64,000 nucleotides of DNA from Lentzea sp. NBRC 105346 (GTDB taxonomy: Bacteria > Actinomycetota > Actinomycetes > Mycobacteriales > Pseudonocardiaceae), in NCBI RefSeq assembly GCF_030269605.1, contig NZ_BSTQ01000003.1, positions 248,001 to 312,000 of the forward strand. Reading direction: 5' to 3'. Each line of letters begins with the position of its first letter. The stretch's first letter is position 1. The position numbers and the translations under genes are program-made. The notes below the pieces were generated by a model. It made no database searches, was not told the origin of the DNA, and saw nothing but the letters and a program-made list of their open reading frames with translations. Shown here in pieces: positions 1 to 64,000 of the stretch.

Positions 1-1875
1 GGCGTCGATGAACTTGACGTTGCCCAGCCGCCAGTTCAGGAACATGGCCGCGTTGGACACCATGGCGAACTCGACCGGTGAGCCGTGCGCCCGCACCCGC
101 AGCCGGGCGCGGTCGATCTCCCGGCCCGCCTCGTCGACGCCATCTGTCGACACCAGCGCGAGCACGGCGACCACCCACGCCACCATCGCGTCGGTGCTGC
201 CGGTCGCGTCGTCGAGGTAGGCGCCGTTGGCGAGCGCCCGCACCGCCGTCGCCCGCACCTCGTCGGCGGGCCACACCTCGTAACGGCCCATCTGCGCGAA
301 CAGCCCGAGCAGGGTGCGCTCGTCGGGCGTGCCGCCGCTCAGGCCAGAAAAGGAGCTCAGGTGTTCGGACGCGATGTGCCGCTGGTCCGGCAGGAACGAC
401 CGGATCACCGCGAGCCGGGCCTCCAGGTGCAGCCGGCCGTCGCCGTCGGGGCGCGTGCGGATCGCCTCGGACAGCTCGGCGATCGCGGCCTGCGGCCCGG
501 AGACCAGCGCGGTGGCCGACGCGGCCGCGGCCACGAGCTCGGCGTCCGGCACGCCGCCGGCCGCGGCCCTGAGCTGGCGTTGCGCACCCAGCGCGTCGCC
601 GGCGCGCAGCAACGCCCGGCCCAGCTCGGCCCGCAGGCCGGCGTCGTCGGGGTCCTCGTCGACGGCACGGGTCAGGTGCGCGGCGGCCGTCGTGGCGTCA
701 CCCGCGGCGAGCAGTGAGGACGCGGCCTTGCGCAGCACCTCGGCGGCGTTCGGCAGGGTGCCCTTGGGGGCTTGGACGAGGTGCGCCGCGACCCGGTCGT
801 ACGGCGCGTTCGCGGCGAGCAACGTGGTGGCGGCGCGCGCGTGCAGGCCGGCCCGCGCGACCGGGCCGAGGTCGGTGAGCACGGCCTCGCGCACGACGGG
901 ATGCACGAACACCAGGTGGTCGCCGTCGCTGGTCAGCACGTTCGCGGCGGTCAGCTCCTCGACCGGGCCCGGCAGGTCGGCGAGTTCGGCCAGCTCGGCG
1001 GCCTGCCACGGGTCGCTGCCCATCCCGAGCACCGCGACCGCGCCCGCGAGCCGCACCGCCTCGGGTGACACGCGGCCGAGCGCCGCACGGAACACCGTGC
1101 TCGGTCCGAGCTTGCCGACCCGTGCCGCCGTGTCCGGCGAGTCGAGCGGCAGTCCCAGCGCGTCGAGTTCGTCGACCAGCACCTTCGCGAGGAACGGGTT
1201 GCCGCCGCTGGCGTCGTGCAACGCGGCTACGACCTCGCGTGACGGTGAGGTGATCAGCTTGCCGAGTGCCTCGGGCGTGAGCGGGCGCGGCAGCAGCCGT
1301 TCCGCCTGCCGCGACACGCTGAGCTGGGCGAGCGGACCGGTGTTCTCCGCGGGCGGGCGGGTGGCCACGACCAGCGCGATCGGCAGGTCGGCGATGCGCC
1401 GCGAGAGGTAGACCAGGAACTGCAGGGACGACCGGTCCGCCCAGTGCGCGTCGTCCACGGTGATCAGCAACGGCCGGGTCGACGACAGGTCGACGGCCAC
1501 CCACCACAGCGAGTGCAGCGTGCGGGCCAGTTCGGCCTCGCCTGGGTCGGCGGCGGCCTGGTTCAGGGCGTCGAGTGCCGCGCCGGACGGCCCGGCGAGG
1601 ATCTTCTCCCGGATCTCGCCGCTGTACCGGGAGACGGACCGCTCGACCATCTGCCGGACGACGCCCCACGCCATCGCGCTCTCCAGCGCGTCGCCGACCG
1701 CTTGCAGGCGCCCGAACCCACGGGCCTTCGCGAGGTCCCGCGTCTCCTGAACCAGCTTGGTCTTGCCGATGCCCGCCCGGCCCTCGATGACGACGACACG
1801 GCCCTCGCCGCGGGTCGCCGACTCCAGCGCCGCGGTGATTCCGGCGAGCTCGGAGTCCCGTTCGAGGGCGGTCAT
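1..1875 (-). CDS. LuxR/LAL-type AAA+ ATPase transcriptional regulator, 3' part beyond left edge
   Basis: The frame is open from the ATG at 1875 to the left edge: 625 codons with no stop, so the C-terminus is outside the window. A P-loop of the form GRAGIGKT lies near residues 29-36, and a Walker B-like LLITVDDAHWAD near residue 140. An Ala/Leu-rich helical region resembling TPR-type repeats follows. This is the layout of the large ATP-binding LuxR regulators (MalT/LAL class), which end in a LuxR HTH. That HTH is not visible here, so DNA binding is inferred. The start overlaps the stop of the upstream MBL-fold gene by 4 bp (ATGA), which implies translational coupling. No ligand or target can be named. 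A STAND ATPase without an HTH is the alternative. Confidence 0.8.
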   Translation of the reverse strand, partial: MTALERDSELAGITAALESATRGEGRVVVIEGRAGIGKTKLVQETRDLAKARGFGRLQAVGDALESAMAWGVVRQMVERSVSRYSGEIREKILAGPSGAALDALNQAAADPGEAELARTLHSLWWVAVDLSSTRPLLITVDDAHWADRSSLQFLVYLSRRIADLPIALVVATRPPAENTGPLAQLSVSRQAERLLPRPLTPEALGKLITSPSREVVAALHDASGGNPFLAKVLVDELDALGLPLDSPDTAARVGKLGPSTVFRAALGRVSPEAVRLAGAVAVLGMGSDPWQAAELAELADLPGPVEELTAANVLTSDGDHLVFVHPVVREAVLTDLGPVARAGLHARAATTLLAANAPYDRVAAHLVQAPKGTLPNAAEVLRKAASSLLAAGDATTAAAHLTRAVDEDPDDAGLRAELGRALLRAGDALGAQRQLRAAAGGVPDAELVAAAASATALVSGPQAAIAELSEAIRTRPDGDGRLHLEARLAVIRSFLPDQRHIASEHLSSFSGLSGGTPDERTLLGLFAQMGRYEVWPADEVRATAVRALANGAYLDDATGSTDAMVAWVVAVLALVSTDGVDEAGREIDRARLRVRAHGSPVEFAMVSNAAMFLNWRLGNVKFIDA

Positions 1876-2501
1876 CCGACGAGTCTCTTCAGCCGGTCGG
1901 GGTCGCGCAGCGGCCTGCCGTGTCCGAAGAGGACGAGCTTGGGCCGCAGTTCGGCGAGCCGCCGCATCGACTCGCGGTTGCGCTCGTGGTCCCAGGTCAG
2001 CAGCTTCGGGGGCGCGGCCGGGCGGAACACGTTGAAGAACACGTCACCGCAGATCAGCACGCCGTCGTGGTCACGCCACAGCGCGATGTGCCCCGGCGAG
2101 TGGCCGGGCACGTCCAGCACGGTGAACCCGGCGATCTCGTCGCCCTCGACCAGTCCACGCGCGACCGGGTGCGGCGGTGGCATCTTCATCTTCCCGAGCA
2201 ACGCGGGCAGGCGGCCGGGCGCGGGCACGGGCCGGGCGTGCTCGATCGCCTCGACGTCGCGCCGACCGGCCCAGAGCGGAACGTCGCGCGCCTCGCACAC
2301 GGCGTGGCTGGAACCGAAGTGGTCGGGGTGCGCGTGCGTGACGACGTGCGCGCTCAGCCTGCGCCCGTCGAGCTGGCGCATGATGCGCCGCCGCGCGGCG
2401 GGCGTGCCCGCGTCGACCAGGACGTCCTCCACCAGGTAGGCGTTGATCGTGTGGGGCGGCCTGCCGAGCAGCTGGTGGACCCCTGGGGCGAGCTGACGCA
2501 C
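1872..2501 (-). CDS. MBL-fold metallo-hydrolase
   Basis: A 209-residue protein of the metallo-beta-lactamase superfamily. The metal-binding signature THAHPDH lies near residues 55-61. A later PGHSPGHI segment near residue 132 supplies another metal-ligand His, and FGHGRPL near the C-terminus supplies the last. The length fits a small stand-alone MBL hydrolase (glyoxalase II or lactonase-like) without extra domains. The start is GTG at 2501. The gene is the first of a coupled pair with the STAND regulator, so its substrate may be linked to the signal that regulator senses; that is inference. The substrate cannot be assigned from sequence. Confidence 0.85.
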   Translation of the reverse strand: MRQLAPGVHQLLGRPPHTINAYLVEDVLVDAGTPAARRRIMRQLDGRRLSAHVVTHAHPDHFGSSHAVCEARDVPLWAGRRDVEAIEHARPVPAPGRLPALLGKMKMPPPHPVARGLVEGDEIAGFTVLDVPGHSPGHIALWRDHDGVLICGDVFFNVFRPAAPPKLLTWDHERNRESMRRLAELRPKLVLFGHGRPLRDPDRLKRLVG

Positions 2502-2576
2502 GCGCGTGATCGTATCGGTGACCGTTCTATCAGGCGATTAGCCGAGGATTAACCGTTCGAACGGACGATCGCGAGC

Positions 2577-3026
2577 ATGACTCGTCTTCGCAAAGCTGTT
2601 GCGTCGGCCGCTGTCCTCGTGGGGACCGCGGTCGTCTCGATCGTCCTGCCCGGCCACGCCAACGCCGCCGAGTACGGCTGCTCCGGCGCGCTGATCGACA
2701 CCTGGCCGGTGAAGTCTCCGTGGAACACGATCAGCCACATCCGGCTCTACTACAACTCCAGCAACGGCTGGAACTGCGCGGTCAACGTGAAGACCGCGTA
2801 CTACTCGCAGTTCAAGCACGATGCGTCGATCTCGATGTACAACGAGGACTTCCGCGAGGACGACAACAACCGACCCGGCTACAACAACGACTTCGACAGC
2901 GGCAAGTTCCAGTACTACGCGGGCCCCGTGAAGGTGTACGGCAAGGGCAAGTGCGTCGTGATCAACGCCGACACGTGGTACTACGACGAGCACGCCCACA
3001 AGAACACCGGCGCTGTGCACTGCTGA
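2577..3026 (+). CDS. Small secreted protein, Tyr/Asn-rich, function unknown
   Basis: 149 residues with a clear Sec signal peptide: MTRLRK, a hydrophobic core of about 17 residues, and cleavage near HANA-AEYG at residue 30. The mature part of about 119 residues is rich in Tyr, Asn and Asp and has four Cys (in YGCSG, WNCAV, GKCVV and the C-terminal VHC), which could form two disulfides. I do not recognise a catalytic motif. It broadly resembles secreted small proteins of actinomycetes such as spore-associated proteins, but I cannot assign it to that family with confidence. It is a single gene with its own upstream region and a short gap to the next secreted-protein gene. Confidence 0.75.
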   Translation: MTRLRKAVASAAVLVGTAVVSIVLPGHANAAEYGCSGALIDTWPVKSPWNTISHIRLYYNSSNGWNCAVNVKTAYYSQFKHDASISMYNEDFREDDNNRPGYNNDFDSGKFQYYAGPVKVYGKGKCVVINADTWYYDEHAHKNTGAVHC

Positions 3027-3112
3027 GTGGTCTGAACCTCGAAAGCAACCTCCCCCGGAGCAGCACGTCTTGTGAGGTGGCAACACACAACAGAATCTGG
3101 GGGATTCTCGTC

Positions 3113-5032
3113 ATGACCCACGTCAGCCGACGTACCGTGCTGGCGGCGGGTGCCACCGCTGCTGCCGCGACCGCGATCGCCAACTCGGGCATCGCGTTCG
3201 CCGCAGGGGCGGGGGCCCGCAGCCTGCCCACCGGGGGAAGTTTCGTCAACATCGTCGCGCACACGGACGACGACCTGTTGTTCCTCAACCCCGACATGCA
3301 GCCGTCCATCCTTTCCGGACAGCCTTTTAGGACGATCGTCCTCGGGGCCGACGAATGGAACGGCTCCAACGGGATGACCCGCGAGCAGCTCGCGGCGAGC
3401 GTGCAGGAGGGGTCACGCGCCGCCTACGCGAAGCTCGCGGGACAGCCGAACAACTGGGTGCGCGACACCAAGGAAGTCGCGACGATGATCGTCGAGATCG
3501 ACACGCTCGTCGGCGCGCCGAACGTGCAGTTGATCTACCTGAGCCTGCCGGACGGCCTCGACGACAACCACCTCGACGCGCTCTCCAAGCTCTGGGAGGA
3601 CCCGAACTACGTCACGCCCACGATCCTGCCGGAGGGCAGCCCGGTCGGGCAGGTCCAGTGGTACAACCAGGCCGACCTGAACAACGTGCTCCTCGCGTTG
3701 CTCGACGAGTTCCAGCCGACCGTGATCCGTACTCAGGACCCGTTCCCGAACGCGGCGCTCAACCCGGAGCACCACGAGCACGACGACCACGTCGCGGCGG
3801 CGAAGTTCGCCACCAAGGCGGCCAAGGCCTACGAGGGGCCAACCGGGCGCGGTTTCGCGCTGCTCACCCGTTATCGTTGCTACAACACGGAAGTGTCGCC
3901 CGCGAACGTGCCGGACGCGCTGCTCGGACCGAAGACCGCGGGCTACCGCGCGTACGGCGAGCACGACCCGGAGACCGGGAACTCGTTCGACATCAACCTC
4001 GCCCGCAACTACCACCGCTGGCCGGTCGCGGCGCCGTGGGCGATCGTCGACAGCACCGGCACGCTGCACGCGTTCGTCGCCGCCGGTGACTCGATCATGT
4101 GGTGGCACCAGGCCAACGGCGGTGCCTGGATCGGGCCGGAGAACCTGCGCTCGGGCACGTTCGCGCCGGGTGTCGCGGTGGCGTTGAAGGGCGACGGCAA
4201 GCTGCAGATCGCGGCGCTGAACCTCGACAACGGGTCGATCGTCACCGCGGGCCAGACCGCGCCGGGCGGCGGCTTCGGCAACTGGATCGAGGTCGGCAAC
4301 CCGGACGGCGCCGGCCCCGCCTACGGCACGCCGTGCTTCGGGGTGAACGCCGAGGGGCTGCTGGAGCTGTACGCGGTCAACGCGAACGGCGGCCTGAGCA
4401 ACGCCTGGCAGGAGGGCGCCGGCTTCAGCGGCTGGGTGCCGGTGACCGGCGGCAACCTTTCGCTCCTGTCGCCACCGGTCGCGTTCACGTCGTCCACCGG
4501 CCGGTTGCACGTGTTCGTAGACGGCAACGGCACTTTGCGGCATTGGCACCAGAACCCTGCCAGCAGCACGGAATACAAGCCGATCACCGCCGTGGAGTGC
4601 ACGCACGCGCCCGGTGTCGCCATGGACGGCGACAAGGTGCGCGCACTGGTCCGCGAGCACACCGACGGCGCCGTCGGCACGATCGCCGAGGGCTCACGCA
4701 ACGGCACGTTCGGCGGGCTCGCCCACCTCGGTGGCCAGGGCGGTGTCGGGCCGGTCGCGGCCGTGACGTCCGGTGGCGCTTCGGGGAAGGTGCTGGCGTT
4801 CGCGCGCAACGACAACTACGGCATCAGCGTGGCGCGGCAGACCGACGGCAACACGTTCTCGCCGTGGGAGGACCTCGGCGGCTACGCGGAGGTCGGCCCG
4901 GCGGCGGTGCGCGACGCGATGGGCAACGTGCGGGTGCTGATCGTCGGCGGGGACGCGAAGCTCTACGAGCGCAAGCAGACCACGCCCGGCGCGGGGAGTG
5001 CGTTCACCGACTGGCAGCCGGCCGGGAACTAA
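3113..5032 (+). CDS. Tat-exported PIG-L (LmbE-like) deacetylase with C-terminal lectin/propeller-like region
   Basis: 639 residues from the ATG at 3113. The frame is open further upstream, but this start gives a twin-arginine signal (SRRTVLAAG) that ends near IAFAAGA. The PIG-L zinc motif appears as AHTDDDLLF near residue 50, with Asp where the family usually has Glu. The second metal cluster, HHEHDDH, lies near residue 222. PIG-L enzymes de-N-acetylate GlcNAc-type sugars. From about residue 310 to the end there are five or six repeats with the pattern G..L..F.....I..W.Q, similar to sialidase or fucose-lectin-like propellers, probably binding glycans. The protein is probably extracellular and acts on a cell-surface or environmental amino sugar. 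The substrate is unknown. Confidence 0.85.
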   Translation: MTHVSRRTVLAAGATAAAATAIANSGIAFAAGAGARSLPTGGSFVNIVAHTDDDLLFLNPDMQPSILSGQPFRTIVLGADEWNGSNGMTREQLAASVQEGSRAAYAKLAGQPNNWVRDTKEVATMIVEIDTLVGAPNVQLIYLSLPDGLDDNHLDALSKLWEDPNYVTPTILPEGSPVGQVQWYNQADLNNVLLALLDEFQPTVIRTQDPFPNAALNPEHHEHDDHVAAAKFATKAAKAYEGPTGRGFALLTRYRCYNTEVSPANVPDALLGPKTAGYRAYGEHDPETGNSFDINLARNYHRWPVAAPWAIVDSTGTLHAFVAAGDSIMWWHQANGGAWIGPENLRSGTFAPGVAVALKGDGKLQIAALNLDNGSIVTAGQTAPGGGFGNWIEVGNPDGAGPAYGTPCFGVNAEGLLELYAVNANGGLSNAWQEGAGFSGWVPVTGGNLSLLSPPVAFTSSTGRLHVFVDGNGTLRHWHQNPASSTEYKPITAVECTHAPGVAMDGDKVRALVREHTDGAVGTIAEGSRNGTFGGLAHLGGQGGVGPVAAVTSGGASGKVLAFARNDNYGISVARQTDGNTFSPWEDLGGYAEVGPAAVRDAMGNVRVLIVGGDAKLYERKQTTPGAGSAFTDWQPAGN

Positions 5033-5076
5033 TCGTGAGTGGTTTGCGTCGCCATAACGACGGAAACCACTCACGA
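5033..5076. repeat. Palindromic repeat A, copy 1 (convergent terminator)
   Basis: Inverted arms TCGTGAGTGGTTT and AAACCACTCACGA enclose a short centre. The element starts right at the stop of the PIG-L gene and ends 2 bp before the stop of the convergent lysE-like gene. Near-identical copies lie at 9538-9581 and 30002-30045, also between convergent genes. It probably acts as a bidirectional terminator. Confidence 0.75.
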
Positions 5077-5077
5077 C

Positions 5078-5686
5078 TCAGCGGTCACTCAACGCGATCT
5101 TCACGCCGAGTCCGATCAGGACGGACGCGGTGATCCGGTCGAACCAGACCTTCACCCGTTCCCTGAGCAGGACTCGGCGTGCCCGGTCGGCCGTCCACGC
5201 CACGGCGGGCAGCCAGATCAGCCCGATCGCCAGGTGGATGCCGACCAGCAGCACACCCCACGCCGCCGTGGCCGACGCCGGGAGGAACTGCGGCAGCAGG
5301 CTGAGGTAGAACACGCCGGGCTTGGGGTTCAACAGGTTCGTCGTCAGGCCCATCCGCATCGCCGACCGCACGCTCGTCGGCGGCCGTGGTTCCGCCGCGG
5401 GCTTGGATTTCCGCAGCGCCGTGACACCGAGGTACACCAGGTAGATCGCACCGAGGACGCGGACCACGTCGTAGGCGAACTTGGAAGTGGCGAGCAGTGC
5501 CGTGAGACCGATGAGGCCCGCGGTCGCCCACACGAGGCAGCCGAGCGTGGACCCGAACACCACGGCCACCCCGGCCCGGCGTCCGCTGAGTAACGAGGTT
5601 CGCACCACGAGCAGCGTTTCCAGGCCGGGCGTGACCACGGTCAGCACGGCGACGATCGTGAAGCTGAGCAAGGCGCCCCAGGTCAT
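5078..5686 (-). CDS. LysE/RhtB family amino-acid exporter
   Basis: 202 residues with five or six hydrophobic segments. The family-typical N-terminal half has TVVTPGLETL after the first segment and a Gly-rich GSTLGC region; the middle has LNPKPGVFY. These match the RhtB/LysE translocators, which export amino acids such as homoserine, threonine or lysine across the inner membrane. The start is ATG at 5686. No LysG-type regulator is adjacent, so the substrate is open. The gene ends against palindrome A, which separates it from the convergent PIG-L gene. Confidence 0.9.
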   Translation of the reverse strand: MTWGALLSFTIVAVLTVVTPGLETLLVVRTSLLSGRRAGVAVVFGSTLGCLVWATAGLIGLTALLATSKFAYDVVRVLGAIYLVYLGVTALRKSKPAAEPRPPTSVRSAMRMGLTTNLLNPKPGVFYLSLLPQFLPASATAAWGVLLVGIHLAIGLIWLPAVAWTADRARRVLLRERVKVWFDRITASVLIGLGVKIALSDR

Positions 5687-5711
5687 GGGCGCACTCTAGG
5701 CCGCCGCGAAC

Positions 5712-5764
5712 GTCACGCGGGAGCCCCACGATGCACGTCACGCATCGTGGGGCTCCCGCGTGAC
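5712..5764. terminator. Long perfect hairpin, 23-bp arms, 7-nt loop
   Basis: Arms at 5712-5734 and 5742-5764 are fully complementary, with the core CGGGAGCCCCACGATGC. It sits 14 bp past the stop of the SGNH hydrolase gene and upstream of the lysE-like gene. It should stop minus-strand transcription and isolate lysE. There is no clear U-tract, as is usual in GC-rich actinobacteria. Confidence 0.75.
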
Positions 5765-5778
5765 GGAAAACGAGGGGG

Positions 5779-6585
5779 TCAGACTGAGGCCGCGACCGCG
5801 GCGCCGTAAGCCGCGAGGCCCTCGGCGGTCGGGTGCAGCGGAACGGTCGGCTGGACCGGCACCAGGCCCTCGATGTAGCGGTGGCCGATCGGCGCACACG
5901 TGTCGTACCCGACGGTCACGGGTGCCAGGTCGACGAACTTCGCGTTGTGCGCCAATGCCTGCGTGCGCATCGCGGCGCTCAGCTCGTCCACCATCGCCTG
6001 CATGAAGTTCGCGTCCCGCGCCCAGATCGGCTGCACCGGCCAGCACCCGTTGTGCCGGATGTACGTGCCGTACCCGGCGACGATCACCTCGGCGTCCGGC
6101 GAGCGGCGGTGGATCTCCTCCAGCGCGATGCCGAGCTTCGGCGCCCACGCCTGGATGGCCAGCGAGACGGAGTTGCCCAGCCGGTCCGCGCACGAGACGC
6201 CGACCGGTTCGGGCAGGGCATTCACGCAGCCCAGCGCGGTGCTGACGAGGCTGACGTCGTTGCCGCCGATGGTCAGCGTGACCAGGTCCGTGTCCGGGCG
6301 CAGCGCGTCGTACTGCGGCGGCACGAAGCCGAACTGCTTGGCGGAGAAGTCGTTCACCGTCGCCCCGCCGCAGCTGACGTCCGTGAGCTTGGCGTTCAGT
6401 TTGCTCGCGACCACCGCGGGCCAGTTGCGGTTGGACCGCGTGCAGACCAGGTCGACCTGGATCGGCACACCGCTGCCGGACACCGACGAGTCGCCGAGCG
6501 CCACGTAGTTCAACTCGGCCGCTGACGCCGGTGAGGCCAGACCCATGAGGGTCAGTGCTGCGACCACCGCGTACCTGATCCGCAT
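5779..6585 (-). CDS. Secreted SGNH/GDSL hydrolase (lipase/esterase-like)
   Basis: 268 residues from the ATG at 6585. This start was chosen because AGGAGG lies just upstream and it begins a good signal peptide (MRIRYAVVAALTLMG, cleavage near ASA-AEL). SGNH blocks are in order: LGDSS (nucleophile Ser) near residue 33, CGGATVNDF, then TIGGNDVSL, and a C-terminal PLHPT with the catalytic His. Four or more Cys suggest disulfides. Size and layout match secreted actinobacterial SGNH esterases such as the Streptomyces lipases. The ester substrate cannot be told from sequence. Confidence 0.9.
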   Translation of the reverse strand: MRIRYAVVAALTLMGLASPASAAELNYVALGDSSVSGSGVPIQVDLVCTRSNRNWPAVVASKLNAKLTDVSCGGATVNDFSAKQFGFVPPQYDALRPDTDLVTLTIGGNDVSLVSTALGCVNALPEPVGVSCADRLGNSVSLAIQAWAPKLGIALEEIHRRSPDAEVIVAGYGTYIRHNGCWPVQPIWARDANFMQAMVDELSAAMRTQALAHNAKFVDLAPVTVGYDTCAPIGHRYIEGLVPVQPTVPLHPTAEGLAAYGAAVAASV

Positions 6586-6696
6586 CGCTCCTCCTTGAGC
6601 TACCCGTGGGTAACCCGATGATGGCCTAGATCGGTGACCGATGGAACCAGCGGAAAGTCGGGTAGCGACCACGACCGATCAAGTAGAAAGGGAGTC

Positions 6697-7638
6697 ATGC
6701 GGACGATCGACTGGGGGAACGGCCGGATCATCGCGATCGAGCAGACGCTGCTGCCGGGCGAGCTGACGACGCTGGAGATCGACACGGTCGACCAGCTGAT
6801 CGACGCGATCGGGCGCCTGGCGATCCGGGGCGCGCCCGCGCTGGGCGTGGCCGGTGCACTCGGGGTCGCGCTCGCCGCGGTTCGCGGCGGGGATGTGCGG
6901 GCGGAGGCGCTTCGGTTGCGCGCCGCCCGGCCGACCGCGGTCAACCTCGCGTGGGGCGTGGACCGCGTGCTCGCGGTCGCCGACCAGGGCGTGGACGCGA
7001 TGGTGGCCCTGGCCGTGGAGATCCTGGAGGACGACGTCCGGCGCAACCGCGACCTCGGGTTGCGCGGCGCGAAGTGGCTGCTCGAACGCCTCGACGGACC
7101 GGTGAACGTGCAGACGCACTGCAACGCCGGCGCGCTGGCGTGCGTCGAGTGGGGCACCGCGCTCGGCGTGGTCCGGGCGTTGCACGAGGCCGGGTCGCTC
7201 GGGCACGTGTACGTCGACGAGACCCGGCCGTTGCTGCAGGGCGCGCGGCTGACCGCGTGGGAGCTCGCACAGCTGGGCGTCGAGCACACCGTCGTGGTCG
7301 ACTCGGCGGGCCCTTCCGTGATCGCGCGCGGACTCGCGGACGTCGTCATCGTCGGCGCCGACCGGATCGCCGCCAACGGCGACGTGGTCAACAAGATCGG
7401 CACCTACCCGCTGGCGCTGGCCGCCGCGCGCGCCGGGATCCCGTTCGTCGTCGCCGCGCCCGAGTCGACCGTCGATCTCGCCACCTCCACGGGCGCGGAC
7501 GTGGAGATCGAGATCCGGTCCCCGGCCGAGGTCGGCGTGCCGAACGCCCTGAACTACGCCTTCGACGTCACGCCGGCCGACCTGGTCACGGCGATCATCA
7601 CCGACGAACGGGTGGTCCATGGAAAACCGCTGGGCTGA
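6697..7638 (+). CDS. mtnA: S-methyl-5-thioribose-1-phosphate isomerase family (MtnA)
   Basis: 313 residues from the ATG at 6697, preceded by AGAAAGGGAG. MtnA converts methylthioribose-1-phosphate to methylthioribulose-1-phosphate; relatives act on 5-deoxyribose-1-phosphate. Family signatures: GRLAIRGAPALGVAGA near residue 45, the catalytic-Cys segment THCNAGALA near residue 141, and VGADRIAANGDVVNKIGTY with the catalytic Asp near residue 223. The 3' end overlaps the next gene, an aldolase/dehydrogenase fusion, by 20 bp. No mtnB, mtnC, mtnD or mtnK is adjacent. The context therefore points to cleavage of the ketose-phosphate by the aldolase rather than the full methionine salvage pathway. Confidence 0.92.
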   Translation: MRTIDWGNGRIIAIEQTLLPGELTTLEIDTVDQLIDAIGRLAIRGAPALGVAGALGVALAAVRGGDVRAEALRLRAARPTAVNLAWGVDRVLAVADQGVDAMVALAVEILEDDVRRNRDLGLRGAKWLLERLDGPVNVQTHCNAGALACVEWGTALGVVRALHEAGSLGHVYVDETRPLLQGARLTAWELAQLGVEHTVVVDSAGPSVIARGLADVVIVGADRIAANGDVVNKIGTYPLALAAARAGIPFVVAAPESTVDLATSTGADVEIEIRSPAEVGVPNALNYAFDVTPADLVTAIITDERVVHGKPLG

Positions 7639-9535
7639 CACGATCTCCGATCCGCTCGACGCGTGCGTGTACGCCTCGCGGCTGCTCGGGTCCGAGCCCG
7701 ACCTCGTCCTGCACGGCGGTGGCAACACGTCGGTCAAGATGTCCGTTCCCGACATCACCGGTGCCGCTACCGATGTCCTGTACGTCAAGGGCAGCGGCTG
7801 GGACCTGGCGTCGATCGAACGTGCCGGGTTCGCGCCGCTCCGGTTGGATCGCCTGCGTGCGCTGCTGACCGTCGAAAGCCTGCCCGACAGCGCGATGATG
7901 AACGAGCTGCGCTGCGCGTTGCTCGACGCGAGCGCTCCGGACCCGAGCGTCGAGACGCTGCTGCACGCCCTGTTGCCACATCCGGTCGTGCTGCACAGCC
8001 ACGCCGACGCCGTGATCACCCTGACGAACCTGGAGAAGCCGCTCGTCGAGGAGGTCTTCGGCGACCGCGTCGTCGTGATTCCGTACGTGATGCCGGGGTT
8101 CGACCTGGCGAAGACGTGCGCAACCCTGTTCCCTCAGCTGGTCACGTCGCGGACCATCGGCATGGTCCTGATGAACCACGGCCTGTTCACGTTCGGCGCG
8201 GACGCCCGTGAGGCCTACGACCGGCACATCGAGCTGGTCACGTTGGCCGAGGCGCGGCTGTCGCCGTTGGAGTTCGAACCGCAGTTCATCCCCACGGTGG
8301 ATCCGGTCGACCTCGCGGCGCTGCGCAAGGAGATCTCCGCCGCGGCGGGCGCTCCGATGATCGTCAGCCGGCACACGGACAAGGCCTCGATGGCGTTCAC
8401 CGACCGCCGCGACCTCGCCGACGTCGCCACCCGCGGCCCCGCGACCCCGGACCACGTGATCCGCACCAAGCGAATCCCGTTGGTGGGCAGGGACATCGCC
8501 GGTTATGTCGCCGACTATCGACGTTACTTCGAGGAGCACGCCCGTCCGGGCCTGACGATGCTCGACCCGGCACCGCGGATCGTGCTGGACAACCTGCTGG
8601 GCATGCTGTCGATCGGCCGGCGCGCCAAGGACGCGGACATCGCGCACGACATCTACGTCCATACGATCCGCATCATCGAACGGGCCGAGGCACTGGGCGG
8701 CTACCGCGCGCTGCCGGCGAGCGACCTGTTCGACATGGAGTACTGGGAGCTCGAACAGGCCAAGCTGCGCCTGGCCGGCGCCCCGGCCGAGTTCACCGGC
8801 GAGGTCGCACTGGTCACCGGCGCCGCCTCCGGTATCGGCCGCGCGTGCGCCGACGCGTTGCGCGCTCGCGGGGCGAGCGTGATCGGCGTCGACCTCACGC
8901 ATACCAAGTCCACTTCGGACTATCTCGGTGTCCGCGGCGACGTGACCAATCCCGAGGACCTCGAGGATGCGATCCGCCTTGGCGTGGAACGGTTCGGCGG
9001 CATCGACATGGTCGTGGCGTCGGCGGGCGTCTTCCCCGGCAACACCCCGATCGTGTCGTTGCGTGAGGCGGAGTGGGCGCGGGCGATGGATGTGAACGCC
9101 TCCTCGGTGGCCTCATTGTTCAGCCAGGTGCATCCGGTGCTGCGCCTGTCCCCGCGCGGCGGCCGGGTCGTGGTGGTCGCGTCGAAGAACGTGCCCGCAC
9201 CGGGACCGGGCGCCGCGGCCTACTCGGCGTCGAAGGCCGCTGTCACCCAGCTGGCCCGCGTGGCGGCTTTGGAGTGGGCGGCGGACGGGATTCGCGTCAA
9301 CGTCGTGCACCCGGACGCCGTGTTCGACACCGGGTTGTGGACGCCCGAGGTGCTCGCGCAACGTGCCGCCCACTACGGGATGACCGTCGAGGAGTACAAG
9401 CGCCGCAACCTGTTGGGCACCGAGGTCACCAGCGCGACGGTCGGCAAGCTGGTCGCGTCACTGTGCTCGGACGCGTTCGCGTGCACGACCGGCGCGCAGG
9501 TGCCGGTGGACGGCGGGAACGAGCGGGTGATCTGA
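7619..9535 (+). CDS. Bifunctional class II aldolase / short-chain dehydrogenase
   Basis: 638 residues. The N-terminal part (about 1-370) is a class II aldolase/adducin domain: LHGGGNTSVK near residue 32, the metal-binding HSHADA near residue 126, and MNHGLFTFG near residue 184. The C-terminal part (about 392-638) is an SDR: VTGAASGIG near residue 397, the catalytic YSASK near residue 534, and a typical IRVNVVHPD. The aldolase half would cleave a ketose-1-phosphate to DHAP plus an aldehyde. The SDR half would oxidise or reduce that aldehyde or related sugar. Fusions of this type are often annotated as rhamnulose-1-phosphate aldolase/lactaldehyde dehydrogenase. Overlap with mtnA makes methylthioribulose- or 5-deoxyribulose-1-phosphate the more likely substrate (inference). 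Confidence 0.88.
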   Translation: MENRWADTISDPLDACVYASRLLGSEPDLVLHGGGNTSVKMSVPDITGAATDVLYVKGSGWDLASIERAGFAPLRLDRLRALLTVESLPDSAMMNELRCALLDASAPDPSVETLLHALLPHPVVLHSHADAVITLTNLEKPLVEEVFGDRVVVIPYVMPGFDLAKTCATLFPQLVTSRTIGMVLMNHGLFTFGADAREAYDRHIELVTLAEARLSPLEFEPQFIPTVDPVDLAALRKEISAAAGAPMIVSRHTDKASMAFTDRRDLADVATRGPATPDHVIRTKRIPLVGRDIAGYVADYRRYFEEHARPGLTMLDPAPRIVLDNLLGMLSIGRRAKDADIAHDIYVHTIRIIERAEALGGYRALPASDLFDMEYWELEQAKLRLAGAPAEFTGEVALVTGAASGIGRACADALRARGASVIGVDLTHTKSTSDYLGVRGDVTNPEDLEDAIRLGVERFGGIDMVVASAGVFPGNTPIVSLREAEWARAMDVNASSVASLFSQVHPVLRLSPRGGRVVVVASKNVPAPGPGAAAYSASKAAVTQLARVAALEWAADGIRVNVVHPDAVFDTGLWTPEVLAQRAAHYGMTVEEYKRRNLLGTEVTSATVGKLVASLCSDAFACTTGAQVPVDGGNERVI

Positions 9536-9537
9536 GG

Positions 9538-9581
9538 TCGTGAGTGGTTTCCGTTGCCAGAGCGACGGAAACCACTCACGA
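9538..9581. repeat. Palindromic repeat A, copy 2 (convergent terminator)
   Basis: The same arms as copy 1 (TCGTGAGTGGTTTCCGT and its complement) lie between the stops of the convergent aldolase/SDR and argJ-like genes. The element directly abuts both coding regions. Confidence 0.75.
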
Positions 9582-9582
9582 C

Positions 9583-10728
9583 TCAGGTCGTGTAGTCCGC
9601 GTTGATCCTGATGTATCCGTCGGTCAGATCGCAGCCATACACGGTGAACTGACCCGAACCGATGCCCAGCTCGATGGTGATCACGACCTCGTCGCCGCGC
9701 ATATGCTCCGCGGCAGCGGCGAGGACCTCGTCGGTCGAGGGCGCCGGGTAGGTCTCCACGTCGCCGAACCGGATGACCACGTTCGCCGGGTCGATGTCGA
9801 GCTCGTCCTCGCACTTGCCGATGGCCATCGCGACCCGGCCCCAGTTCGGGTCCGCGCCGTGCACGGCGGTCTTGACCAGCGGCGAGTTGACGACGACCTT
9901 GCCGACCCGCTTGGCCTGCGCGTCGTCGCGCGCGCCGAGCACCCGCACCTCGATCAGCTTGCTCGCACCCTCGCCGTCCGACGCGATCTGCCGGACCAGC
10001 CGCAGCGCGACGTCGTAGAGCACGGTCTCGAACGCGGCCTCGTCCACCGGGCCCGCGAGGCCGTTGGCGAAGACCGCCGCGGTGTCGCTGGTCGAGGTGT
10101 CCGTGTCGATGCTGAGCGCGTTGAACGTCTTGTCGACCACGCGGCGGAACACCCGGTCGAGCACCGGCTGCTCCAGCTCGGCGTCGGTGAAGAAGAACGT
10201 CAGCAGCGTCGCCATGTTCGGCTCGATCATGCCGACGCCCTTGGCGATGCCGGTGATCGTAGCGTCACCGCACGGCAGCGTCACGTGCTTGGCGACCGTG
10301 TCCGTGGTCATGATCGCGGTGGCCGCGGCGGCGAAGTCGGCCTCCGGCGCCGGCCACGGAAGCGCCTCCAGCCCGGCACGCACATCGTCCATCGGGTACT
10401 GACGGCCGATGACGCCGGTCGAGGCGATCAGCAGCTCCTCGGGGTTCAGCCCGGCCGCCTTGGCGACGATCTCGCGCACCTCGCGCGCGTTCTGCATGCC
10501 CTCCGCGCCGGTGGCCACGTTGGCGTTCTTGGAGATCACGACGACACCGCGGGCGGCACCTCCCGCTGCGGACTCACGGCTGAGGACCACGCTCGGCCCG
10601 GCGAATCGTGAGCGGGTGAAGACCGCCGATACCGCCGCGGGCACCTCGGACACGACGAACGCGAAGTCGTCGCCGCCCTCCTTCATGCCCAGTCCGGTGG
10701 TCCAGCCGCGGAAGCCGTGCGGATGCAT
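9583..10728 (-). CDS. Ornithine/glutamate N-acetyltransferase, OAT2-like ArgJ paralogue
   Basis: 381 residues from the ATG at 10728, with GGAGAGG 8 nt upstream; an in-frame start at 10794 is possible but lacks this site. ArgJ enzymes move acetyl groups between N-acetylornithine and glutamate and self-cleave before a Thr. The cleavage region is visible as GMIEPNMATLLTFF near residue 175, along with SIDTDTSTSDT and NSPLVKTAVHG. Where ordinary ArgJ has an NSGNANACTG-type segment, this protein has ISKNANVATG. From memory that resembles OAT2 (orf6) of clavulanic-acid clusters. No argB, argC or argD neighbour is present, so this may be a second, non-operonic enzyme. A possible ARG box lies upstream. 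Confidence 0.88.
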   Translation of the reverse strand: MHPHGFRGWTTGLGMKEGGDDFAFVVSEVPAAVSAVFTRSRFAGPSVVLSRESAAGGAARGVVVISKNANVATGAEGMQNAREVREIVAKAAGLNPEELLIASTGVIGRQYPMDDVRAGLEALPWPAPEADFAAAATAIMTTDTVAKHVTLPCGDATITGIAKGVGMIEPNMATLLTFFFTDAELEQPVLDRVFRRVVDKTFNALSIDTDTSTSDTAAVFANGLAGPVDEAAFETVLYDVALRLVRQIASDGEGASKLIEVRVLGARDDAQAKRVGKVVVNSPLVKTAVHGADPNWGRVAMAIGKCEDELDIDPANVVIRFGDVETYPAPSTDEVLAAAAEHMRGDEVVITIELGIGSGQFTVYGCDLTDGYIRINADYTT

Positions 10729-10879
10729 GGCGCCGTCCTCTCCAAATGAATAGTCATGCAGTCTAGCCGATGAGGATACCGGCCCTGCGCCCATGCGGCA
10801 GCATTTGCAACTAGGGAATGCACCTTAATTACCGCACGATTCCCACCCTGTGACCGAGGTCACGTCTACCAACTGGCGG

Positions 10880-10893
10880 TGAATATACATCCA
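10880..10893. promoter_or_regulatory. Possible ArgR operator (ARG box-like palindrome)
   Basis: TGAATATACATCCA fits the palindromic ARG-box skeleton TGNAT-N4-ATNCA. It lies about 150 bp upstream of the argJ-like start in an AT-richer stretch. Only one clear box is seen, whereas ArgR usually binds pairs. A nearby GTGACCgagGTCAC at about 10850-10863 is another small inverted repeat. Confidence 0.35.
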
Positions 10894-10921
10894 GGCTCAT
10901 GCATGGATCTTGAGCTTGGCC

Positions 10922-11920
10922 TTAGACGCACTCGATGACGCTGGCCGCGGTGGACGTGGCCAGCACGCGACGCACGGTCAGGCCCGCCTGGGCCAGCAGT
11001 TCGCGGTACTCCGCGGCGGTGCGTTCACGTCCACCGGTCACGGTCAGCATGATCAGGTCGAGCAGCCGGCTCAGATGCGGCTCGTCGCCGTCCGGCAGGA
11101 TCTTCTCCACGATCAGCAGCCGGCTGCCGGGTTTCATCGCCTCGGTGCACCGCCGCAGAATCCGCAGGCACGTCTCGTCGTCCCAGTCGTGCAGGATCCG
11201 GGACAGCACATAGGCATCCGCTCCAGCCGGAACCGCTTCGAGGAAGTCCCCGCCGACGACCGTGCACCGGTCGGCCATGCCACTGGCCTCGATATGCGCC
11301 CGCGCGTCCTCGACGACATCGGGCCGGTCGAACACCACACCGCTCAGTTCCGGGTTGCGCTGCAGCATGGCAATTAATCGCGTGCCGACCCCGCCGCCCA
11401 CGTCGACCACTCGTTCGGCCCACGAGAGGTCGTACGCTTCGGCGACCGCCGTGGGTTCGTCGCCCTGGGTCGCGATCATCATGCGATTGAACGACGTCAC
11501 CGCGTCGGGATCGCGGCTCAGCACGTCGAAGAACGGGGCGCCGTAAGCGATCTCGGGTCCCGTGCGGCCGGTCGCGACCCGTTCGGGCAGCACGGCCAGA
11601 CTGTCCCAGAACATCGGCCCCTGCATGGTCAGCACCATGTCACGCGTGCCGGTCGGATGTCCGCTTTGCAGGGTCTGCCCGGTCTCGGTCAGCGAGTAGC
11701 GCTGATCATCGCTCCGCAGCAGTCCGGTGCCGGCCACCGCGCGCAACACCTGGCGCAGCGGAATCGGTGCCACGCCTAGTTTTTCGGCGAGCTCGTCGCT
11801 CGACTGTGGACGGTCGGCCAGCAGGTCGGCGATACCGAGGTCGGCCACGACGTACAGCGCGCGGGCGAGGAACACCGCGTGCATCGTCGACAGCACCGCC
11901 TGCGGCGCACCACCGTTCAT
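10922..11920 (-). CDS. SAM-dependent O-methyltransferase (plant/antibiotic OMT type)
   Basis: 332 residues. The N-terminal winged-helix dimerisation domain (about 1-90) contains DELAEKLGVAPIPLRQVLRA. The C-terminal class I methyltransferase has the SAM loop VDVGGGVGT near residue 165 and the post-II motif LHDWDDE near residue 244, typical of Methyltransf_2 enzymes that methylate phenolic or polyketide hydroxyls. The start codon overlaps the stop of the flavin monooxygenase gene (TGATG), so the two are translationally coupled. The pair looks like a hydroxylate-then-methylate tailoring cassette. The substrate is unknown and no synthase gene is in the window. Confidence 0.9.
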   Translation of the reverse strand: MNGGAPQAVLSTMHAVFLARALYVVADLGIADLLADRPQSSDELAEKLGVAPIPLRQVLRAVAGTGLLRSDDQRYSLTETGQTLQSGHPTGTRDMVLTMQGPMFWDSLAVLPERVATGRTGPEIAYGAPFFDVLSRDPDAVTSFNRMMIATQGDEPTAVAEAYDLSWAERVVDVGGGVGTRLIAMLQRNPELSGVVFDRPDVVEDARAHIEASGMADRCTVVGGDFLEAVPAGADAYVLSRILHDWDDETCLRILRRCTEAMKPGSRLLIVEKILPDGDEPHLSRLLDLIMLTVTGGRERTAAEYRELLAQAGLTVRRVLATSTAASVIECV

Positions 11921-13068
11921 CAGATCAGGCCGGTGATGTTGGGCTCCACGCCGAGCAGTGCCCGGCCGAACGCCTCGGCGTTCATCGCCGGGCTGATCAT
12001 CGCGTGGCGCAGGGCGGTCTGCATGTCGCGCAGGTAGATGTTGAGCGGACTGGACTCCGACACGGCGGACGCGCCGTGCGCCGACACGAGCACGTCCACC
12101 GCGTCACCGCACTGCTTCACAGCATGTGCCGCGTGCAGCCGGAGACGTGCCCGCTTCAGATAGTCCGGATAGGTCCCTTCGACCGCGTGACCGTCCACGA
12201 CGTCCGCGCAGGAGTACGCGAGCATCCGCGCGACGTCGATCTTCGCGGAGGCGTCGGCGACCGCGAGCTGGAACGCCGCGGAGTCGCTCTGCCGCCGGTA
12301 GCTGGTGAACGAGACGCCCCGCGTTCCCGCCAGCCCCACCACGTGCTCCAGCGCGGCTTCCGCGGTCCCCAGGTAGGTCGAGATCATGTACGTGAGCAGC
12401 GTCGGCACGAACGCCGAGCGGTAGCGCCCGGCCTCCTGGCCCAGGTCACCCGCGATGGCCTCGCGCATGCGCAGCACCCGGTGCTCGGGCACGAACACGT
12501 CCTGCCCGATCAGCAGGTTGCTGCCGGTGCCGCGCATCCCGACGGTGAACCAGGTGTCCTTGACGCGCAGCTCGCTGACCGGCACGACAGCCAGCCCGTT
12601 CTCCTGCTCGCCGAACGGGAACCCCAGCAGCGCCCACTTCGCGTACAGACAGCCGGACGACGGGAACCACTCGCCGGTGAGCCGCCACCCACCGTCCACT
12701 TGCTGCGCCTTGGAGCGCGGCGTCAGCACCGTGCACACGTGCGTGTCCGGCCCGTCGGCGTAGACCTCGCGCTGAACCTCTTCGGGGTACAGGCCGACCA
12801 GCCAGTCGCCCGCGCCGAGGATCATCACCAGCCAGCTGGCCGACGGATCCCCTTTGGCCACCTCGGCAGTCGCATCGACAGCCGTGCGCATCCCAAGTTC
12901 CATGCCGCCCAACGCGTTCGGCACGAACATCCGGAACAACCCCGCGTCCGCCAGCGCCGCCATCGCCTCGTCGGTGAGCCGGCGTTCCCGGTCACCGGCC
13001 GCCTGGTTCGCCTCGAGGACCGGCCGCAGCGCAGCCGCCCGTTCGACAAGCTCAGTGGATTCCCGCAC
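11920..13068 (-). CDS. Acyl-CoA dehydrogenase-fold flavin monooxygenase (HsaA/ActVA-like)
   Basis: 382 residues with the acyl-CoA dehydrogenase fold. The N-terminal helical part contains FRMFVPNALGGME and a middle beta domain contains VGMRGTGSN near residue 185. It lacks the C-terminal Glu and arginine pattern expected of true acyl-CoA dehydrogenases and resembles the group D two-component monooxygenases, which use reduced flavin to hydroxylate aromatics. Such enzymes need a separate flavin reductase, and none is adjacent. It is first in a two-gene operon with an O-methyltransferase and divergent from the popR-like gene. Function in natural-product or aromatic catabolism is inference. Confidence 0.82.
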   Translation of the reverse strand: MRESTELVERAAALRPVLEANQAAGDRERRLTDEAMAALADAGLFRMFVPNALGGMELGMRTAVDATAEVAKGDPSASWLVMILGAGDWLVGLYPEEVQREVYADGPDTHVCTVLTPRSKAQQVDGGWRLTGEWFPSSGCLYAKWALLGFPFGEQENGLAVVPVSELRVKDTWFTVGMRGTGSNLLIGQDVFVPEHRVLRMREAIAGDLGQEAGRYRSAFVPTLLTYMISTYLGTAEAALEHVVGLAGTRGVSFTSYRRQSDSAAFQLAVADASAKIDVARMLAYSCADVVDGHAVEGTYPDYLKRARLRLHAAHAVKQCGDAVDVLVSAHGASAVSESSPLNIYLRDMQTALRHAMISPAMNAEAFGRALLGVEPNITGLI

Positions 13069-13186
13069 AGTCCCCCGCTTCCGTCCCTGCCTCCACCCTA
13101 TTCCTCGTCAAGATCGAATGCCGGGGAATAGTCCGCTGGGAGCTGAACGACTGCTCCGGGCGTTCGGCCGGTGCCACCATGCCCCT

Positions 13187-13468
13187 ATGGCCGAAATCCT
13201 TCAGTTCCCGACCCCGGAGCCGCTCTGGCGTGAGGCACTGGGCCGGAGCCTGCGCGAGACCAGAGAGGACCGCGGCGACCGCCTGGCCGACGTGGCGGAA
13301 CGCGCCGGCATCTCGCCGCAGTACCTGTCCGAGATCGAACGCGGCCGCAAGGAACCGTCGAGCGAGATGATCGCCGCGGTCACCGGCGCGCTGGGCGTCT
13401 CCCTGGCCGACCTGCTCATCGACATCGCCCACGACGTCCGCCGCGGTCCCGTGCTGATGGCCGCCTGA
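13187..13468 (+). CDS. XRE-family regulator, PopR/ClgR-like
   Basis: 93 residues from the ATG at 13187 (the frame is open upstream, but this start fits the family). The HTH is at about residues 17-75, with DVAERAGISPQYLSEIERGR and RKEPSSEMIAAV, very close to the ClgR/PopR pattern of Clp regulators. The protein ends in MAA. In Streptomyces, PopR activates a clpP3-clpP4 operon and its C-terminal two alanines make it a ClpP substrate. The gene is convergent with the clpP pair: its TGA abuts the TCA (TGA on the other strand) of clpP in one TGATCA. A half-palindrome resembling a PopR box lies upstream of the clpP operon. Confidence 0.85.
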   Translation: MAEILQFPTPEPLWREALGRSLRETREDRGDRLADVAERAGISPQYLSEIERGRKEPSSEMIAAVTGALGVSLADLLIDIAHDVRRGPVLMAA

Positions 13469-14059
13469 TCAGGCCCGATGCTCGATGACGCGGTCCGCGA
13501 GCCCGTAACCGACGGCCCCCGCCGCGTCGAACACGCGGTCCCGGTCGGTGTCGTGCCGCAACTCCGCCACGTCACGCCCGGTGTGTTTGGAGAGGATCTC
13601 CTCCAACTGTGCCCGCACCCGAACCACCTCGTCGGCCTGCAGGATGAGGTCCGGAATAGCGCCACGCCCCTGTGCCGCGGGCTGGTGCAACACCACCCTG
13701 GTGTGCCGCAACACGGCACGCCGCCCGGCCTCACCGGCGGCGAGCAGGACGGCCCCGGCCGCCACCGCCTGCCCAACGCACGTGGTGGCCACCGGCGCCT
13801 TGATGTAGCGCATGGTGTCGTACAACGCGAGCATCGCGGACGGATCCCCGCCCTCACAGTTGATGTAGAGGTTGATCTCGTCCTCGGGGTTGTCGGACTC
13901 CAGGTGCAACAGCTGCGCGATCAACGTGTTCGCCACCCCGGAGTCGATCGCCGTACCCAGGTAGACGATCCGCGCACTCAGCAGGTGCGAGTAGACGTCC
14001 ATAACGCGCTCGCCGCGCGCGTCCCGCGTGATGACGTTGGGAATGGTGTAGGTGCTCAT
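13469..14059 (-). CDS. ClpP-family subunit lacking the catalytic Ser (clpP4-like)
   Basis: 196 residues from the ATG at 14059, overlapping the upstream clpP stop by 4 bp (ATGA). The ClpP fold is clear: INCEGGDPSAMLALYDTM near residue 68, then CVGQAVAAGAVLLAAG near residue 96, and VVLHQP with the His near residue 120. In active ClpP the segment reads GQAAS; here the Ser is Ala, so this subunit should be proteolytically inactive. The His and the later Asp region (DTDRDRVFDA) are kept, so the subunit probably assembles with the partner. It is the second gene of the operon. Confidence 0.9.
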   Translation of the reverse strand: MSTYTIPNVITRDARGERVMDVYSHLLSARIVYLGTAIDSGVANTLIAQLLHLESDNPEDEINLYINCEGGDPSAMLALYDTMRYIKAPVATTCVGQAVAAGAVLLAAGEAGRRAVLRHTRVVLHQPAAQGRGAIPDLILQADEVVRVRAQLEEILSKHTGRDVAELRHDTDRDRVFDAAGAVGYGLADRVIEHRA

Positions 14060-14661
14060 GCGCGCACTCCCATCTTCGTCCGCACCGGTACGACCTGGCC
14101 GAGGTCGCCGACAACGTGGTCGATGAAGCCGTACTCGAGTGCCTGCTCGGTGGTGAACCACCGGTCGTGCAACGAGTCGGCGAAGATCCGGTCGAACGGC
14201 TGCCCGGTGTCCTCGGCGATGATCCCCAGCACCGTGTCCCTGGTGTGCCGCAGGTCGTCCGCCTGCACCTCCACCTCGACGGCCGATCCACCGATCCCCG
14301 CCGACCCCTGATGCATCAGGATCCGCGCGTGCGGCAACGCGAACCGCTTGCCCGGCGTGCCCGCCGACAACAGGAACTGCCCCGCGCTGCACGCCAGCCC
14401 CAGCGCGAGCGTGGCCACGTCGCACGGCACCAGGCGCATCACGTCACGAATGGCCAGCATCGCGGGCACCGAGCCGCCCGGCGAGTGGATCCACAACGCG
14501 ATGTCCTTACCCGGATCCTCACTCGCGAGGGACAGCAGCTGCGTGGCGAGCACCGTCCCGTTGTCGTCGTCGAGCACGCCGTCGAGGACCAGAACCCGTT
14601 GACCGAAGAACCGTTCCCGGAGCCGATGGTCGAACAGCGGCTGCTTCTCGTTGTTCGTCAT
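14056..14661 (-). CDS. clpP: ATP-dependent Clp protease proteolytic subunit (clpP3-like)
   Basis: 201 residues. Substrate-groove strand HSPGGSVPAMLAIRDVM near residue 68; the active-site Ser is in GLACSAGQFLLSAG near residue 97; the His is in ARILMHQ near residue 122; the Asp region DSLHDRWFT lies near residue 172. It resembles the actinobacterial ClpP1 branch. As first gene of the operon it provides the working active site for a mixed ring with the Ser-less partner. Clp rings degrade unfolded or tagged proteins with ClpX or ClpC in the cytoplasm. The start ATG at 14661 lies about 43 nt from a PopR-box-like palindrome. Confidence 0.93.
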   Translation of the reverse strand: MTNNEKQPLFDHRLRERFFGQRVLVLDGVLDDDNGTVLATQLLSLASEDPGKDIALWIHSPGGSVPAMLAIRDVMRLVPCDVATLALGLACSAGQFLLSAGTPGKRFALPHARILMHQGSAGIGGSAVEVEVQADDLRHTRDTVLGIIAEDTGQPFDRIFADSLHDRWFTTEQALEYGFIDHVVGDLGQVVPVRTKMGVRA

Positions 14662-14703
14662 GGCCCCGACGATGCCGCCGCCGCGAGTCCTTTCGCCGCT
14701 TTC

Positions 14704-14718
14704 TCTGCTGTGGGCAGA
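14704..14718. promoter_or_regulatory. PopR/ClgR-type operator candidate
   Basis: TCTGCTGTGGGCAGA is an almost perfect inverted repeat (TCTGCY-N3-GGCAGA). It matches the inner part of the PopR site described for Streptomyces clpP3-clpP4 (TGTCTGCC-N3-GGCNGACA, recalled from the literature). It lies 43-57 nt upstream of the first clpP start, where an activator or promoter-proximal site would be expected. Confidence 0.55.
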
Positions 14719-14791
14719 TCAGCCCCAAGCGGACGAGAAGGGCGACCAGCTTCCCGCTTTCCCGATCAATACCGACGCCCACGCGCGGGGT

Positions 14792-14837
14792 CCGGGGGCG
14801 CAGCCCCCGGCTGGGGTCTGGGGGCTAGGCCCCCAGA
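14792..14837. repeat. Two tandem GC hairpins
   Basis: CCGGGGGC-gca-GCCCCCGG (14792-14810) is followed by TCTGGGGGC-tag-GCCCCCAGA (14817-14837). Such GGGGGC..GCCCCC pairs are frequent intergenic elements in actinomycetes. They lie between the tRNA terminator and the clpP promoter. Confidence 0.6.
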
Positions 14838-14846
14838 AAACACCAC

Positions 14847-14889
14847 GGGCGAGGTGCCGGTTCGCGCTTTCCGCGAACACACCTCGCCC
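14847..14889 (-). terminator. Terminator hairpin after tRNA-Leu
   Basis: GGGCGAGGTG and CACCTCGCCC form the outer stem, with an inner GTTCGCG/CGCGAAC stem. It ends 9 nt from the 3' end of the tRNA gene on the minus strand. Confidence 0.7.
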
Positions 14890-14897
14890 GAGATCCG

Positions 14898-14971
14898 TGC
14901 CCCCGGTGCGACTCGAACGCACACTGGACGGATTTTGAGTCCGCTGCCTCTGCCGATTGGGCTACGGGGGC
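14898..14971 (-). tRNA. tRNA-Leu (CAA)
   Basis: Read on the minus strand, a 74-nt cloverleaf starts GCCCCCG and ends CGGGGGC plus A. The acceptor stem is 7 bp, the D arm contains AGCCCAATCGGCAGAGGC, the anticodon loop is CTCAAAA (anticodon CAA) closed by GCGGA/TCCGT, and the T arm is GTGCGTTCGAGTCGCAC. CCA is not encoded. The variable loop is short for a Leu tRNA, as in other actinobacterial CAA species that I recall. No integrase is nearby. Confidence 0.88.
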
Positions 14972-15021
14972 CTGGCGGGCAAGACTCTATCGGATCAACC
15001 TGACGAAGACGCGGGCGACCC

Positions 15022-15303
15022 TCACGACTTGACCAAGCGACCGATCGCCGCCGACGCCTCGGCGAGCTTTTCGTCCGCGACCGGCCCACCTTCAGCGACG
15101 GCCTGCGCGACACAGTGCTTGAGGTGTTCGTCGAGCAACCCAAGTGACACGGCCTGTAGTGCCTTGGTGGCCGCCGAGATCTGGGTCAGCACGTCGATGC
15201 AGTAGTCGTCGTTCTCGACCATGCGCTGCAGTCCCCGGATCTGACCTTCGATGCGCCGCAGTCGCTTGAGGTATGCGTCCTTGTCCGAGGTGTAGCCGTG
15301 CAT
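15022..15303 (-). CDS. csoR: CsoR-family copper-sensing repressor
   Basis: 93 residues of the all-helical CsoR/RcnR family. The Cu(I) ligands are visible as Cys in DYCIDVL near residue 35 and the HxxxC pair in DEHLKHC (residues about 60-64), the Cys-His-Cys set of copper sensors rather than nickel or sulfur sensors. The N-terminal RLRRIEGQIRGLQRMV is the family's DNA-binding helix. CsoR releases its operator when it binds Cu(I) and derepresses copper export. A perfect TACCC-N5-GGGTA palindrome sits 17 nt upstream of the start, which suggests autoregulation. No copper ATPase or chaperone gene is adjacent. Confidence 0.92.
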   Translation of the reverse strand: MHGYTSDKDAYLKRLRRIEGQIRGLQRMVENDDYCIDVLTQISAATKALQAVSLGLLDEHLKHCVAQAVAEGGPVADEKLAEASAAIGRLVKS

Positions 15304-15319
15304 CTCTCCCGACCTTCCT

Positions 15320-15334
15320 TACCCTGGGCGGGTA
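15320..15334. promoter_or_regulatory. CsoR operator
   Basis: TACCCTGGGCGGGTA has perfect TACCC/GGGTA arms around 5 nt. This is the form of the GC-rich actinobacterial CsoR site, and it lies just upstream of csoR. Confidence 0.7.
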
Positions 15335-15679
15335 TGCCCCAACGATACGCGTGTCAGCAGGCTGTGACACTGGACTGGCGAGATAACCCACACGAGTGAA
15401 CACATTCCCAGGTAGCCATTTCCGGCAACCGGCGCAACAGAGCGTCCACCGGCGAGGCGAACCGAGACGCGGCTCACCGGGACAATACGCCAGGTCACCA
15501 GGGCCGGTGTCCACATTTTTGGACCCATAACACCAGGAAAATGCCCCCCAACGGGGGTGAACAGTCACATTTTAGCGGCGAAACGTTAGCTGATAAACGG
15601 ATCGTGGACTATGGTGATGTCGAAGCACGTGGTTACGTCGAGGACACCGCGGGCTATGTGAGTACACAACGGAGGAACA
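15335..15679. other. Long csoR-lsr2 divergent intergenic region
   Basis: 345 bp without a coding region that I accept. The half nearest lsr2 is AT-richer than its surroundings (tracts such as ACATTTTTGG and CACATTTTAG), which fits promoter DNA and possible autobinding by Lsr2, a protein that prefers AT-rich DNA. A small hairpin GTCCA-cattttt-TGGAC lies near 15508-15524. No further site is clear. Confidence 0.4.
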
Positions 15680-16021
15680 GTGGCACAGCAGACCGTCGTC
15701 CAACTCATCGACGACCTCGACGGCGGAGAAGCCGACGAGACCGTGACCTTCGCTCTCGACGGAGTCGAGTACGCCATCGACCTGTCGAAGGAAAATGCGG
15801 AGCGGCTTCGCGAGTCGCTGGCGGACTTCGTCGCCAAGGCTCGTCGTGCGGGTGGCCGCAAGCAGCGCAAGGGCAGCGGCAAGAGCAGCGTGAAGGCCAC
15901 TGACAAGGCCGAGGCACAGCGGATTCGTGACTGGGCGCGTGCACAGGGGCACCAGATCTCGGACCGTGGTCGCATTCCGCAGAACCTGGTCGTGCAGTTC
16001 CAGGAAGCGCACGCCTCCTGA
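15680..16021 (+). CDS. lsr2: Lsr2 nucleoid-associated protein
   Basis: 113 residues from the GTG at 15680 after AACGGAGGAACA. The N-terminal dimerisation domain reads VVQLIDDLDGGEADETV and VEYAIDLS. A basic Lys/Arg/Ser linker spans about residues 55-72. The C-terminal DNA-binding domain has IRDWARAQGH and the minor-groove RGR in DRGRIP. Lsr2 is the actinobacterial H-NS analogue. It bridges DNA and silences AT-rich, often horizontally acquired or secondary-metabolite genes. Length and domains are typical. It is monocistronic. Confidence 0.96.
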   Translation: MAQQTVVQLIDDLDGGEADETVTFALDGVEYAIDLSKENAERLRESLADFVAKARRAGGRKQRKGSGKSSVKATDKAEAQRIRDWARAQGHQISDRGRIPQNLVVQFQEAHAS

Positions 16022-16048
16022 GCTGGGCGGTTTCACACGTCGGCCGGG

Positions 16049-18046
16049 TCAGCCGGCCGACGTGTTAACCCGACCGGGAAAAGTAGCACCGATCAGACGA
16101 AGGACCGGCGTTGCCTTGACCGCCGTCTCCTCGAATTCCTCGGCCGGGTCCGACAGGGCTACGACAGCTCCGCCCACGCCGAAACTCACCTTGTCGCCGT
16201 CCGCGACGAGCGTCCGGATCACGATGCTGAAGTCGGCAGTTCCGCTCAGCGAGAAGTATCCGAGCGCTCCTGAGTAGACACCGCGTGGCCCCGCTTCCAG
16301 GCCATCGAGAATCTGCATCGTACGAACCTTCGGCGCTCCGGTCATCGATCCACCGGGGAACGCCGCGCGTACACAACGCACCGCGGAACTGTCCGGTCTC
16401 AAGCGCGCGCGTACGGTGCTCACAAGTTGATGAACAGTCGCATACGACTCGACATCGAAAATCTTCGGTACCTCGACCGAGCCGACTACCGCGCACGTAC
16501 CGAGGTCGTTGCGGACGAGGTCCACGATCATCAGGTTCTCGGCCCGGTCCTTCACCGACGAAGCCAGTGATTCCCGCAACCGCTCATCCAGCGAATCAGA
16601 AGCCCCGCGCGGCCGCGTGCCCTTGATCGGGGAGGACTCCACCACACCGTCTCGGGAGACCCGGAGAAAACGTTCCGGTGAGGTGCTCAGGACCGACAAC
16701 TGGCCGAACCGTAACAACGCCCCGAACGGCGCCGGGTTCTCCGCCCGCAGCACCCGATAGGCCTCCCACGGATCCAGCTCGCCGCGCCACGACAACGTGT
16801 TCGTCAGGCACACCTCATAGGTCTCCCCCGCGGTGATGGCCTCCATGCACGCGTCGATGAGCTTCGCGTAATGCGCCCGGCCGTGCCGCAGCTGCACCTC
16901 GACCGGCCCCGCCGGACGTACCGGTGAACCAAGTGGAACGGCCGAAACGTCAAGCGACAGCCACGGGTCGTCCGGTGTCAACGACAACAGATAAACGCAA
17001 TGTTCCAGATGGTCGAAGACGACTGCTCGATCCACGAACATCATCGAGGCGTCCGGTTGCTCGGACCGATGCGTCAGCTCACCGCCACATTCCGCCTTCA
17101 GCTCATAACCGAGATAGCCGACCCACCCCAGGGCGAAGTCGAACGGCACGTCGGGCTGCACCACGCGATGGGCCGCGATGTCGGCGTCCAGCCATTCGAA
17201 GAACGACGCGCAGGGCGTGTCCACCCCGTTGACCGTCAACCGGCCTTCCCACACGTCATAGGACGCCACACGGGCCAGCGGGCCGCTCGCGTCACCCATG
17301 AACGAGAACCGGCCGTCCCGGCCGCTGTCGAGCCAGAAAGCCGTGGCAGAGGACCCGTACCAGGACGCGAACAGCTCCTCGGGGTCCGGAAACGCGTCCA
17401 CGCGCCGGACGTGCACCTGCCGCTCGGTAACGACATAAGGAAATACCGGCTCGGGCGTCACGCCACGCACACCGGGCGTCAGCCGCGCGAAGTTCGAGAG
17501 CAGTTCATAGCCGTGCGAGGTGCAGATCGACTCGGGGTGGAACTGCACACCCCACGCCGGCCGCGACACGTGCCGCACGGCCATCAGCACGTCGTCGTCC
17601 AGCGACCACGCGATCGGTTCCAGCGACGACGGCAGGTCCGTGACGGCCAGCGAGTGGTAGCGCACCACGGCTAGCGGTGACGGCAATCCGTCGAAGAGAT
17701 CGACTCCGGTGTGCCGGACCAGGGACACCAGCCCGTGCCGCGGCGTCGGCGCGGGGCCTACCGAAGCACCCGCCAGCAGGCACAAACCCTGATGCCCCAG
17801 GCACACCCCGAGCAGCGGGATGTCCGCGTGCTCGATCACCGCTCGGCAGATACCGAAGTCGGCGCGGTTCTGCGGGCGGCCGGGGCCGGGTGAGATCACC
17901 ACGTTGTCGAACGCCCGCAACGACGACAGCCGCCAGCGCGGGTCGTCGTTGCGGACGACCACGGGCTCGGTTCCGTTCACCTCGGCCAGGTACTGGTAGA
18001 GGTTGAACGTGAACGAGTCGTAGTTGTCGATCAGGAGAGTGCGCAT
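16049..18046 (-). CDS. pabAB: Fused aminodeoxychorismate synthase (PabA-PabB)
   Basis: 665 residues from the ATG at 18046; an in-frame GTG at 18058 would add four. Residues about 1-190 are the glutamine amidotransferase: LLIDNYDSFTFNL, nucleophile Cys in LGVCLGHQG, and the C-terminal HPES. Residues about 210-665 are the chorismate-binding domain, with PIKGTRPRG near residue 475; the Lys in PIKGT marks PabB rather than anthranilate synthase (PIAGT). A conserved GGSMTGAPK follows. The product is 4-amino-4-deoxychorismate for folate; PapA-type enzymes of antibiotic pathways share this layout. No antibiotic genes flank it, so folate is more likely. A perfect hairpin spans the start. Confidence 0.92.
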   Translation of the reverse strand: MRTLLIDNYDSFTFNLYQYLAEVNGTEPVVVRNDDPRWRLSSLRAFDNVVISPGPGRPQNRADFGICRAVIEHADIPLLGVCLGHQGLCLLAGASVGPAPTPRHGLVSLVRHTGVDLFDGLPSPLAVVRYHSLAVTDLPSSLEPIAWSLDDDVLMAVRHVSRPAWGVQFHPESICTSHGYELLSNFARLTPGVRGVTPEPVFPYVVTERQVHVRRVDAFPDPEELFASWYGSSATAFWLDSGRDGRFSFMGDASGPLARVASYDVWEGRLTVNGVDTPCASFFEWLDADIAAHRVVQPDVPFDFALGWVGYLGYELKAECGGELTHRSEQPDASMMFVDRAVVFDHLEHCVYLLSLTPDDPWLSLDVSAVPLGSPVRPAGPVEVQLRHGRAHYAKLIDACMEAITAGETYEVCLTNTLSWRGELDPWEAYRVLRAENPAPFGALLRFGQLSVLSTSPERFLRVSRDGVVESSPIKGTRPRGASDSLDERLRESLASSVKDRAENLMIVDLVRNDLGTCAVVGSVEVPKIFDVESYATVHQLVSTVRARLRPDSSAVRCVRAAFPGGSMTGAPKVRTMQILDGLEAGPRGVYSGALGYFSLSGTADFSIVIRTLVADGDKVSFGVGGAVVALSDPAEEFEETAVKATPVLRLIGATFPGRVNTSAG

Positions 18047-18061
18047 TGCGAAGCGCACTCT
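18036..18061 (-). promoter_or_regulatory. Hairpin over the pabAB translation start
   Basis: Perfect 9-bp arms (18036-18044 and 18053-18061; AGAGTGCGC/GCGCACTCT) enclose an 8-nt loop. The ATG start lies at the loop/3'-arm edge and the alternative GTG inside the 5' arm, so the structure could limit ribosome access. Confidence 0.4.
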
Positions 18062-18073
18062 ACCTGCACAAAC

Positions 18074-18871
18074 TCAGCTCAGGTGGAACCTCTGGTCGGT
18101 GGCCAGCGAGGCCAGTTTCTCGGTTGTGAAGACCTGTGCGCCGAGCTCGGGCCGTCGACTGCCGTAGAAACCCTTGTTCTGCCCGAGGAAGACGACCGTG
18201 CCGTCGGGATGCCGGTAGGCCGCCCACTGCTCGAACGTGTCGTCGCGCCCACTCGTGTTCTTGGTCACCAGGCCGACCTTCTTGCCCGCGACGTCGACCA
18301 CCTGGCACTCGCCGTCCATGCCCCAGAACGTCTGGGCCAGCGCACACGGCTCGGATGGGAGCTTGTTGCCCACGGCGTGCACCTCGGTGATCAGCTTGCC
18401 CACCCCGCCGTCCTTCTGCACCGGCGTGATGACCATGTACTCCCAGGCTTCGTCACCCTTCTGCGCCTGGTGGGTCTGCATGTCGCTGCCGTTGTACGAG
18501 GGGTCCTGGTACTGCATCTGCTCGGTCTTGTACCCGTCGGGCACCATCGCGATCAGGTCGTTCAGCAGTTCCTTGCCCTTGTCGGCCTGCGGACCGTTGA
18601 CCTGCGTGCGGCCGTTGTTCTCCGTCGGCCCGCTCGACGAGCCGTTGCTGCCGAACTGCAGGCCGGGCACCGACACACCGTTGGCCACCAGCGCGGTCCC
18701 GACGCCGACGCCGGCCACGAGCACCATCACCGCGGCGCCGGTCCACACGGCCATCCGGCGTGAACGGGCCTGCCGGCCACTGCGCAACACGGCGGACGGG
18801 TCCATCGAGGGTGGCGGGCTGCTCGCCACCATCACGTCGTGGAACGCCCGCCTGAGGTCCTGTTCGTTCAT
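18074..18871 (-). CDS. Single-pass membrane protein paired with SigE-family sigma factor
   Basis: 265 residues. The cytoplasmic N-terminus (about 1-38) starts MNEQDLRRAFHDVM. One TM helix lies at about residues 40-62. A Ser/Gly/Asn-rich linker is followed by an extracellular domain of about 165 residues with two Cys (PCALAQ and GECQ). Its start overlaps the sigma gene stop by 4 bp (ATGA). That position and topology suggest the cognate anti-sigma or sensory partner, although no zinc-binding HxxxCxxC anti-sigma motif is present. The extracellular domain is not recognised. Confidence 0.75.
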   Translation of the reverse strand: MNEQDLRRAFHDVMVASSPPPSMDPSAVLRSGRQARSRRMAVWTGAAVMVLVAGVGVGTALVANGVSVPGLQFGSNGSSSGPTENNGRTQVNGPQADKGKELLNDLIAMVPDGYKTEQMQYQDPSYNGSDMQTHQAQKGDEAWEYMVITPVQKDGGVGKLITEVHAVGNKLPSEPCALAQTFWGMDGECQVVDVAGKKVGLVTKNTSGRDDTFEQWAAYRHPDGTVVFLGQNKGFYGSRRPELGAQVFTTEKLASLATDQRFHLS

Positions 18872-19362
18872 CGAACCCTCTCTTCTGCGAGCAGACCGCG
18901 CAGCGTCTGCAGCCCCCGCGCGGCCTGGCTCTTCACGGTTCCTTCCGAGATACCGAGGAGCTCGGCCGTGTACTCGACCGAGGCGTCCTCCCAGTACCGC
19001 AGGACGAGCACGGCTCGCTGTTTCGGAGGCACCTTCGCCAATGCCCCGAGCAACACCAGCCGTTCTTCGGGCAGGCCCGACGGGGTCACGGGCACCTCGG
19101 TAGGTGGCTCACCCACCGACTCGTGCCGGAACCAGCCCCGGCGCCGCTCGGACAGGAACGTGCGCACCAGCGTCTGCCTGGTGTACGCGTCCATCGCCTC
19201 GTGCCGCTGAATCCGACGCCACGCCAGGTAGATCTTCGTGAACGTCTGCTGCACCAGGTCCTCCGCGCGATGCCAGTCACCGCACAGCAGGTATGCCGTG
19301 CCGCGCATGGCGTCGGAACGCGCCGCGAAGTAGGCCTGGAACGCGGCGTCCCGATCACTCAT
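18868..19362 (-). CDS. SigE-family ECF RNA polymerase sigma factor
   Basis: 164 residues from the ATG at 19362 (RBS GGGGAGGAAC; a 12-codon longer frame lacks one). Region 2 has AAFQAYFAARSDAMRGTAYLL then DWHRAEDLVQQTF. Region 4 has KVPPKQRAVLVLRYWEDAS and GISEGTVKSQAARGLQ. This is the actinobacterial SigE family of small sigma-70 factors (Streptomyces-type, not mycobacterial SigE). It probably directs RNA polymerase to a small regulon. Its operon partner is a membrane protein likely to control it. Confidence 0.9.
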   Translation of the reverse strand: MSDRDAAFQAYFAARSDAMRGTAYLLCGDWHRAEDLVQQTFTKIYLAWRRIQRHEAMDAYTRQTLVRTFLSERRRGWFRHESVGEPPTEVPVTPSGLPEERLVLLGALAKVPPKQRAVLVLRYWEDASVEYTAELLGISEGTVKSQAARGLQTLRGLLAEERVR

Positions 19363-19403
19363 GAAGTTCCTCCCCGTCCTGCGATACGGGTTAGACACGC
19401 CCC

Positions 19404-21221
19404 CTACGGCTGAGTGGGTTGCATCTTCGGGCCGGGTTGCACGAACCGCACCGTGAATCCGCCGTCGGGTTGCACCGGCAGGGACAGGGTCTCACCGGCG
19501 GTGACGGTGCGCGTGCTGAACGTGAGCTTGCGGTAGGTGTTGTCGTTGTAGATCTCCGCCCGCCACGTGCCCGAGCCGAGGAACGCGAGCGGCACGTCGA
19601 TCGTGCGCCCCGCGCCGGCGACGTTCGTGGCGACGTACCACTCGTTGCCGTTGCGCCGGGCGAACACGGCCAGCTTGCCGGGGTCACCGGCGAGCAGGCG
19701 GGTGTCGTCCCACACTGCCGGCACGGTCTTCAGCAGCTGTTCCGCGATCGGGTAGTTCGGGTAGTTCGCGATCCGGTCGGCGAAGTTCTGCAGCCCCGAC
19801 TCGAAGATCACCGACAGCGCCAGCTCGGCCGCGTCGCTGTTCCTGCGCACCGCGCTGAACGTCACCGGCGTGAAGTCCATCGAACCCGCGAGGTTCCGCG
19901 TGAACGGCAGCGTCAGGTAATGCGAAATCGGATAGGGCTGCTTACCGGGCTTGGGCTTGATGCCCTCGGCGCCGCGCACGGCCTCGTAGCTCATCACGTG
20001 CGGCCACGTGCGTTCGGTGCCGCGCGGGACGGTCGAACCGTGGAAGTTGACCAGCAGCTTGTTCTTCGCCGTCGCCGCCAGGATGGCGTCGTACCAGCGC
20101 ATCCGCGCCTGCGAGTCCGAGTTCATGAAGTCGATCTTCAACCCGGCCACGCCCCACGAGTGCCACAACGGCAGCTTCGAGTCGCGTTCGGACGCCGTGT
20201 CGAGGTCGGTGTAGTGCACCCACAGGATCACGCCGACCTTGCGCGCCGCGCCGTACCGCACGAGCTCCTGCACCTGCCCGGACGACCAGGTCTTCCAGCC
20301 CGAGTCGACGAGGACGTACTCCCAGGTCTCCTTGGCGGCGTAGTCGACGTAACGCTTCTGCAGGGCCAGGTCGCCCGTGCCGTCGCCCCACCACGACCAC
20401 GCCGAGATGCCCGGCTTGATCCACGACAGGTCGCCGGTCTTGTTGGGACTCGACAAGTCCGTCGACAGGTCGCTCTCCACGACGGTCGCAAGATCGCCGA
20501 TGATCATCGTGCGCCACGGCGTGGTGCCGTTGCTCTGGGTCTGCGCGTCCGGCAGCGTCACGCCGAACTTCCCGTTGTTCAACGTGATCCGCGACGCGCC
20601 GTAGTTGCCGGACATGTCCGACTCGGTCACGAGCAGCCAGGTTCCGTCCACTTGGAACAGTGACGGGTAGCCGTACGCGGCCGGCTGCGCGGCCGCGACC
20701 GTGGTGTGCAGGTGGATGTTCTCGTAGTCCTGCCTGCCGTTGTCCCACGGCAGGAGCACGGCCCTCGCCGACGCGGGCACGGCGTACTCGGACGCCTCGG
20801 TCGTCACGGTCGCGGGCTTCCCGAGCACGTAGCGGTAGCCGAGGCCGTCGGCGGACACGCGGAACACCACGTCGAGCTGGTCGGCGCCCTTGGTGAACCG
20901 CAGGGTCGTCTCGTTCGCGTCCACCTGGTGCTGGCGGCGGCGACCGGTGGCCGTGACGTAGGACTCCTGCACGCGCCGGTCGGACCGGCCGGCGAACTTC
21001 AGGCCCGTGCTCAGGTCCGCGGTCGTGGTGCGGATGCCGAGCGCGGACGGGTTGAGCACGGTCGTCGATCCCTTGGCGACAGTGATCGACAACGTGCCGT
21101 TGTCGGCCAACGCGACGGTCGCCGACACGTCCGAATTGGTGAGCTTCCAGGATTGGGCGGCCTGTGCGGGCGGTGTCAGGCCGAACACGAGCAGTACCGA
21201 AACAAGCAACGCGGACCTCAT
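19404..21221 (-). CDS. Secreted glycoside hydrolase family 97
   Basis: 605 residues with a signal peptide (cleavage near AQA-AQS) and RBS GGAGGG before the ATG at 21221. The N-terminal beta-sandwich (about 25-280) leads to a catalytic barrel with SWWGDGTGDLAL near residue 278, VLVDSGW, GLKIDFMNSD near residue 355 and VNFHGSTVPRGTERTWP. These are GH97 hallmarks (SusB-type alpha-glucosidases and alpha-galactosidases, Ca2+ dependent). A C-terminal beta domain completes the fold. Asp in KIDF matches the retaining alpha-galactosidase-type nucleophile position, but I cannot decide the mechanism. It would act outside the cell on oligosaccharides. It is divergent from a phosphoesterase gene. Confidence 0.88.
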   Translation of the reverse strand: MRSALLVSVLLVFGLTPPAQAAQSWKLTNSDVSATVALADNGTLSITVAKGSTTVLNPSALGIRTTTADLSTGLKFAGRSDRRVQESYVTATGRRRQHQVDANETTLRFTKGADQLDVVFRVSADGLGYRYVLGKPATVTTEASEYAVPASARAVLLPWDNGRQDYENIHLHTTVAAAQPAAYGYPSLFQVDGTWLLVTESDMSGNYGASRITLNNGKFGVTLPDAQTQSNGTTPWRTMIIGDLATVVESDLSTDLSSPNKTGDLSWIKPGISAWSWWGDGTGDLALQKRYVDYAAKETWEYVLVDSGWKTWSSGQVQELVRYGAARKVGVILWVHYTDLDTASERDSKLPLWHSWGVAGLKIDFMNSDSQARMRWYDAILAATAKNKLLVNFHGSTVPRGTERTWPHVMSYEAVRGAEGIKPKPGKQPYPISHYLTLPFTRNLAGSMDFTPVTFSAVRRNSDAAELALSVIFESGLQNFADRIANYPNYPIAEQLLKTVPAVWDDTRLLAGDPGKLAVFARRNGNEWYVATNVAGAGRTIDVPLAFLGSGTWRAEIYNDNTYRKLTFSTRTVTAGETLSLPVQPDGGFTVRFVQPGPKMQPTQP

Positions 21222-21271
21222 CTGGTCCCTCCAGCGATCAAGCCCGCGGCAACGAAAAGGATACTGGTGTT

Positions 21272-22426
21272 GTGATTTTCCTGTTCCTCCTCGCCGTGCC
21301 CCTCGGACTCGCCCATCTGTACGTGTGGCGCCGGTTCGTGGTGAACACGACCGAGCCCGGCCGCGCGCGCCTGATTGGTACGTACACCGTCGCGGGCGGG
21401 TTCCTGCTGTTGATCAGCACGCTGGTCGTGACCAGGCGCGTTGGCCCGGAGATCGGGATGTTCTTCGCCTGGCCGGGCTACATCTGGCTGGCTTTGGTCT
21501 TCTACGCGGCGCTGCTGCTCGGCGTGGCCGAGATTCCCCGGCGCATCCTGATGCGGCGGGCCGTGCGGGTGCCGGCGGGCGGGCCCGAGGAGGAGCTGCC
21601 CGACGAGGGCCGCCGCCGGTTCATCGCGAAGTCGTTCGCGATCGGCACCGGCCTCGCGGCGGGTGGTGTCGTCGGCTACGGCATGACGCAGGCGCTCGGC
21701 GACCCGGTGATCAAGCGGGTGCCGGTGACGCTGGGCAAGCTCGACCCGAGCCTGTCCGGGTTCCGCATCGCGGTGGTGAGCGACATCCACCTCGGGCCGC
21801 TGCTCGGCCGGTCGCACACCGAGAACATCGTGCGGCTGATCAACGAGCAGAACGCCGATCTCGTCGCGATCGTCGGCGACCTCGTCGACGGCACGGTCGA
21901 GGAGCTGGGTTCGGCGGCCGAACCGTTGCAGGACCTGGTGAGCAAGCACGGCAGCTTCTTCGTGACGGGAAACCACGAGTACTACTCGGGTTATGAGCCG
22001 TGGCTGCGCGAGGTCGCGCGGCGCGAGGTGACGCCGTTGCGCAATGAACGGCTGACGATCGCCGGCGGCATCGAGCTCGCCGGTGTCAACGACGTGAACG
22101 GCCGCGCCTATGGAGACGCACCGGACTTCGATCGCGCGCTGGACGGTCGCGACGTGACGAAGCCGTTGGTGCTGCTGGCACACCAGCCGGTTCAGGTGGC
22201 CGAGGCGTCGAAGCGCGGCGTGGACCTGCAGTTGTCCGGTCATACGCATGGTGGACAGATGTTCCCGTTCCATTTGGCGGTTCCGGTGCAGCAGCCCGCG
22301 ACCGCCGGACTGTCAAAAGTGGATGACACATGGCTCTATGTCAGCCGTGGCGCGGGGTTCTGGGGCCCGCCCGTACGCGTGGGAGCGCCGCCGGACATCA
22401 CGGTCGTCGAACTCCGGTCCAGCTAG
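21272..22426 (+). CDS. Membrane-anchored calcineurin-like metallophosphoesterase (YkuE type)
   Basis: 384 residues from the GTG at 21272, with AAAAGGA upstream. Three hydrophobic segments occupy about residues 1-95, followed by RRRFIAKSF with a further hydrophobic segment (a Tat-like or signal-anchor look). The catalytic domain has SDIHLG near residue 170, GDLVDG near 206, GNHEYY near 234 and GHTHGGQ near 326, the full dimetal set. Homologues act on phosphodiesters or lipid-linked substrates such as UDP-diacylglucosamine-like molecules; the substrate here is unknown. The active site should face the outside. Confidence 0.88.
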   Translation: MIFLFLLAVPLGLAHLYVWRRFVVNTTEPGRARLIGTYTVAGGFLLLISTLVVTRRVGPEIGMFFAWPGYIWLALVFYAALLLGVAEIPRRILMRRAVRVPAGGPEEELPDEGRRRFIAKSFAIGTGLAAGGVVGYGMTQALGDPVIKRVPVTLGKLDPSLSGFRIAVVSDIHLGPLLGRSHTENIVRLINEQNADLVAIVGDLVDGTVEELGSAAEPLQDLVSKHGSFFVTGNHEYYSGYEPWLREVARREVTPLRNERLTIAGGIELAGVNDVNGRAYGDAPDFDRALDGRDVTKPLVLLAHQPVQVAEASKRGVDLQLSGHTHGGQMFPFHLAVPVQQPATAGLSKVDDTWLYVSRGAGFWGPPVRVGAPPDITVVELRSS

Positions 22427-22526
22427 ATCCATCACATGTTCGGCTGTCCGATGCGGCGTTTTCAACCAACAGGCCTTAGAGTGGACGGCCGTGCCCGCGT
22501 ACGGATGAAGGGGGACCCCAAGGGAA

Positions 22527-23693
22527 ATGGCCGAGAGCTTCGCCGTTGAACGGCGTGTTGCGACCGAGGCTCGTATTCGGCGTTTCCTGGAGCGGGAGAA
22601 ACCTCAGACCCCCTGCCTGGTCATCGACCTGGAGACCGTGCGGCAGCACCACGCGGACATCGCGTCCGCGTTACCCCGCGTCGACATCTTCTACGCGGTG
22701 AAGTCCAACCCGGCGCCCGAGGTCGTGGCGCTGCTGGCCGCGGCGGGTTCCAGCTTCGACGTGGCGTCGCCCGCCGAGATCGATCTCTGTCTCGAGCAGG
22801 GCGCGGCGCCGTCGGTGATCTCGTACAGCAACCCCATCAAGAAGGCCGCGGACATCGCGTACGCGTACTCGAAGGGTGTGCGGCTGTTCGTGTCGGACAG
22901 CGAACAGGACGTCCGCGCGGTCGCCGCGCACGCGCCCGGTTCGTCCGTGCTGCTGCGAATCCTGGTGCACAGCAAGGGATCCACGTATCCGTTCGGCCGG
23001 AAGTTCGGTTGCGATCCGGAGATGGCGACGGACCTCTTACGGCTGGCGCACGAGTTGGGACTCGTTCCTCTCGGTGTCGCTTTCCACGCGGGCTCGCAAC
23101 AGCTCGACGTGAACGCCTGGGACGGTGGCATCGCCGACGCCGCGCTGATCGCGGCGAAGCTGCGCGCCGAGGGCATCGAGATCTCCACGGTCAACCTGGG
23201 CGGCGGGCTGCCCGCGGTCTACCAGGCGTCCACGCCGACGTTGCCCGAGTTCGCTCTCGGCATCGAGGCCTCGCTCTCACGCCACTTCGGTGCCGCCCGG
23301 CCGCGCGTGATGATCGAACCGGGCCGCGCGATCTCCGCCGAGGCGGGCCTGATCCGCTCGTCGGTCGTGCTCGTCTCACGAAGGTCCTATTCGGACGAAC
23401 GCCGCTGGGTTTACCTCGACATCGGCCGCTACCAAGGCCTGGCCGAGACCGAGGGCGAGGCGATCGCGTACTCGTTGCGGACGTCACGTGATGGTTCGCC
23501 GGTGGGACCGGTCGTCATCGCCGGCCCGACGTGCGACGCCGACGACGTCATCTACCAGCACACCAGGTACGACCTGCCGCTGGATCTGGAGGCGGGCGAC
23601 TTCGTGGACATCCTGTGCGCGGGCGCCTACACCTCGTCCTATTCGTCCGTGTGCTTCAACGGTTTCCCGCCGTTGGCAACGGTCTGCATCTGA
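22527..23693 (+). CDS. Ornithine/lysine decarboxylase, PLP fold-type III
   Basis: 388 residues. Eukaryotic-like ODC/alanine racemase fold: PLP-Lys in FYAVKSNP near residue 55, FHAGSQ near 190, NLGGGLP near 223, EPGRA near 266, GPTCDADDVIY near 332 with the catalytic Cys, and a C-terminal GAYTSSYSS and FNGF. This family makes putrescine from ornithine or cadaverine from lysine; residues deciding between them are not clear to me. It is first in an operon with speD and a spermidine synthase-like gene, so putrescine for spermidine is the likely product. Confidence 0.9.
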   Translation: MAESFAVERRVATEARIRRFLEREKPQTPCLVIDLETVRQHHADIASALPRVDIFYAVKSNPAPEVVALLAAAGSSFDVASPAEIDLCLEQGAAPSVISYSNPIKKAADIAYAYSKGVRLFVSDSEQDVRAVAAHAPGSSVLLRILVHSKGSTYPFGRKFGCDPEMATDLLRLAHELGLVPLGVAFHAGSQQLDVNAWDGGIADAALIAAKLRAEGIEISTVNLGGGLPAVYQASTPTLPEFALGIEASLSRHFGAARPRVMIEPGRAISAEAGLIRSSVVLVSRRSYSDERRWVYLDIGRYQGLAETEGEAIAYSLRTSRDGSPVGPVVIAGPTCDADDVIYQHTRYDLPLDLEAGDFVDILCAGAYTSSYSSVCFNGFPPLATVCI

Positions 23694-23724
23694 TCCGGTT
23701 ATTTCACATAGTTTGGAGTGATTG

Positions 23725-24120
23725 ATGTCCGAAGCGCCCTGTCAGGTCGACCAGGAAGTCGGCCTGTTCGCGGGACAGCACGTACTGGCAGAGCTCTCAG
23801 GCGTGAGCGCGGAGCTGCTCGACGACGAGCGGTTCCTCCGGCACGCACTTGGTGAAGTGCTCACTCAGGCCGACGCGACGGTGCTGGAGGTGATCTCCAA
23901 GAAGTTCGAACCTCAGGGGGTGACGGTCCTGGCGTTGCTGTCAGAGTCGCACGCCTCGATACACACCTATCCCGAAGTCGGCTCGGTCTTCGTGGATGTC
24001 TTCACCTGCGGCACCCGTGCCAAGCCCGAGTTGGCCGTGCGGTTGTTGTCCGACGCTCTGGGCGCTACTCACACGAGCACGGACGTCGTTACTCGGGGCA
24101 TTAAGGAGCATGTGGCGTGA
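23725..24120 (+). CDS. speD: S-adenosylmethionine decarboxylase proenzyme
   Basis: 131 residues from the ATG at 23725 (TTTGGAGTG upstream; a TTG one codon earlier is possible). Prokaryotic class 1 SpeD: the self-cleavage site is visible in LSESHASIHTYPE near residue 74, where Ser becomes the pyruvoyl group. The catalytic Cys is in FTCGTRAKP near residue 93. The enzyme makes decarboxylated SAM, the aminopropyl donor. It ends in a 4-bp overlap (GTGA) with the aminopropyltransferase gene. Some SpeD homologues have become ornithine or arginine decarboxylases, but a separate decarboxylase is already present here. Confidence 0.93.
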   Translation: MSEAPCQVDQEVGLFAGQHVLAELSGVSAELLDDERFLRHALGEVLTQADATVLEVISKKFEPQGVTVLALLSESHASIHTYPEVGSVFVDVFTCGTRAKPELAVRLLSDALGATHTSTDVVTRGIKEHVA

Positions 24121-24959
24121 ACACCATCCACGAGCCGCTCGGCGCGGGCCTGACCCGCGAGTGGCGGCTGGAGGAGGTGCTGGTCGACACCAAGACGGAC
24201 TTCCAGCACCTGGTGATCGCTCGGACCGCGCAGGGCGTCTCGCTGTTCTGCGACGACGACCGGCAGAGCACGGACTTCAGCCAGCTGACGTACCACGAGG
24301 CGCTCATGGTGCCCGCACTGCTGCTGGCCGACCAGGTTTCTCGCGTGCTGGTGATCGGGTCGAGCGAGGGCGTCGTGTGCCAGATGGCCGTGCAGCACGG
24401 CGCGTCGGTCGTCGACCACATCGACATCGACTCGCAGGCGGTCAAGCTGTGCGCCGAGCACCTGCCCTACGGCTACTCGCTTTCCGAGTTGGCCGACGCC
24501 GAGGCCGGCAACGGTCCGATCCGCGTGCAGTACATCGACGGGTACGAGTACATCCGCACCACCTCCGAGCGCTACGACATCGTCCTGGTGGACCTGCCGG
24601 ACGAGCGTGAGGAGGCGGCGCAGCACAACCGCCTGTACGGCGCGGAGTTCCTGGCGATGTGCAAGAACCTGCTCACGCCGGGCGGTGTCGTCGTGTCGCA
24701 GGCCGGCTGCCAGACCATGTGGCGCAACACCACGTTGAAGCGCATGTGGCAGCGGTTCAACGAGGTGTTCGACACGGTGGCCTACTACGGCTCCGACGAG
24801 CACGAGTGGGCGTACCTGTTCGGGCGCGCCGACGTCGTCGAGGACCCCACCCAGCTGATGATCTCGCGGCTGCCCGCCGCGGGGTACCAGCCGGAGACGA
24901 TCGACGACCTGGCGCTGCTGGGCAACAGCATCCCGCCGTACCAGGTGCGCAACGCCTGA
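24117..24959 (+). CDS. Spermidine synthase-like aminopropyltransferase
   Basis: 280 residues with a GTG start overlapping speD. The class I Rossmann fold has VLVIGSSEGVV near residue 77, where canonical SpeE has GGGDGG. The acceptor-site segment FSQLTYHEALMV near residue 56 and the DLPDE near residue 158 take the place of the usual D(C/S)xDP. It would transfer the aminopropyl group of decarboxylated SAM to putrescine, giving spermidine. The altered GGGDGG loop suggests a divergent subfamily, so a different acceptor (cadaverine or spermidine itself) is possible. Confidence 0.87.
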   Translation: MNTIHEPLGAGLTREWRLEEVLVDTKTDFQHLVIARTAQGVSLFCDDDRQSTDFSQLTYHEALMVPALLLADQVSRVLVIGSSEGVVCQMAVQHGASVVDHIDIDSQAVKLCAEHLPYGYSLSELADAEAGNGPIRVQYIDGYEYIRTTSERYDIVLVDLPDEREEAAQHNRLYGAEFLAMCKNLLTPGGVVVSQAGCQTMWRNTTLKRMWQRFNEVFDTVAYYGSDEHEWAYLFGRADVVEDPTQLMISRLPAAGYQPETIDDLALLGNSIPPYQVRNA

Positions 24960-24960
24960 C

Positions 24961-25028
24961 GGTAAGACTCACGGGGCCGGAGGGTAAGACTCGCGCGAGT
25001 TTTACGCTCCGGCCCCTTGAGTTTTACG
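24961..25028. repeat. Palindromic repeat B, copy 1 (convergent terminator)
   Basis: Nested palindrome with outer arms GTAAGACTCACGGGGCCGGAG and CTCCGGCCCCTTGAGTTTTAC and an inner GTAAGACTCGC-GCGAGTTTTAC. It lies between the convergent speE-like and S9 peptidase genes and overlaps the latter's stop. A relative is at 40443-40538. Confidence 0.65.
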
Positions 25029-27078
25029 AAAGTGACCGCTTCAGGAAGTCGACCTGCAGCAGCAGGAGGTTCTCCGCGACCTGCTCCTGCGGCGTCATGT
25101 GCGTGACCCCGGCCAGCGGCAGGAACGTGTGCGGCCGCCCCGCCGCCAGCAGCGCGCTCGACAGCCGCAGCGCGTGCGCCGCCACCACGTTGTCGTCCGC
25201 CAGCCCGTGGATGATCATCAACGGCCGGGCGAGCTTGTCCGCGTCGTCGATCAGCGAGTTGGCGTCGTAGACCTCGGGCCGCTCGTCGGGGTGGCCCAGG
25301 TAGCGCTCGGTGTAGTGCGTGTCGTAGAGCCGCCAGTCCGTCACCGGCGCTCCGGCGATGCCCGCGTGGAAGACGTCCGGGCGCCGCAGCACGGCCAGCG
25401 CCGCCAGGTAGCCGCCGTAGGACCAGCCGCGGATCGCGACCCGCGACAGGTCTAGATCAGGCTCGATCGACGCGGCCGCCTGCAGGGCGTCGACCTGGTC
25501 CTCCAGCGTGGCGCCCGCGAAGTCGAAGGCGATCTCCCGCTCCCACGCCGGGCCGCGACCGGGCGTGCCGCGACCGTCGACCACCAGCACCGCGAAGCCC
25601 TGGTCCGCGAGCCACTGCGACGTCAGGTGGGCGTTGCGGGCGGACACCGCGCGCTGGGCGTGCGGACCGCCGTACGGGTCGAGCAGCACGGGCAGCTTCG
25701 TGCCGGGCACGTGGCCGCTCGGCAGCATCAGGGCGCCGCGCAGGCCGCGTTCGCCGAGCGTGACCATGCGCACCGACGGCGTGATCACCGGCGTCTCGGC
25801 GTGCGAGACGATCTCGTGGCCGGCGACGGTCACCCGTGCGCCGAAGCGGTCCAAAGTAGACGTTGCCAGCAGAACCGTGTCGCCGCCCCGAACCGCCGAG
25901 GACACACCGTCCTCTTCGGAGAGACGGGTACAGGTCGCGCCGACCGAGTACACGTGGATCACGGTCGAGTCGGACTCCGAACCGGTGATCAGCACGGAGT
26001 CGTCGGCGACGTCCAGCACCGCGCGGACCTGGATCCCCGAAGGCGAAACGACCTCGTCACCGACGGACAGGCGGTACTCGTCGGCCACCATCACGATCCG
26101 CACGAGCCGCCCGTCGGGCGTCCATGCCGGCACGCCGGAGGCGACCTCGAGCCAATGCGGGTCGGTCTCCTCCGCCAACGAAGAAACCTCACCCGAGGCG
26201 ACATCAAGCGCGAGAACGCGCACGGTCCGCTGGTCCCGCGTCTGCACGGTGATCAGCGGGTCGCCGCCGGACGACCAGTGCACCGAGTTGAGGTAGTCGA
26301 ACTCGGCCGCGACCGGCACCGCCGAGCCGTCCAGACCGAGTACCGACAACGTCACCAGCGCGTTGGGCGTGCCCGCGGCCGGGTAGGCGATCTCGTGGGC
26401 GGGCGTCGCCGGGTTGGCCGGGTCCGCGATGTACCAGCGGTGCACCGGGCTGTTGTCGACGCGCGCGGCGAGCAGGCGGGTGCCGTCCGGCGACCACCAG
26501 TAGCCGCGGTAGCGCGACATCTCCTCGGCCGCGATGAACTCGGCCAGGCCCCACGTGACGTCGTCGCCGTCCGGCCGTCCCACGACGGTGTCCGCGCCCG
26601 ACTCGAGGTCCACGACGTGCAGCGCGCCGCCGGTGACGTACGCCACGCGCGTACCGGTCGGGTCGACGCGCGGGTCGATCACGCCGCCCTCGGTGGGCAG
26701 CTCATGGGTCTCGGCCGTGCGCAGGTCCGTGACGAAAAGCCTGCCGGACAACGCGAACGACGCGCGCGCCCCCTCCCGGTCCGTCGCGTAGCCGACGATG
26801 CCCGCCGCCTGCTCACGGCTGCGCTCGCGGCGCGCCTTCTCCTCGGGCGGCAGGTCCTCCTCCCCCGATGTCAGCAGCACCGCCGGGTCGGCGAGCAGCC
26901 GCTCCGTCCCGGTCTTCGGGTCCAGCTCCCACAGCCCGTTCGCCTTGCCGGTGGGCGTGGCGACACGGAGGAAGAACACACGGGAACCGTCGGGTGTGAC
27001 GGTGAAGGTCCTCGGTGCGCCGAGGGTGAACCGCTGGGTGCGCGCGTGCTGGCGCGGGAAGGAGATCTCGTTGCCCAC
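25024..27078 (-). CDS. S9 family prolyl oligopeptidase / DPP-IV-like peptidase
   Basis: 684 residues from the GTG at 27078 (AAGG upstream; the frame is open further). The N-terminal DPPIV-type beta-propeller covers about 30-420, with repeats such as ASFALSGRLFVTDL and WGLAEFIAAEEMSRYRGYWW, where the EE motif binds the substrate N-terminus in DPP-IV. The C-terminal alpha/beta hydrolase has RGWSYGGY (Ser) near residue 545, DDNV (Asp) and GVTHM (His) at the end. There is no signal peptide, so it is probably cytoplasmic. It likely removes N-terminal dipeptides, preferring Pro or Ala at P1. It is convergent with the polyamine operon. Confidence 0.9.
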   Translation of the reverse strand: MGNEISFPRQHARTQRFTLGAPRTFTVTPDGSRVFFLRVATPTGKANGLWELDPKTGTERLLADPAVLLTSGEEDLPPEEKARRERSREQAAGIVGYATDREGARASFALSGRLFVTDLRTAETHELPTEGGVIDPRVDPTGTRVAYVTGGALHVVDLESGADTVVGRPDGDDVTWGLAEFIAAEEMSRYRGYWWSPDGTRLLAARVDNSPVHRWYIADPANPATPAHEIAYPAAGTPNALVTLSVLGLDGSAVPVAAEFDYLNSVHWSSGGDPLITVQTRDQRTVRVLALDVASGEVSSLAEETDPHWLEVASGVPAWTPDGRLVRIVMVADEYRLSVGDEVVSPSGIQVRAVLDVADDSVLITGSESDSTVIHVYSVGATCTRLSEEDGVSSAVRGGDTVLLATSTLDRFGARVTVAGHEIVSHAETPVITPSVRMVTLGERGLRGALMLPSGHVPGTKLPVLLDPYGGPHAQRAVSARNAHLTSQWLADQGFAVLVVDGRGTPGRGPAWEREIAFDFAGATLEDQVDALQAAASIEPDLDLSRVAIRGWSYGGYLAALAVLRRPDVFHAGIAGAPVTDWRLYDTHYTERYLGHPDERPEVYDANSLIDDADKLARPLMIIHGLADDNVVAAHALRLSSALLAAGRPHTFLPLAGVTHMTPQEQVAENLLLLQVDFLKRSLS

Positions 27079-27088
27079 GCCTTGCACC

Positions 27089-27865
27089 CTAACCCGCCGG
27101 CGTGACCTTCTTCGGTGGCATGGGGATGAAACTAGACGTTCGTCGCACATACTCCGCGTAGCCGGGCCGTCGCTGGCCGATGTCCTTCTCCAGCAATGGT
27201 TTACCGGTCCCCTTGGCCAGCAGGAACGTCATCACAAGTGGACTGACAACGGTCAACAACGCGGCCCACGTGTGCAACGCGAAGAGGAACAGCCCCCACC
27301 ACACCACGGCGTCGCCGAAGTAGTTGGGATGCCTGGTGTAGCGCCACAGGCCGCGGTCCATCACCGCGCCCTTGCTGGCGGGATCCGCCTTGAACTGCGC
27401 GAGCTGCCAGTCGCCGACCGACTCGAACGTGAAGCCCACCAACCAGATCACGATCGCGAGCACGTCGAGCACGTTCATCGGCGCGTCGAGGTGCAGCGCG
27501 ACCTGCACCGGCAGCGATACCACCCACATGATCGCGGCCTGGATCAGGTACACGCGGTACATGTGCAGCCGCGGATTTCCCTTGGCACGCCTCATGATGT
27601 CGACGTATCGCTGATCTTCACTCTTCTTGCGGTTGCGCGCGAAGATGTACGCGCCCAGCCGCAGGCCCCACACCGCGGTGAGCACGGTGACGTGCCACTG
27701 CCGGGTCGGGTCTCCGTCCGCGAGCAGCGCGGTGACGATCGCGATCACCGCGAAACCGGGGCCCCACAACGAGTCGATCAGGTCGTAGCGCTTCACTCGG
27801 TCGGCGTACAGGAACAGCGCGGTGACCAAGCCCACCGCGACGAGGGCGCTGACGAGGAAGGTCAT
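27089..27865 (-). CDS. DUF1295 membrane protein (steroid 5-alpha-reductase-like fold)
   Basis: 258 residues from the ATG at 27865, which overlaps the CFA-type methyltransferase stop by 4 bp (ATGA). About six TM segments. Family motifs: YDLIDSLWGPGF near residue 27, WGLRLGAYIFARN near 67, and the strongly conserved RYTRHPNYFGD near 180, which in isoprenyl-cysteine methyltransferase and 5-alpha-reductase relatives forms the cofactor pocket. DUF1295 proteins are often encoded beside fatty-acid cyclopropane or methyl-transfer enzymes. A lipid double-bond or methylene reductase is plausible (inference). Confidence 0.87.
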   Translation of the reverse strand: MTFLVSALVAVGLVTALFLYADRVKRYDLIDSLWGPGFAVIAIVTALLADGDPTRQWHVTVLTAVWGLRLGAYIFARNRKKSEDQRYVDIMRRAKGNPRLHMYRVYLIQAAIMWVVSLPVQVALHLDAPMNVLDVLAIVIWLVGFTFESVGDWQLAQFKADPASKGAVMDRGLWRYTRHPNYFGDAVVWWGLFLFALHTWAALLTVVSPLVMTFLLAKGTGKPLLEKDIGQRRPGYAEYVRRTSSFIPMPPKKVTPAG

Positions 27866-29109
27866 CGCGACACCAACTCCCGCCGCGTCCGCGGCATACC
27901 GCTGCGACCGCTCACGGTCGCGCGCACCGCCAGGATCTGGTCGACACCCATCCGGCCCTCCTCGAAGGTCAACGCACCGCCGGCGAGGTACAGCCGCCAC
28001 ACCCGTGCCTGGCCTTCGCCGACCAGCGCGACGACCTCGTCCCAGCGCCGCTCCAGTGTCTCGGCCCAGGCGCGCACGGTCCAGACGTAGTGTTCCCGCA
28101 ACGACTGGACGTCGCGAATCTCCAGGCCCGCACCCTCCAGATGAGACAGAGTGCGGCTGACGGGCCGCATGTGCATGTCCGGCGCCACATAGGATTCGAT
28201 GAACGCACCGCCGCCGGGTGCGTTCGCGCCCCGCGACATCTGTTGCAGCAACAAGCGTCCTTCGGGCTTGAGCAACCGGTGCAGCGTCGCGGCGTACTCG
28301 GGATAGTTCTCCTCGCCGACGTGCTCGCCCATCTCGATCGTGGAGATCGCGTCGAACCCGTCACCCGTGATCTCCCGGTAGTCCTGCAGCCGCACCTCGG
28401 CCGTGACACCTTCTTCCGAGATGCGCCGCGCGATGTGCTCCCGCTGTTGGGCGGAGATCGTCACGCCCACCGCGTGCACGCCGTAGTGCTTCGCCGCGTG
28501 AATGATCATCGAGCCCCAGCCGCAGCCGACGTCGAGCAAGCGCATTCCGGGTTCGAGGCCGAGCTTGCGGCACACCAGGTCGAGCTTGTTGCGCTGGGCG
28601 GTCTCCAGGTCGTCGGTTTCATCGGTGAAGTAAGCACACGAGTACGCCATGCTCGGGTCGAGCACGAGTTCGTAGAACGCGTTGCTCAGGTCGTAGTGGT
28701 GCGAGATCGCGTCGCGGTCGCGTTGCTTCGTGTGCCTCCTCCCGTTGAGCCTGGCCTCCTCGGCCGGCGGCTCCGGGTTCGGCCCGAACAGCCTGAGGTT
28801 CCACGCGGCCCTGAGCACCTCACCGATCTTCGGCCTCTTGGTGGTCCCCCGCCGGACGAGCGCCCAGATGCGCGCGAGCCCCTCGGTGAGATCCCCTTCG
28901 ACGTCCAGTTCCCCGCTCACGTACGCGCGCGCGAGCCCCAACTCCCCCGGCGCCCACACGAGCCGGCGCAGCGCGTCCCGTGATCGGACGACCAGCACCG
29001 GCCCGTTCATCGGACCTGCCGTGCTGCCGTCCCACGCCCGAATTCCGATCGGCAACGGTGCCCCGAGCACCTTCTCCCCCAGCGCGGCGAGCTGACCTGC
29101 GACGATCAC
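27862..29109 (-). CDS. Cyclopropane-fatty-acid synthase family methyltransferase
   Basis: 415 residues from the GTG at 29109, with AGGAGG 5 nt upstream. The N-terminal domain has VLVVRSRDALRRLVW. The catalytic part has HHYDLSNAFYELVLD near residue 150, AYSCAYF, the SAM loop LDVGCGWGSM near 205, and FDAISTIEMGEHVG near 270. It transfers a methyl from SAM to an oleoyl-type double bond in membrane phospholipids, giving cyclopropane or, in the UfaA1/BfaB group, 10-methylene/methyl fatty acids. Coupling to a DUF1295 gene, with no FAD-linked BfaA gene, leaves the final product open. Confidence 0.9.
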   Translation of the reverse strand: MIVAGQLAALGEKVLGAPLPIGIRAWDGSTAGPMNGPVLVVRSRDALRRLVWAPGELGLARAYVSGELDVEGDLTEGLARIWALVRRGTTKRPKIGEVLRAAWNLRLFGPNPEPPAEEARLNGRRHTKQRDRDAISHHYDLSNAFYELVLDPSMAYSCAYFTDETDDLETAQRNKLDLVCRKLGLEPGMRLLDVGCGWGSMIIHAAKHYGVHAVGVTISAQQREHIARRISEEGVTAEVRLQDYREITGDGFDAISTIEMGEHVGEENYPEYAATLHRLLKPEGRLLLQQMSRGANAPGGGAFIESYVAPDMHMRPVSRTLSHLEGAGLEIRDVQSLREHYVWTVRAWAETLERRWDEVVALVGEGQARVWRLYLAGGALTFEEGRMGVDQILAVRATVSGRSGMPRTRRELVSR

Positions 29110-29161
29110 CGGCACCTCCTGCGGTTGCGCTCCCTGCCGGACGTTCGAGTCAGCATCGCAT

Positions 29162-29181
29162 TCGGTTCGTTTCTGAACCGA
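29162..29181. promoter_or_regulatory. Inverted repeat in divergent promoter
   Basis: TCGGTTC-gtttct-GAACCGA, with 7-bp perfect arms, lies in the 126-bp gap between the divergent methyltransferase and lipoprotein-like genes. It is a plausible operator, with no regulator identified. Confidence 0.3.
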
Positions 29182-29235
29182 GACGTGAACCAGTCCGTAA
29201 GGCCTCGATAGAGCGAACGGACGGACAAGGAGGAC

Positions 29236-29892
29236 ATGAGTGTGATCCGACGTAACCGCATCGCCATCGGGCTTGCCGCAGGGCTGGCAGTCGTGCTGGG
29301 TCTGGGTGTGTGGAGCGCCACGAGCAACGGCGCGAACTCGAAACCGGTGGCTCAGACCGAAACCGACCTCGGCGTTCTCGGTGACTACGGGGACACGGGT
29401 CAGGCCCCGGTGCTCCAGGAGCCTGCACAGGCCCCGACCACGGACACCCAACCGCCGCAGGCTCAGACCCAGGCGCCCGCCACGCAGGCGCCAGTCAGTA
29501 GCATCAAGATCGTGGGCAAGGACGTCGCCAAGATGGGCAGGGTCGTCCAGGACGGCGACGGTCGCACGCTCTACCGGTTCGAGAAGGACACTCCGAAGCC
29601 CGACACGAAGTCGAACTGCAACGACGCGTGCGCGACCACGTGGCCGCCGCTGCTGTCGGAGACCGTGCCCCAGATCGAGGGCGTCGACCCGGCGATCGTC
29701 AAGCTGATCACCCGTGCGGACGGCAAGAAGCAGGTCGCCATCGGCAACTGGCCCGTCTACACCTACTCCAAGGACGAGAAGCCCGGCCAGTGGAAGGGCC
29801 AGGGTGTGGGCAACACCTGGTTCGTCATCCAGCCGGACGGCAAGCGCAACATCGAGTGCTTGCCCGCGGGCACGGTCGTCCCCCAGACCTGA
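29236..29892 (+). CDS. COG4315-type exported repeat protein
   Basis: 218 residues, with AAGGAGGAC before the ATG. An N-terminal signal anchor (VIRRNRIAIGLAAGLAVVLG) lacks a lipobox Cys. A Pro/Gln/Thr-rich linker occupies about residues 50-90. The C-terminal domain has two copies of the secreted-repeat pattern Yx(F/W/Y)xxD: TLYRFEKDTP near residue 111 and VYTYSKDEKPGQWKG near 172, each near conserved Cys/Trp (ATTWPP, NTWFVI). Members are exported proteins of unknown role, sometimes linked to electron transfer or the envelope. It is followed by a strong terminator. Confidence 0.82.
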   Translation: MSVIRRNRIAIGLAAGLAVVLGLGVWSATSNGANSKPVAQTETDLGVLGDYGDTGQAPVLQEPAQAPTTDTQPPQAQTQAPATQAPVSSIKIVGKDVAKMGRVVQDGDGRTLYRFEKDTPKPDTKSNCNDACATTWPPLLSETVPQIEGVDPAIVKLITRADGKKQVAIGNWPVYTYSKDEKPGQWKGQGVGNTWFVIQPDGKRNIECLPAGTVVPQT

Positions 29893-29944
29893 TCAGTCCG
29901 AGGAGGACTGTCTATTTGAGAGACACAACACCCTGAACGGGACA

Positions 29945-29972
29945 CCCCCGGCCCTGGGGAAGGGGCCGGGGG
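29945..29972 (+). terminator. Rho-independent-type terminator
   Basis: CCCCCGGCCC and GGGCCGGGGG flank an 8-nt loop, 53 bp past the stop of the exported repeat protein gene. Confidence 0.75.
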
Positions 29973-30001
29973 TTCCGCCTATCCGTCGTTCGCTCACCAG
30001 G

Positions 30002-30045
30002 TCGTGAGTGGTTTCCGTCGCTATGGCAACGGAAACCACTCACGA
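30002..30045. repeat. Palindromic repeat A, copy 3 (convergent terminator)
   Basis: The same TCGTGAGTGGTTTCCGT arms as copies 1 and 2, with a different centre. It lies 9 bp from the glyA stop, again between convergent genes. Confidence 0.75.
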
Positions 30046-30053
30046 CCTTTCGC

Positions 30054-31319
30054 TCAGAGGGTCGAGTAGAGCGGGTGCTTCGCCGCCAGCACCTCGACCC
30101 GGCCGCGCAGCTCGTCCAGGTTCGCGCCCGGCTTCAAAGCCTCGGCGATCACGTCCGCGACCTCGGTGAAGTCGACCTCACCGAACCCGCGCGTCGCGAG
30201 AGCGGGCGTGCCGATCCGCAGACCCGAGGTGACCATCGGCGGCCGCGGGTCGTTGGGCACCGCGTTGCGGTTGACCGTGATCCCGATCTGGTGCAGCACG
30301 TCCTCCGCCTGCTTCCCGTCGAGCTCCGACGAGACCAGGTCGACGAGCACCAGGTGCACGTCGGTGCCACCGGTCAGGACCTTCACACCAGCGGAAGCGA
30401 CGTCCGGCTGCGAGAGCCGGTCCGCCAGGATCCGGGCGCCTTCGAGAGTCCGGCGCTGGCGGTCGGCGAACTCGGGCGAGGCGGCGTGCTTGAACGCCAC
30501 GGCCTTGGCGGCGATCACGTGCTCCAGCGGACCGCCCTGCTGGCCCGGGAACACCGCGGAGTTGATCTTCTTGGCGATGTCCGCGTCGTTGGACAGGATC
30601 ACGCCGCCGCGCGGGCCGCCGAGGGTCTTGTGCGTCGTGGTCGTCGTGACGTGGGCATGTGGCACCGGCGACGGGTGCAGGCCCGCGGCGACCAGGCCCG
30701 CGAAGTGCGCCATGTCGACCATCAGGTAGGCCTCGACCGAGTCCGCGATGCGGCGGAACTCGGCGAAGTCCAGCTGACGCGGGTACGCCGACCACCCGGC
30801 GACGATCAGCTTGGGGCGGTGTTCCTCAGCGAGCCGCTCGACCTCGGCCATGTCCACGCGACCATCGGAGTCCGACACGTGGTACGGGATGACGTTGTAG
30901 AGCTTGCCCGAGAAGTTGATCCGCATGCCGTGCGTCAGGTGACCGCCGTGCGCGAGGTCCAGGCCGAGGATCGTGTCGCCCGGCTGCAGCAGCGCGAACA
31001 TCGCGGCCGCGTTCGCCTGGGCGCCCGAGTGCGGCTGGACGTTCGCGAAGCCGGCGCCGAACAGTTCCTTGATCCGGGCGATGGCCAGGCGCTCGACGAC
31101 GTCGACGTGCTCGCAGCCGCCGTAGTAGCGGCGGCCGGGGTAGCCCTCCGCGTACTTGTTCGTCAGGACCGAACCCTGCGCCTGCAGCACCGCGACCGGG
31201 GTGAAGTTCTCCGAGGCGATCATCTCGAGCGTGCCCTGCTGGCGCGCCAGCTCGGCCGCGACGGCTTCCGCCACCTCCGGGTCGAACTCCGCGAGGGAGG
31301 CGTTGAACTGCTCGGACAT
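30054..31319 (-). CDS. glyA: Serine hydroxymethyltransferase
   Basis: 421 residues, full length for SHMT. Motifs: [15 protein letters not shown] near residue 53, AHGGHLTHG near 122, and the PLP-Lys region [15 protein letters not shown] near 226. The enzyme interconverts serine and glycine with tetrahydrofolate in the cytoplasm. Here it follows gcvT by 11 bp and shares the upstream glycine riboswitch, so high glycine should raise expression. The pairing with gcvT feeds one-carbon units into folate. Confidence 0.96.
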
Positions 31320-31330
31320 GAATTCTCCCT

Positions 31331-32428
<1,098 letters not shown>

Positions 32429-32534
32429 CCGGTCAGACCTCCTGGTGCGGGCGCGCTTGTAGGCCGGGCTGCACTGGAGCAGTCGGCCGACACGCCTGAA
32501 GGATTACACGGTCCACTAGGAGACTCCTCGTAGG

Positions 32535-32716
32535 TGAGTGAGCCTCCCCCTCTGTCATGAGCCTGAGAGCTTCGCCGCTCAAGAGCGACTTGCACCGTGG
32601 GCGAGGCGTGCGCCTGCTTTCCAGAGTTGCCTTCGTCGGGCGGTAGCTTTGCCTGAGAGATTCCGGGGAGGGGTTGCTCCTTCGGCGCCCAGTCCAAGTG
32701 CTGGGACTCTCCCGCG
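32535..32716 (-). ncRNA. Tandem glycine riboswitch
   Basis: Read on the minus strand, the first aptamer starts CGGGAGAGTCCC and contains GCGCCGAAGGAGCAA, GGAATCTCTCAGGCAAA and CAACTCTGGAAAGC. A second, more reduced aptamer follows with GGTGCAAGTCG, AAGCTCTCAGGC and TGACAGAGGGGGAGG. This is the conserved gcvT element. It ends about 107 nt before the gcvT start, leaving room for an expression platform. Glycine binding normally turns on the cleavage system. Confidence 0.92.
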
Positions 32717-32781
32717 CGACATCGACGGCCGTGTTCAGTTGATACCGCCGGACGATAGCAGGTTCACCGGGCCGAAAAGGT

Positions 32782-33099
32782 TCACAAGGGCAGCCCAGCC
32801 TGCATCTTCTCGTGGACCCGGCGCTCCGCGTAGAACGACAGGAACGGGACCATGCCGGCGACGAGCACCAGGGCCGTGCCCTTCATGCTCCACCGGGCCT
32901 TGATCGCCAGATCGATCGAGACCACCAGGTAGACGGCGTAGAGGAAGCCGTGGCCGGGGCCGACGATCCGCATCATCGTGGGCGCGTCACCGAGGTACTT
33001 CAACCCGAGCGCGACACAGAGCACCAGCAAGGCGACACCGACCACGTAGGCCAGCACCCTGAACCGCTTGAGCTCCTTCTCCATCGACCCAGCCCTCAC
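32782..33099 (-). CDS. DUF3817 integral membrane protein
   Basis: 105 residues from a GTG at 33099 that overlaps the upstream stop (GTGA); the ATG at 33084 would drop five residues and is also plausible. Three TM segments. The DUF3817 signature VGPGHGFLYAVYLV lies near residue 46, with the C-terminal VPFLSFYAERRV. Function is unknown; homologues are common actinobacterial membrane proteins. It forms a pair with the next small membrane protein, 35 bp from the riboswitch-bearing region on the same strand. Confidence 0.85.
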   Translation of the reverse strand: MRAGSMEKELKRFRVLAYVVGVALLVLCVALGLKYLGDAPTMMRIVGPGHGFLYAVYLVVSIDLAIKARWSMKGTALVLVAGMVPFLSFYAERRVHEKMQAGLPL

Positions 33100-33458
33100 G
33101 CTCGCTCGTCCCGCGCGTTCAGCTCGGCGAGCATGCGGTTGTAGGCCGCAAGCTCGTCGTCATCGTCGCCACAAGAATCATCGACGTGCGCGGGTTTGAC
33201 GGGCTCAACCCTAGTAACCGGGGGTGGAGGTGCTTCAACCGGCTTGGCCTTGCGCTCGCGGTCGAGCTTGCGGATGCGCCACACCATGAACGCCGGGAAC
33301 AGACCGAACAGCGGCCACTGCAGCACGTATCCCAGGTTCTGGAACGTGCCGCTCGCGGACTCGAAGCGCGTCCACTGCCAGTAGGCGAGCCCGCAGCACG
33401 CCACGAGCGCCACCAGGCACAGCAGCCCGATGAGCAGTCGCTGGGGGGTGAGACGCAC
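33096..33458 (-). CDS. Small two-TM membrane protein of unknown function
   Basis: 120 residues. Two hydrophobic segments (about 7-26 and 44-60), with YWQWTRFESASGTFQN between them. A basic cytoplasmic stretch RKLDRERKAK and a Pro-rich then Asp-rich tail follow. This arrangement recurs in conserved actinobacterial proteins that carry no assigned function. Its stop overlaps the DUF3817 start, so both probably act together in the membrane. I do not recognise a domain. Confidence 0.8.
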   Translation of the reverse strand: MRLTPQRLLIGLLCLVALVACCGLAYWQWTRFESASGTFQNLGYVLQWPLFGLFPAFMVWRIRKLDRERKAKPVEAPPPPVTRVEPVKPAHVDDSCGDDDDELAAYNRMLAELNARDERA

Positions 33459-33487
33459 GACGTCAGACTACGTCAGCTCAGCGAAGA

Positions 33488-33505
33488 GGCTCCCGGACGG
33501 GAGCC
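33488..33505. terminator. Short hairpin GGCTCCC/GGGAGCC
   Basis: 7-bp perfect arms with a 4-nt loop, 30 bp upstream of the two-TM protein start on the minus strand. With the hairpin at 33531 it forms a double block after the minus-strand gene ending at 33562. Confidence 0.5.
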
Positions 33506-33530
33506 TTGACTTCGGCGGCAACTAAATCAG

Positions 33531-33552
33531 GGCCTCCCGATCCCGGGAGGCC
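33531..33552 (-). terminator. Hairpin GGCCTCCC/GGGAGGCC
   Basis: 8-bp perfect arms with a 6-nt loop, 10 bp past the stop of the 165-residue hypothetical gene. Confidence 0.65.
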
Positions 33553-33561
33553 GTCCACTAC

Positions 33562-34059
33562 CTACGCAACGCCGTCACGGCGCTGACGCTGCAAACGTGC
33601 AACACACCAGGCCGCGGCGGAACCACGGCGAAGGTGCTGGAGAACCGTCATCGGTCCCAGCCTGCGGCCCAGGTCTGCGGGCGTGAGCCCGGCGGCCCGG
33701 TAGTCGAGCGCGCGCTGGTCGAGCGGGCTGATCCCCGCGTCCCACCACTGCTCTGCCTCCGCGATGTCACCCACCAGCTGCCAGTAGCTCGCTGCGGCAG
33801 CGAGCAGAGCCTCTGGTGCCTCCGGCGCGCGCTTCCGCATAGCGGCGACGTAGGCGGGGTCGGCTGAGTCCACCTTGACCAAGCCACGCGACGACCCACC
33901 CCTGGAACCCCGCTGCATCGGGATGCCAGGCGTCGACGAGGGGGGAGCCTCGGCGAGCCACGCGTTCTTGATCCGGTTCACCTCCTGCATCTCAGCGTCG
34001 TCAGACCGTTCAGCTGCCCACTGCTGCAACAGCTCGTGGACCCCGGAGTCCTCGACCAT
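33562..34059 (-). CDS. Hypothetical protein, 165 residues
   Basis: The start at 34059 was chosen because GAGGAGG lies 8 nt upstream; an in-frame ATG at 34092 has no such site. The protein is mainly helical, with LLQQWAAERSDDAEM near the start, a Pro/Ser/Gly-rich linker, then LLAAAASYWQLVGDIAEAEQWW. The C-terminal AAGLTPADLGRRLGPMTVLQHL looks like a small helix-turn-helix-like unit. No TM, signal or known catalytic motif. It is a single gene between terminators. The function is unknown. Confidence 0.65.
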   Translation of the reverse strand: MVEDSGVHELLQQWAAERSDDAEMQEVNRIKNAWLAEAPPSSTPGIPMQRGSRGGSSRGLVKVDSADPAYVAAMRKRAPEAPEALLAAAASYWQLVGDIAEAEQWWDAGISPLDQRALDYRAAGLTPADLGRRLGPMTVLQHLRRGSAAAWCVARLQRQRRDGVA

Positions 34060-34229
34060 CCAGTGCCTCCTCGTCGGTCGGGGATCGGCCATTGCAGCGC
34101 ACCGTATTTGAGGGGTCCGACAACCGCTAGACCTTGATTCGAGAGAACACCCGTTACCAGTGCGTGATAGCCCTCATTCCACCCGTTAGGTCCAACGGTC
34201 GGCGCAGAATGTGACGTTGAGTGACCGCC

Positions 34230-34391
34230 CTACGCGAAGAGGCTCTTGATGAAGGTGATGATCGACTCCGCACCCTGCCGCAGCCACCCGAGCACGGTCT
34301 GCACGGCCTGTGCGGACTGCTCAGGCTGGGTGATCAGGAGGAACAGCACCAGCGCCACCGCCGCCAGCACTAGCACCTTCTTGAGGTTCAC
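34230..34391 (-). CDS. Small single-TM protein, 53 residues
   Basis: The GTG at 34391 was chosen, with GAGAGGGA upstream, giving MNLKKVLVLAAVALVLFLL at the N-terminus: one TM helix. An amphipathic tail AVQTVLGWLRQGAESIITF follows and ends in KSLFA. Similar one-TM proteins of about 55 residues are common in actinomycetes and have no assigned role. It could be a membrane-stress or cell-envelope peptide (inference). Confidence 0.65.
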   Translation of the reverse strand: MNLKKVLVLAAVALVLFLLITQPEQSAQAVQTVLGWLRQGAESIITFIKSLFA

Positions 34392-34713
34392 AGATCCCTC
34401 TCCGTCCGTTCGTCCACGTGGGGGCGACTGATCGCCCGGTTCACCCGACATGGTCCCTCATTCACCCTGGTGATGAACATCGACCACGCCCGGATGGTCC
34501 TAAGATCAGCCGGTTCGGCACGCGTGCACGCTACCGAACATCACCCGAATGGCGGCTAAAGAGGGCCCTGCCCTGCGCCGATGTCCTGTGTGCGAGGCCA
34601 GAACCGCCTTCCTCGCGCCCCCCAGACAGCCCCGAAGTGGGCTCACCCATACGCCAAGGCAGGACAACACGCAGCGTTACCGCGTGCTGTCCTTATTTAT
34701 ATGTGCGCCACAC

Positions 34714-35835
34714 TCATGCAATAACGCCGGACCGCCGCAGTTCCGTAATTTGTTCGGGCGCCACACCTATGTCCTCGAGTACTTCGTTCGTGTGCATTCC
34801 GATCGTCGGCGGCGTGGCGGGAACCTCCGCCGGCGTGCGCGAGAACCGGGGTGCCGGAGCGGGCTGGACGCGCCCGTCGACCGAGACGAACGCGCCGCGC
34901 GCGGCGTTGTGCGGGTGCGCGGGCGCCTCGCCGGGGTCGAGCACCGGCGCCAGGCACGCGTCCGTCCCCGAAGCGAGCTCCGACCACTCGTCGCGGGTGC
35001 GGCTCTTCACCGCCGCGGCGATCCGCTCCCGCAGCTCGGGCCAGTTCACCGGGTCGTCACGCGAGGGCGCGTCCTCGATCCCCAGGACGCGCACGAGCTC
35101 GGCGTAGAACTTCTCCTCCAACGCCCCGACGCTCACGTGCCGGCCGTCCGCGGCCTCATAGACGTCGTAGAACGGCACGCCACCGTCGAGCATGTTGGTG
35201 CCGCGCGGCCCGCGCCACATGCCCGCCGACCGCATGCTGTGCAGGAACGTCGTCAGCAGCGCCGAGCCGTCCACCATGGCGGCGTCCACGACCTGGCCCC
35301 GCCCGGACCGCTCCCGCTCGTACAACGCGGCGAGCACGCCGAGGGCGAGCAGCAGGCCGCCGCCGGCGAAGTCGCCGAGGATGTTGATCGGGAACGACGG
35401 CGGCCCGCCGTGCCGTCCGAGCGGCTCCAGCGCGCCCGCGATGGAGATGTAGTTGATGTCGTGCCCGGCGCGGTCGGCGAGCGGCCCGTCCTGGCCCCAG
35501 CCGGTGAGGCGGCCGTAGATCAGCCGCGGGTTGCGGGCGAGCGCCTGCGCGGGCCCGAAGCCGAGCCGTTCGGTCACGCCCGGCCGGAAGCCCTCGACGA
35601 GGACGTCCGCCTCCTCCAGCAGTTTGAGCACGAGCTCGGCGCCCTCGGGAGTGCGCGTGTCGACTGCGATCGAGCGGCGGCCGCGCCCGAGGAAGTCCCC
35701 CGGCACCGCGGGCACGGCCGCGGGCCGGTCGACCCGGATCACGTCCGCGCCGAGGTCGGCCAGCACCATGCAGCCGAACGGCCCCGGCGCCAGCCCGGCG
35801 AGCTCGACGACCTTGAGTCCAGCGAGCGGCCCCAT
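34714..35835 (-). CDS. CaiB/BaiF family CoA-transferase
   Basis: 373 residues. The N-terminal GLKVVELAGLAPGPFGCMVLADLGADVI is the family signature; the catalytic Asp region lies near GHDINYISIAGAL at residue 150. Later, PFYDVYEAADGRHVSVGA and the C-terminal segment are typical of alpha-methylacyl-CoA racemase-like members. It either moves CoA between acids or racemises 2-methylacyl-CoA. The start directly follows the acyl-CoA dehydrogenase stop (TAGATG). Together with the divergent thiolase/FadB operon this suggests branched-chain or sterol side-chain acyl-CoA catabolism. Confidence 0.9.
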   Translation of the reverse strand: MGPLAGLKVVELAGLAPGPFGCMVLADLGADVIRVDRPAAVPAVPGDFLGRGRRSIAVDTRTPEGAELVLKLLEEADVLVEGFRPGVTERLGFGPAQALARNPRLIYGRLTGWGQDGPLADRAGHDINYISIAGALEPLGRHGGPPSFPINILGDFAGGGLLLALGVLAALYERERSGRGQVVDAAMVDGSALLTTFLHSMRSAGMWRGPRGTNMLDGGVPFYDVYEAADGRHVSVGALEEKFYAELVRVLGIEDAPSRDDPVNWPELRERIAAAVKSRTRDEWSELASGTDACLAPVLDPGEAPAHPHNAARGAFVSVDGRVQPAPAPRFSRTPAEVPATPPTIGMHTNEVLEDIGVAPEQITELRRSGVIA

Positions 35836-36972
35836 CTAGAGCGACCTCGCGATGATTTCCTTCATGATCTCGTTCGTACCACCGTAGATGCGCTGCACGC
35901 GGGCATCGGCCCAGGCGCGGGCGATCGGGTACTCGGTCATGTACCCGTAGCCGCCGAACAGCTGGACGCACTCGTCCACGACACGGCACAGCCGGTCGGT
36001 CGACCACCACTTCGCCATCGCGGCGGTCGGCACGTCCAACGAGCCGGTCAGGTGCTTTTCGATGCACTCGTCGACGAAAGCCCTGGTCACAGCGGCCTCG
36101 GTGGCGCACTCGGCCAGCTTGAACCGCGTGTTCTGGAACTTGAACAGCTCCTTGCCGAACGCCGTGCGGTCCTTCGTGTACTCGAGCGTCACCTCGACCG
36201 CGCGCTCGATGCCCGCGACGGACGCGACGGCGATGAGCAGCCGTTCTTGGGGCAGCTGCTGCATGAGCTGGACGAACCCCTGGCCCTCCTGCCCACCGAG
36301 CAGGTGCGACACGGGCACGCGGACGTCGTCGAAGAACAGCTCGGCGGTGTCCTGGCCCTTCAGCCCGACCTTCTCCAGCACGCGGCCGCGCCGGATGTCG
36401 TTCTCGACGACCAGCAGCGAGATACCCGCGGCGCCCTCGGACGGGTCGGTCTTGGCCACCACGATGACCAGATCGGCCTGGCTGCCGTTGGTGATGAACG
36501 TCTTGGACCCGTTGATGACGTACTCGTCGCCCTCGCGCAACGCGCGCGTGCGGATGCCCTGCAGGTCGGAGCCGGCACCGGGTTCGGACATCGCGATCGC
36601 GCCGACGTACTCCCCCGACGCGAGCTTGGGCAGCCAGCGCCGCTTCTGCTCCTCGGTCCCATAAGACAAGAGGTAGTGGGCGACGATCCCGCTGTGCACG
36701 CTGTTGCCCCACGAGCTGTCGCCGACGCGGGCCTGTTCCTCGATCAGCACGGCCTCGTGCGCGAACGTCCCGCCCCCGCCGCCGTACTCCTCGGGGATCG
36801 ACAGGCACAGCAGGCCCACGTCGCCCGCGCGGCGCCAGAGGTCGCGGTCCACCTGCTTCTGCGCGGCGAACCGCTCCTGGTGCGGCGCGACCTCCTTCTC
36901 CAGGAACGTGCGGGCCAGCTGGCGCAGCTGGTCGAGGTCTTCGTCCATCCACGGCGATCGACGGTGTGCCAT
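35836..36972 (-). CDS. Acyl-CoA dehydrogenase
   Basis: 378 residues from the ATG at 36972; the frame allows starts at 37008 and 36948, and none has a clear RBS. Motifs: IPEEYGGGGG near residue 65, AMSEPGAGSDLQGI near 125, VKLQDTAEL-like KGQDTAELF, and the C-terminal FGGYGYMTEYPIAR containing the Gly-rich substrate loop. It oxidises acyl-CoA to 2-enoyl-CoA, passing electrons to ETF. It is coupled to the CaiB gene and divergent from thiolase, which points to one beta-oxidation unit. Confidence 0.93.
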   Translation of the reverse strand: MAHRRSPWMDEDLDQLRQLARTFLEKEVAPHQERFAAQKQVDRDLWRRAGDVGLLCLSIPEEYGGGGGTFAHEAVLIEEQARVGDSSWGNSVHSGIVAHYLLSYGTEEQKRRWLPKLASGEYVGAIAMSEPGAGSDLQGIRTRALREGDEYVINGSKTFITNGSQADLVIVVAKTDPSEGAAGISLLVVENDIRRGRVLEKVGLKGQDTAELFFDDVRVPVSHLLGGQEGQGFVQLMQQLPQERLLIAVASVAGIERAVEVTLEYTKDRTAFGKELFKFQNTRFKLAECATEAAVTRAFVDECIEKHLTGSLDVPTAAMAKWWSTDRLCRVVDECVQLFGGYGYMTEYPIARAWADARVQRIYGGTNEIMKEIIARSL

Positions 36973-37187
36973 GGCACCACGAAACCACCGCGAGGGACCT
37001 CCCGCCATGACCGCCGCGCGTCACGGCCGGGCGAAAACCTGAGCGAAAAGATCAGGCCATCCGCCAGACTCCGGGTCCGGAGTGGCGCGTGTGACCTCAA
37101 GGTCGGTCTGCCCGGTGGCCCCGATGAGCTAAACGGTCACCCACGCCGGTCATGGCGACGCACCCCGGCCGTGCCTACGGTGGGGAC

Positions 37188-38390
37188 ATGAGCGAAGCCC
37201 TGATCTTCGACGCGGTCCGCACGCCGCGTGGCAAGGGGAAGCGCGGTTCGCTGCACAGCGTCAAGCCCGTGGCCCTGGCCGCGGGCGTGCTGCGCGCGCT
37301 GGCCGACCGCAACGACCTCGACACCTCGGCCGTCGACGACGTCGTGCTCGGCGTGGTCACGCCGATCGGCGAGCAAGGCGGTGACATCGCCCGCAGCGCG
37401 GTCCTCGTCGCCGGCTACGACGAACGGCCTGCGGGCGTGCAGCTCAACCGCTTCTGCGCCTCCGGCCTGGAGGCGGTGAACCTGGCGGCGGCGAAGGTCG
37501 CGTCGGGCTTCGAGGACCTCGTCATCGCCGGTGGCGTCGAGTCGATGTCGCGCGTGCCGATGGGGTCGGACGGCGGCGCCTGGGTCGCGGACCCCGCGAC
37601 CGGGTTCGACACGTCGTTCGTGCCGCAGGGCGTGAGCGCGGACCTCATCGCGACGCTGGAGGGCTACAGCCGCGAGGACGTGGACGCGTGGGCGGCCCGG
37701 TCGCACCAGCGCGCGTACGTCGCGCAGCAGAAGGGCTGGTTCGAGCGGTCGATCGTGCCGGTCGTCGACCAGAACGGCACGGTCGTGCTCAAGGAGGACG
37801 AGACGATCCGTCCCGAGTCCACTGTGGAATCGCTCGGCAAGCTCAAGCCGAGCTTCCAGTTCCACGGCGACCTCGGCTACGACGCGGTCGCGATCGACAA
37901 GTACCCGTCGGTCGAGCGCATCAGCCACGTCCACACGCCCGGCAACTCGTCGCAGATCGTCGACGGCGCCGCCGCGATGCTGATCGGTTCCGCCAGGGCC
38001 GGCGCGGACCTCGGCCTGACGCCACGCGCCCGCATCGTGTCCGTCGCGGTCACCGGCACCGAGCCGACGATCATGCTCACCGGCCCCGCCCCGGCCGCGC
38101 GCAAGGCGCTGGACCGGGCGGGTCTGTCCATTGAGGACATGGACCTGGTGGAGATCAACGAGGCGTTCTCGTCCGTGGTGCTGAAGTTCCTGCGCGACAT
38201 GGACCTGCCCGAGGAGAAGGTCAACGTCAACGGCGGCGCGATCGCGCTGGGCCACCCGCTGGGCGCGACCGGCTGCATGATCGTGGGCACGCTGCTCGAC
38301 GAGCTGGAGCGCCGGGACCTGCGCCGAGGTCTGGCCACGCTGTGCGTCGGCGGCGGCATGGGCATCGCGACGATCATCGAGAGGGTCTGA
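37188..38390 (+). CDS. fadA: Acetyl-CoA C-acyltransferase (thiolase)
   Basis: 400 residues from the ATG at 37188 (GGTGGGGAC upstream). Nucleophile Cys in [12 protein letters not shown] near residue 90; [15 protein letters not shown] near 345 with the catalytic His; and the second Cys in [10 protein letters not shown] at the end. It cleaves 3-oxoacyl-CoA in the last step of beta-oxidation. It is 5 bp before the fadB start, so they form an operon. The 180-bp upstream gap to the acyl-CoA dehydrogenase gene should hold divergent promoters; no TetR/FadR-type palindrome stood out. Confidence 0.94.
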
Positions 38391-38395
38391 CACAC

Positions 38396-40441
38396 ATGCC
38401 GTTCCACTACGAAAAGGACAGCGACGGCATCGTCACCCTGACGATGGACATGTCCGGCACGGCCAACGTGATGAACGCCGAGTACGCGTCGCTCATGGGC
38501 GACGCCGTGACCCGGCTGGAGCAGGACGAGCTGACCGGCGTGATCATCACGTCCGCCAAGAAGACGTTCTTCGCCGGCGGCGACCTCAACATGCTCATCC
38601 AGATCACGCCGGAGAACGCGGCCGAGGCGCTGGTGGGTGTCGAGGAGATCAAGGCGCAGCTACGGCGCCTGGAGAAGCTCGGCAAGCCGGTCGTGGCCGC
38701 GATCAACGGCGCCGCGCTCGGCGGTGGCCTGGAGATCACGCTGGCGTGCCATCACCGCGTCGTGCTGGACGACGACTCGATCAAGCTCGGCCTGCCCGAG
38801 GCCACGCTGGGCCTGCTGCCGGGCAGCGGCGGCGTGACGCGCATGGTGCGGCTGCTGGGCGTGCAGGCGGCGTTGCCGTTGCTGATGGAGGGCAAGCAAC
38901 TCCGGCCGCAGCGCGCGTTGCAGGCCGGGATCGTGCACGCGCTGGCGTCGTCGCGTGAGGACCTGTTCGAGCAGGCGCGCGCGTGGATTCGCGCCAACCC
39001 CGAGGCGAAGCAGCCGTGGGACGTGCCCGGCTTCACCCTGCCGGACCTGAAGTTCGCCGACCCGAACAGCTACGGCCTGCTGGCCGCCGCGCCCGCCGTG
39101 CTGCGCAAGAAGACCCACGGCACCTTGCCGGCACCGGAGAAGATCCTCGCCGCGGCCATCGAGGGCGCGTTCGTCGACATCGACACGGCGTTGAAGATCG
39201 AGGGCCGCTACTTCCTCGAGCTGGCCTCGGGCCAGGTCGCGAAGAACATGATCAACGCGTTCTGGTTCCAGCTCAACGAGATCAACGCGCGCGGCTCCGC
39301 GGGCCGCAACAAGGTCTCGAAGCTCGGCGTGCTCGGCGCGGGCATGATGGGCGCGGGCATCGCCGAGGTGAGCGCCAAGGCGGGCATCCCGGTCGTGCTC
39401 AAGGACGTCACGCTGGAGGCGGCTTCTCGCGGGGCACAGGACCTGCCCGGCATCACGCCGACCGACTCCGACGCGGATCTGGCCGGCTGCGACCTGGTCA
39501 TCGAGGCGGTGTTCGAGAACCGCGAGCTGAAGAACAAGGTGCTGCCCGCGGCCGAGTCCGCCGCGCTGCCGTCCGCGGTGATCGCGTCGAACACCTCGAC
39601 GTTGCCGATCACCGGGCTGGCCTCCTCGGTCAGCACGCCGGAGAAGTTCATCGGCCTGCACTTCTTCTCGCCGGTGCAGAAGATGCGCCTGGTGGAGGTG
39701 ATCCGCGGCGAGAAGACGTCCGAGGAGACGCTGGAACGCGCGCTGGACTACGTGCGCCAGATCGGCAAGACCCCGATCGTCGTCAACGACAGCCGCGGTT
39801 TCTACACCTCGCGCACGTTCGGCACGTACCCGATCGAGGCGATCACGATGCTCGCCGAGGGCGTGCACCCGGCGTTGATCGAGAACGTGGCCCGCAAGGC
39901 CGGCATGGCGGTCGGCCCGCTGGCGGTGTCCGACGAGGTGACGCTCACACTGCAGCTGAAGATCCGCGACCAGACGCTGGCCGACGACCCGGCCGCGGCG
40001 GGCCTGCGCGAGCACCCCGCGTTCGGCGTGCTGCAACAGCTCGTGGATCTCGGCCGCACCGGCAAGTCGGGCGGTGCGGGGTTCTACGAATACCCTTCGG
40101 AGGGAAAGAAGTTCCTCTGGCCCGAGCTGGTCACGCGGTACACCAAGCCCGACGCGGGAGTGTCCGAACAGGACGTTCGCGACCGGCTGCTGTACATCCA
40201 GTCGCTGGAGACGATCCGGTGCCTGGACGAGAACGTGCTGACGTCGGTCGCCGACGCGAACATCGGCAGCATCTTCGGCTTCGGCTTCGCGCCGTGGACG
40301 GGCGGCACGCTGCAGTTCGTCAACTCGACCGGGCTCGCCGCGTTCGTCGATCGGGCCGACTACCTGGCCGACACCTACGGCGAACGCTTCCGCCCGCCGG
40401 CCTCGTTGCGCGACCGCGCCACCCGCAACCAGCCCTACTAA
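38396..40441 (+). CDS. fadB: 3-hydroxyacyl-CoA dehydrogenase/enoyl-CoA hydratase (FadB/FadJ)
   Basis: 681 residues from the ATG at 38396. The N-terminal crotonase (about 1-200) has NGAALGGGLEI near residue 103 and GLPEATLGLLPGSGG near 130 with both catalytic Glu positions. The dehydrogenase part has LGVLGAGMMGAGIAEV near residue 311 and LHFFSPVQKM near 421. Between the first Rossmann strand and ITPTDSDADLAGCD the segment is unusually short: about 25 residues that I expect in FadB-type enzymes are missing. This also fits the total length being below the usual 700-720. The enzyme pairs with FadA in a trifunctional-type complex. Confidence 0.93.
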   Translation: MPFHYEKDSDGIVTLTMDMSGTANVMNAEYASLMGDAVTRLEQDELTGVIITSAKKTFFAGGDLNMLIQITPENAAEALVGVEEIKAQLRRLEKLGKPVVAAINGAALGGGLEITLACHHRVVLDDDSIKLGLPEATLGLLPGSGGVTRMVRLLGVQAALPLLMEGKQLRPQRALQAGIVHALASSREDLFEQARAWIRANPEAKQPWDVPGFTLPDLKFADPNSYGLLAAAPAVLRKKTHGTLPAPEKILAAAIEGAFVDIDTALKIEGRYFLELASGQVAKNMINAFWFQLNEINARGSAGRNKVSKLGVLGAGMMGAGIAEVSAKAGIPVVLKDVTLEAASRGAQDLPGITPTDSDADLAGCDLVIEAVFENRELKNKVLPAAESAALPSAVIASNTSTLPITGLASSVSTPEKFIGLHFFSPVQKMRLVEVIRGEKTSEETLERALDYVRQIGKTPIVVNDSRGFYTSRTFGTYPIEAITMLAEGVHPALIENVARKAGMAVGPLAVSDEVTLTLQLKIRDQTLADDPAAAGLREHPAFGVLQQLVDLGRTGKSGGAGFYEYPSEGKKFLWPELVTRYTKPDAGVSEQDVRDRLLYIQSLETIRCLDENVLTSVADANIGSIFGFGFAPWTGGTLQFVNSTGLAAFVDRADYLADTYGERFRPPASLRDRATRNQPY

Positions 40442-40442
40442 C

Positions 40443-40538
40443 CGCGAGTCTTACCGTCCGGCCCCCTGTGTCTTACCGTCCGGAACCCGTCCGGGTGCGG
40501 GAACGTAAGACACGGGGGGCCGGAGCGTAAGACACGCG
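40443..40538. repeat. Palindromic repeat B, copy 2
   Basis: The arms contain GTCTTACCGTCCGGCCCCC and its near complement ending GTAAGACACGCG, with GTAAGAC/GTCTTAC units at four places and an inner CCGG..CCGG. The GTAAGAC plus GGGGCCGGAG order matches copy 1 at 24961. It lies just past the fadB stop and before the NTPase gene. Confidence 0.6.
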
Positions 40539-40574
40539 CGGCTGGATGGACGCACGTCGTGGTACCAATTCGGG

Positions 40575-42554
40575 ATGAGCAAGCGCGGATGGCTGCTGGC
40601 CGGACTGATCATCGTCGCCGGTGCCACGTCCGCTGTCATGGCCGCTCTCGGCGTCAAGCAGTGGTGGGTGCTCGCCATCGGCGCGGTCGTCGGTGCGGTC
40701 GCGGTGTTCTTCAGCGAGTACCCGAAGGAGTTCCTCAAGCGGGGAGCGCAGCGACGCGAGGAGACCGGCTTCGCCCTGACCAGGGGCGCGGTGTCCGGCA
40801 AGGTCCTTGACCTGGACGACCCGATCCGGCTCGGCGTGCACAAGGCGGCGAAGGGCGTGCCGCCCTACATCCGGCGCGACGTCTACGACGAGGTCGTCTC
40901 CCACCTGCGGCCGGGCGGCTTCGTCGTGCTGGTCGGCGACTCGACGGCGGGTAAGTCCCGCACCGCGTACGAGGCGGTCCGGGCGACTCTGCCCAAGCAC
41001 CACCTGATGGCGCCGGAACGCCGGGACCTCGTGGACGCGGCCGTCGACGACCTGGCGCGCAGGCCGAAGTGCGTCCTGTGGCTGGACGACCTGGAGAAGT
41101 TCGTCGGCACCGGAGGTCTCACCGTCGCAGGCGTCGACCGCCTCCGCCACGGCACGATCATCGCGACGCTGCGCCGTGAGGAGCTGAACCAGTTGACCGG
41201 CGGCGACGACCACCGGCTGAGCGACGAGGCCCGCCGGGTACTGGACCAGGCCCATCAGGTGCAGCTGGACCGCCACTTCACCCCGGCCGAGCTGGAGCGG
41301 GCCGAGGAGTACCGGTCCGACGCCCAGATCGGGGACGCGCTGCGCAACTCCGGCGAGTACGGCCTGGCCGAGTACCTCGCGGCCGGTCCCACGCTGCTCG
41401 CCCACTGGACCAACGCCAAGGCACCGAACGCGCATCCGCGCGGCGCGGCACTCGTGACCGCTGCCATCGACTGCCGCCGCGCGGGCTTCCACGCCCCGCT
41501 GCCGAAAGCCCTGCTGGACGAGGTGCACGATCACTACCTCGGCAACCGCGTCCGCCCCGAGTCACTCAACGAGGCGTGGAAGTGGGCGACAGAACCGCCG
41601 CGCGGCACCACGACCGCCTTGCTCGAACAGGGCGGCGACCACGTCCAGGTTTTCGACTACCTGGTCGACCACGTGCAGAGCATGCACGCGCCCGGTGACC
41701 ACGTGCCCAGCGACATCGTCCTCGCCGCGATTCGACACGCCGATGCGTCAACCGCATACGCGATTGGACAAACGGCGTATGACAACGGCAGGTACGCGCT
41801 CGCGAAATCAGCTTTCGAACACGCCTTACGCCTCGACGAGGCCGAGCAAGGCCCCGAACACCTCGATACCGTCCGCAGCCGCCACTACCTCGCCATGGTG
41901 TTGCGCGCCCAGGGCGACCTCACCACCGCCGCCACGGAATACCGCGCCGTACTCAACATCTACACCCGCACCCTCGGACCCGAACACCCCGACACCCTCA
42001 GTAGCCGCAACAACCTCGCCAACGTGCTGTACGACCAGGGCGACCTCACTGCCGCCGCGACCGAATACCGCGCCGTACTCAACATCCGCACCCGCACCCT
42101 CGGACCCGAACACCCCCACACCCTCACCAGCCGCAACAACCTCGCCCTCGTGCTGCGCGCCCAGGGCGACCTCACTGCCGCCGCCACCGAACACCGCGCC
42201 GTACACGACATCCGCACCCGCACCCTCGGACCCGAACACCCCCACACCCTCACCAGCCGCAACAACCTCGCCAACGTGCTGTACGACCAGGGCGACCTCA
42301 CTGCCGCCGCCACCGAACACCGCGCCGTACACGACATCCGCACCCGCACCCTCGGACCCGAACACCCCCACACCCTCCGCAGCCGCGACAACCTCGCCCT
42401 CGTGCTGCGCGCCCAGGGCGACCTCACCACCGCCGCCACCGAACACCGCGCCGTACTCAACATCCGCACCCGCACCCTCGGACCCGAACACCCCCACACC
42501 CTCACCAGCCGCAACAACCTGGCCGAGGTCGAGAAGCGGCTTCGGGGTCAGTGA
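40575..42554 (+). CDS. Membrane-anchored P-loop NTPase with near-identical TPR repeats (STAND-like)
   Basis: 659 residues. Two TM segments lie at about 7-25 and 30-46. A P-loop GDSTAGKSRTA lies at 121-131 and a Walker B-like CVLWLDDLEK at 166-175. A helical middle region spans about 230-420. The C-terminal part is a run of 42-residue TPR units starting LGPEHPxTLxSRNNLA at residues 467, 509, 551, 593 and 635, with a degenerate unit near 425. The units are almost identical even at DNA level. The architecture (membrane segment, NTPase, sensor repeats) resembles STAND proteins of signalling or anti-phage defence, but I know no characterised match. It is a single gene whose 3' end overlaps a convergent araC-type gene by 7 bp. 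Confidence 0.82.
   Translation: MSKRGWLLAGLIIVAGATSAVMAALGVKQWWVLAIGAVVGAVAVFFSEYPKEFLKRGAQRREETGFALTRGAVSGKVLDLDDPIRLGVHKAAKGVPPYIRRDVYDEVVSHLRPGGFVVLVGDSTAGKSRTAYEAVRATLPKHHLMAPERRDLVDAAVDDLARRPKCVLWLDDLEKFVGTGGLTVAGVDRLRHGTIIATLRREELNQLTGGDDHRLSDEARRVLDQAHQVQLDRHFTPAELERAEEYRSDAQIGDALRNSGEYGLAEYLAAGPTLLAHWTNAKAPNAHPRGAALVTAAIDCRRAGFHAPLPKALLDEVHDHYLGNRVRPESLNEAWKWATEPPRGTTTALLEQGGDHVQVFDYLVDHVQSMHAPGDHVPSDIVLAAIRHADASTAYAIGQTAYDNGRYALAKSAFEHALRLDEAEQGPEHLDTVRSRHYLAMVLRAQGDLTTAATEYRAVLNIYTRTLGPEHPDTLSSRNNLANVLYDQGDLTAAATEYRAVLNIRTRTLGPEHPHTLTSRNNLALVLRAQGDLTAAATEHRAVHDIRTRTLGPEHPHTLTSRNNLANVLYDQGDLTAAATEHRAVHDIRTRTLGPEHPHTLRSRDNLALVLRAQGDLTTAATEHRAVLNIRTRTLGPEHPHTLTSRNNLAEVEKRLRGQ
41847..42533 (+). 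repeat. 126-bp tandem repeats encoding TPR units
   Basis: CTCGGACCCGAACACCCC recurs at 41973, 42099, 42225, 42351 and 42477, exactly 126 bp apart, with most bases between also identical. A diverged unit starts near 41847. Variation is concentrated in a few codons (Tyr/His, Asn/His-Asp, Leu-Arg-Ala/Leu-Tyr-Asp). This is recent expansion or gene conversion. Confidence 0.9.
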
Positions 42555-43510
42555 CCGCCGCGGTAGGCGCCGGGTGAGGAGCCCGTCCAGCGTTTGAACG
42601 CACGGTGGAAGGCGCTCGCCTCCGAGAACCCCAGCCGCAGCGCCAGTTCCTCCACCGACTCACCGCCGCGCACCAAAGACGCCACCGCCTGGTCGCGCAA
42701 CAGCTGTTCGCGCACCTCGCGGAACGACGTCCCCTCGGCGGCCAGCCTGCGCCGCAACGTCGGCGCGGACACCCCGAGCCGCTGTGCGACGGCTTCCAGG
42801 CCCGACTCCCCCGCCCCGAGCAGCCGGCGCACGTGCGCGGACGTGTCGGCGCCGTGGTCGCGGCGCGACAACAGCTCCGCGGGAGAGTTGCGCAGGAACC
42901 GGCGCAACGCGGCCTCGTCCTGCACCACGGGCATCCGCAGGAACTTCGGGTCGAAGAACATCGCGGTGACGGGCGCGGAGAACTCGAGCGGGCAGCCGAA
43001 GATCAGGTGGTACTCGGCGGCGTGCGGCGGTTCGGGGTAGTCGAAGGACGCGCGCCGCAACGGGATCCGGCGCCCGACGAGCCACGACGAGAAGCGGTGC
43101 CACAGCACGAGCAGCGACTCGGTCAGGAAGTGGTCCGGGTCGTCAACGAGCGCCATGTCGAGCGAGAAACGCCCGTCCACCAACGACATGGCGGGCGCGG
43201 TGTCGAACAGGCCGTAGAACGCGAGGCCGCGTCGCAACGCCGAGCCGAGGTCCGGGCAGTGCACGGCGAGCAGGCACATCGTCGGGAACGTGCCCCGTTT
43301 GGACGGACGCGGGCCGAAGCCCATGAACTCGTCGTCGAGCTGCTCCCACAACGCCTGGATGAGGCGGGTGAACTGCTCGGGCGTCACGCGGGCGCGGTCG
43401 TCGTCGAGCAACGAGGGGCTGATGCCCGCGGCGGCCAGGACCGGTTCCGGCGCCGGGCATTCGCGCAGCGCGGCGCGCACATAGTGGATCGCCACGGTCC
43501 TGGTGTGCAC
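42548..43510 (-). CDS. AraC-family transcriptional regulator
   Basis: 320 residues from the GTG at 43510; GTG at 43495 is an alternative and neither has a strong RBS. The N-terminal half is the arabinose-binding-like domain seen in OruR/ArgR-type AraC regulators (GISPSLLDDDRARVTPEQF near residue 28). The C-terminal double HTH is at about 225-318, with VAQRLGVSAPTLRRRLAAEG and LALRLGFSEASAFHRAFKRW. It probably activates a nearby or unlinked catabolic gene. No obvious partner is adjacent. Its 3' end overlaps the convergent NTPase gene. Confidence 0.9.
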   Translation of the reverse strand: MHTRTVAIHYVRAALRECPAPEPVLAAAGISPSLLDDDRARVTPEQFTRLIQALWEQLDDEFMGFGPRPSKRGTFPTMCLLAVHCPDLGSALRRGLAFYGLFDTAPAMSLVDGRFSLDMALVDDPDHFLTESLLVLWHRFSSWLVGRRIPLRRASFDYPEPPHAAEYHLIFGCPLEFSAPVTAMFFDPKFLRMPVVQDEAALRRFLRNSPAELLSRRDHGADTSAHVRRLLGAGESGLEAVAQRLGVSAPTLRRRLAAEGTSFREVREQLLRDQAVASLVRGGESVEELALRLGFSEASAFHRAFKRWTGSSPGAYRGGH

Positions 43511-43526
43511 AGCTGAGGTTAACGCC

Positions 43527-43558
43527 GACGGTGGCGCGACGTGTGCCGCGCCACCGTC
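43527..43558. terminator. Hairpin GACGGTGGCGCG/CGCGCCACCGTC
   Basis: 12-bp perfect arms with an 8-nt loop, 17 bp upstream of the araC-type gene and 150 bp past the DM13 gene stop. It may end DM13 transcription. The remaining part of the 200-bp gap shows only a GGTCTAGACC palindrome. Confidence 0.5.
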
Positions 43559-43710
43559 TGCGCAGGGCCCACCCGGTGAGCCGTGCTCCTCGCCGATGGG
43601 GCATCCGCCCGCCCATCGACAAGGGACGTTGTGTTGTGTCCCACACCACGGTAGAAGGTCTAGACCAGCACCGTCAATAGGGCCGAAAGGCTATATGTGG
43701 ACCAGACCAT

Positions 43711-44217
43711 TCAAGACGCCAATGGCGCCACCCCGAAGCCGGCCGAGAACCGCTTACACCAGATCACCACGGATCGGACGGACGAGAGGTTCACCTCGGC
43801 GGGAATCTCGTAGACCTGGTCGCCGCGGTTGCCCTTCAGCTTGCCCAGCGAGGTGAAGCCGGTGCCGAACTCCTTCTCCGCCGCGGTGGACTCCTTGTCG
43901 GACAGGTAGACGTAGAGGTCCGGCCCGTCACTGGTGTTCAGCCCGGCGAACTGGACCGAGTGCCGCCCGTCCGGGAGCCGCACGAGCGTCGCGGTGCCGG
44001 TGGTCTCGTGCTCCAGCGAGCGGAACATGCCGGACGCCACGGCCACCGGGCCGGCGGGAGCCTGCGCCGAGGACGAGGTGGAGGTCGAACTGACGGTGGG
44101 CACGAGCAAGGTCTCGGCCGTCGTGCGGTTGGTCAGGAGCCGCCACGGTTGGAAGAAGTAGAGCCCAACCCCGAGCACGACCACGAGACCGAGCAGCAGG
44201 AATCGACGTGTGGACAT
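43711..44217 (-). CDS. DM13 domain protein, membrane-anchored
   Basis: 168 residues. An N-terminal anchor at about 5-23 (FLLLGLVVVLGVGLYFF) and a Ser/Thr-rich linker lead to a DM13 domain from about 60 to the end. It contains SGMFRSLEHETTGTATL, GPDLYVYLS, and the conserved Cys in SVVIWCKRFSAGFGVA. DM13 domains are proposed to be extracytoplasmic redox or haem-like electron-transfer modules. There is no lipobox. It is divergent from a small membrane protein gene. Confidence 0.87.
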   Translation of the reverse strand: MSTRRFLLLGLVVVLGVGLYFFQPWRLLTNRTTAETLLVPTVSSTSTSSSAQAPAGPVAVASGMFRSLEHETTGTATLVRLPDGRHSVQFAGLNTSDGPDLYVYLSDKESTAAEKEFGTGFTSLGKLKGNRGDQVYEIPAEVNLSSVRSVVIWCKRFSAGFGVAPLAS

Positions 44218-44277
44218 ATCGGAAATACTGACGCAGATCCGGCCGAGAAGATCTTACGTAGTTGTTAGGGTCCGTCC

Positions 44278-44619
44278 GTGGAACGAGTCGGGCAGGCGGT
44301 TCTCGGCGTGCTGATGGTCGGCTGCGCGCTGTTCGGCCCGTTCCCGAGGCCGGTGCCGCTGTTGTTCGCCATCGCCGCGGTCGGCACCGCGAACGCCGCG
44401 TTCCCGATGATGCGCGTGTTCGGCTCCGCACTCCTGGGCGGGGTGGCGGCGTCGAGCATCGCGCTCAGCTCGGTCCCGTTCGTCACGTGCTCCACATCGA
44501 AGTTCACCGACGTGTTCACCTGTACGGGTGATGCTCCGGTGTGGCATCTGACCGGAACCGTGCTCGTCGCAGGCCTTTCCGGAGCCAGCCTGGTGCTGGC
44601 CCGGATAACGAATCAGTGA
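44278..44619 (+). CDS. Small integral membrane protein, unknown
   Basis: 113 residues from a GTG. Three or four hydrophobic segments are joined by short loops. One loop, VPFVTCSTSKFTDVFTCTGDAPVW, holds two Cys that could form an extracellular disulfide. No domain is recognised. The 60-bp gap to the DM13 gene must contain both promoters. Confidence 0.6.
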   Translation: MERVGQAVLGVLMVGCALFGPFPRPVPLLFAIAAVGTANAAFPMMRVFGSALLGGVAASSIALSSVPFVTCSTSKFTDVFTCTGDAPVWHLTGTVLVAGLSGASLVLARITNQ

Positions 44620-44752
44620 CGGCGATCACTCAACCGAGCGGCTTCAGCGACCGATAACGCATCCAGGTGAGCGATGTCCTGCGTTCGGGCTACCGGTATG
44701 GTCGCCGACGGGGATGATCTCACCTCTCTTTCCAAACCAGCGAGGAGGAACT

Positions 44753-45145
44753 TTGCGCGCACTGTGGGCCGCATCCGGCTCTGCCGTGCTCGGTTCCGCG
44801 CTGCTGGGCGTACTGGTGGGAGTCGTGATGGGTGGCGCGGACGAGGATCCGTTGAGCAGAACACCCGCGTCCACCTGGATCAGCAGCACACCGAGCGCCA
44901 GCAGGTCGACGTCGTCCAGCGCCCCATCCAGCAGCGTTGTTTCGACGAGCCCTTCGTCGGCGGCCGTCCAGGCCCCGAAGGCCACGCAGAACCAGACGTC
45001 CGCGCCGCCGCCCCCGCCGCCGCCTGCGGAGACCAAGCCGCCCGCGCCGACGACGACGGCGACGCCCTCCGGCTGGCCGTGCAGCCCGCTGAACCCGCTG
45101 CCACCGCCGCAGTGCAAGAACATGGAGAACAAGGGCAAGGGCTGA
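44753..45145 (+). CDS. Secreted/anchored Ser-Pro-rich protein
   Basis: 130 residues from a TTG at 44753, chosen because GAGGAGGAA lies directly upstream. An N-terminal hydrophobic segment (AVLGSALLGVLVGVVMGG) is followed by a low-complexity Ser/Thr stretch and an APPPPPPPAETKPPAP region. The tail has two Cys (GWPCSPL and PPQCKN). It looks like an exported, wall-spanning stalk protein without a catalytic domain. Function unknown. It lies next to an IS110 insertion, but its stop is intact. Confidence 0.6.
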   Translation: MRALWAASGSAVLGSALLGVLVGVVMGGADEDPLSRTPASTWISSTPSASRSTSSSAPSSSVVSTSPSSAAVQAPKATQNQTSAPPPPPPPAETKPPAPTTTATPSGWPCSPLNPLPPPQCKNMENKGKG

Positions 45146-45224
45146 CCCCGGCGAGTCCCACGCTCGCGCCATTGGGCTGCGCCCCCCGGTATCCAGCGTA
45201 TCGGCCAGGTCTGACAATCCCGCG

Positions 45225-45237
45225 TGTCGTACGTTCC
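45225..45237. repeat. 13-bp direct repeat at the left (3') side of IS110
   Basis: TGTCGTACGTTCC, identical to 46686-46698. It contains the palindrome GTCGTAC-like core TACG/CGTA and marks one insertion boundary. Confidence 0.6.
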
Positions 45238-45263
45238 TGCCCCCTGTGAAGCTCCTATGGTTG

Positions 45264-46430
45264 TCAAGCTGCTTGCAGCGCTTGAAGGTCGGCCATGAGG
45301 CGGGGGTAGATTTCGCGGGCGAGGTAGCGCTTGAGGCATCTGATGAGGTGTTTCTTGGTCATTTTGGTGCCGGGGCGGAGCCGTTCGCGCATGTAGGTGC
45401 GGGTGGGTTCGTGGGTGGCCAGCCGGGTGATGATGATCCGGTAGAGGGCGGCGTTGGCGTGGCGGTCGCCGGCGCGGGAGAGCCGGTGGTGTTCGTGTTT
45501 GCCGCTGCTGGCGTCCTGGGGTGCGACGCCGGTGAGGGTGGCGAAGGCGGTCTCGCTGTGCAGCCGGTCGGGGTGATCGCCTGCGGTGACCAGGAGTTGC
45601 CCGGTGGTGTGGGTGCCCAGGCCGTGCAGGGCCATGGTGCGGGGTGCGATGCGGTGCAGCAGGGCGTCCAGTGTGGAGTCCAGGTCGTGGATGCGGCTGG
45701 TGTGGAAGGTGATCTGCCCGGCGAGCTCGCTTAGTGCGGCGCGGACCGCTGTGCCGGAGTCGAGCAGGGTCTGGGCGAGGGCGGCGGCGGAGACGGTGCG
45801 GGTTTTGCTGCCGGTGCGGGGTGTGGGCAGGGGGTCGGCGGCGAGGGTGGCGCAGCGCCGGAGCAGGGCGGTGGTGGACAGGCCGTGCAGGGCCTCGCGG
45901 AGTTCGGCGGGTGTGGTGATGAGCAGGGCTTTGAGTGCGTTGAGCGCCGCGGTGCGGGCGGTGATGTGCTGGTCGCGGGCGATGCGCAGCACCCGCACCG
46001 ATTCCACCGGGCCGGTGCGTGGTTTCGGGGTGGCGGTGGCCTCGCCGGACTGGGCTGCCGCGGCGGCGTTGATCGCGTCCTGCGGGTCGGACTTGCCGCG
46101 TAGCCGGCGTTTCTGCCGGTTCGGCCGGTTGACCTCGACCACCCGCACTCCCCGTGCGGTGAGGAAGGTGGTCAGGCCGGCGCCGTAGCAGCCGGTGCCC
46201 TCCACACCGGCCAGGGTGGTCGGGCCGAAGTCGGTCAGCCAGGCCCACAGCTGGGCGAACCCGGCGCGGGTGGCGGGGAATTTCAGTGTGCCCAGGGTGC
46301 GGCCGAGGGCGTCTTTGGCGGCGGCGACGTGAAACTCGAGGTGAGTGTCGATCCCGGCGGTGATCTCGCCGACCGGGTCGATCGGGCAGGCCGGGGTGGT
46401 GCGGGTGGACTTCGTGCGGGTCTTTGCCAT
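45264..46430 (-). CDS. IS110 family transposase (DEDD-Ser recombinase)
   Basis: 388 residues from the ATG at 46430, which matches the family start; the frame continues upstream into the leader. The RuvC-like N-terminal DEDD domain shows AGIDTHLEFHVA near residue 26, LAGVEGTGCYG near 72 and GKSDPQDA near 110. The C-terminal Tnp20 domain has LTGVAPQDASSGKHEHHRLSR near residue 297, with the catalytic Ser, and ALYRIIITRLA. It appears intact. IS110 transposases are guided by a bridge RNA from the element's own non-coding end. Confidence 0.93.
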   Translation of the reverse strand: MAKTRTKSTRTTPACPIDPVGEITAGIDTHLEFHVAAAKDALGRTLGTLKFPATRAGFAQLWAWLTDFGPTTLAGVEGTGCYGAGLTTFLTARGVRVVEVNRPNRQKRRLRGKSDPQDAINAAAAAQSGEATATPKPRTGPVESVRVLRIARDQHITARTAALNALKALLITTPAELREALHGLSTTALLRRCATLAADPLPTPRTGSKTRTVSAAALAQTLLDSGTAVRAALSELAGQITFHTSRIHDLDSTLDALLHRIAPRTMALHGLGTHTTGQLLVTAGDHPDRLHSETAFATLTGVAPQDASSGKHEHHRLSRAGDRHANAALYRIIITRLATHEPTRTYMRERLRPGTKMTKKHLIRCLKRYLAREIYPRLMADLQALQAA

Positions 46431-46685
46431 GCTGGTGAGGCCATCCTGTTCGCGGCTACGGGCGGGTGGCATGCACCGGGCCCGGCGGGCGGACAGGACA
46501 GTGATGGGGCGCCTGCGGCAACAGGCTCCTATGAGGTCACGGTCGCCGGGGCTGGTGCGCACCGGTGGTCCTCACCAGCCCGGACGTCAGATCTCACGAA
46601 AGGCACGAAACCGGTCATACGTCGAGACAGACCAGACCGGCGAGGACCACCAGCAGCATCCTCACGGACGCAACCCCATCCTCAC
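46431..46685 (-). ncRNA. Bridge-RNA candidate in the IS110 leader
   Basis: 255 nt of leader upstream of the transposase, where IS110-group elements encode bridge RNA. Predicted stems: GCCTG/CAGGC (46511-46526); CCGGGGCTGGTG/CACCAGCCCGG with a 15-nt loop (46546-46583); CCGGTC/GACCGG with an 18-nt loop (46611-46640). A long-range perfect 10-bp pairing GGTGGTCCTC/GAGGACCACC joins 46564-46573 to 46642-46651 and competes with the second stem. Large loops of this kind fit target- and donor-binding loops. Confidence 0.45.
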
Positions 46686-46698
46686 TGTCGTACGTTCC
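46686..46698. repeat. 13-bp direct repeat at the right (5') side of IS110
   Basis: TGTCGTACGTTCC; see the copy at 45225. A further partial copy CGTACGTTC lies just beyond, near 46711. Confidence 0.6.
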
Positions 46699-46797
46699 CG
46701 GCCTCCGAACCGTACGTTCGCGGCCAGCGGGGCCGGGTCCTCCAGGACTTAACAGCGGTGTAGCGCCGACACAACAGGCCATGGCAACCCTGGAGTC

Positions 46798-47847
46798 ATG
46801 AACTCCACCTGGCGCCTGCGTGTGGAACTCGCCGACAGCCCCGGAGCGCTAGCGCGCGTGACGATCCGGCTGGCGGACGCCGACTGCAACGTCCTCGCGC
46901 TGTCCGTCATCCCGGTGCCGGGCGGCGTGCTGGACGAGCTGGTCGTACAGACCGGCCCCGGCGTGCTGCCCGCGGACCTGGTGGCGGCGGTGCGCAGCGA
47001 AGGCGGCCGGTGCGTCGGCATCACGCCCGCGAACCTGCGCGACCTCGTCGACAGCCCCACGGCCGCCCTCCGCGCGGCGGCGAACGCGATGCAGGACGGC
47101 AACGTCACCGACGCGCTGCGCAAAGTCCTGGCGGCGGACTCGGTCGTCGTGTCGCCGGACGAACCCACCGACGAGCCCGGACACCACATCCGGATGACCG
47201 CGCCCGACGGCACCGTCGTCGAGGCAAGGCGGGGCTGGTCGCCGTTCACCCAGGTCGAACTGGCCCGCGGAAAGGCGTTGCTCGACCTGTTGTCGGTGCC
47301 GCCGCCACGGATTCGCGCGGCGATGAGCGACGACGGGATGGCATTGGTGCTGCGGCCCGGCCTGCCGTCGGACGAGAACGCGGTCGCGGACCTGCACACG
47401 CGCTGCTCGCTGCGGACGATGTTCAGCCGCTACCACGCGGGCATGCGCTCGGTGCCGCGCCGCTGGCTGCACCGGCTGCTCAGCCCGCCACGCGGCAGCA
47501 CGATCCTCGTGCAGTGCGCGGACCGGGTGATCGCGCTCGGTCAGCTCATCCGGATGTCCACTCCGGAATGCGCGGAGGTCTCGCTGCTCGTCGAGGACGC
47601 GTGGCAGCACCGCGGCGTCGGCACGGCGTTGCTCTCGGCGCTGGCGGACACCGCCCGCGCGGCCGGCTACCGCGAGCTCGTCGCGTGGTGCCTGCCGTCC
47701 GAGGACGGCCTGCGGCGCACGGCCGAACGCGCAGGGTTGCCTTCGTCCGTTCGGCGGGAGGACGGGTTGTTACGCGTTACGCTCCACCCGCACGCGGGCA
47801 CGATTCAGCGCCCAATTGCGACACTTTCTCTCGACAATTCGCGTTGA
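46798..47847 (+). CDS. ACT-GNAT fusion acetyltransferase
   Basis: 349 residues. The N-terminal ACT domain (about 5-80) has RVELADSPGALARVTIRLAD and a beta strand with NVLALSVIPVPGG. A linker with VVEARRGWSPFTQVELAR follows. The C-terminal GNAT domain (about 180-330) has VLRPGLPSDENAVADLH and the acetyl-CoA motif WQHRGVGTALLSALADTA near residue 275. ACT-GNAT fusions are described in actinobacteria as protein-lysine acetyltransferases whose activity responds to an amino acid bound at the ACT domain. The amino acid and targets here are not known. It is a single gene after the IS110 element. Confidence 0.9.
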   Translation: MNSTWRLRVELADSPGALARVTIRLADADCNVLALSVIPVPGGVLDELVVQTGPGVLPADLVAAVRSEGGRCVGITPANLRDLVDSPTAALRAAANAMQDGNVTDALRKVLAADSVVVSPDEPTDEPGHHIRMTAPDGTVVEARRGWSPFTQVELARGKALLDLLSVPPPRIRAAMSDDGMALVLRPGLPSDENAVADLHTRCSLRTMFSRYHAGMRSVPRRWLHRLLSPPRGSTILVQCADRVIALGQLIRMSTPECAEVSLLVEDAWQHRGVGTALLSALADTARAAGYRELVAWCLPSEDGLRRTAERAGLPSSVRREDGLLRVTLHPHAGTIQRPIATLSLDNSR

Positions 47848-47928
47848 GCAGCGCGGAAACCCTCCCGGGAGATCTCTTCGGGCTAAGCTGAGCCCGATTG
47901 GGATCGTTTTCATAGGGAGTGGTGCTGG

Positions 47929-48948
47929 GTGTCGATCCACGCGCGTCCGACGCTGGAGGACGTGGCCGCCAGGGCCGGGGTTTCCCGCGCGACGGCGTCA
48001 CGCGTGCTGAACTCCTCCCCGCGGGTCAGCCCCGAGGCGCTGGAGGCGGTCACGGCGGCCGTGTCCGAACTCGGTTATCAACCGAACCGCGCGGCACGGG
48101 CGCTGGTTACCCGACGCACGGGCGCGGTCGCGGTCGTATTCTCCGAGCCGGAACCGAAAATCTTCGACGACCCGCATTTCGCGCGGTTGATCCGGGCCGG
48201 CGCACGCGCGCTGGCGGACGTCGATGTGCAGATGGTTTTGATGCTCGTGCACTCCCCGGACGACCAGGCGCGCGCGCACCGGTTCCTGGCGGGCGGTCAC
48301 GTGGACGGCGCGCTGGTGTTCGCACCGCACCAGAACGATCAGCTGGTGTCGATCGTGAAGAAGCTCCCGCTGCCGGTCGTCTACGCCGGTAAGCCGTGGG
48401 GTCCGCTGCGTGGCCTGCACCTGGTCGACAACGACAACGAGGGCGGCGCCGTCCTGGCCACCGAGCACCTCAGGTCGTTGGGCCGCAAGAAGATCGTGCA
48501 CGTCACGGGCCCGCTGGACGAGCTGTCCGCGATCGACCGCCTGTCGGGCTTCAAGTCCGCCATGGGCATCGACGACAAGGCCGTCGCGAAGCTCACCGCC
48601 GACGGTGGGTTCACCAAGCAGGGCGGCCGCAAGGCCATGACCGAGCTGATGGCCAAGGTGCCGGACCTCGACGCGGTGTTCGTCGCGTCCGACCTCATGG
48701 CCGCGGGCGCGCTGGAAGCCCTGCAGGAGGCCGGGAAGCGCATCCCGGAGGACGTCGCCGTCGTCGGGTTCGACGACCACGTGGCGATCGCCGAGCACAC
48801 CGAGCCGCCGCTGACCTCCGTGCGGCAGGACTCCGACCAGCAGGTCAAGCACATGGTCGCGCACCTGATGAAGCTCGTGCGCGAGGAGCCGGTGAAGCAG
48901 AAGCGCGAGATGCTTCCCACCACGCTGGTCCGCCGCGAGTCCGCCTGA
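47929..48948 (+). CDS. LacI-family repressor, CebR-like
   Basis: 339 residues from a GTG. The HTH at about 8-30 has TLEDVAARAGVSRATASRVLNSS. The hinge is YQPNRAARALVTRRTGAVAV, followed by a periplasmic-binding-protein-like ligand domain with DNDNEGGAVLATEHL and VVGFDDHVAIAEHTEPPLTSV. It is convergent with a beta-glucosidase and sugar ABC operon whose two ends carry TGAGAGCGCTCTCA. That site differs by two symmetric bases from the CebR/CelR box TGGGAGCGCTCCCA of Streptomyces and Thermobifida. It is therefore probably the cello-oligosaccharide repressor. Confidence 0.88.
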   Translation: MSIHARPTLEDVAARAGVSRATASRVLNSSPRVSPEALEAVTAAVSELGYQPNRAARALVTRRTGAVAVVFSEPEPKIFDDPHFARLIRAGARALADVDVQMVLMLVHSPDDQARAHRFLAGGHVDGALVFAPHQNDQLVSIVKKLPLPVVYAGKPWGPLRGLHLVDNDNEGGAVLATEHLRSLGRKKIVHVTGPLDELSAIDRLSGFKSAMGIDDKAVAKLTADGGFTKQGGRKAMTELMAKVPDLDAVFVASDLMAAGALEALQEAGKRIPEDVAVVGFDDHVAIAEHTEPPLTSVRQDSDQQVKHMVAHLMKLVREEPVKQKREMLPTTLVRRESA

Positions 48949-48963
48949 CCCGTCGAGTGAACC

Positions 48964-49010
48964 ATGGGGGGAGCCTTCATGGACCTCAAGTCCATGAAGG
49001 CTCCCCCCAT
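48964..49010. terminator. Long hairpin with 21-bp arms between lacI-type and GH1 genes
   Basis: ATGGGGGGAGCCTTCATGGAC and its exact complement surround a 5-nt loop. It lies 15 bp past the lacI-type stop and 33 bp before the GH1 stop, so it can serve both convergent transcripts. Confidence 0.8.
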
Positions 49011-49026
49011 ACCAACCCAGCGAGGG

Positions 49027-49040
49027 TGAGAGCGCTCTCA
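49027..49040. promoter_or_regulatory. LacI/CebR-type operator, distal copy
   Basis: TGAGAGCGCTCTCA, a perfect 14-bp palindrome, just beyond the stop of the GH1 gene. It is identical to the copy at 53564-53577 upstream of the operon. Confidence 0.65.
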
Positions 49041-49043
49041 GAG

Positions 49044-50468
<1,425 letters not shown>

Positions 50469-50472
50469 GAAG

Positions 50473-51297
50473 TCACCCCTTTACCGCGCCCTGCATGATC
50501 CCGCCGACGATCTGGCGGGACAGCAGGACGAACAGCCCGATCACCGGCAGCACCGCGATGGAGGCGCCGGCGAGCATCAACGAGTAGTCGGTGTAGTAAC
50601 CACTGGCCAGCGCGGACAACGCGACCTGCACGGTCGGGCTGTCGTTGGGGTCCAGCACGATCAGCGGCCAGAAGAAGTCGTTCCAGGCGGTCATGAACGT
50701 GAACATGCCCATGACTGCAGCCTGTGGCCGTACCGCGGGGAAAGCCACGTGCCAAAAGGTGCGCAACACCGAGCACCCGTCCACCCGCGCCGCCTCGATC
50801 AGCTCGTGCGGCACGGTCTCCTCACACGCCTGGCGCATCCAGAAGACCGCGAACGAACCGATCAGCGCGGGCACGATGACCGCCTGCAGCGTGCCGTACC
50901 AGTCGAGGTCCGACATCAGCATGTAGAGCGGGATGACACCGAGCTGCGTCGGCACCATCGAGGTGCCGACGACGATCAGGAACAACGCGTCGCGGCCTTT
51001 GAACCGCAGGCGCGCGAAGGCGAACCCGGCCAGCGAGCCGAGCACGACGTTGGACACCGCGACGGTCGTCGACACGATCAGCGAGTTCTGCATCGCCAGC
51101 CAGAAGTCGACCGTGTCGAAGACGCGGGTGATGTTCTCCACCAGGTTCCCGCCGGGAACCAGCGGCGGCGTCGCGTCGCCGAGGACCGAGTTGTCCTGCG
51201 ACGCCACGATGAACGAGTAGTACAGCGGGAAGACCGACGCCGCGAGGATCGCGGCGAGCAACCCGTAGACAAGGGGTCCGGGTTTCCGCATGGACAC
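50473..51297 (-). CDS. Sugar ABC transporter permease (CebG-like)
   Basis: 274 residues, start GTG directly after the preceding gene's TGA. Six TM segments and the EAA loop EACEETVPHELIEAARVDGCS near residue 160, which docks to the ATPase. This is the MalG-type inner-membrane subunit of carbohydrate importers. The operon has no ATPase gene; actinomycete importers of this class commonly share an MsiK ATPase encoded elsewhere. Confidence 0.92.
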   Translation of the reverse strand: MSMRKPGPLVYGLLAAILAASVFPLYYSFIVASQDNSVLGDATPPLVPGGNLVENITRVFDTVDFWLAMQNSLIVSTTVAVSNVVLGSLAGFAFARLRFKGRDALFLIVVGTSMVPTQLGVIPLYMLMSDLDWYGTLQAVIVPALIGSFAVFWMRQACEETVPHELIEAARVDGCSVLRTFWHVAFPAVRPQAAVMGMFTFMTAWNDFFWPLIVLDPNDSPTVQVALSALASGYYTDYSLMLAGASIAVLPVIGLFVLLSRQIVGGIMQGAVKG

Positions 51298-52269
51298 TCA
51301 CCCCTTGGACGCGATGCGGCGCGTCAGCCGGAAGTTGAGCACGGCGATGACCGCGATGAGCAGGAACAGCATCCACGCGATCGCCGCGGAGTAGCCCGCG
51401 TCGAAGAGCCGGAAACCCTTCTCGTACAGGTACATCACGAGCGTCTGGAACTGCCGGTCCGAGCCGCCCGTGCCGAGCGCCGTGCCGCCTGGGTCGAACA
51501 GCTGCGGCTCCGCGAACAGCTGCAGGCCGAAGATCGTCGACGTGACGACCGTGAACATGATCGTCGGCCGGATCGACGGCACGGTGATGGACCAGAACGT
51601 CCGCCACCGCGAGGCGCCGTCGAGCATCGCCGACTCGTACATGTCCTTCGGCACGGACTGCATCGCGGCCAGGTACAACAGCGCGTTGTACCCGGTCCAC
51701 CGCCACATCACCATCGAGCTGATCGCGAGGTGCGAGGCCCACGTCTCGGCGCGCCAGTCGATCGGGCTGACCCCTACCAGTCCGAGCAAGTGGTTCACGA
51801 TGCCGAAGTCGCGGCCGTACAGCTGCGCGAACACGAGCGCCACCGCCGCCACCGAGATGACGTTCGGCAGCAACACGCCCGCGCGCCAGAACGCGCGGGC
51901 GCGCAACCCCCGGTCGAGCAGTGCGGCCAAACCCAGTGCCGCCAGCAGCTGCGGCACCGTCGACAGCACGAACAGGCTGATCGTGTTTCCGAGCGCGTTC
52001 CAGAACTTGCTGTCGGACAACAGTTCCGTGTAGTTCCCGAGCCCCAGGAACCCCTGGTCGCCGTCGACGAGGTGCCACTCGTGCAGCGACACCCACGCGG
52101 TGAACAGCAACGGGTAGAGCCCGAAGATCCCGAACACCACGAAGAACGGCGCGATGATCAGGTACGGCGTGTACTTGCCGTCCCACCGTGCCAAGCGGTT
52201 CTGGTGCCGTGGCGCGGCCGAGGCGACCGCCGGAGCGGCCGCCTCGGCGCGGTCTCGCGTGACCGTCAC
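51298..52269 (-). CDS. Sugar ABC transporter permease (CebF-like)
   Basis: 323 residues; the GTG overlaps the binding-protein stop by 4 bp (GTGA). A basic N-terminal extension of about 30 residues precedes six TM segments. The EAA-type loop is SVPKDMYESAMLDGASRWRT near residue 220. It is a MalF-type permease that pairs with the next gene product to form the channel for cellobiose or a related beta-glucoside. Confidence 0.92.
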   Translation of the reverse strand: MTVTRDRAEAAAPAVASAAPRHQNRLARWDGKYTPYLIIAPFFVVFGIFGLYPLLFTAWVSLHEWHLVDGDQGFLGLGNYTELLSDSKFWNALGNTISLFVLSTVPQLLAALGLAALLDRGLRARAFWRAGVLLPNVISVAAVALVFAQLYGRDFGIVNHLLGLVGVSPIDWRAETWASHLAISSMVMWRWTGYNALLYLAAMQSVPKDMYESAMLDGASRWRTFWSITVPSIRPTIMFTVVTSTIFGLQLFAEPQLFDPGGTALGTGGSDRQFQTLVMYLYEKGFRLFDAGYSAAIAWMLFLLIAVIAVLNFRLTRRIASKG

Positions 52270-53540
52270 TTGACGGCGTCCTGCGCTTCCTTCAGCGCCT
52301 GCGCGTACGCCTCAGCCGCGGGCTGTTTGCCCTGCTCGACGCGTTGCAGCGCGGTGTTGAACACCGGCGTCACCTTCGAGTCCTTCGAGCCGCGGTAGGT
52401 CGGCTTCAGGCTGTCCGCCGAGGTGCCGAAGATCTGCCCGACGGGTGCCTTGTTGAAGTACTCATTGGTGGTCGCCGTGACCTCGGTGTCCTTGTAGACC
52501 TGAGGCTGGCTGGGCAGGTTGCCGGTCTCCTTGAAGATCCGCTTCTGCGACTCCGGGGAGGTCAGGAACTTCGCGAGCTCGTAGGCCTCCTTGGCGTGCG
52601 CGCCCTGCTTGGGCACGGCGAGGAACGAGCCGCCCCAGTTGCCGCCACCACCGGGCGCCGTCGTCACGTCCCACTTCCCGGCGGCCGCGTCGCCAGCCCC
52701 CGCCTTGATCAGGGCGAGGGACCACGCCGGGCAGGTGGTCGTGGCGAAGGAACCCTGCTTGAGGGCGACGTTCCAGTCCTGGCTGAACGGTTCGAGCGCG
52801 GCGGTCTGCTTCTTGGTGCCGAGCTCGGCCGCCTGGTCGAACGCCTGCTTCACCTTGTCGTTCTTGTCCGCGATGAACGCGTCGTCGGCCTTGGCGAAGT
52901 AGCCCTCCTCGGTCTGGTCGAGGATCGCCTTGTAGACGTTGCGAGCCGTGTCGACGAACTTCACGTTCGGCGTCTTCTGCGTGAACTGGTCGGAGACCTT
53001 CGCGTAGTCCGCCCACGTGGGCCACAGCTTCGCGACCTCGGCGCGATCCGTCGGCAGCCCGGCCGCCTCGAACAGGTCGCGGCGGTAGCACACGCCGAGG
53101 CTGCCCATGTCCGTACCGAGCCCCAGGACGAAGTCGCCGTTGTCCGTGGTGCCCTGGTTCCACTTCCACGCGGCCCACTGGCTCTTCAGGTCCTTGGCCC
53201 CGAAGTCCGCGAGGTTCACGAACTTGTCCTTCGAGGCGCGGAACTGCGCGATGTTGCCCTCTTCGATCGCCACGATGTCCGCGGCACCCCGGCCACCCGC
53301 GAGCTGCGTCGCGAGCTGCGTGTGGTGCTGCTCCATCTTCACCTTGCGCTGCTCGATCTCGATGTTCTGGTGCGACGCCTGATACTCCTTGATCAGGTTG
53401 TCGTACCCGAAGTCGGAGAACAGGCCGATCGACAGCTTGATCTTGCCGTCGCTCGAGGCGCTGCTCCCGCCACCGCATCCAGCCGCGGCCAGTACCACCA
53501 CAAGGGTCGCAGCGGCGCTGCAGACCAGCCTTCTCCTCAT
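52266..53540 (-). CDS. Sugar ABC transporter substrate-binding lipoprotein (CebE-like)
   Basis: 424 residues. Lipoprotein signal with lipobox-like AAAGCGGG (Cys near residue 22). A cluster B solute-binding fold follows: LSIGLFSDFGYDNLI near the start, IVAIEEGNIAQF near 93, and WDVTTAPGGGGNWGGSFLAV near 290. It is anchored outside the membrane and delivers sugar to the two permeases. It is first in the operon, with the LacI-type operator 24-37 nt upstream of the start. Confidence 0.92.
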   Translation of the reverse strand: MRRRLVCSAAATLVVVLAAAGCGGGSSASSDGKIKLSIGLFSDFGYDNLIKEYQASHQNIEIEQRKVKMEQHHTQLATQLAGGRGAADIVAIEEGNIAQFRASKDKFVNLADFGAKDLKSQWAAWKWNQGTTDNGDFVLGLGTDMGSLGVCYRRDLFEAAGLPTDRAEVAKLWPTWADYAKVSDQFTQKTPNVKFVDTARNVYKAILDQTEEGYFAKADDAFIADKNDKVKQAFDQAAELGTKKQTAALEPFSQDWNVALKQGSFATTTCPAWSLALIKAGAGDAAAGKWDVTTAPGGGGNWGGSFLAVPKQGAHAKEAYELAKFLTSPESQKRIFKETGNLPSQPQVYKDTEVTATTNEYFNKAPVGQIFGTSADSLKPTYRGSKDSKVTPVFNTALQRVEQGKQPAAEAYAQALKEAQDAVK

Positions 53541-53563
53541 CCGTCCTCCTCGGCGAAGCTCGA

Positions 53564-53577
53564 TGAGAGCGCTCTCA
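53564..53577. promoter_or_regulatory. LacI/CebR-type operator, promoter copy
   Basis: TGAGAGCGCTCTCA lies 24 bp upstream of the binding-protein start, a position where a repressor would block transcription. It is identical to the copy at 49027. Confidence 0.8.
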
Positions 53578-53656
53578 CACTCAACGCACGGCCTCTGCCT
53601 GTCAAGCCGTCGACATCGTTCCGTAACTTTGGCCGGTCCGCAGAAACACGAAAAAG

Positions 53657-53690
53657 AGGGGTGGCCCGGCCCTCGCTCGGGCCACCCCTC
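53657..53690. terminator. Hairpin GAGGGGTGGCCCG/CGGGCCACCCCTC
   Basis: 13-bp perfect arms with an 8-nt loop, preceded by AAAAA on the plus strand. It lies upstream of the ceb-like operon and should insulate it. Confidence 0.65.
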
Positions 53691-53744
53691 ACCTCCATAG
53701 AGGGAGCATCACGACAAACGTGACGCGCCGCCCCACAGAAAAAT

Positions 53745-53780
53745 GGGGCCGCTCTCCCCCCCGACAAGGAGAGCGGCCCC
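53745..53780 (-). terminator. Hairpin GGGGCCGCTCTCC/GGAGAGCGGCCCC
   Basis: 13-bp perfect arms with a 10-nt loop, 21 bp past the ABC exporter permease stop. On the minus strand the hairpin is followed by a short T-run (ATTTTTCTG), a good intrinsic terminator. Confidence 0.8.
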
Positions 53781-53801
53781 GACTATCGCCGGGCTCCCTC
53801 T

Positions 53802-56309
53802 TTAGGCCTCAGCCATCCCGGCGACGACTGACGTCCGAGCCGCCCGGCGAGCGGGCAGCGCGGCGGCGACGATCGCGGCCACCACGGCGGCGGCGAGCAT
53901 CGCCCCGATGGACCCGTAGGGCACCGCGAACGTGAGCGAGAACTTGTCCGTGGACATCGCGGTGGTGAGGATCCAGCCGAACCCGACGCCCAGCGCGAGA
54001 CCGATGGTGGCGCCGATGAGCGCCATCAGGATCGACTCGACGACTAGCATCTGCCGCAACTGCCCCTTGGTGAGGCCGAGCGCCCGCAGCAGCGCCGACT
54101 CGCGGGTGCGCTCCAGCACGGAGAGCGTCAGCGTGTTGGCGATGCCGAACAGCGCGATCACCACGGCCAGGCCGACCAGCGCCCAGATGAACAGCAGCAC
54201 CTGGTCGATCTGCTGGTTGATCTCCTTCTTGGCCTCCGCGGCGCTGTTCAGCGTTGCGACCGGGGACGTGGCGATCACGGACTCCAGCGCGGTGCGCGCG
54301 GCGGCCAGGTCGGTGCCCGGCTTGAGCTTGACCAGCAGGGTCGTGTAGCCCTTGATCGGTTCCTCGCTGAGCTTGCGGGCCGTGTTCATCGAGACCAGGC
54401 CCTCGCCGAGCTCACGCCCCTTGTAGATCGCGACCACCTTCAGGGACTCCGCCCCGGCCTTGAGCGTGGAGCCGACCGCGAGGGCGCTCTCCTTGGCGGT
54501 GTCCTCGGACAGGGCGATCTCGCCGTCCTTCAGGCCACCGTTGAGCTGCCCCGACGCGAGGTCGGGCCGCACCAGCGTGCCGACCGCGTCGCCCGGCAGG
54601 CCGCGCAGGTACAGACCGCCGTACGGCACGCCGTCGGCCTTGACCCCGACGTTGACCTCCGGCGCGACCTTCTCGACCTGCGCCACCTGGCCGATCTTGG
54701 TGGCGAACTCCTCGGTCAGCGGCTGGTCGTACACCGACGAGGTGATCGTGTAGTCGGTCGGGAAACGCTTGTCGACCTGGGCGGTCGCGGTCTCGCGGCC
54801 GCTGTTGCCGACGACGCCGACCATGCTGACGATCGTCACGCCGATCATCAGGGCGGCGGTCGTCGCGGCGGTGCGCTTGGGGTTGCGGCCGGCGTTCAGC
54901 GACGCGAGCTTGCCGGGCACGCCCCGCAGCGCCCGCCCGAACAGGCGGTTCACCGGACCGACCAGGATCGGGCCGAGCATCAGGACCGCGAGCAGCACGA
55001 CCATCGTGCCGCCGCCGGTCACGAAGACCGCGGCCTCCTGCTTCAACCGCATGCCCAGGCCGATGGCACCCGCGCCGACCAGCGCGACCAGGATGGCGAG
55101 GATGATCCGCAGCTTGCCGGTGCGGGCGACCTCGTCGTGGCTGTCCGGCAGCGACCGCAGCGCGGCGACCGGCGCGACCGTGGTGGCGCGGCGGGCGGGC
55201 AGCAGTGCAGCGAGGACGGTGACGACCACGCCAACGCCGAAGCCGGCGAGCACGGTCGTGAGGGTCATCGGCAGGCGGACCGTGACGTCGCCGCCCGAGG
55301 AACCAATCGAGCCGATCGCCCACTGCAGGCCGGCCGAGACACCGAGGCCGCCGAGGAGGCCGAGCACCGACGCGGCGAGGCCCATGAACAGCGCTTCGAC
55401 GAGCACGCTGCGGAACACCTGGCCTCGGGCCGCGCCGACGCAGCGGAGCAGCGCGAGCTCCCTGGTGCGCTGGGCGATGAGGATCGTGAACGTGTTGTAG
55501 ATGACCATCGCGGCCACCACCAGCGAGATGAGCGCGAACGCGAGCAGAAACAACTTGATCTCGCCGGCCTGACCGGCGACCTGCTCCAGCGTTTTCTTCG
55601 TCAACTCCTCTCCGGTCATGACGGTGACCTTGTCACCCAGCGAGGCCTTGAGGTTGTCGACGAGCTGCTGCTGCGACACGCCGGGCGCGGCCACGGCCGC
55701 CACCTCGTACACACTCGCCTTCGGCGCGATCGCGCGCATGCCCTCCGGCGACAGCACCACGTGGTCGGAGCCGGTGATGGACGCGCTGTTCACGCCCTGC
55801 TGGTAGGCGCCGACGAGGGTGAACTCGTGCTCCTTGCCGTCGGAGTCCATCAGCTTGATCTTGTCGCCGAGCTTCAGCTTGGCGGTCTCGAAGGTCTTCC
55901 TGTCGACGGCCGCCTCGGTGGCAGAGTTGGGGAACCGGCCGTCCTTGAGGTCGAAGTCGCGCAGCTTCTCCGTCGTCGGCAACGGACTGACCAGCGCGTT
56001 GCGCGCCTTGCCGCCGTTGCCCGGCACGAACGCCGCGCCCTGGAACTCGCGGCCGTCCGCTCCCTCGACGCCCTTCGTCTGGCGGATCTTGGCGACCATG
56101 GCCTCGTCGATCCGGTCGTCCTTGGCCTGCACGACGGCGTCGACGTTGCGCGCACTGCGAGCGAACTCGTCGCGCGTCTGCGCCTCGATGGCGTCACCGA
56201 GGACGAGGGTGCCCGTCACAAAGGCGACGCCGAGCGCGATCGCCACCGAGGACAGGATCAGCCTCGCCGTGCGGGCTTTGAGGCCCGCGAGGATCGTCTT
56301 CAGCATCAC
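53802..56309 (-). CDS. FtsX/MacB-type ABC transporter permease
   Basis: 835 residues. A TM helix near residues 16-38 is followed by a large extracellular domain of about 200 residues. Three TM segments with LALLRCVGAARGQVFRSVLVEALFMGL come next near 290-330. A second copy of the module occupies about 400-835, ending in LLRALGLTKGQLRQMLVVESILM. This duplicated FtsX fold is typical of actinobacterial exporters that move lipids, peptides or lipoproteins. Its start overlaps the ATPase stop by 4 bp. The substrate is unknown. Confidence 0.9.
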   Translation of the reverse strand: MMLKTILAGLKARTARLILSSVAIALGVAFVTGTLVLGDAIEAQTRDEFARSARNVDAVVQAKDDRIDEAMVAKIRQTKGVEGADGREFQGAAFVPGNGGKARNALVSPLPTTEKLRDFDLKDGRFPNSATEAAVDRKTFETAKLKLGDKIKLMDSDGKEHEFTLVGAYQQGVNSASITGSDHVVLSPEGMRAIAPKASVYEVAAVAAPGVSQQQLVDNLKASLGDKVTVMTGEELTKKTLEQVAGQAGEIKLFLLAFALISLVVAAMVIYNTFTILIAQRTRELALLRCVGAARGQVFRSVLVEALFMGLAASVLGLLGGLGVSAGLQWAIGSIGSSGGDVTVRLPMTLTTVLAGFGVGVVVTVLAALLPARRATTVAPVAALRSLPDSHDEVARTGKLRIILAILVALVGAGAIGLGMRLKQEAAVFVTGGGTMVVLLAVLMLGPILVGPVNRLFGRALRGVPGKLASLNAGRNPKRTAATTAALMIGVTIVSMVGVVGNSGRETATAQVDKRFPTDYTITSSVYDQPLTEEFATKIGQVAQVEKVAPEVNVGVKADGVPYGGLYLRGLPGDAVGTLVRPDLASGQLNGGLKDGEIALSEDTAKESALAVGSTLKAGAESLKVVAIYKGRELGEGLVSMNTARKLSEEPIKGYTTLLVKLKPGTDLAAARTALESVIATSPVATLNSAAEAKKEINQQIDQVLLFIWALVGLAVVIALFGIANTLTLSVLERTRESALLRALGLTKGQLRQMLVVESILMALIGATIGLALGVGFGWILTTAMSTDKFSLTFAVPYGSIGAMLAAAVVAAIVAAALPARRAARTSVVAGMAEA

Positions 56310-57058
56310 GCCCCCAGGTGCGTGAGCGCGTTGACGACGGACTGAGCGGTCGGCTCGTGGATCTCACCGGCGAGCCGGCCGTCGGCGAGCAGCACCACGC
56401 GGTCGGCGTAGGACGCGGCCACCGGGTCGTGCGTCACCATGATCACGGTCTGGCCGAGCTTGCGCACGGACATGCGCAGGAAGTCCAGAACCTCGGCGCC
56501 AGAACGCGAGTCCAGGTTGCCGGTCGGCTCGTCGGCGAAGATCACCTCGGGCCGCGCGACCAGCGCACGGGCGCAGGCGACGCGCTGCTGCTGGCCGCCG
56601 GACAGCTCGGTGGGCCGGTGGCTGAGGCGGTCGCGCAGGCCCAGCACGTCGACGATCGTGTTGAACCACTGCTTGTCCGGCTTGCGGCCGGCGAGCTCGA
56701 GGCCCAGCAGGATGTTCTGCTCGGCGGTCAGCGTGGGCAGCAGGTTGAACGCCTGGAAGACGAACCCGATGCGGTCGCGGCGCAGCTTGGTGAGGTCGCG
56801 GTCGTTCAGCCGCGTGATCTCGGTCTGTCCGATGTGGACGGATCCGGCGTCGACGTTGTCCAGACCCGCGAGGCAGTGCATGAGCGTCGACTTGCCGGAG
56901 CCCGACGGACCCATGATCGCGGTGAACCTGCCTGCCTGGAACGCGACGTTCACACCGTCGAGCGCCCGCACCGCGGTGTCGCCCTTGCCGTACACCTTCA
57001 CCAGGTTGTTGGCCGCCGCGGCCGTCCGGGTGCCGACCTCGGATACCAATGCAGACAT
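56306..57058 (-). CDS. ABC transporter ATP-binding protein (LolD/MacB type)
   Basis: 250 residues. Walker A GPSGSGKST near residue 50, Q-loop FVFQAFNLLPTLT near 100, signature LSGGQQQRVACARAL near 155, Walker B VIFADEPTGNLDSR near 175 and the H-loop VTHDP near 211. Spacing and the NLLPTLTA segment are typical of the MacB/LolD group that works with FtsX-type permeases by mechanotransmission. It is first of a two-gene operon. Confidence 0.94.
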   Translation of the reverse strand: MSALVSEVGTRTAAAANNLVKVYGKGDTAVRALDGVNVAFQAGRFTAIMGPSGSGKSTLMHCLAGLDNVDAGSVHIGQTEITRLNDRDLTKLRRDRIGFVFQAFNLLPTLTAEQNILLGLELAGRKPDKQWFNTIVDVLGLRDRLSHRPTELSGGQQQRVACARALVARPEVIFADEPTGNLDSRSGAEVLDFLRMSVRKLGQTVIMVTHDPVAASYADRVVLLADGRLAGEIHEPTAQSVVNALTHLGA

Positions 57059-57300
57059 GTCCAGCCCTTCTCCGTCTCGTGTCCTGACGAGGAGAAAGGT
57101 ATGGATCAGCCGCCTACGCGGACATCAACTCCGTGGCTCCTTCGGCATCAGCCTGAGGGATGACCTCGAATCGTCCTGAGGTTCGAGCAACCCGCGCGCC
57201 GCCTGTCGCGCGCTTTCGCTGGCGTACCCCCGCCTGGGGGTCCCCCTGCTTTCGATTCTTCCAGACAGCACCGACAGTTCGGGGGCGTCGAGCCGCCGGC

Positions 57301-57327
57301 TGTGGACAACTCGCCGCTTGTGGACAA
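57301..57327. promoter_or_regulatory. Pair of DnaA-box-like 9-mers
   Basis: TGTGGACAA occurs at 57301-57309 and 57319-57327, the exact complement of the actinobacterial DnaA box TTGTCCACA, 18 bp apart in the same direction. The pair lies between the LAL gene stop and the exporter promoter. The rest of the 287-bp gap (57059-57345) shows two CCTGAGG direct repeats and no coding region. Confidence 0.4.
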
Positions 57328-57345
57328 CTCCGGTGGCACCGCCCG

Positions 57346-60315
57346 CTACGGCTCGAGCAACCCGCGGTCGTACGCGATCGCCACGGCCTCAGCCCGCCGG
57401 CTCGCCCCCAGCTTCGCCATGATCCGCGTCAGGTGCACGCTCACGGTCTTCTCGCTGATGTAAAGCTCCTCGCCGACCTCACGGTTGGTCCGCCCCGCCG
57501 CCACCAGCCCGAGCACCGCCCGCTCCCGCGGCGTGAACAGGTCGAGGTGCTCCCGAGGCGCCGGAGCGTCGGACTTCAACGCGATGCGTGCCCGTTTCGC
57601 GGTCTGCTCGACGGCCGACGCAAGCGGTTGCGCCCCCAATCGCACAGCCACGTCCTCGGCGAGACGCAGCTGCTCGGCGGCCTCGTCCCGGCGGTCGGCA
57701 CCGAGCAACGCCTCCGCGAGGCGCCACCGGCACACGGCCTGCTCGTACACGAAGCCGAACCCGAACTCGTCGACGGCCCGCTGCCACAACTCGACGGAGC
57801 CACTGCCGGAAAGCCGCGACTCCTCGGCCACGGCCCGCGCGAGCCAGCCGCGGCCCTCGGGCCCCAGCGAACCCAGGCGCGGCGTGCCCTTCTCCGCGAC
57901 CGTGCGGACGTACTCCGCCAACCGCCGGCCGGCGGAGACCGCCTCCTCCTCGGCCTGCGCATCACGCTTGCGGCGGGCCTTCGCGGCGATCTCGGAGTAC
58001 CCGGCGGCGCCGACCGCGCCGATGCGGATGCCCGCGAGGAACCACTCGCCGCCGAGCCTGCGCGCCCATTCCAGTGCGTCCGCGACGCGTTCCACGGCCA
58101 GTTCCGGACGCCCGCGCCACAGCGCCAGCTCCGCGCCCGAGCCGCCGGTGATCAGCGCGATCTGGATGTCGCGGTGCCAGTCGCTGCGCAGTTTGGTGAT
58201 CATCCGCTCCGCCTCGGCGAACTCGCCCCGGCTGATCGCCAGGTGCGTGCCGGCGGCGGCCAGCCGGGCCTGCACGGTGCTCGACACCTGCATCCCGGGC
58301 GGCGTCGCGGCCCACGCGGCGTAGTCCCAGTCGCCCGCGTAGTAGTGCACCAGCACCCCGAGCACCCGGATCTCCAGGCCGAACGTGCTCCACTCGAGGC
58401 CGTAGTCACGGGCCCGCTCGCCCGCCTCCTTGAAGACCTTCGACGCCTCGTCGAGCACGCCCTGCTCGTAGTAGTCGAGACCGAGGTAGTAGTACGCGCG
58501 CAGCGCGGTGCTGACCGCTTCGACCGGCGTGGCGACATCGATCGCCAGCCGGAAGTTCGCTCGCGCGCGTTCGACGTCGCCGAGCCGGCCCTGGACGATC
58601 CCCAGTGACGTCAACGCGTCGGCCTCGGCGCCCTTGGTGCCGAGCACGCGCGCGTCCTCGACGGCCTCCTGGGCGAACGTCAGCGCCTCCTCCAGCCGGC
58701 CCTGGTAACGCCGCGCCGACGACAGGCCGCTCAGCACGCGCGACCTGGTCGGACCGGCCGGGCGGTCGCGCATGATCTCCCACGCACGCTCGATGACCTC
58801 GTAGTGCTCCTCCTCGGTCCCGTCGACCGTGGACAACGCCTGGGCCAGCCGCTTGAGCATCTCGGCGGCCTCTTCGGGGTCCTTCGCCGGGTCCGCGATC
58901 TTCGCGCCGCTGCGGGCGAACGCGATCGCGCGCTCGGGCTGGCCCGCCGTGCCCGCGACCCACGACGCGCGGCGCAGCAGCACCATTTCGTCCACATCGG
59001 ACGGACGATCGGCCTCGGGCACGGCGTCCCAGAGTTTCAGCGCCTGTTCCAGGTAGCGCAACGACTCCGCGGGTGCGCCCGCCCGTTCGGACTCCTTCGC
59101 CGCCTTGATCGACGCGTCCAGCGCGAGCGCCAGGTCGTGGCTCTCCAGGCTGTGGTGCGCGAGCGCCGCGGCGGCACCGCGCAGGTCCTGGTGTTCCTTG
59201 AGGTGCTTGGCGTACGCGGCGTGCAGGCGCACCCGTTCACCGGGCAGCAGATCGCCGTAGACGGCCTCGCGCAGCAGGGCGTGGCGGAACGAGTAGACCT
59301 CGTTGTCCTCCACCACCAGGATGTGCTGCTCGACCGCCTGGCGGATCGCGCCGTCGAGGGTGAGGTCGTCGAGGTTCGTGACGGCCTTGAGCCGTTCGTG
59401 CCGGACCCGCCGTCCCCGCACGCTCGCGACGCGCACGACGTGCTGCGCCTCGGGGCTGAGGCGTTCCATCCGGCTGAGCAGGACGTCGGCGAGGGCGCTC
59501 GGCATGCCGTCCGGCGCACACGTCGCGACGGCGATCAGTTCCTCGGCGAAGAAGGCGTTGCCCTCGGAGCGTTCGGCGACCTGCCGCACGACGTCCTCGG
59601 GCAGGTCGTCGGTGAGCTGGCGGACGAACTCGGTGGCGTCCGCGGCGTTGAACGGCGACAGGTCCAGGCGGTCGACGGCCGGCAGCCGGACCAGCTCGCT
59701 GAGCAGCGGGCGCAGCGGGTGGCTGCGGTGCAGGTCGTCGCTGCGGTACGTGCCGACGACGAGGAGCCGCTGGTTGCGCAGACGGGACAACAGGAACGAG
59801 AAGAGGTAGCGCGTCGAGGCGTCCGCCCAGTGCAGGTCCTCGACGACCAGCAGGACCGTCCGGTCCTGGGAGAGTTCGGTGAGCAGCCCGTGCACCGCGT
59901 CGAACAGCTGCAGCTGGCCGACGTCCTGCTCGGGCCTGCGGCCGGGGATGAGCGACGGCGGCACGCCCTCGCTGCTCTCCCGCTCCTCGGGCAGCGCGAG
60001 TCCCGGCATCAGCATCGCCAGCGCGGGCCGCTTGGCGAGGTCGGAGTTCGTCTGGCTCAACGCCTCGGCGAACGGCAGGTACGGCAGTCCGGTCTCGCCG
60101 ACGTCCAGGCACCGTCCCGTGAGGACGATCTTGTCCTCCGCGCACTTCGCGAGCTCCTCGACGATGCGCGTCTTACCGACTCCGGCGTCTCCCGCGAGCA
60201 GCACGGCACCCGCCGTGCCCCGATCGGCATGATCAAGGGCGGCACGCAGCCGGTTCAGCTCCCGGCCACGTGCCACCAGCGGAATTCCGGACCCCAGGCG
60301 CGCCACAGGTGGCAT
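57346..60315 (-). CDS. Large LuxR-family (LAL) transcriptional regulator
   Basis: 989 residues from the ATG at 60315 (TGAGGTG upstream; the frame is open 24 codons further). Walker A AGDAGVGKTRI near residue 38 and Walker B VLLVVEDLHWAD near 135. A long helical/TPR-like region spans about 330-900. The C-terminal LuxR HTH at about 925-985 has TPRERAVLGLVAAGRTNREV and SEKTVSVHLTRIMAKLGAS. LAL regulators often activate secondary-metabolite or sugar genes. A 56-residue ORF ends 11 bp upstream, and a SARP-type regulator lies beyond it on the same strand. Confidence 0.93.
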   Translation of the reverse strand: MPPVARLGSGIPLVARGRELNRLRAALDHADRGTAGAVLLAGDAGVGKTRIVEELAKCAEDKIVLTGRCLDVGETGLPYLPFAEALSQTNSDLAKRPALAMLMPGLALPEERESSEGVPPSLIPGRRPEQDVGQLQLFDAVHGLLTELSQDRTVLLVVEDLHWADASTRYLFSFLLSRLRNQRLLVVGTYRSDDLHRSHPLRPLLSELVRLPAVDRLDLSPFNAADATEFVRQLTDDLPEDVVRQVAERSEGNAFFAEELIAVATCAPDGMPSALADVLLSRMERLSPEAQHVVRVASVRGRRVRHERLKAVTNLDDLTLDGAIRQAVEQHILVVEDNEVYSFRHALLREAVYGDLLPGERVRLHAAYAKHLKEHQDLRGAAAALAHHSLESHDLALALDASIKAAKESERAGAPAESLRYLEQALKLWDAVPEADRPSDVDEMVLLRRASWVAGTAGQPERAIAFARSGAKIADPAKDPEEAAEMLKRLAQALSTVDGTEEEHYEVIERAWEIMRDRPAGPTRSRVLSGLSSARRYQGRLEEALTFAQEAVEDARVLGTKGAEADALTSLGIVQGRLGDVERARANFRLAIDVATPVEAVSTALRAYYYLGLDYYEQGVLDEASKVFKEAGERARDYGLEWSTFGLEIRVLGVLVHYYAGDWDYAAWAATPPGMQVSSTVQARLAAAGTHLAISRGEFAEAERMITKLRSDWHRDIQIALITGGSGAELALWRGRPELAVERVADALEWARRLGGEWFLAGIRIGAVGAAGYSEIAAKARRKRDAQAEEEAVSAGRRLAEYVRTVAEKGTPRLGSLGPEGRGWLARAVAEESRLSGSGSVELWQRAVDEFGFGFVYEQAVCRWRLAEALLGADRRDEAAEQLRLAEDVAVRLGAQPLASAVEQTAKRARIALKSDAPAPREHLDLFTPRERAVLGLVAAGRTNREVGEELYISEKTVSVHLTRIMAKLGASRRAEAVAIAYDRGLLEP

Positions 60316-60326
60316 GTTTCCACACC

Positions 60327-60497
60327 TCAGGCGGCGTCGCGGTCTGCTTTTCGAGGCTCCGGGATGCGGTGCGTCACTCGGTGCCACCAGCTGGGCTGAC
60401 GGCTTGACCGAAGACTCGTGTACCCGCGGTGACGCAGCGCGTCCTCACGGCGGTAGTCGATCTCTGCCTTGATCGCTTCGGGCGTCCACTCGTTCAT
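60327..60497 (-). CDS. Small hypothetical protein, 56 residues
   Basis: ATG at 60497 to TGA at 60327, on the same strand and 11 bp upstream of the LAL start. The sequence starts MNEWTPEAIKAEIDYRRED and ends KADRDAA, with many Arg and charged residues and a WWHR in the middle. Its stop codon is part of the LAL ribosome-binding region (CCTGAGGTG), which suggests translational coupling. AGGACG upstream is a weak RBS. A SARP regulator stop lies 75 bp before it. The function is unknown. Confidence 0.5.
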   Translation of the reverse strand: MNEWTPEAIKAEIDYRREDALRHRGYTSLRSSRQPSWWHRVTHRIPEPRKADRDAA

Positions 60498-60572
60498 GAC
60501 GATGACAGTCGTCCTGAGGGGACACCCCTTACATCAGACGGTCACGCACTCCGCCCTCGCCGGATCCCTTAC

Positions 60573-63416
60573 TCAGCCCACCGCCGTGCTGGACACCGAC
60601 CGCGCACGGGCCAGCCGACCCCTTACCTCGTCCGCCTCGGGCGCGTTGAGCTCGCTGAACAACGCCAGCGCGCGCTGCCAGTGCGCCACCGCGCCGGCCG
60701 CGCCGAGCCGGTCGAACACCATCGCGAGCCGGTCGTGCGCCAGGGCCTGGTGGTAGGGCGAGACGGCGTCGCACGCGACGGCGAGCGCGGTGCGGGCGCT
60801 GCTCAGCGCCTCGTCGTACTCGCCGGTCTCCAGCAGCGCCGTGGCGAGGTCGACGTGGCACGCCGACTCACCGCATTGCTCCCCCACCTCGTGGTACATC
60901 CGCAGCGCGACGCGGAACCACGGCTTGGCGTCGGCGTACCGCGACGTCGCGAGGTACAGCAGGCCGAGGTGGTGGTGCGCGTTCGCCTCGGCCCACTTCG
61001 ACCCGGCGGCGCGGCTGACCTCCATCGCCTCGCGGTAGTGCGACTCGGCCTCCTCGCTGCGGCCGAGGTCCTGCAGCGTGTTCGCGACCGTCGTGAGCGC
61101 GCGGGCCTGCTGGTGAACGTCCCCTTTGGACCGGGCGACCTCCAGCGCTTCCCGGTGTGAGGAAAGGGCTTCCTCGAACCGTTCGAACTGCAGCAGCGCC
61201 ACGCCGAGGTTGAACAACATGACGAACCGCGCGTCCGAGTCACCGAGTCTCGTCGCGGCCTGCAACGCGGACTCCGTGCTGCGCAACCAGGTCTCGCGTT
61301 CCGTGCGCAGCCAGAAGAACCGGCTCAGCGTGTACGGCAGTTGCCAGGCATGCACGAGCCAGTCCTGCGCGTACGCCAGCTCGGCGGCCGCGATCAGGTT
61401 GCCGCGCTCGGCGTCGAACCAGGCCATCGCGTCCGCCGCGCCGCTCAGCGTCGGCACGTGCCGCGGGCGGTGCTTCGGTTCGATGTGGACACTGCCGCGG
61501 TTGAGCGGCAGCAGTTCGTCGGCGATGTCGGCGCAGTGCAGGTAGTAGTCGAGCATCCGGCCGGTCGCCTCGTGCCGTTCGTGCTCGGTCAGCTCGTCGG
61601 CGAGCGTCTTGGTGTAGACGCGGATCAGGTCGTGCGCGACGTAGCGGCCCGGTTCGGCGACGGTCAGCAGGTTCGCGGTCGTCAACGCGTCGAGGGAGCG
61701 TTGTGCCTCGACGAGCCCGACCTCGCCCATCGCGGCGACCACGTGCGGCGTGAGTGCGGGACCGGGGTGCAGCCCGACGACCGCGAGCAACCGGGCCGGG
61801 GTCGGCGACAGCGCGCGCCGGGACGCGTCCAATGCCGCGCGAACCGTGCCCTCACCGTCCTCCAGGCCCAGCGCGGCGAGCCGGCCATGCTCGTCCTGCA
61901 GCTCCGCGACCAGCTCGGCCACCCGCAGCTTCGGCGACACGGCGAGCCGCGCGGCCGCGATGCGCAACGCGAGCGGCAGGCCGTCGCACAGCTCCGCCAG
62001 CGAGTGCAGCGCGGGCATCTCCTGGTCCGACAGCCGCCCGGCGATGCGCCCGAGCACCTCGACCGCGGCGTCGCGATGCAGCATGTCCAGCTCGATGAGC
62101 CGCGCCTCGACCTGCGCGACGAGCCCGACGAGCCGCCGTCGTGACGTGACGATCACGCAGCTCGGCGCGCCGGGCAGCAACGGCAACAGGTCGGCGCTGC
62201 CCCGGACGTTGTCCAGCATCACGAGCATCCGCCGGTCGGCGAGCATCGTGCGCAGCAACGCCGACCGGTCGTCGATGCTCACCGGCATCTCCGCCGCGGG
62301 CACGCCGAGGCCGCGCAGAAACCCGTTGAGCACCTCGCCGATCTCCAGCGGCTCACGGTTCGGGTCGTACCCGTGCAGGTCGGCGTAGAGCTGCCCGTCG
62401 GGGAACTCCTCGCGCACGCGATGCGCCCAGTGCGAGGCGAGCGCGGTCTTGCCGACGCCCGCGGGCCCGGTGACCACGAGGACCAGTCCGGGATGACTGC
62501 GCAGCAGCGCGTTCATGTGCTCCAGCTCGTCGTCGCGCCCGATCAACGTGCCCGGCGCGCGCGGCAGCTGAGCCGGAATCGTCACCGGCGCCTGCTGCGG
62601 TTCCGCGGCCGGCGCGATCTTCAACGCGGGCCGCTCGGGCTCCGGGCTGTCCCCGGCGAGCACGGCCTGGTGCACACGCCGCAACTCCGGCCCCGGCTCC
62701 ACGCCGAGCTCGTCGATCAACACGCGCCGCGCCTCGCGGTACGCCGCCAATGCCTCGGCCTGCCGCCCCGCCTGGCAGAGGGCCCGCATGAGCAGCCCGT
62801 GCCCGCGTTCCCTCAGTGGATGCTCGGCGACGACCCCACTGAGCTGGCTGATCAGCTCGGCTCCCTGCCCGATCGCGAGCCCCAACTCGGCCCGCTCCTC
62901 GAGCACGGCGAGCCGCCGCTCGATCAACCGCCCACGCTCGACGTCCGCGAACAGCCCGTTCAACCCGCCCAGCGGCTCGGCCCGCCACAACGCCAGCGCC
63001 TCGTCGAGCTCGACCGCCGCCTGCTGCAGGTCTCCGGCGGCCCTCAGCCGGTGCGCCACGGCCACCTGCTGCTCGAACACGTCGAGGTCGAGCGCCCCCG
63101 GTTCGACCCGCAACAGGTACCCGTCGCCGACGCTGGTGAGGGTCTCGGCCGGAGCACGTCTTGCCCGGCTGGGCTCCAGTACGCGTCTCAATCCGGCGAC
63201 GTAGGTCTGGACCAGGTTCACGGCGGAGCTGGGCTCGTTGTCACCCCAGACCGCCTCGATGATCTGGCCACGACTAACCGGGGTGTTGCGCGCCAGCAGC
63301 AGCACCGCCAGTACCGCGCGCTGCTTCGCCGCCCCCAGATCAACCTCGTGACCAGCACGAACGACCCGGAGAAGGCCCAGAACCTCGAACCGCAGGGGTT
63401 CCTCGCCGTGCGTCAC
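60573..63416 (-). CDS. SARP/AfsR-type regulator with BTAD, NB-ARC and TPR domains
   Basis: 947 residues. The N-terminal OmpR-like HTH (about 8-95) has GQIIEAVWGDNEPSSAVNLV. A BTAD domain (about 100-245) has ELGVEPGPELRRVHQAVL at its end. The NB-ARC ATPase has VTGPAGVGKTALASHW near residue 320 and a Walker B-like MLVMLDNV near 400. TPR repeats fill about 700-930. This is the AfsR layout. Such proteins activate antibiotic or developmental genes by binding heptameric repeats near promoters. No biosynthetic cluster is in the window, so the targets are elsewhere or beyond the right edge. Confidence 0.93.
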   Translation of the reverse strand: MTHGEEPLRFEVLGLLRVVRAGHEVDLGAAKQRAVLAVLLLARNTPVSRGQIIEAVWGDNEPSSAVNLVQTYVAGLRRVLEPSRARRAPAETLTSVGDGYLLRVEPGALDLDVFEQQVAVAHRLRAAGDLQQAAVELDEALALWRAEPLGGLNGLFADVERGRLIERRLAVLEERAELGLAIGQGAELISQLSGVVAEHPLRERGHGLLMRALCQAGRQAEALAAYREARRVLIDELGVEPGPELRRVHQAVLAGDSPEPERPALKIAPAAEPQQAPVTIPAQLPRAPGTLIGRDDELEHMNALLRSHPGLVLVVTGPAGVGKTALASHWAHRVREEFPDGQLYADLHGYDPNREPLEIGEVLNGFLRGLGVPAAEMPVSIDDRSALLRTMLADRRMLVMLDNVRGSADLLPLLPGAPSCVIVTSRRRLVGLVAQVEARLIELDMLHRDAAVEVLGRIAGRLSDQEMPALHSLAELCDGLPLALRIAAARLAVSPKLRVAELVAELQDEHGRLAALGLEDGEGTVRAALDASRRALSPTPARLLAVVGLHPGPALTPHVVAAMGEVGLVEAQRSLDALTTANLLTVAEPGRYVAHDLIRVYTKTLADELTEHERHEATGRMLDYYLHCADIADELLPLNRGSVHIEPKHRPRHVPTLSGAADAMAWFDAERGNLIAAAELAYAQDWLVHAWQLPYTLSRFFWLRTERETWLRSTESALQAATRLGDSDARFVMLFNLGVALLQFERFEEALSSHREALEVARSKGDVHQQARALTTVANTLQDLGRSEEAESHYREAMEVSRAAGSKWAEANAHHHLGLLYLATSRYADAKPWFRVALRMYHEVGEQCGESACHVDLATALLETGEYDEALSSARTALAVACDAVSPYHQALAHDRLAMVFDRLGAAGAVAHWQRALALFSELNAPEADEVRGRLARARSVSSTAVG

Positions 63417-63539
63417 CGACCATTCCTTCGCCGCAGGGGCCGACCTCGCCGGAAGATCACTTCAGTCCGGCTCCAGTCGTGCTGTAGAACGCATTCTTAC
63501 GCTAAGCGTGTCCAACCAACCACAGACGGCGAGATCGAC

Positions 63540-63735
63540 GGAAAACCTGAGATCATCCGGACCTGGAGGGTTGGGCCAGACGGGCGAACACCGCTCGTCT
63601 CCATGATCGACGTGGGTCGGCCGGCGTGCAAGGGGCATCCAGCCCGCGGCGGCGGAACGCCGGCCGGCTCACGTCCCCCTGTCGAAGGCCCCGCCCCTCC
63701 CACCGGGCGGGGCCTTCGTCTTGTCTTGCTTTCTG
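63540..63735 (+). ncRNA. Candidate structured RNA with terminator
   Basis: On the plus strand: stem 1, AGACGGGCG/CGCTCGTCT at 63578-63600, with one G-U pair; stem 2, 19 bp at 63609-63627 and 63657-63675, with two G-U pairs and a 29-nt loop; then a terminator at 63683-63718 followed by a T-rich tail. All three wobble positions pair only on the plus strand. No ORF with codon bias explains the region. The RNA class is not recognised, and the ends are estimates. Confidence 0.4.
63683..63718 (+). terminator. Strong terminator with T-rich tail
   Basis: CGAAGGCCCCGCCC and GGGCGGGGCCTTCG form a 14-bp stem with an 8-nt loop, followed on the plus strand by TCTTGTCTTGCTTTCTGTC. There is no plus-strand protein gene upstream. 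Confidence 0.75.
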
Positions 63736-63754
63736 TCTTGCTTTGTCTTTGCTC

Positions 63755-63825
63755 GGCTGCCGGTTGCGTGGTCTTTGGCTGCCGGTTTCGTGCGTGGTCG
63801 CCTTTTGTCGGCTGCCGGTGTCGTG
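63755..63825. repeat. Three direct copies of GGCTGCCGGTKKCGTG
   Basis: Copies at 63755-63770, 63777-63792 and 63810-63825 differ in one or two bases, within a T-rich plus-strand stretch. No gene is evident. Confidence 0.6.
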
Positions 63826-63860
63826 AGGCGCTGCGTCTTCCGGGACGCGCTTCGCGCGTG

Positions 63861-63977
63861 CGATTGGGGCTTGACTTGGGGCCCCTCGCGGCGTGGTGGG
63901 CCGGCTCCGCCGGCAGATGCACGATCTGCCGGCCCAACAAGGGCTACCACACCGCACCCCAAGTCAAGCCCCAATCG
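63861..63977. repeat. Large nested palindrome, 21-bp outer arms
   Basis: CGATTGGGGCTTGACTTGGG plus one G at 63861-63881 is exactly complementary to 63957-63977. Inside is a second hairpin, GCCGGCAGAT-gcacg-ATCTGCCGGC (63909-63933). This looks like a dispersed intergenic element. The remaining few bases to the edge show nothing. Confidence 0.65.
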
Positions 63978-64000
63978 CTTCCGTACGTGCCCACCAGACG

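Follow-up and report, generated by a model that had tools for sequence, protein, structure and literature searches.

A predicted membrane-anchored, STAND-like NTPase with an array of near-identical 42-residue TPR units encoded by a lone gene in Lentzea sp. NBRC 105346

The window, by which we designate the whole stretch of 64,000 nucleotides analysed from Lentzea sp. NBRC 105346, which we take to be a soil-type actinobacterium, contains a gene whose product is organised in the order two transmembrane (TM) helices, linker, P-loop NTPase, helical and winged-helix-like part, and TPR array (Table 1). Several features read from the sequence in the initial annotation hold: the two N-terminal hydrophobic segments coincide with helices in the model, the Walker A and Walker B motifs are both legible and have key residues invariant across 57 aligned sequences, and the proposed minimum of five 42-residue units corresponds to five full units, the exact 126-bp spacing being found five times. 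To this description we add a TPR of different sequence, which stands ahead of the 42-residue units. The full AlphaFold model (pLDDT 89.7, 47 sequences in the alignment) begins with two helices and an α/β NTPase, continues through a mostly helical stretch that includes two short strands, and ends with the TPR at residues 391–425, the five 42-residue TPRs and a last helix at the C-terminus. Because basic residues stand before the first TM helix and after the second, both ends of the protein are predicted to lie on the cytoplasmic side. A promoter and terminator scan returned no promoter-like site and two terminator-like sites against 1.2 expected, and an Rfam scan gave no match.

Table 1. Coordinates of the gene, its predicted parts and its flanks within the window.
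Feature	Position	Strand	Basis
Left flank gene, beside the right flank in congeners	38342..40441	+	Congener comparison
Long near-perfect palindrome, left edge of the insertion	40442..40541	.	RNA fold −76 kcal/mol, z −7.97 (40440–40545)
Whole gene, 659 aa, ATG start	40575..42554	+	ORF call, Pfam profile search, AlphaFold model
TM helix 1, residues 7–25	40593..40649	+	Mean hydropathy 2.26; model helix 3–25
TM helix 2, residues 29–47	40659..40715	+	Hydropathy 1.85; model helix 30–71 (long helix runs on to residue 71)
P-loop NTPase core, residues 95–232	40857..41270	+	AlphaFold models, Foldseek, hhalign to NB-ARC
Walker A GDSTAGKSR, residues 121–129	40935..40961	+	G121, A125, G126, K127, R129 invariant, 57 sequences
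Walker B CVLWLDDLE, residues 166–174	41070..41096	+	W169, L170, E174 invariant, D172 at least 90%, 57 sequences
ATLR, residues 197–200, candidate STAND/NB-ARC TTR motif	41163..41174	+	R200 invariant (57 sequences); end of model strand 194–200
Helical and winged-helix-like region, residues 237–370	41283..41684	+	Model helices, strands 349–351/356–359; terminates in FDYLVD plus helix
First TPR, sequence unlike the array, residues 391–425	41745..41849	+	Model helices 391–403 and 407–425
Five near-identical 126-bp/42-residue TPR units	41850..42479	+	Tandem-repeat scan, unit alignment
Partial sixth unit and C-terminal helix	42480..42551	+	Unit alignment, model
Right flank gene, overlapping the 3' end of the gene by 7 bp	42548..43510	−	Present in 24/24 genus genomes

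The gene stands between what is presumably a 3-hydroxyacyl-CoA dehydrogenase/enoyl-CoA hydratase-like gene on the left and what we take to be an AraC-type regulator on the right. These two flanks adjoin without it in 23/23 congeners, the site being occupied in 1/24 genomes of the genus. The gap between the last aligned flank residues measures 12–35 bp in 20 congeners, and in the nine junctions printed the stop codons of the flanks overlap or abut; in three congeners it amounts to about 209, 218 and 560 bp with other sequence inside, which suggests that the site may accept inserts. In these three the other sequence lies at about 1359–1496 (L109), 1317–1496 (L122) and 2452–3005 (L127), and two of them hold a short ORF (45 and 59 aa) with a signal-peptide-like start. 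The best identity of the NTPase core is 56% in another genus (family sample) versus a maximum of 46% in its own genus, and the nearest protein among the matches listed (P0002, 61% identical) is named Lentzea tibetensis. The gene has probably been inserted here as a recent arrival, gain by horizontal transfer being the simplest reading. The palindrome at the left edge carries CGTAAGACACG twice, and sequences resembling it have at least 50 matches listed in the same genome, several as adjacent pairs on opposite strands, so that it looks like a REP-like or mobile palindrome scattered through the genome. An ORF 2.7 kb from the gene (45264–46562, −) presumably encodes an IS110-type transposase, judging by eye. 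As to a partner gene, the initial view that none is visible agrees with a survey of 599 neighbouring proteins (up to four genes on each side of 81 loci), in which genes were called by a home-made procedure and grouped under a 45% length rule, so that some genes may be missed and some families split: no recurring neighbour was found, and with a largest cluster of 4/81 loci an operon or multi-gene system is not supported.

Regarding the class of the NTPase, the build of the protein appears STAND-like, as had been proposed, judging from the fold models, the Foldseek matches, the alignment to the NB-ARC profile and the swapping of modules described below. The N-terminal part was modelled separately, since TPR chains crowded the results of the fold search with the complete model. 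Among its Foldseek matches are SAMD9, Avs5 and a STAND-TPR protein, with AAA+ Clp proteins scoring alike and TM-scores being low; SAMD9 was rejected as the closest fold on account of its low TM-score (0.39 of query). A remote profile-profile match to NB-ARC (hhalign) aligns the arginine that precedes the P-loop as well as both Walker motifs. The ATLR motif is a candidate equivalent of the STAND/NB-ARC TTR motif, and the end of the region at residues 237–370, where D361, Y362 and D365 of the FDYLVD segment are invariant in the 57-sequence alignment, may correspond to the region that contains the HD motif in NB-ARC proteins; in the model the part after the NTPase is made of helices with short strands at residues 349–359.

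Searches against profiles of STAND families led to a divided outcome, in which the named families nSTAND3 and NB-ARC fail, whereas a weak or remote similarity around Walker A and Walker B stands. The nSTAND3 profile (PF20720) reaches 15.6–16.8 bits, under its curated cut-off of 27.2, with matches at E≤0.1 in 30/57 aligned members (best 2.4e-5), and the gene is absent from the nSTAND3 listing of its own genome; for NB-ARC (PF00931) at E≤1e-3 it is not among the 68 places listed in that genome, for which 150/284 candidates were scored. The N-terminal part returned three Pfam rows at E≤0.1, none of them NB-ARC or NACHT. One of the 68 NB-ARC matches listed lies in the window itself (61941–62513, −), within an open frame of 962 aa. 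The TPR protein of the FxSxx-COOH system (NF040586) was considered and dismissed, its 168.3 bits (cut-off 300) being confined to residues 392–646, that is, to the TPR part. Against PADLOC-DB 2.0.0 the whole protein matched a single family, PDC-S05, weakly (E 0.0024) and within the TPRs, and the N-terminal part gave no match; mad8 matches 9/57 aligned members (best 4.2e-5), and ten homologues, chosen regardless of these mad8 matches, had no row at E≤0.01.

The protein belongs to a large, unnamed and patchy actinobacterial family. With residues 1–390 as query, 477 proteins were retrieved at E≤1e-3 among 8000 candidates scored, and the organism-named proteins among the best 120 of these are, as we take it, all from Actinobacteria. 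The N-terminal part is present in 8/24 genus genomes and the NTPase core in at least 58/249 genomes and at least 18/46 genera of the family sample; since nine candidates per genome were scored in this sample, 58/249 is a lower bound; G011, G017 and G018, positive in the genus search, are not among its positives. Ahead of the P-loop, at least one hydrophobic segment is found in 71 and at least two in 49 of 80 public loci, which are the best of 181 and skewed toward the 2TM type; the corresponding numbers are 35 and 25 for the 70 frames bearing the core that come from 69 loci of the genus and family (L138–L206), mostly found by the NTPase core alone. In these relatives the N-terminus was set at the first possible start codon and is possibly too long, and in some it is cut or in doubt (for example L147–L149, L153, L157, L163, L170, L174 and L193). 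Ten loci were left out of one set of N-termini, seven for a wrong strand or frame (L009, L010, L012, L013, L017, L018 and L019) and three for want of a frame (L014, L020 and L023). The combination 2TM-NTPase-TPR is thus common in Actinobacteria, and the suggestion that it might be a new architecture does not survive the comparison.

The slot taken here by the 2TM hairpin is occupied in relatives with the same core by TIR_2 (L024), DUF4062 (L172), Trypsin_2 (L195, L197, L206), DUF4365 (L159), BTAD (L167) or, weakly and under the cut-off, HNH_2 (L188, E 0.0012); these were found in ten N-terminal parts and ten proteins out of many, a scan which gives no frequencies. At the C-terminal end the TPRs give way to DUF5753 in P0003 and P0006 and are followed by an FHA domain in P0040 and P0112. 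The exchange of N-terminal effectors and C-terminal sensors around a common core is as in the STAND class. It is also the strongest reason to consider the TPRs as sensor and the 2TM hairpin itself as the likely output part. The initial statement that no effector is visible is accordingly to be revised, given that the hairpin sits where relatives have TIR, trypsin-like, DUF4062, DUF4365 or BTAD modules. Judged from sequence and models, the protein appears to be built like a STAND/NLR receptor with membrane output, and not as a new architecture devoid of effector. In one congener (G011; L024/L021/L203), TIR, the same NTPase core and repeats are split over two reading frames, by a frameshift or a sequencing error. 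The short N-termini of L161, L162, L183, L186 and L196 are G-x-V-V-Q-like and, by eye, seem to us to resemble RHIM/BASS amyloid signalling motifs. Motifs of this kind are treated in the available part of PMC7889193.

Several relatives with the same core have HTH-like N-termini by eye, and these, together with BTAD, suggest that there are regulators in the same family. A different account can be built on them, in which a STAND protein tethered to the membrane would serve in signalling or regulation: it would sense a peptide or protein of the cell's own (compare Rap/NprR and MalT/AfsR-type proteins) and signal to an unlinked partner, the TM hairpin being a mere anchor and a role in conflict being absent. 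In agreement with it, the TPR part is by fold also like Rap, NprR and MalT domain III, and the protein carries no toxic domain. However, the patchy occurrence in the genus and at the site, the shifts of repeat number among close relatives described below, and the TIR, trypsin-like and nuclease-like modules on the core in other relatives are all at odds with this account, which we thus regard as rather unlikely, although it is the strongest competitor of a receptor with membrane output.

The tandem array (41853–42524, period 126, 5.3 copies, 90% match) has a score of 1057, whereas the four other arrays of the 64-kb window score only 51–67. Its full units begin at 41850, 41976, 42102, 42228 and 42354, followed at 42480 by a partial unit of 24 aa, and share 82–96% DNA identity; with a query of three units, the only match in the genome besides this gene is one of 36 bases. 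A helix pair of 42 residues repeated in register places the array in the 42PR class of TPRs. As the genome is a draft of 67 contigs, and as short reads misreconstruct such arrays in a fungal NLR according to the accessible text of PMC12222747, the array might be an assembly artefact or its copy number wrong. The full units, however, differ at 4–18% of bases and arrays of the same kind occur in other genomes and metagenomes, which makes an artefact very improbable; the exact copy number in the window is uncertain.

Repeat number was compared between close relatives, rather than strains of this species, and is not constant, as had been anticipated for a sensor of this type. In one clade with 89–99% N-terminal identity in the pairs shown, eight proteins with a similar C-terminal tail extend beyond the P-loop by 395, 397, 397, 439, 481, 481, 481 and 607 residues, and 439, 481 and 607 correspond to 397 plus 1, 2 and 5 units of 42, so that the differences are of whole units; since these are mostly metagenome proteins, strains are not defined in this comparison. 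P0065, with 472 residues and a different tail, does not fit the series. At least two in-register units, found by motif, are present in 37/81 coding sequences, and six arrays in which the maximum unit identity is at least 0.96 were taken as young: those of the window, Kutzneria (L038), Nonomuraea (L035), Sphaerisporangium (L027 and L029) and Amycolatopsis (L041), with L064 (0.95, mean 0.71) and L028 (two units) left out. The best unit pairs in these six have 96–98% DNA identity, and the nearest match of a unit falls within its own array for 5/5 units in the window, 7/7 in L038, 8/8 in L035, 7/11 in L027, 5/6 in L029 and 5/5 in L041, the older arrays ranging from 0/4 to 5/5. The units are mosaic: all four combinations of variants were found in 32/78, 20/153, 183/351, 170/276, 12/78 and 11/55 informative site pairs of the six young arrays, and the window array contains two multi-base blocks present in all four combinations, from which we conclude that the units most likely recombine. 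L027 and L029 are paralogues in a single genome (Sphaerisporangium perillae), in which 4/11 and 1/6 units match another gene best or equally, hinting at exchange between genes.

The changes within units are unevenly placed. In the six young arrays variation clusters at unit positions 6, 9, 12, 16, 19 and 20 in helix A and at 31, 34 and 36–38 at the end of helix B, and 16/42 positions are invariant within each array. Taking the TPR register as the unit position minus 7, an assignment made by matching N-L-A to the TPR consensus N-L-G and not from the model, unit positions 9, 12, 16, 19 and 20 become TPR positions 2, 5, 9, 12 and 13, which belong to the concave face and rank with the most variable positions of TPRs in general, as stated in the available part of PMC1261162. 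These five together with unit position 13, a ligand contact in HOP, constitute the predicted groove set. The set was picked after inspection of the window units, so that the difference there (mean 0.65 in the groove vs 0.12 elsewhere, p=0.00004) is post hoc and the independent test is that of the five other young arrays (0.39 vs 0.12, p=0.0036), bearing in mind that each unit enters several pairwise counts, which makes these interdependent. For the window array pN/pS is 2.39 in the groove and 0.87 elsewhere; the groove value is 1.38 in L029 and below 1 in L035 (0.67) and L027 (0.74), while L038 and L041 have no synonymous groove change. Pooled, the groove reaches 1.10 (bootstrap 0.80–4.14) vs 0.63 (0.45–0.78) elsewhere. 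Outside the tested set, variation at positions 38, 6 and 37 is roughly on a par with that of the groove, and 31, 34 and 36 are variable too. The enrichment of changes at predicted binding positions in young arrays agrees with the idea that the TPR face acts as the sensor.

Rapid divergence inside repeat arrays is a general phenomenon, for which the Streptomyces set ranks highest of the organisms compared, as far as the accessible part of PMC5120217 goes, and is therefore no proof of a role in conflict. In line with this general acceleration, the repeats could be a by-product, slippage and unequal exchange multiplying the unit and relaxed selection letting the copies drift in an array that has no role in recognition. 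Whole-unit pN/pS is in fact near 1 in several young arrays (0.49–1.17 in the six), but it is 0.31–0.69 in 24/31 other arrays, and neither the bias toward the groove nor the invariant positions are those of free drift, which renders such a by-product improbable.

The explanation that we favour, with a probability of roughly 55%, is that one gene encodes an NLR-like receptor of STAND type, with the 2TM hairpin as membrane output and a TPR groove sensor that diversifies by gain and loss of units and by recombination. The hairpin would anchor the protein with both ends inside, and a target sitting in the concave groove of the 42-residue TPR array would free the NTPase/winged-helix switch, upon which receptor molecules might oligomerise with ATP and their clustered TM hairpins act on the membrane, by permeabilisation or growth arrest, in what may be a defence or cell-death response. 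The sensor would change through gain, loss and recombination of near-identical units, and the changes retained would lie for the most part in the groove, which is what one would expect if the receptor faces non-self molecules that vary, from phage or other strains. More tentatively, it is conceivable that this is a bacterial counterpart of fungal incompatibility or immune NLRs, a one-gene membrane-acting family of filamentous Actinobacteria in which the TPR groove is continually re-made by unit recombination for recognition of phage or of kin (hyphal self/non-self). A widespread unnamed NLR-like family of bacteria would thereby offer a case where the repeats themselves record how the sensor evolves, predicting ligand-binding positions and making phage or strain recognition straightforward to probe.

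Among known systems, TPR proteins of the 42PR class (PMC5642895), namely kinesin light chain and the Podospora repeats 4y6c, the latter near-identical copies by its title, share the 42-residue unit, and our structural alignments to them give 28–31% identity; unlike the present protein, these chains have no membrane NTPase. Bacterial STANDs with TPR sensors (Avs, bNACHT) counter phages and have the same tripartite effector-NTPase-sensor plan with the TPR as sensor, as described in the accessible part of PMC10907252, and Avs5 is among the fold matches; the present protein differs from them in lacking a convincing PADLOC match and in having a 2TM hairpin as putative output. An account of this bacterial family, or of such evolution in bacterial NLRs, was not found in the open literature, subscription papers and preprints being outside the scope of the search. 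The closest parallel is with fungal NLRs having highly conserved repeats (the Podospora NB-ARC/TPR protein Pa_2_10340 and the NACHT/WD het genes; available parts of PMC4986451 and PMC12222747), which function in self/non-self recognition according to the latter and share the plan of an NTPase between an N-terminal output and C-terminal repeats. They differ in being eukaryotic, in having an NB-ARC or NACHT domain instead of this NTPase core and, for the Podospora TPR example, in a sesB-like N-terminal part without 2TM hairpin. In that example the TPR units were modelled on kinesin light chain 2, and the selected positions fall on the predicted interaction surface (PMC4986451, in its accessible part). 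Near-identical repeats, changes in repeat number, here observed in relatives, and variation at predicted binding positions are common to both, which suggests that bacteria and fungi renew receptors in the same way, through recombination among near-identical repeats that adjoin an NTPase switch.
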